Part shown: in pieces, positions 1 to 10,795 of the stretch
Position numbering within the stretch: the stretch's first letter is position 1
Layout: each line of letters begins with the position of its first letter
Source: Chloroflexota bacterium
GTDB lineage: Bacteria > Chloroflexota > Dehalococcoidia > SAR202 > UBA11138
DNA: 10,795 nt
Assembly (NCBI GenBank): GCA_022566975.1
Contig: JADFHV010000042.1
Coordinates: forward strand, 1 to 10,795
Direction: 5' to 3'
Position numbers and translations under genes: made by a program
The notes under the pieces: generated by a model
Seen by the model: only the letters and a program-made list of their open reading frames with translations
Database searches by the model: none
Told to the model about the DNA's origin: nothing

Positions 1-296
1 ACCTCCCTGTTTCCGGCGGGTTCGATGAGGACCGGCTCTCCGTCGGACGCGGCATCGGCCAGCTTGGTATTGCAGGCAAGGGCGGCCTGACCGTTGATTC
101 GCATGGTGCAAGAGCCGCAGATGGCGCTGCGGCAGGAGCACCTGAGGGCCAGGGTCCCGTCGACCTCCTCGCGGATCTTGATGAGGCCGTCGAGGACGGT
201 GGCGGAGTCGTCCATCTCCAGGGTGTAGTCCTGGTAGTAGGGCTCCGGCGCCTCGGATTCCGGGTTGAGCCGCTTTACCTGTAGAGTTGCTTGCAT
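1..296 (-). CDS. sdhB: Succinate dehydrogenase/fumarate reductase iron-sulfur subunit, N-terminal part
   Basis: Electron-transfer subunit that passes electrons between the flavoprotein (SdhA, encoded just upstream) and quinone through three Fe-S clusters. Only the first ~98 residues are in the window; the gene runs off the left edge. It starts at ATG 296-294. The plant-type ferredoxin [2Fe-2S] motif is clear: CSCRSAICGSC at residues 53-63, with Cys55, Cys60, Cys63 and Cys75 at the usual ligand spacing, followed by the typical MRINGQAALAC. Cys53 is an additional cysteine just before the first ligand. The [4Fe-4S] and [3Fe-4S] ligands lie outside the window. A possible AAGG ribosome site sits only 2 bases before the ATG, so initiation signals are weak. 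The gene is separated from sdhA by 233 bases containing a repeat element, which is long for this operon. Succinate dehydrogenase versus fumarate reductase direction cannot be decided from this fragment. Confidence 0.95.
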   Translation of the reverse strand, partial: MQATLQVKRLNPESEAPEPYYQDYTLEMDDSATVLDGLIKIREEVDGTLALRCSCRSAICGSCTMRINGQAALACNTKLADAASDGEPVLIEPAGNRE

Positions 297-345
297 CGCC
301 TTAACAGATCACGCTCCCCTATAGCCAAACCTGTGCCAAACCCGC

Positions 346-485
346 CATTCTGAGGAGCCCCGATGGGTCGGGGCGACGAACGAATCTAGAGTGGTGCGAT
401 CTGGCCAAACTAACCTGGCGTTTCTCCAATGCTACTAGATTCTTCGCCCAGTTGTTCTGAGCGAAGCCGAAGGGCTCAGCATGAC
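346..485. repeat. Composite inverted-repeat element between sdhA and sdhB
   Basis: Two related palindromic units face each other. The left unit (346-390) begins CATTCTGAG, contains a perfect 7-bp hairpin GCCCCGA-TGGG-TCGGGGC at 357-374, and ends GAATCTAG (382-389). The right unit (435-485) starts CTAGATTC (435-442), the exact reverse complement of that end, contains a CTTCGC (442-447) / GCGAAG (461-466) stem, and ends CTCAGCATGAC, an approximate inverted match to the left unit's start. The layout resembles small dispersed intergenic palindromes, or a MITE-like element, rather than a gene. It lies in the transcript between sdhA and sdhB, so it could form RNA structure affecting sdhB expression or protect an mRNA end; that function is inference. 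No T-tract follows on the minus strand, so it is not a textbook terminator. Confidence 0.6.
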
Positions 486-529
486 ATCGATGAAAAAGGC
501 CGGTCTCCCCTGGGTCGACCGTTCCCGAC

Positions 530-2206
530 TCAATAGCTCCGGGCCTCAGGCTGCCATTGGGTGATGACGACCGGCAGGTGCTCGACCTCGGGGCCCTCGG
601 CGCCGCGTTTGACCATGACGTGCTTCAGCCAGTTCTCGTCGTCACGATCGGGCATGTCTGTCCTGGTGTGCGCTCCTCTGCTCTCTTTTCGCTCCAGAGC
701 GCTCAGGGCAATGGTCTCGGCACAGTCCAGCATGAACCCCAGCTCAAGTGTGAACAGCAGATTGGTGTTGAAAATCTTACCCTTGTCCGCGACGGAGACG
801 TGGCTGTAGCGCTCCCTGAGTGACCGTATCCCGTTCAGCGCGGTCTCCATGCCGGCCTGGTCTCTGAACACGGCGAGGTGTTCGTTCATGGTCTGGCCCA
901 GTTCCAGCCTGAGCCTCCCGAACATGTGGCCGTTGGCGTCGTTGCCGAGGAGTCCCTGTATGAACCGGCGGTCGCCGTCTGCCGCACTGTCCCTGATCTC
1001 TTTGTGGGTGGTGCCCTTGACCTGCTCGGAGGCGTGCTCGCCCGAACGGCGTCCGAAGACCAGGGTGTCCAGCAGAGAGTTGGCGCCGAGCCGATTGCCG
1101 CCGTGTACACTGACGCACGCGACCTCTCCCGCGGCGTAGAGGCCGGGCAGGGGAGTCTTACCGTTCACGTCGGTCTTGATGCCGCCCATCTGGTAGTGCA
1201 TTCCCGGCTGGATGGGTATGGGCTCCTGTGAGATGTCCACGTCGGCGAAGTCCCTGGCAATCTCCAGTATCTGGGTCAGCCGCTCCTGTATCACCTTCTC
1301 GCCCAGGTGACGGCAGTCCAGCAGGACACAGCCGTCAACGGCTCGGCCCTCGTTTATCTCTGTCTGCTCGGCCCTGGAGACGACGTCCCTCGACGCCAAC
1401 TCCATCATATTGGGGGCGTACCGCTCCATGAACCGCTCGCCGTCCGAGTTAAGCAGGTAGGCGCCCTCTCCCCGTGCCCCTTCGGTAATAAGCACCCCGC
1501 TCCCCTTTAGAGTGGTGGGGTGGTATTGGACCATCTCCATGTCCATTAACGGCGCGCCGGCGCGATAGCCCAGGGCCATGCCGTCGCCGGTGCAGATGAG
1601 AGCGTTGGTGCTGGGCTCGAACACCCTGCCGAGTCCACCCGCCGCCATTATCACTGCCTTGGCGCGGACCACGTGGATGTCGCCGCTCCTGATCTCCATC
1701 ATGACGGCGCCGCTGCATTCGCCGTCTTCGACGATGAGCGATAGCACGAACCACTCTTCGTAGACCCTTACGCCCGCCTTCAGGATCTGCTCGTAGAGGA
1801 CGTGTAGAAGCGCCTGGCCCGTGAAGTCTGCGACGAAGAAGGTCCGTGCCTGACGCTGGCCACCGAAGGCTCGCGTCCCAAGCCGGCCCTCGTCGTCCCT
1901 GCTGAAGATCACGCCCATGTGCTCGGCCGCTAACACCTCGTCACCGGCCTCGCGGCACATGATCTCGATGGCGTCCTGGTCGCCCAGGAAGTCGCTGCCC
2001 TTGATGGTGTCGTAGGCGTGGTCCCTCCAGTCGTCGCCGCGGTCCGTCAGGGCGGCGTTGATCCCGCCCTGGGCGGCGTTGGAGTGGCTTCGGACGGGGT
2101 GGACCTTGGTGACCACGGCTACATCCGCCCCGTTGGTCAGGGCGGCAAGGGCTGCCCTCATGCCCGCGAGGCCCGCGCCTATTATCAGCACGTCGTGATC
2201 AAGCAT
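530..2206 (-). CDS. sdhA: Succinate dehydrogenase/fumarate reductase flavoprotein subunit
   Basis: Catalytic FAD subunit interconverting succinate and fumarate in the TCA cycle/respiratory chain. It has 558 residues, slightly shorter than E. coli SdhA (588). Seen in order: N-terminal dinucleotide-binding motif IIGAGLAGMRAAL (8-20); RSHSNAAQGG (39-48), whose His41 corresponds to the covalent FAD attachment site; HPTTLKGSG (228-236) and LITEGARGEG (238-247) in the dicarboxylate site; ASRDVVSRA (270-278), with Arg272 at the position of the catalytic arginine; MHYQMGGI (335-342); and the C-terminal FAD segment GLYAAGE plus HGGNRLGANSLLD (367-379). DDENWLKH near the end is typical of the family. 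All key residues are present, so it should be active. Start is ATG at 2206; no strong Shine-Dalgarno is seen. sdhB follows on the same strand. No membrane-anchor subunit gene lies upstream, where the Pel operon ends. SdhA versus FrdA naming is uncertain; the family is not. Confidence 0.97.
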   Translation of the reverse strand: MLDHDVLIIGAGLAGMRAALAALTNGADVAVVTKVHPVRSHSNAAQGGINAALTDRGDDWRDHAYDTIKGSDFLGDQDAIEIMCREAGDEVLAAEHMGVIFSRDDEGRLGTRAFGGQRQARTFFVADFTGQALLHVLYEQILKAGVRVYEEWFVLSLIVEDGECSGAVMMEIRSGDIHVVRAKAVIMAAGGLGRVFEPSTNALICTGDGMALGYRAGAPLMDMEMVQYHPTTLKGSGVLITEGARGEGAYLLNSDGERFMERYAPNMMELASRDVVSRAEQTEINEGRAVDGCVLLDCRHLGEKVIQERLTQILEIARDFADVDISQEPIPIQPGMHYQMGGIKTDVNGKTPLPGLYAAGEVACVSVHGGNRLGANSLLDTLVFGRRSGEHASEQVKGTTHKEIRDSAADGDRRFIQGLLGNDANGHMFGRLRLELGQTMNEHLAVFRDQAGMETALNGIRSLRERYSHVSVADKGKIFNTNLLFTLELGFMLDCAETIALSALERKESRGAHTRTDMPDRDDENWLKHVMVKRGAEGPEVEHLPVVITQWQPEARSY

Positions 2207-2304
2207 GCGTGGCTACTCTAAGACGGAAATGGCCACAGGAAGATAGCATATCAGTCGTGCCCCGTACAAGCGAGCGGCTGCGGTGGCAGGGCCTTCGATT
2301 GTCC

Positions 2305-2324
2305 CCTGGGACTGAAGTCCCAGG
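2305..2324. repeat. Perfect palindromic hairpin 1 (CCTGGGACT/AGTCCCAGG)
   Basis: The 9-base arms CCTGGGACT (2305-2313) and AGTCCCAGG (2316-2324) are exact reverse complements around GA. In practice this would be an 8-bp stem with a TGAA loop. The core ACTGAAGT is shared, inverted, with the hairpin at 2349-2368. It resembles the GGACTGAAGTCC-type dispersed intergenic palindromes seen in many bacterial genomes. It may act as an RNA 3'-end structure for the Pel operon transcript. No T-run follows it on the minus strand. Confidence 0.8.
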
Positions 2325-2348
2325 TTCAGGTTAAGACGGTGGGAGTAA

Positions 2349-2368
2349 CCCCGGACTTCAGTCCGGGG
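2349..2368. repeat. Perfect palindromic hairpin 2 (CCCCGGACT/AGTCCGGGG)
   Basis: The 9-base arms CCCCGGACT (2349-2357) and AGTCCGGGG (2360-2368) are exact reverse complements around TC. The core ACTTCAGT is the reverse complement of hairpin 1's ACTGAAGT, so the two hairpins form a head-to-head pair within 2302-2370, with outer flanks TCCCC and GGGGGA. It lies 32 bases beyond the stop of the last Pel-operon gene. On the minus strand the T-rich run (around 2375-2382) precedes rather than follows the stem, so an intrinsic terminator is only possible in the plus direction. Confidence 0.8.
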
Positions 2369-2400
2369 GATCGTAAAAATTAACCGAAGGACCAGTCCCG

Positions 2401-2787
2401 TCAGCTACGCCTGTCGGCCAACTCCCGGACTGCCGCGTGGGCCTCGGAGGCCGTGTCGTAGAGGTCCATGACAAGGTCCATATGAGTCACCTCCAAGACG
2501 CGCCTCGGCAGCTCGGTGAATCCAGCAAACGCCACAACTACCCCCGCTTCGCGCGCTTCGCGCTGCAGTCCGATGATGGCGCCGAGCCCGGAGCTGTCCA
2601 TGAAGCTCATGCCGCCGACGTCGACGACCACTCCGGAAATGTCCCTGGAGAGGGCCTCACGTTGCTTCTCGACGAACTCGCTTTGGGTCAGCAGGGTGAG
2701 CTCGCCCTCCAGCCGGATGACCAGCACCGTATCCTCGACGTCTAACTCGACGGTCAGTTCCCCTCCCATGGGCCTTTGGAACGCCAA
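2401..2787 (-). CDS. STAS-domain anti-sigma factor antagonist (RsbV/SpoIIAA-like), partner of PelG kinase domain
   Basis: Small cytoplasmic STAS protein (128 residues). Proteins of this family bind an RsbW-type kinase when dephosphorylated and release it when phosphorylated on a conserved serine. The motif FMDSSGLGAIIG (62-73) is intact; Ser65 corresponds to the phosphorylated Ser58 of B. subtilis SpoIIAA. The C-terminal RVLEVTHMDLVMDLYDT (96-112) is also typical. Start choice: TTG at 2787 abuts the pelG TGA (2788-2790) directly, with GAGGAG 6 bases upstream inside the end of pelG. An alternative ATG at 2769 would have only AAAGG three bases away. It is the last gene of the operon, and its obvious partner is the HATPase domain at the C-terminus of PelG, encoded immediately before it. 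No PP2C-type phosphatase, needed to reset such a switch, is visible in the window. Confidence 0.92.
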   Translation of the reverse strand: MAFQRPMGGELTVELDVEDTVLVIRLEGELTLLTQSEFVEKQREALSRDISGVVVDVGGMSFMDSSGLGAIIGLQREAREAGVVVAFAGFTELPRRVLEVTHMDLVMDLYDTASEAHAAVRELADRRS

Positions 2788-4728
2788 TCAGGACTCCTCT
2801 TCCGTTAGTGTATCGAACTTGGTCAGGACCACCCGGCTAACATTACCCACGCCCTCGAACGACACGTCGTCCATCAGCGAATCGACCAGGAACAGGCCGT
2901 ACCCGCCTCCCGCCAACGCCTCCGGTGCCGGTGGCCTGATCTCCCCCGGCTGGAAGGGAGGAGCCTCGTCGACGATGGCGACGCGTATCACAACACCCCG
3001 CTTCGTAAGCTCGAACTGGAACTCGCCGATGGCCCGCGCGCGGTACTCGTGCTCTATCCTGTTGGTGCACACCTCGGTCACCGCCAGAGCGAGGTCGGCC
3101 CCCGCCTCACGGGAGACCTCCCACTCGCCCAGCACGGTCCTCAGCCACTCCCGGACCTTGGGGAGTTCCTCCAGAGTCGTGGGAGCGGTCAACATCGCCT
3201 CCCTGGCCTCGCCCTCAGGGAGGGGCTGGGGCATCGTGACCTTCGCCTCTGTAGGCTGCGGCATCGCCGCACGCGGGGTCGATTTCTGCGGCTCTTCCTT
3301 CTCGGGCGCAGGATCCTGGGCCATGGGAATCGGCGGGGCGAATGCCGCGCGTTCTGGCGCGGTGATGGGCTGACGTGCGAAGGTGAGGTACTCGAGGTTG
3401 CTGAACCGGTTCGCCAGCGCCAATATGGCCAGAGCGGTTGCCACCGCCTCGGCCGCCAGGAAGCCAAAGCCGTACCACTGGAACCCCATGTGTATGGTCC
3501 ATGCGGTGCCGACGACGTTGATGGCCACGAAGACCGCCAGCACTATCACCGGGCTGCTCCGCATGTTGAAGTAGAGCAGCATCAGGATGGTAATGGAGAG
3601 GAACACGTGGAGGCCGACGCTGATGATGCCCAGCCTCAAGGAGAAGAGGTAAGCCTCGGGAAGCCCCAGGACGTCCAGTGCCGCGGGCGCAAACACCAGG
3701 CCGAGGGCCACGATAACCGTCTGGAGCCTGAGCAGGCTCAGGTAGCTTCCCACCAGCGCCTTGCCCATCTCCCGTTTCTCGTCCATCAGTTCTCGTCGCG
3801 TCGCCTTGTTGTTGAGCTTGCGGTAGAAGTCCCGGTAGTGGATGTAGAACCGGGTCTCGACCTGTATGAGGAACAGGGCCATTGCCGGCATCGCGGTCAG
3901 GAACGCCAGGAACGTCGCGGTGTCATAGAGGGGGTGCACGTGTATCAGGCCAACCACCTGCAGCCCATCGCCGGTGAACCACAGCATGATGTTATCGATC
4001 CAGACCCCGATGTTGTATAGGAGGCCAATAGCGACCAGGGAGGGAAATTTCAGGACGTACCGGTAGAACCCGAAGTTGACCGTCGTCGGCAGGCCGAACT
4101 CCTCGATCACCCGAAGCCACAGCAGCACAAAGGTCAGACTCTGCCCCAGCGCGAAGCCGGCTACCGCGCCCAGGGGTCCCCACAGGCTGCCGAAGACGTA
4201 GTTGGCTCCGAAGCTGAGGGCATAGCCGAGTGCGAAGGACCAGACGATTGGGCCGTAGCTCTTAGCGGCGCTCAGGAATATCATTGTGAGCCAGATCCCG
4301 CTGACCGCTACGTATATGGTGCCCACAGTCAGAGCGTAGGCGACGCCGACACCCGAGAGCATGAACACGGCCGACAGCGAGGCCATCTGGATGGGGAGCA
4401 CGGCGACCAGCAGACCCAGCAGCATCGGCGTGACCCGCCTGAGCCCGTCGGAGTAGAGCAGGTCAGCGACCATGCGGGTTGCCGGCATCATCACCAGTCC
4501 GGTCATGATGAGTGAGAAGGCGAAGCTGTAGCTGACGGCCGAGAAGAATAGGTTGCGCTCTTCGGCCGGCAGGAACCCCGATGAGACGACGCCCAGCAGC
4601 GCCATGGTAAAGACCGCTATGAACCACGGCCCCGATGAGATCACGGCCGCCGCCAGGTAGCCCTTGAAGACGGAGCTATACGTCTCCTCGGCCACCACTC
4701 TCCTGAGGACGAATCCTATGCCGGCCAT
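2788..4728 (-). CDS. pelG: PelG-like polysaccharide membrane protein fused to an RsbW-type HATPase domain
   Basis: PelG is the Wzx/MATE-like inner-membrane component of the Pel synthase-transport complex, working with PelD, PelE and PelF. This protein has 646 residues, against about 456 in Pseudomonas. Residues 1-453 form the PelG domain: it begins MAGIGFVLRR, has SSGPWF (31-36), many hydrophobic segments, and ends LEYLTFARQP, as PelG proteins do. Residues 454-512 are a Pro/Glu/Ala-rich linker. Residues 513-646 are a GHKL/HATPase domain of the RsbW/SpoIIAB kind: N-box TEVCTNRIEHEY (551-562, Glu552 and Asn556), G1 box VDEAPPF (586-592, Asp587 kept, usual Gly replaced by Ala589), and G2 box GGGYGLFLVDSLMDDV (607-622). 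The start is ATG 4728, chosen by family match, 19 bases after the pelF stop; the frame stays open upstream to 4992 but that part lies over pelF. The kinase fusion is unlike any standard PelG and points to phospho-regulation. Confidence 0.93.
   Translation of the reverse strand: MAGIGFVLRRVVAEETYSSVFKGYLAAAVISSGPWFIAVFTMALLGVVSSGFLPAEERNLFFSAVSYSFAFSLIMTGLVMMPATRMVADLLYSDGLRRVTPMLLGLLVAVLPIQMASLSAVFMLSGVGVAYALTVGTIYVAVSGIWLTMIFLSAAKSYGPIVWSFALGYALSFGANYVFGSLWGPLGAVAGFALGQSLTFVLLWLRVIEEFGLPTTVNFGFYRYVLKFPSLVAIGLLYNIGVWIDNIMLWFTGDGLQVVGLIHVHPLYDTATFLAFLTAMPAMALFLIQVETRFYIHYRDFYRKLNNKATRRELMDEKREMGKALVGSYLSLLRLQTVIVALGLVFAPAALDVLGLPEAYLFSLRLGIISVGLHVFLSITILMLLYFNMRSSPVIVLAVFVAINVVGTAWTIHMGFQWYGFGFLAAEAVATALAILALANRFSNLEYLTFARQPITAPERAAFAPPIPMAQDPAPEKEEPQKSTPRAAMPQPTEAKVTMPQPLPEGEAREAMLTAPTTLEELPKVREWLRTVLGEWEVSREAGADLALAVTEVCTNRIEHEYRARAIGEFQFELTKRGVVIRVAIVDEAPPFQPGEIRPPAPEALAGGGYGLFLVDSLMDDVSFEGVGNVSRVVLTKFDTLTEEES
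2794..2799 (-). promoter_or_regulatory. Ribosome binding site for the STAS gene
   Basis: GAGGAG on the minus strand, 6 bases before the TTG start at 2787 and inside the last codons of pelG. It decides the TTG start and suggests translational coupling to pelG. Confidence 0.7.
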
Positions 4729-4747
4729 CGCGTGTCCATGACGCGGG

Positions 4748-6289
4748 TCAGTCCTGCTCCTCGGTCGCACCGACGGGCTCGCGCCCGAGCGCTCCCATCT
4801 CTCTGTAGAGCCGATCGTACTGATAATGGACGGTCTCCAGACGGTAGAACCGCTCGACTCTTGCGATTCCCGACCTTCCCATCGCTGTACCGAGGGCGGA
4901 GTCCTGGGCCAGCCGGACCAGCGACTTGCCGGTGATCTCCGGGCTGGCGACCGGTGTGATAATGCCACTGGGTCCCAGCGCCTGATCGGCACCGGTCCGG
5001 CCCAGCAGCATCTCCTTGCAGGCCCCCACGTCCGTCGCGACCACCGGGATACCGGCGCAGCTTGCCTCCAGTATCACCAGGGGAACCGCCTCGCTTGCAG
5101 AGGTGAGTACCAGCACGTCCATCTGCGGGTAGTAGTCAAGGACGTTGGCCTTGCCGGTGAACTCGACCACGTCTGCTCGGCCGAGGTTTGCGGAGAGCTG
5201 AAGGCACTCGTCGTAGTAGTCGCGGTCTTCGTCGTAGGGGCCCACGATGATGCAGCGCATCTCGGGCACCTCTTCGTGACAGACCTTTATCCCCCTCAAG
5301 AGGGTCTTGACGTCCTTGATGGGGACCACCCGGCCTACGAAACCAACGGTGAACGGCGACCCGTCGGACCGGACTTCGTCCCTGCGGGCCGAGGAGAAGC
5401 GCTCGATGTCGATACCGTTGGGGATCACTCGCATGCGCTCGGGATCGGCGCCGTCATGCCTCTGATACGGTTGGTTGACGCCGGTGATGGTGATCACCGC
5501 GTCGGCCCGGCTGTAGGTCGCGTTGCTAAAGTACCGGAACATGTCGATCCACCACTGCTTGAAGAAGCTCTTGGTGCGGCTTACCTGGAGAGCGTCGTGG
5601 TCTGCAGCATAGATCCAGGTGGCCTGAGCGATCTCGAGCTCCCGTTCGTGGGTGTAGATGCCATGCTCGGTGACGAGCATGGAGCTGCCCGTCCGCTCCT
5701 TCGCCAGGGCGGCCATGAACCCTCCGTAGCCGGTCGAGATGGTGTGGTAGACCCTTGCGGGAGGCGGCTCGGCGAAGAGGACCCTGAAAATCGGCAGGTG
5801 CGTAAAGACGAAAGTCCAGTAGTAGTCGATGAACGATGAGTCGGAGCCGTACTGGTCGTAAAGGTCGAGCAGTAGCCGCCACGACCGCCTGGAGCGGATC
5901 AACCGATCGATCGACGGTCCGTCGCGAGCGTCTGGACTGAGCGCTGCTGCGAGAGTGGCGAACGTATCGCTCGTCCGCTCGTGCTTCAGGTCCCGGTGGA
6001 GCTCGTCTATCATCTCGGCCAAGCCGGCCTTTAGGGACTTGCCCCGGCCTCCCATGTCCAGAGCGCCCGCGCCCTGGTCGAGGATATAGAACTCGTCGAG
6101 TCCGACCACGTTGGGTGGGAGCTCATACTGCATCTCCGCGCGGGACTCCCTGTCGGCGCCAACGAACATCAGCGTGAAGGTGATGTCGGGCAGACCCTGG
6201 ATCAGCGAGTGGACCCACGAGGAGACGCCGCCCGAGACGTAGGGGTAGGTGCCCTCCAGGATCATGCAGACGTCGGCGGTGTCTTTCAC
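4748..6289 (-). CDS. pelF: Pel polysaccharide glycosyltransferase PelF (GT4)
   Basis: Cytosolic retaining glycosyltransferase that polymerises the Pel backbone from a UDP-amino-sugar and works with PelD/E/G at the membrane. It has 513 residues, close to Pseudomonas PelF (about 507). The N-terminal signature EGTYPYVSGGVSSWVHSL (12-29) is diagnostic of PelF. Also seen: LVTEHGIYTHERELEI (205-220), RVIPNGID (287-294), GFVGRVVPIKD (316-326) opening the nucleotide-binding half, and the GT4 EX7E motif in SEAVPLVILEAS with Glu400 and Glu408. Start: GTG at 6289 forms a GTGA overlap with the pelE stop and has GGAGA 7 bases upstream; a longer frame from TTG 6310 adds only seven residues and has poorer support. 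No truncation or missing catalytic residue is seen. Confidence 0.95.
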   Translation of the reverse strand: MKDTADVCMILEGTYPYVSGGVSSWVHSLIQGLPDITFTLMFVGADRESRAEMQYELPPNVVGLDEFYILDQGAGALDMGGRGKSLKAGLAEMIDELHRDLKHERTSDTFATLAAALSPDARDGPSIDRLIRSRRSWRLLLDLYDQYGSDSSFIDYYWTFVFTHLPIFRVLFAEPPPARVYHTISTGYGGFMAALAKERTGSSMLVTEHGIYTHERELEIAQATWIYAADHDALQVSRTKSFFKQWWIDMFRYFSNATYSRADAVITITGVNQPYQRHDGADPERMRVIPNGIDIERFSSARRDEVRSDGSPFTVGFVGRVVPIKDVKTLLRGIKVCHEEVPEMRCIIVGPYDEDRDYYDECLQLSANLGRADVVEFTGKANVLDYYPQMDVLVLTSASEAVPLVILEASCAGIPVVATDVGACKEMLLGRTGADQALGPSGIITPVASPEITGKSLVRLAQDSALGTAMGRSGIARVERFYRLETVHYQYDRLYREMGALGREPVGATEEQD

Positions 6290-7368
6290 TTGCCGATCTC
6301 CGCCCACCAACGCATGAGCGCTCCCTCCGTCGGGTCATCGATGGTCAGGTCCGCGGCGTCTGTGGCTCGCGCATGAAGTTGATCGTAGCGGCCTAGTGAG
6401 AAGAGGGCCTCCATGCTCAGGAGAGCGGCCTCGCTGGCGCCAACAGACGCGGCGGTCGGCGGGTCCAGAGCGGCAAGGGCCTCCCTGTACTCCCTGGCGG
6501 CGATGTGGCAGCGGGCACGCTGCAGGACCGTGATGCGCTCAGGGTCCAGACTTTCGGTGCGCTCGAACTCGGCGGCGCCCAGGCGGGCGTAGTGCGCCGC
6601 GGTGGTCTCATCAAGCAGGCCGGACACGGCGTAGTCCAGGTAGAGCTGTGCGAGAAGGCCGGCAGCCTCCGCGGACGACGGCTCCTCCTCCGCCCCACGC
6701 TGGGCGTTCGCGATAGCCTCCCCTATTTGTCCCTCGAGTTTCGATAGGCCGACCGATGCCTGGAACCTAACGTCGGCCTCCGGCGCGGTAAGCAGTCTCC
6801 TCAGGACCGGCACCATGTGCGTTCCCTGCAACCGGCTCATGATGTCGATGGCCGATGCCTTCAGCTCCAGGTCGTCTGCGTGGAGGATGTCCACCAGCGG
6901 CTGGACCTCCATCGCAGTGGCCAGAAGCCGGGGCGCAGGAATCCTGCCGGCCATAGGGCCTGCCAGCGTACCACTCCCCTCGGCGTCATCGGCCGCCGGG
7001 TTTGTGACCCATGGGTTCGGTTCGTGGAAGGCATACCAGAGAACGATCGCCGCGGCCAGGACGGCCCCGGCCGGGGGTACCGAGAGCAGTAGGATGGTCG
7101 CTATCCCCACCCCCCACACCATGCCACCGGGTTGCCACGCCCGCCACAGAATTGCCCAGACGGTCACTGCGGCCGCCACGTGGATGGCGATTCCCGCCGC
7201 CGGGCTCTCGAGAGGGCTCGTCCCGGGCCAAAACAGGTATGCTGCCCCCCCGTCTACCAGGAGTCCGAGCGTGGCCGCCAGGATCGACCCATACCGGCGC
7301 CGTCCCGTGATGGCGCGTGCAGCGTCCGGCCTGCCACGCCTCCTCGCTTGTCCGCTACTCTGCGCCAA
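6286..7368 (-). CDS. pelE: PelE-like membrane protein with HEAT/TPR-type helical repeats
   Basis: Likely the PelE scaffold of the Pel synthase complex, which in Pseudomonas anchors to the membrane and associates with PelD. It has 360 residues (Pseudomonas PelE is about 330). A basic N-terminus (QARRRGRPDAARAITGRRR) precedes hydrophobic segments at about 27-46, 57-75 and 83-112. The soluble part has a HEAT-like pair at about 153-215, including LVDILHADDLELKASAIDIM, then TPR-like helices at about 231-345. Assignment rests on this architecture plus its place between pelD and pelF; sequence identity to known PelE is not obvious by eye. It starts at TTG 7368 with GGAGA 6 bases upstream and overlaps the end of pelD by 14 bases; no in-frame ATG exists until about residue 83, which would lose the first two membrane segments. 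Confidence 0.72.
   Translation of the reverse strand: MAQSSGQARRRGRPDAARAITGRRRYGSILAATLGLLVDGGAAYLFWPGTSPLESPAAGIAIHVAAAVTVWAILWRAWQPGGMVWGVGIATILLLSVPPAGAVLAAAIVLWYAFHEPNPWVTNPAADDAEGSGTLAGPMAGRIPAPRLLATAMEVQPLVDILHADDLELKASAIDIMSRLQGTHMVPVLRRLLTAPEADVRFQASVGLSKLEGQIGEAIANAQRGAEEEPSSAEAAGLLAQLYLDYAVSGLLDETTAAHYARLGAAEFERTESLDPERITVLQRARCHIAAREYREALAALDPPTAASVGASEAALLSMEALFSLGRYDQLHARATDAADLTIDDPTEGALMRWWAEIGK
6297..6301 (-). promoter_or_regulatory. Ribosome binding site for pelF
   Basis: GGAGA on the minus strand, 7 bases upstream of the GTG at 6289 and inside the end of pelE. It favours the GTG start over the upstream TTG at 6310. Confidence 0.65.
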
Positions 7369-8740
7369 TCAGATTCTCCGGCGACTGGGCCCCGTCACTG
7401 AGCTCGGATACACGATAGGTTAGTCTGAGGGGTTCATCGTCCACGTAGGGCTTGAACCCGAAGGCCTCGATCTCGCGCGACAGGCCATCGATCACCTCAT
7501 CCGCATCGTTAAGGTGGCGGTGAGGGAAGATGATCACGAAAGACGCGCCGTCGGCGTGCCGTCCGAGCAGGTCGGTGGGGCCAAGATTGTGCCGAAACAC
7601 ATCTCCCAGGACGGCCAGGACGTTGGGCATCATGTCGGCGGAGACGTCGTCGTGGCGCGCCACTTCCAGGACCGCGACGGAGAGAGGGAAGCCGAAGGTC
7701 TTGGCCCGCTCTACCTCCTCTCGTAGGCGCTTGAGTGTATAGGTGCTCCCAAATGCTCCCGTAAGCTCGTCTTCGATGTTCCGATCTCGCGTCTCCTGGT
7801 AACGCCTCGAAGCCTGGAGCGATTGAGAGGTCCATCGCGCTATGGTGGCCGCTGTAGTAACGGAGGTGGGCGTGAACTGGAAAAAGCCGATCTTTTCCAC
7901 AAGGATGAACCCCACTACCTCCTCCCGCGGACCTGTCAGGGGAGCCGCTATGGCCAGAGGGGCATTCGAGAGCTGGTCCGGGGCGGTGTTGAGGACTACG
8001 TCACGCAGTGAGACCGTCTTGGTCTGTCCGAGGCACTCTCGCAGGACCGCAGAAGAGGTCAGCCAATCGGTGGTAGCTGCGGAGCCGGCGTCCGGGGGAT
8101 AGACCGCCGCCACCTCCAGGGTACCGGAGTCGTAGAAGCAGACCGACACCAGCGTGGCCTCCAGGAACTTGCCGGTTACCTCCGCGGCGATCCCTGGAAT
8201 CTCCCCCTCCTCGAGGGTCTCCAGTCGCCGTGCCACATCGTAGAGGTTGGTGAAGGTGAAGGTCTCTCCCAGCATTCTCCTGTGCAGGAGCGCCCTCGCC
8301 TCCTCGCTCTGAGTGAACTGGGTGGCCAGGTCCTCTACCGCGGTTTCGAGAGAGCGGTTGCGCTCTCTCAGGGTCTGGACTCGCGTCTCGAGCCGCTGTC
8401 TCACCTCTCCTATGAATACCGCACCGGCGGCCATGAGGACCGGGGTGGTGGGGTCGAAGTCGAACGAGCTGTCGGTGACCTGAAACAAGAGATGAATCCC
8501 GAAGGACATCAGCCCGCTGAACACTGCCGGACCAAGCCCGTACATTATTGGAATGAACACCGTTACGACCCAGAAGGGGTGCGGCCTCGTCTCCAGGAAC
8601 CCCCACTGGTCCCTGAACCAGAGAAGGTTGATCAGGACTATGACACCCAGAGCCCCGAGGGTCTCCAGGTAGGGCGACCAGGCGCCGAGCTTCAGACGCC
8701 CGATGGCACTGGGACTCCCGGTGCGTCTCCCGTTCTCCAT
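7355..8740 (-). CDS. pelD: PelD-like membrane regulator: TM + coiled coil + GAF + degenerate GGDEF
   Basis: PelD is the inner-membrane regulatory subunit of the Pel synthase; in Pseudomonas it binds c-di-GMP through an RxxD site in an inactive GGDEF domain. This protein has 461 residues (about 455 in Pseudomonas) and the same layout: hydrophobic N-terminus (about 27-111, roughly four segments), a charged coiled coil (about 114-157), a GAF domain (about 160-315), and a GGDEF-fold domain (about 323-461, opening with DELTGAFGSTYTLKRL). The GGDEF signature is replaced by ADGAS (396-400), so no cyclase activity is expected. The RxxD position reads GPTD (387-390): the Asp is kept, the Arg is Gly. 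Arg422 lies 32 residues after that Asp, the same spacing as R402 from D370 in Pseudomonas PelD. Start: ATG 8740 gives a TGATG overlap with the preceding gene; a GTG one codon upstream (8743) is equally possible. Confidence 0.87.
   Translation of the reverse strand: MENGRRTGSPSAIGRLKLGAWSPYLETLGALGVIVLINLLWFRDQWGFLETRPHPFWVVTVFIPIMYGLGPAVFSGLMSFGIHLLFQVTDSSFDFDPTTPVLMAAGAVFIGEVRQRLETRVQTLRERNRSLETAVEDLATQFTQSEEARALLHRRMLGETFTFTNLYDVARRLETLEEGEIPGIAAEVTGKFLEATLVSVCFYDSGTLEVAAVYPPDAGSAATTDWLTSSAVLRECLGQTKTVSLRDVVLNTAPDQLSNAPLAIAAPLTGPREEVVGFILVEKIGFFQFTPTSVTTAATIARWTSQSLQASRRYQETRDRNIEDELTGAFGSTYTLKRLREEVERAKTFGFPLSVAVLEVARHDDVSADMMPNVLAVLGDVFRHNLGPTDLLGRHADGASFVIIFPHRHLNDADEVIDGLSREIEAFGFKPYVDDEPLRLTYRVSELSDGAQSPENLIGAE
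7375..7379 (-). promoter_or_regulatory. Ribosome binding site for pelE
   Basis: GGAGA on the minus strand, 6 bases before the TTG start at 7368, inside the last codons of pelD. It supports the TTG start. Confidence 0.6.
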
Positions 8741-9573
8741 CACCCACCCGTGCTGGAAAGACGTCGGACTTCGTTCAACGCCTTTTCACGCTCGCCAAGC
8801 TGCTCCGTGAAGAGGTAAAGGTCCGCGAGCTCGGACCACGCCACGAGACTATCGGGGTCCAGATCGAGGGCCCGCTCGAACACATCGATGGCCGCGAAGT
8901 CGTCACCGGTCCAGGTAATGACCTTCCCGAGGCGCAGGTGCGCCTCCAACGCATTCGGGTGAAGGCGGACGGCGTCCCGGAGTATGACAATGGCGTCGTC
9001 TATCTTTTGGGTCCAGCTCAGGACGTCTCCCGCCCGGACCATTAGCTGAAGGTCCGTGGGGTCTATAGCCAGCATCTCGAGGTATACGTCGATCGCCTCA
9101 TCGGTCCGCTGCTGCCAGATCAGGTACTCGCCCAGCCACTCCCTGACCTCCACGTCTTTGGGGTCCAGGGCCCTGATCCGCATGCGATAACCGGCGGTCC
9201 GGTGTGGCTCTAGCTGCCAGTCGGCCAGCGTTGCCGCCCTTCTCAGCGCGTCGACGTCGTCGGGCACGATGGCCAGGTACCTGTCCAGGACCTCCTGGGC
9301 TTCTCCCTGTCTACCGGCGAAGACGTGTGTCTCAGCCAGGGGGAGTAAGAGCTCCGGCCTGTCCGGGTGTGCCTCGATGTCTCGAACACGGTACACGACC
9401 GCCTTGTGCGTCAGGAGGCTACTCTCGAGAGCCTCGGCTGCTCGTCGGTCCGAGGGTATGAGCAGCCATCCGAGGGCGAGCGCTAGTCCGGTTACCAGCA
9501 CCGCTATTGGGACGGGCCAGTAAGCGCCGACTACGCGTTGGACGGCGGGTGCCTCCCGGCTATCGCTGGTCAA
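8740..9573 (-). CDS. Membrane-anchored TPR protein in the pelB position
   Basis: 277 residues: one hydrophobic segment at about 20-40 (PVPIAVLVTGLALALGWLLI), then consecutive TPR-like units over about 73-272, with recurring features such as LAIVPDDVDALRRAA, LAIDPTDLQLMVRAGD, VRLHPNALEAHLRLGK and LDLDPDSLVAWSELADLY. In Pseudomonas, PelB has an N-terminal membrane segment, a periplasmic TPR region that binds PelA, and a C-terminal outer-membrane barrel (about 1190 residues in total). This protein matches only the first two parts and sits between pelA and pelD as pelB does, so it may be a reduced PelB-like scaffold that recruits the deacetylase PelA. TPR similarity alone is weak proof of orthology. 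Start TTG 9573 has AGAGG 5 bases upstream and overlaps the pelA end by 14 bases. No barrel region or PelC-like lipoprotein gene follows. Confidence 0.8.
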   Translation of the reverse strand: MTSDSREAPAVQRVVGAYWPVPIAVLVTGLALALGWLLIPSDRRAAEALESSLLTHKAVVYRVRDIEAHPDRPELLLPLAETHVFAGRQGEAQEVLDRYLAIVPDDVDALRRAATLADWQLEPHRTAGYRMRIRALDPKDVEVREWLGEYLIWQQRTDEAIDVYLEMLAIDPTDLQLMVRAGDVLSWTQKIDDAIVILRDAVRLHPNALEAHLRLGKVITWTGDDFAAIDVFERALDLDPDSLVAWSELADLYLFTEQLGEREKALNEVRRLSSTGG

Positions 9574-10795
9574 TGTGGCCTCTGACCTCTACGGTGTCGG
9601 AGCCTCGGGGCAGCCGTACGCTGGCCTTGCCGTCGGCGTCGGCGGTCACGCTGGTGGATGCCCCTGAGATCGTGAATGTCAACCCGGTGCCGGGTGTCAG
9701 CCCGGCGAAGCGAAAGACCGTGTCCAGCCGGGCGTCGACCGAGAACACGTCGGCGTCTCCGACTACTGTCCGTTGGTCGACGAGGCAACCGCAGTACTCC
9801 AGGTGGGGAGACTGAGACTCCGAGTCCGCCAGGTGGACGGTGGCCTCGCCGCCCGCGCCGAGGAATACATACAGCGAGCCGTTGATCCGTCTGTGTCCGA
9901 CTACGTTGGTCGATTCGACAATGTCCACCGTGGCATCGGTATCGTCGAACCGCACTGTACGCATGTCACCGTAGTCCGAGATACGCCATACGTCTTGTTT
10001 AAGGGGGTGGATCGCGGTGGCAAGCCAGCCCTGGACCATCCGCACGTAGTCGCTGGCCCAGACGCTGGTTATCTCCTGGGTCCCTATCCAGTCGAAGACC
10101 TGGTGAAGGGCGGAGAGCGACGCGTCCTTGCTCCCGCTGTAGAAGTGGTAGTACACGTCGATTGGCGTCAGGCGCCGGGGGCTCTCGGTACGCTTGAAGG
10201 TCTGGATCACGTTCTTGAAGCCCTCGAACGGGCCAGTCCAGAGACCCGTATAGTTGTGATCGTTGGGGTTGGTCGCGTAGTACTGGACCTGGCCGTCGAC
10301 CTGCGCTACCAGTGGCACCAACCATGACGACGAGTCGAACTCCGAGTCGAACCTGCCCAGACCTCCGTTCATGTTGACCACACCCGCCTCCCCCGTGGCC
10401 TGGAGCGCCCTGGGATCGGGATTGGCTTGACCGGACCAGAGGAACACCTTGACCGACTTCCCCGGAGGCGCCAGCCGCTGGTTTATGAACTCCACAGACT
10501 GGCGGACCTCCCTGTCCACCAGTAGCTCCCTGTTGGGGTAGCCTGGGAAGGTCTCCGCGGCGAAGTTTTTATCCGCGTTCAGCGAGCCACGCCAGTCGAA
10601 AGGGTGGGCCCATGAGTGGCTGGCGAGCTCGACGTTGTCCAGGGAGAAGAGCTCCCGGGCCACGCGCTCCATCCTGGGGCTGCCCGACTCGGACGGGTCA
10701 ATGTCGAAGACGATGATCGATGCGGTCACCAGGTAAGGATAGACCCGCAGGACATCGTCGAGTATCATTTCGGCGGCGATGGACTTGGGGTCGGA
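9560..10795 (-). CDS. pelA: PelA-like polysaccharide deacetylase, C-terminal part (cut by window edge)
   Basis: PelA de-N-acetylates (and in many species also hydrolyses) Pel in the extracytoplasmic space. The frame is open to the right edge, so the 5' part is missing; 411 residues are visible. Numbering from the first visible codon: ASHSWAHPFDW (58-68) matches the PelA deacetylase zinc-binding segment, with His60 and His64 four apart, as H600/H604 in Pseudomonas PelA (family CE18). VYYHFYSGSKDASLSALHQVFDW (split around 214-236) is another strongly PelA-like stretch. The first 20 visible residues fit the region just after the catalytic Asp motif, which would lie immediately off the window. 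The last ~130 residues are beta-rich (VRFDDTDATVDIV..., FTISGASTSVTADADGKASVRL) and resemble PelA's terminal beta-sandwich. Whether an N-terminal hydrolase domain is present cannot be seen. The downstream TPR gene starts within its last codons. Confidence 0.88.
   Translation of the reverse strand, partial: SDPKSIAAEMILDDVLRVYPYLVTASIIVFDIDPSESGSPRMERVARELFSLDNVELASHSWAHPFDWRGSLNADKNFAAETFPGYPNRELLVDREVRQSVEFINQRLAPPGKSVKVFLWSGQANPDPRALQATGEAGVVNMNGGLGRFDSEFDSSSWLVPLVAQVDGQVQYYATNPNDHNYTGLWTGPFEGFKNVIQTFKRTESPRRLTPIDVYYHFYSGSKDASLSALHQVFDWIGTQEITSVWASDYVRMVQGWLATAIHPLKQDVWRISDYGDMRTVRFDDTDATVDIVESTNVVGHRRINGSLYVFLGAGGEATVHLADSESQSPHLEYCGCLVDQRTVVGDADVFSVDARLDTVFRFAGLTPGTGLTFTISGASTSVTADADGKASVRLPRGSDTVEVRGHIDQR
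9579..9583 (-). promoter_or_regulatory. Ribosome binding site for the TPR gene
   Basis: AGAGG on the minus strand, 5 bases before the TTG start at 9573 and inside the end of pelA. It supports the TTG start, though moderately. Confidence 0.45.

Follow-up and report, generated by a model that had tools for sequence, protein, structure and literature searches.

The window, that is, the whole 10,795-nucleotide stretch of DNA analysed here, carries on its minus strand a single tight pel operon, read in the order pelA (in part), a TPR gene, pelD, pelE, pelF, pelG and then a STAS gene, with frames that overlap or abut, the sole gap being one of 19 bases from pelF to pelG. Upstream of pelG, the operon comprises the following features:

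9560..10795, minus strand: C-terminal part of PelA, its 5' end lying beyond the window (PelA 9CGY, 212.9 bits)
8740..9573, minus strand: TPR protein with one N-terminal hydrophobic helix (domain scan, sequence)
7355..8743, minus strand: PelD-like protein with a GAF domain and a degenerate GGDEF domain (domain scan; PelD structures 4EUV/4DMZ among the matches, E about 0.002, residues 231-320)
7571..7582, minus strand: residues 388-391 of PelD, GPTD where the c-di-GMP I-site would read RxxD (alignment)
6286..7368, minus strand: PelE-like membrane/repeat protein (phmmer matches, E <= 1e-3, counted per locus: 29 of 45 pel loci)
4748..6310, minus strand: PelF glycosyltransferase (NF038011, 488.9 bits for a cut-off of 100)

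Beyond the STAS gene, two small hairpins (at 2305-2324 and at 2349-2368) precede a gene unrelated to pel (2206-530), which is succinate dehydrogenase flavoprotein-like and 46% identical to an annotated sdhA on plasmids. In plasmids, tblastn with PelG and with this dehydrogenase yielded no match of 60% identity or more. Neither Rfam families at gathering scores nor tRNAs were detected in the window, and two proteins submitted to PADLOC gave no match.

The PelG of the window is an exporter with a built-in RsbW/SpoIIAB-type kinase-like domain, organized as follows:

4728-2788, minus strand: whole pelG gene, 646 aa
3364..4728, minus strand: exporter part, residues 1-455, a MOP-type membrane bundle (PF16933, AlphaFold, Foldseek)
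3193..3363, minus strand: Pro/Ala/Glu-rich linker of 57 residues, 456-512 (low identity with indels, pLDDT)
2788..3192, minus strand: RsbW/SpoIIAB-type HATPase_c_2 domain, residues 513-646, plus stop (PF13581, RsbW 6M36)
3043..3075, minus strand: N box, residues 552-562, with E552, N556 and H560 (aligned with RsbW 6M36)
2953..2970, minus strand: G1 box, residues 587-592, DEAPPF, Ala replacing the first Gly of DxG
2887..2910, minus strand: G2 box, residues 607-614, GGGYGLFL (aligned with GGLGLYL of 6M36)

The Pfam profile of PelG (PF16933) matched residues 1-450 over its full length (positions 1-452 of 452; 408.9 bits for a curated cut-off of 29), identifying the protein as a PelG, and HATPase_c_2 (PF13581) matched residues 516-633 (positions 2-125 of 127; 84.4 bits for a curated cut-off of 27.4), assigning the C-terminal domain to that family. 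GC3 is even along pelG (core 0.86, linker 0.77, HATPase domain 0.82), and nothing in it points to a shift of reading frame.

With the 646-aa protein modelled by AlphaFold, pLDDT by blocks was 62-81 for the first 50 residues of the exporter and 81-98 beyond, while residues 478-505 of the linker fell below 50 and appear disordered. The HATPase domain was weakly modelled (31-63), with an order of strands and helices that, in our reading, would fit the GHKL fold. The best Foldseek matches of the full model were MATE/MOP transporters, also including WzxE and MurJ, and the HATPase domain had no match of its own, both among the best 50 of 272 rows. A MOP protein with an even number of helices and its N-terminus inside ends in the cytoplasm, and from these two features we infer that the C-terminus of PelG is cytoplasmic. 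The PelG of B. cereus is described, in the available text, as a 12-helix MOP protein (PMC13254593).

By sequence, the nearest solved relative of the HATPase domain, and its sole match at E <= 0.1, was the serine kinase RsbW of B. subtilis (6M36; 37 bits, E 3.2e-8). The nearest named models were likewise those of the anti-sigma RsbA family and RsbW, with scores below cut-off for the NCBIfam RsbW equivalogs (38.7 of 145 bits and 34.1 of 155.05 bits) and for the NCBI RsbA model (48.6 of 210 bits). N, G1 and G2 boxes had been claimed for this module in a preliminary description of the locus. Alignment with 6M36 bears out the N box, which holds its Glu and Asn (E552, N556) and is invariant across the three PelG fusions presented below, as well as the glycines of the G2 box; the G1 box is altered, D587 being kept and the Gly of DxG being Ala, as also in the two other fusions (P0002 and P0003). 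Among 34 other HATPase rows in which this box is visible, drawn from loci of twelve genomes and including three that duplicate a domain seen in two loci, D-x-G occurred in 32, N-x-G in one and D-x-A in one (L050). The substitution is hence uncommon, not unique, and as a sequence feature it is compatible with an active variant as well as with a dead domain. Neither this Ala nor the replacement of RxxD by GPTD in PelD, encoded nearby, had been noticed in that description.

The gene directly following pelG encodes the candidate partner of this domain:

2787..2401, minus strand: STAS (RsbV/SpoIIAA-type) protein, 128 aa from TTG (PF01740, TIGR00377)
2794..2800, minus strand: Shine-Dalgarno-like AGAGGAG for the STAS gene, within the pelG 3' end, six bases before TTG
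2593..2595, minus strand: codon of S65, the predicted phospho-acceptor in DSSGLG (motif position)

The TGA of pelG is followed, on the very next base, by the TTG of the STAS gene. The start may be this TTG or an ATG at 2769: six STAS homologues are 128 aa long, and the alternative start would yield 122 aa, which fits a 122-aa entry listed as the window's own (P0122). An abutting RsbV/SpoIIAA-type gene with an intact DSSGLG had been announced, and this holds, the protein matching PF01740 (62.1 bits) and the anti-anti-sigma superfamily TIGR00377 above its cut-off (60.9 bits for 53.45), with D64-S65-S66-G67, counted from TTG, providing the Ser of D-S-x-G, its first Ser being S65. The SpoIIAA equivalog TIGR02886 was matched below cut-off (57 of 114.75 bits), and the nearest solved relatives, matched with a profile, were TM1442 (1SBO) and SpoIIAA (1TH8). 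A homologue search returned 12 proteins from 137 candidates, of which seven, including P0122, form a tight group at 79-100% local identity and the other five stand at 33-42%; S65 is kept in 11 of the 12 aligned sequences.

A search with PelG residues 505-646, based on words and scoring, was run over 5.77 billion proteins at E <= 1e-3, and retained three proteins from 1610 candidates, each a PelG with a HATPase domain, in a design that would miss distant fusions sharing no words. These are the window's own protein and two relatives that dispel the earlier fear of a fusion without kin, P0002 (83% identical to the window PelG, on a contig of 1,940,241 bases) and P0003 (82%, on a contig of 194,594 bases). 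Pairwise identities among the three fusions are 84-90% in the core, 47-52% with indels in the linker and 76-79% in the HATPase domain, which, compared with the linker, looks constrained. The contigs of two STAS homologues from the tight group, P0124 and P0126, measure exactly 194,594 and 1,940,241 bases; from these identical sizes we judge that a STAS homologue shares the contig of both other fusions, a judgement that extends to contig sharing alone. The pairing of kinase and substrate proposed earlier is thereby strengthened, both partners being present in the window and a close STAS homologue on each of the two other fusion contigs.

A domain survey of PelG homologues, of the kind suggested in the preliminary description, used a profile built from the three fusions, for which 7996 candidates were scored and 303 retained at E <= 1e-10. 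PF13581 was present in 3/120 of the PelG matches listed (best 120 of 303), in a list that the HATPase part of the profile tilts towards fusions. Among the same matches, the nearest PelGs without the fusion (P0004-P0006) are 60-62% identical and 472-493 aa long, lack the domain and stop shortly past a shared PIT-x-x-ER tail. Since these nearest relatives end without it, the likely course is a gain of the domain near the fusion clade (or a loss elsewhere), as far as sequence comparison indicates.

Other genomes gave a concordant picture. Among 44 PelG loci in genome contigs, 38 proteins end 456-479 residues from the start of the match, two are cut by the contig end and four bear another extension (L024, L029, L033, L034). 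PelG places over cut-off numbered 3 in 297 genomes (phylum of G002), 10 in 52 (G009) and 32 in 398 (G003); across these three sampled phyla, from which the host phylum is absent, the length of the open frame (452-567 aa) leaves no room for an extra domain in 42 of the 45 places, and in the three longer frames (885, 1043 and 1142 aa) the additional length lies only upstream of PelG. Using phmmer with the window domains (E 1e-3), an insensitive test, neither HATPase nor STAS genes were found near pel in 45 loci, these being the 44 PelG loci and L045, which repeats part of the genome of L024. Two genomes (G352 and G004) do have HATPase genes at a distance of 10-15 kb from a pelG, and relatives of the fusion were not found in viral contigs with two peptide patterns.

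The second feature that sets the scene for regulation is the c-di-GMP site of PelD. PelD binds c-di-GMP via RxxD, and in B. cereus the replacement of its R or D by Ala made binding unmeasurable by calorimetry (PMC7112168). The window PelD, with GPTD at this position, lacks the RxxD expected of c-di-GMP-regulated Pel, and it is the one PelD from which the I-site was read among the three fusion contigs. In 26 PelDs from other loci, four could not be aligned at the I-site, and RxxD was present in 15 of the remaining 22 and absent in seven, all seven in loci where the fused kinase was not found; with 7/22 other PelDs also without RxxD, this loss is not rare and is unspecific to the fusion. The GPTD raises the possibility, read from sequence, that a partner switch may supplement or replace c-di-GMP control. 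Gram-positive pelDEADAFG operons, which share core genes with the pel operon of the window, include a member in S. intermedius without c-di-GMP binding, and CotH-like kinase genes adjoin some of these clusters (PMC7112168, PMC12345266). The PelD of Streptococcus intermedius has no GGDEF domain, and Pel regulation without c-di-GMP is there called undetermined (PMC12345266). Unlike in the window, a fused HATPase or an added STAS gene was not found for those operons in the available text on Pel (PMC7112168, PMC12345266, PMC13254593). Consistent with the earlier statement that no such PelG had been described, the open-licence PMC literature, as far as its text is available, yielded no description of a PelG with a HATPase, of a PelG with a STAS domain, or of a flippase combined with an anti-sigma factor, a HATPase and a STAS protein. 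Each half, PelG on one side and the RsbW/STAS switch on the other, is already known; their joining and its presumed output are, in that literature, new.

Our leading explanation, to which we assign a probability of about 0.5, is that the PelG exporter carries its own partner-switch kinase, and that Pel export would be switched locally by phosphorylation of the STAS protein. PelD, E, F and G form a single inner-membrane complex (PMC8461298, PMC12345266), and in B. cereus a PelF feedback relayed via PelG has been proposed (PMC13254593). Tethered to PelG, the HATPase would lie on the cytoplasmic side of the PelDEFG complex, next to PelF and PelD. If it works as RsbW does with RsbV, it would capture the STAS protein in its unphosphorylated form, use ATP to phosphorylate S65 and then release the protein. 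Docking or release of the STAS protein would in turn determine how the exporter, or PelF/PelD, behaves, the exporter itself being the simplest output since the domain is bolted to it, and such local control would act besides, or in place of, c-di-GMP binding to PelD. Resetting would fall to a PP2C phosphatase (SpoIIE/RsbU-type) encoded elsewhere, none having been detected among the 7 window proteins scanned. Modelling the HATPase domain and the STAS protein as one chain (stop read as Trp), from a four-row alignment, gave a pLDDT of 38 and a pTM of 0.27, and was uninformative on binding. We count in favour of a local switch the domain matches, the fusion on three contigs, the STAS co-occurrence, the constrained HATPase, the conservation of S65, the abutting genes and the GPTD of PelD. 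Against it count the Ala in G1, the sub-cut-off RsbW and RsbA scores, the lack of a phosphatase in the window, the unspecific loss of RxxD, the weakly modelled HATPase in the full-length PelG and the unusable model of the HATPase with STAS.

Known switches offer partial precedents. As in RsbW/RsbV and SpoIIAB/SpoIIAA, a HATPase_c_2 domain with N and G2 boxes is accompanied by a STAS partner with DSSGLG; in contrast to these systems, the kinase domain here forms the C-terminal end of a membrane exporter and is followed by the STAS gene, a sigma factor is not adjacent and the equivalog cut-offs of RsbW and SpoIIAA are missed by the HATPase and the STAS protein, respectively. In Vibrio fischeri, a kinase and a STAS protein likewise control a biofilm polysaccharide, SypE phosphorylating SypA at S56 (PMC8256260, PMC4517449), whereas SypE doubles as a phosphatase and is not described in the available text of these sources as part of an exporter; the target of SypA is given as unknown (PMC8256260).

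An alternative reading of the same domain is that of a membrane-tethered anti-sigma factor, in which the HATPase of PelG would hold a sigma factor when unphosphorylated STAS protein is absent, so that the state of the Pel machinery would be reported to transcription, the output being gene expression and not export. The RsbA-family and RsbW models nearest to the domain, its nearest solved relative RsbW and the membership of the STAS protein in the anti-anti-sigma superfamily speak for this possibility, which we consider unlikely given that no sigma factor was found among the 7 window proteins scanned and that a partner switch acting on biofilm can have a target other than a sigma factor. In Pseudomonas aeruginosa, the SiaA/SiaB/SiaC/SiaD partner switch controls biofilm in this way, through SiaC and SiaD (PMC7647112, PMC8457831); it differs from the present case by an output via the cyclase SiaD and c-di-GMP and by its acceptor T68, and an exporter fusion is not described in the available text.

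The domain could also be catalytically dead and serve for docking, as an anchor on PelG for the STAS protein or for some other regulator, an idea for which the Ala of G1 in 3/3 fusions, against D-x-A in 1/34 other domain rows, is an argument. MviN is a MOP flippase, and MurJ is among the fold matches of the window PelG. MviN/MurJ of Mycobacterium tuberculosis provides a precedent for docking, as a membrane protein of cell-wall synthesis in which a kinase-like domain (residues 710-942), a pseudokinase, recruits FhaA through a phosphorylated tail (PMC12599244). Unlike the PelG module, the MviN domain is a Ser/Thr pseudokinase and not a GHKL kinase, and its partner is an FHA protein and not a STAS protein. 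Both the preservation of E552, N556, D587 and the G2 glycines in 3/3 fusions and the retention of S65 in the STAS partner argue against a dead domain, and a pure docking role is likewise judged to be of low probability.

Less credible still is a mere cross-talk, in which the HATPase would be part of a general switch, with the link to PelG giving it membrane placement or co-expression and leaving Pel unaffected. Fusions can arise when the stop codon between operon neighbours is lost, and the fusion clade is small (3/120 among the matches listed); this reading is nonetheless improbable in view of a fusion that persists across sequences 82-83% identical, with a domain more conserved than its linker. 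Finally, the suspicion that a frameshift or misassembly at 3190-3370 had joined two genes, raised in the preliminary description, found nothing in its favour and is discarded, the in-frame fusion recurring on two independent contigs with linkers differing by indels and GC3 being even.

Returning to the local switch carried by the exporter, a bolder version would hold that, in the fusion clade, the partner switch has replaced c-di-GMP as allosteric regulator of Pel: the PelD site would have been lost, a serine kinase would be borne by the exporter, and its STAS substrate would open or shut transport directly. We put this forward as a tentative and rather doubtful proposal. The fusion would tie a switch kinase covalently to the target presumed for it and, if the explanation is true, the outputs of partner switches would gain a transporter. 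An exporter-fused kinase with an adjoining likely substrate also offers a concrete and testable answer to the question of c-di-GMP-free Pel control, in one lineage other than Streptococcus. More broadly, this architecture suggests that a small group of uncultured bacteria may have a new way of turning the export of Pel, a biofilm sugar, on and off.

In four Nitrospirae loci (L024, L029, L033 and L034), a single open frame of 1187-1193 aa encodes both PelG and PelA, with PelG followed by a hydrophobic stretch and then by a PelA-like part, and these frames scored 208-238 bits against the PelA of the window. This joined organization agrees with the PelG-PelA contact that was modelled for B. cereus in PMC13254593.

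Among the other PelGs, P0043 (Planctomycetota), P0054, P0055 and P0067 carry tails of 215-446 residues rich in the motif TxT[DE], with 7, 2, 4 and 11 copies, respectively, versus means of 1.09, 0.08, 0.71 and 0.91 in shuffled sequences. P0064, P0068 and P0087, three other PelGs whose tails are shorter, contain no copy of this motif. These repeats are candidate phospho-Thr docking sites, which may provide a further route of PelG control through the tail.

HATPase_c_2 genes were also observed at a distance from pelG. In genome G352, locus L080 (14985-18656) contains a HATPase_c_2 gene followed in succession by a STAS gene that shares 4 bases with it and by the genes of a glycosyltransferase and of a SpoIIE phosphatase, 11-15 kb away from pelG on the same contig. 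Genome G004 has two pelG genes, one of which is located ~10 kb from a HATPase_c_2 domain (48.8 bits, within a 436-aa frame; contig 209, 6737-7180, locus L069, and 17263-18612).

Within the window, three further features were noted:

2304-2369: pair of perfect 9-bp hairpins, resembling each other in their cores, in the interval that separates the STAS gene from the dehydrogenase gene
7571-7582, minus strand: I-site of PelD, reading GPTD, with the Arg missing
8740-9573, minus strand: TPR protein of 277 aa with one N-terminal hydrophobic helix, encoded upstream of pelD

By eye, no T-run follows the two hairpins. The RxxD motif of the I-site is also missing in 7 of the 22 other PelDs that could be aligned. 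Finally, if the TPR protein replaces PelB, the host may be a bacterium without an outer membrane.
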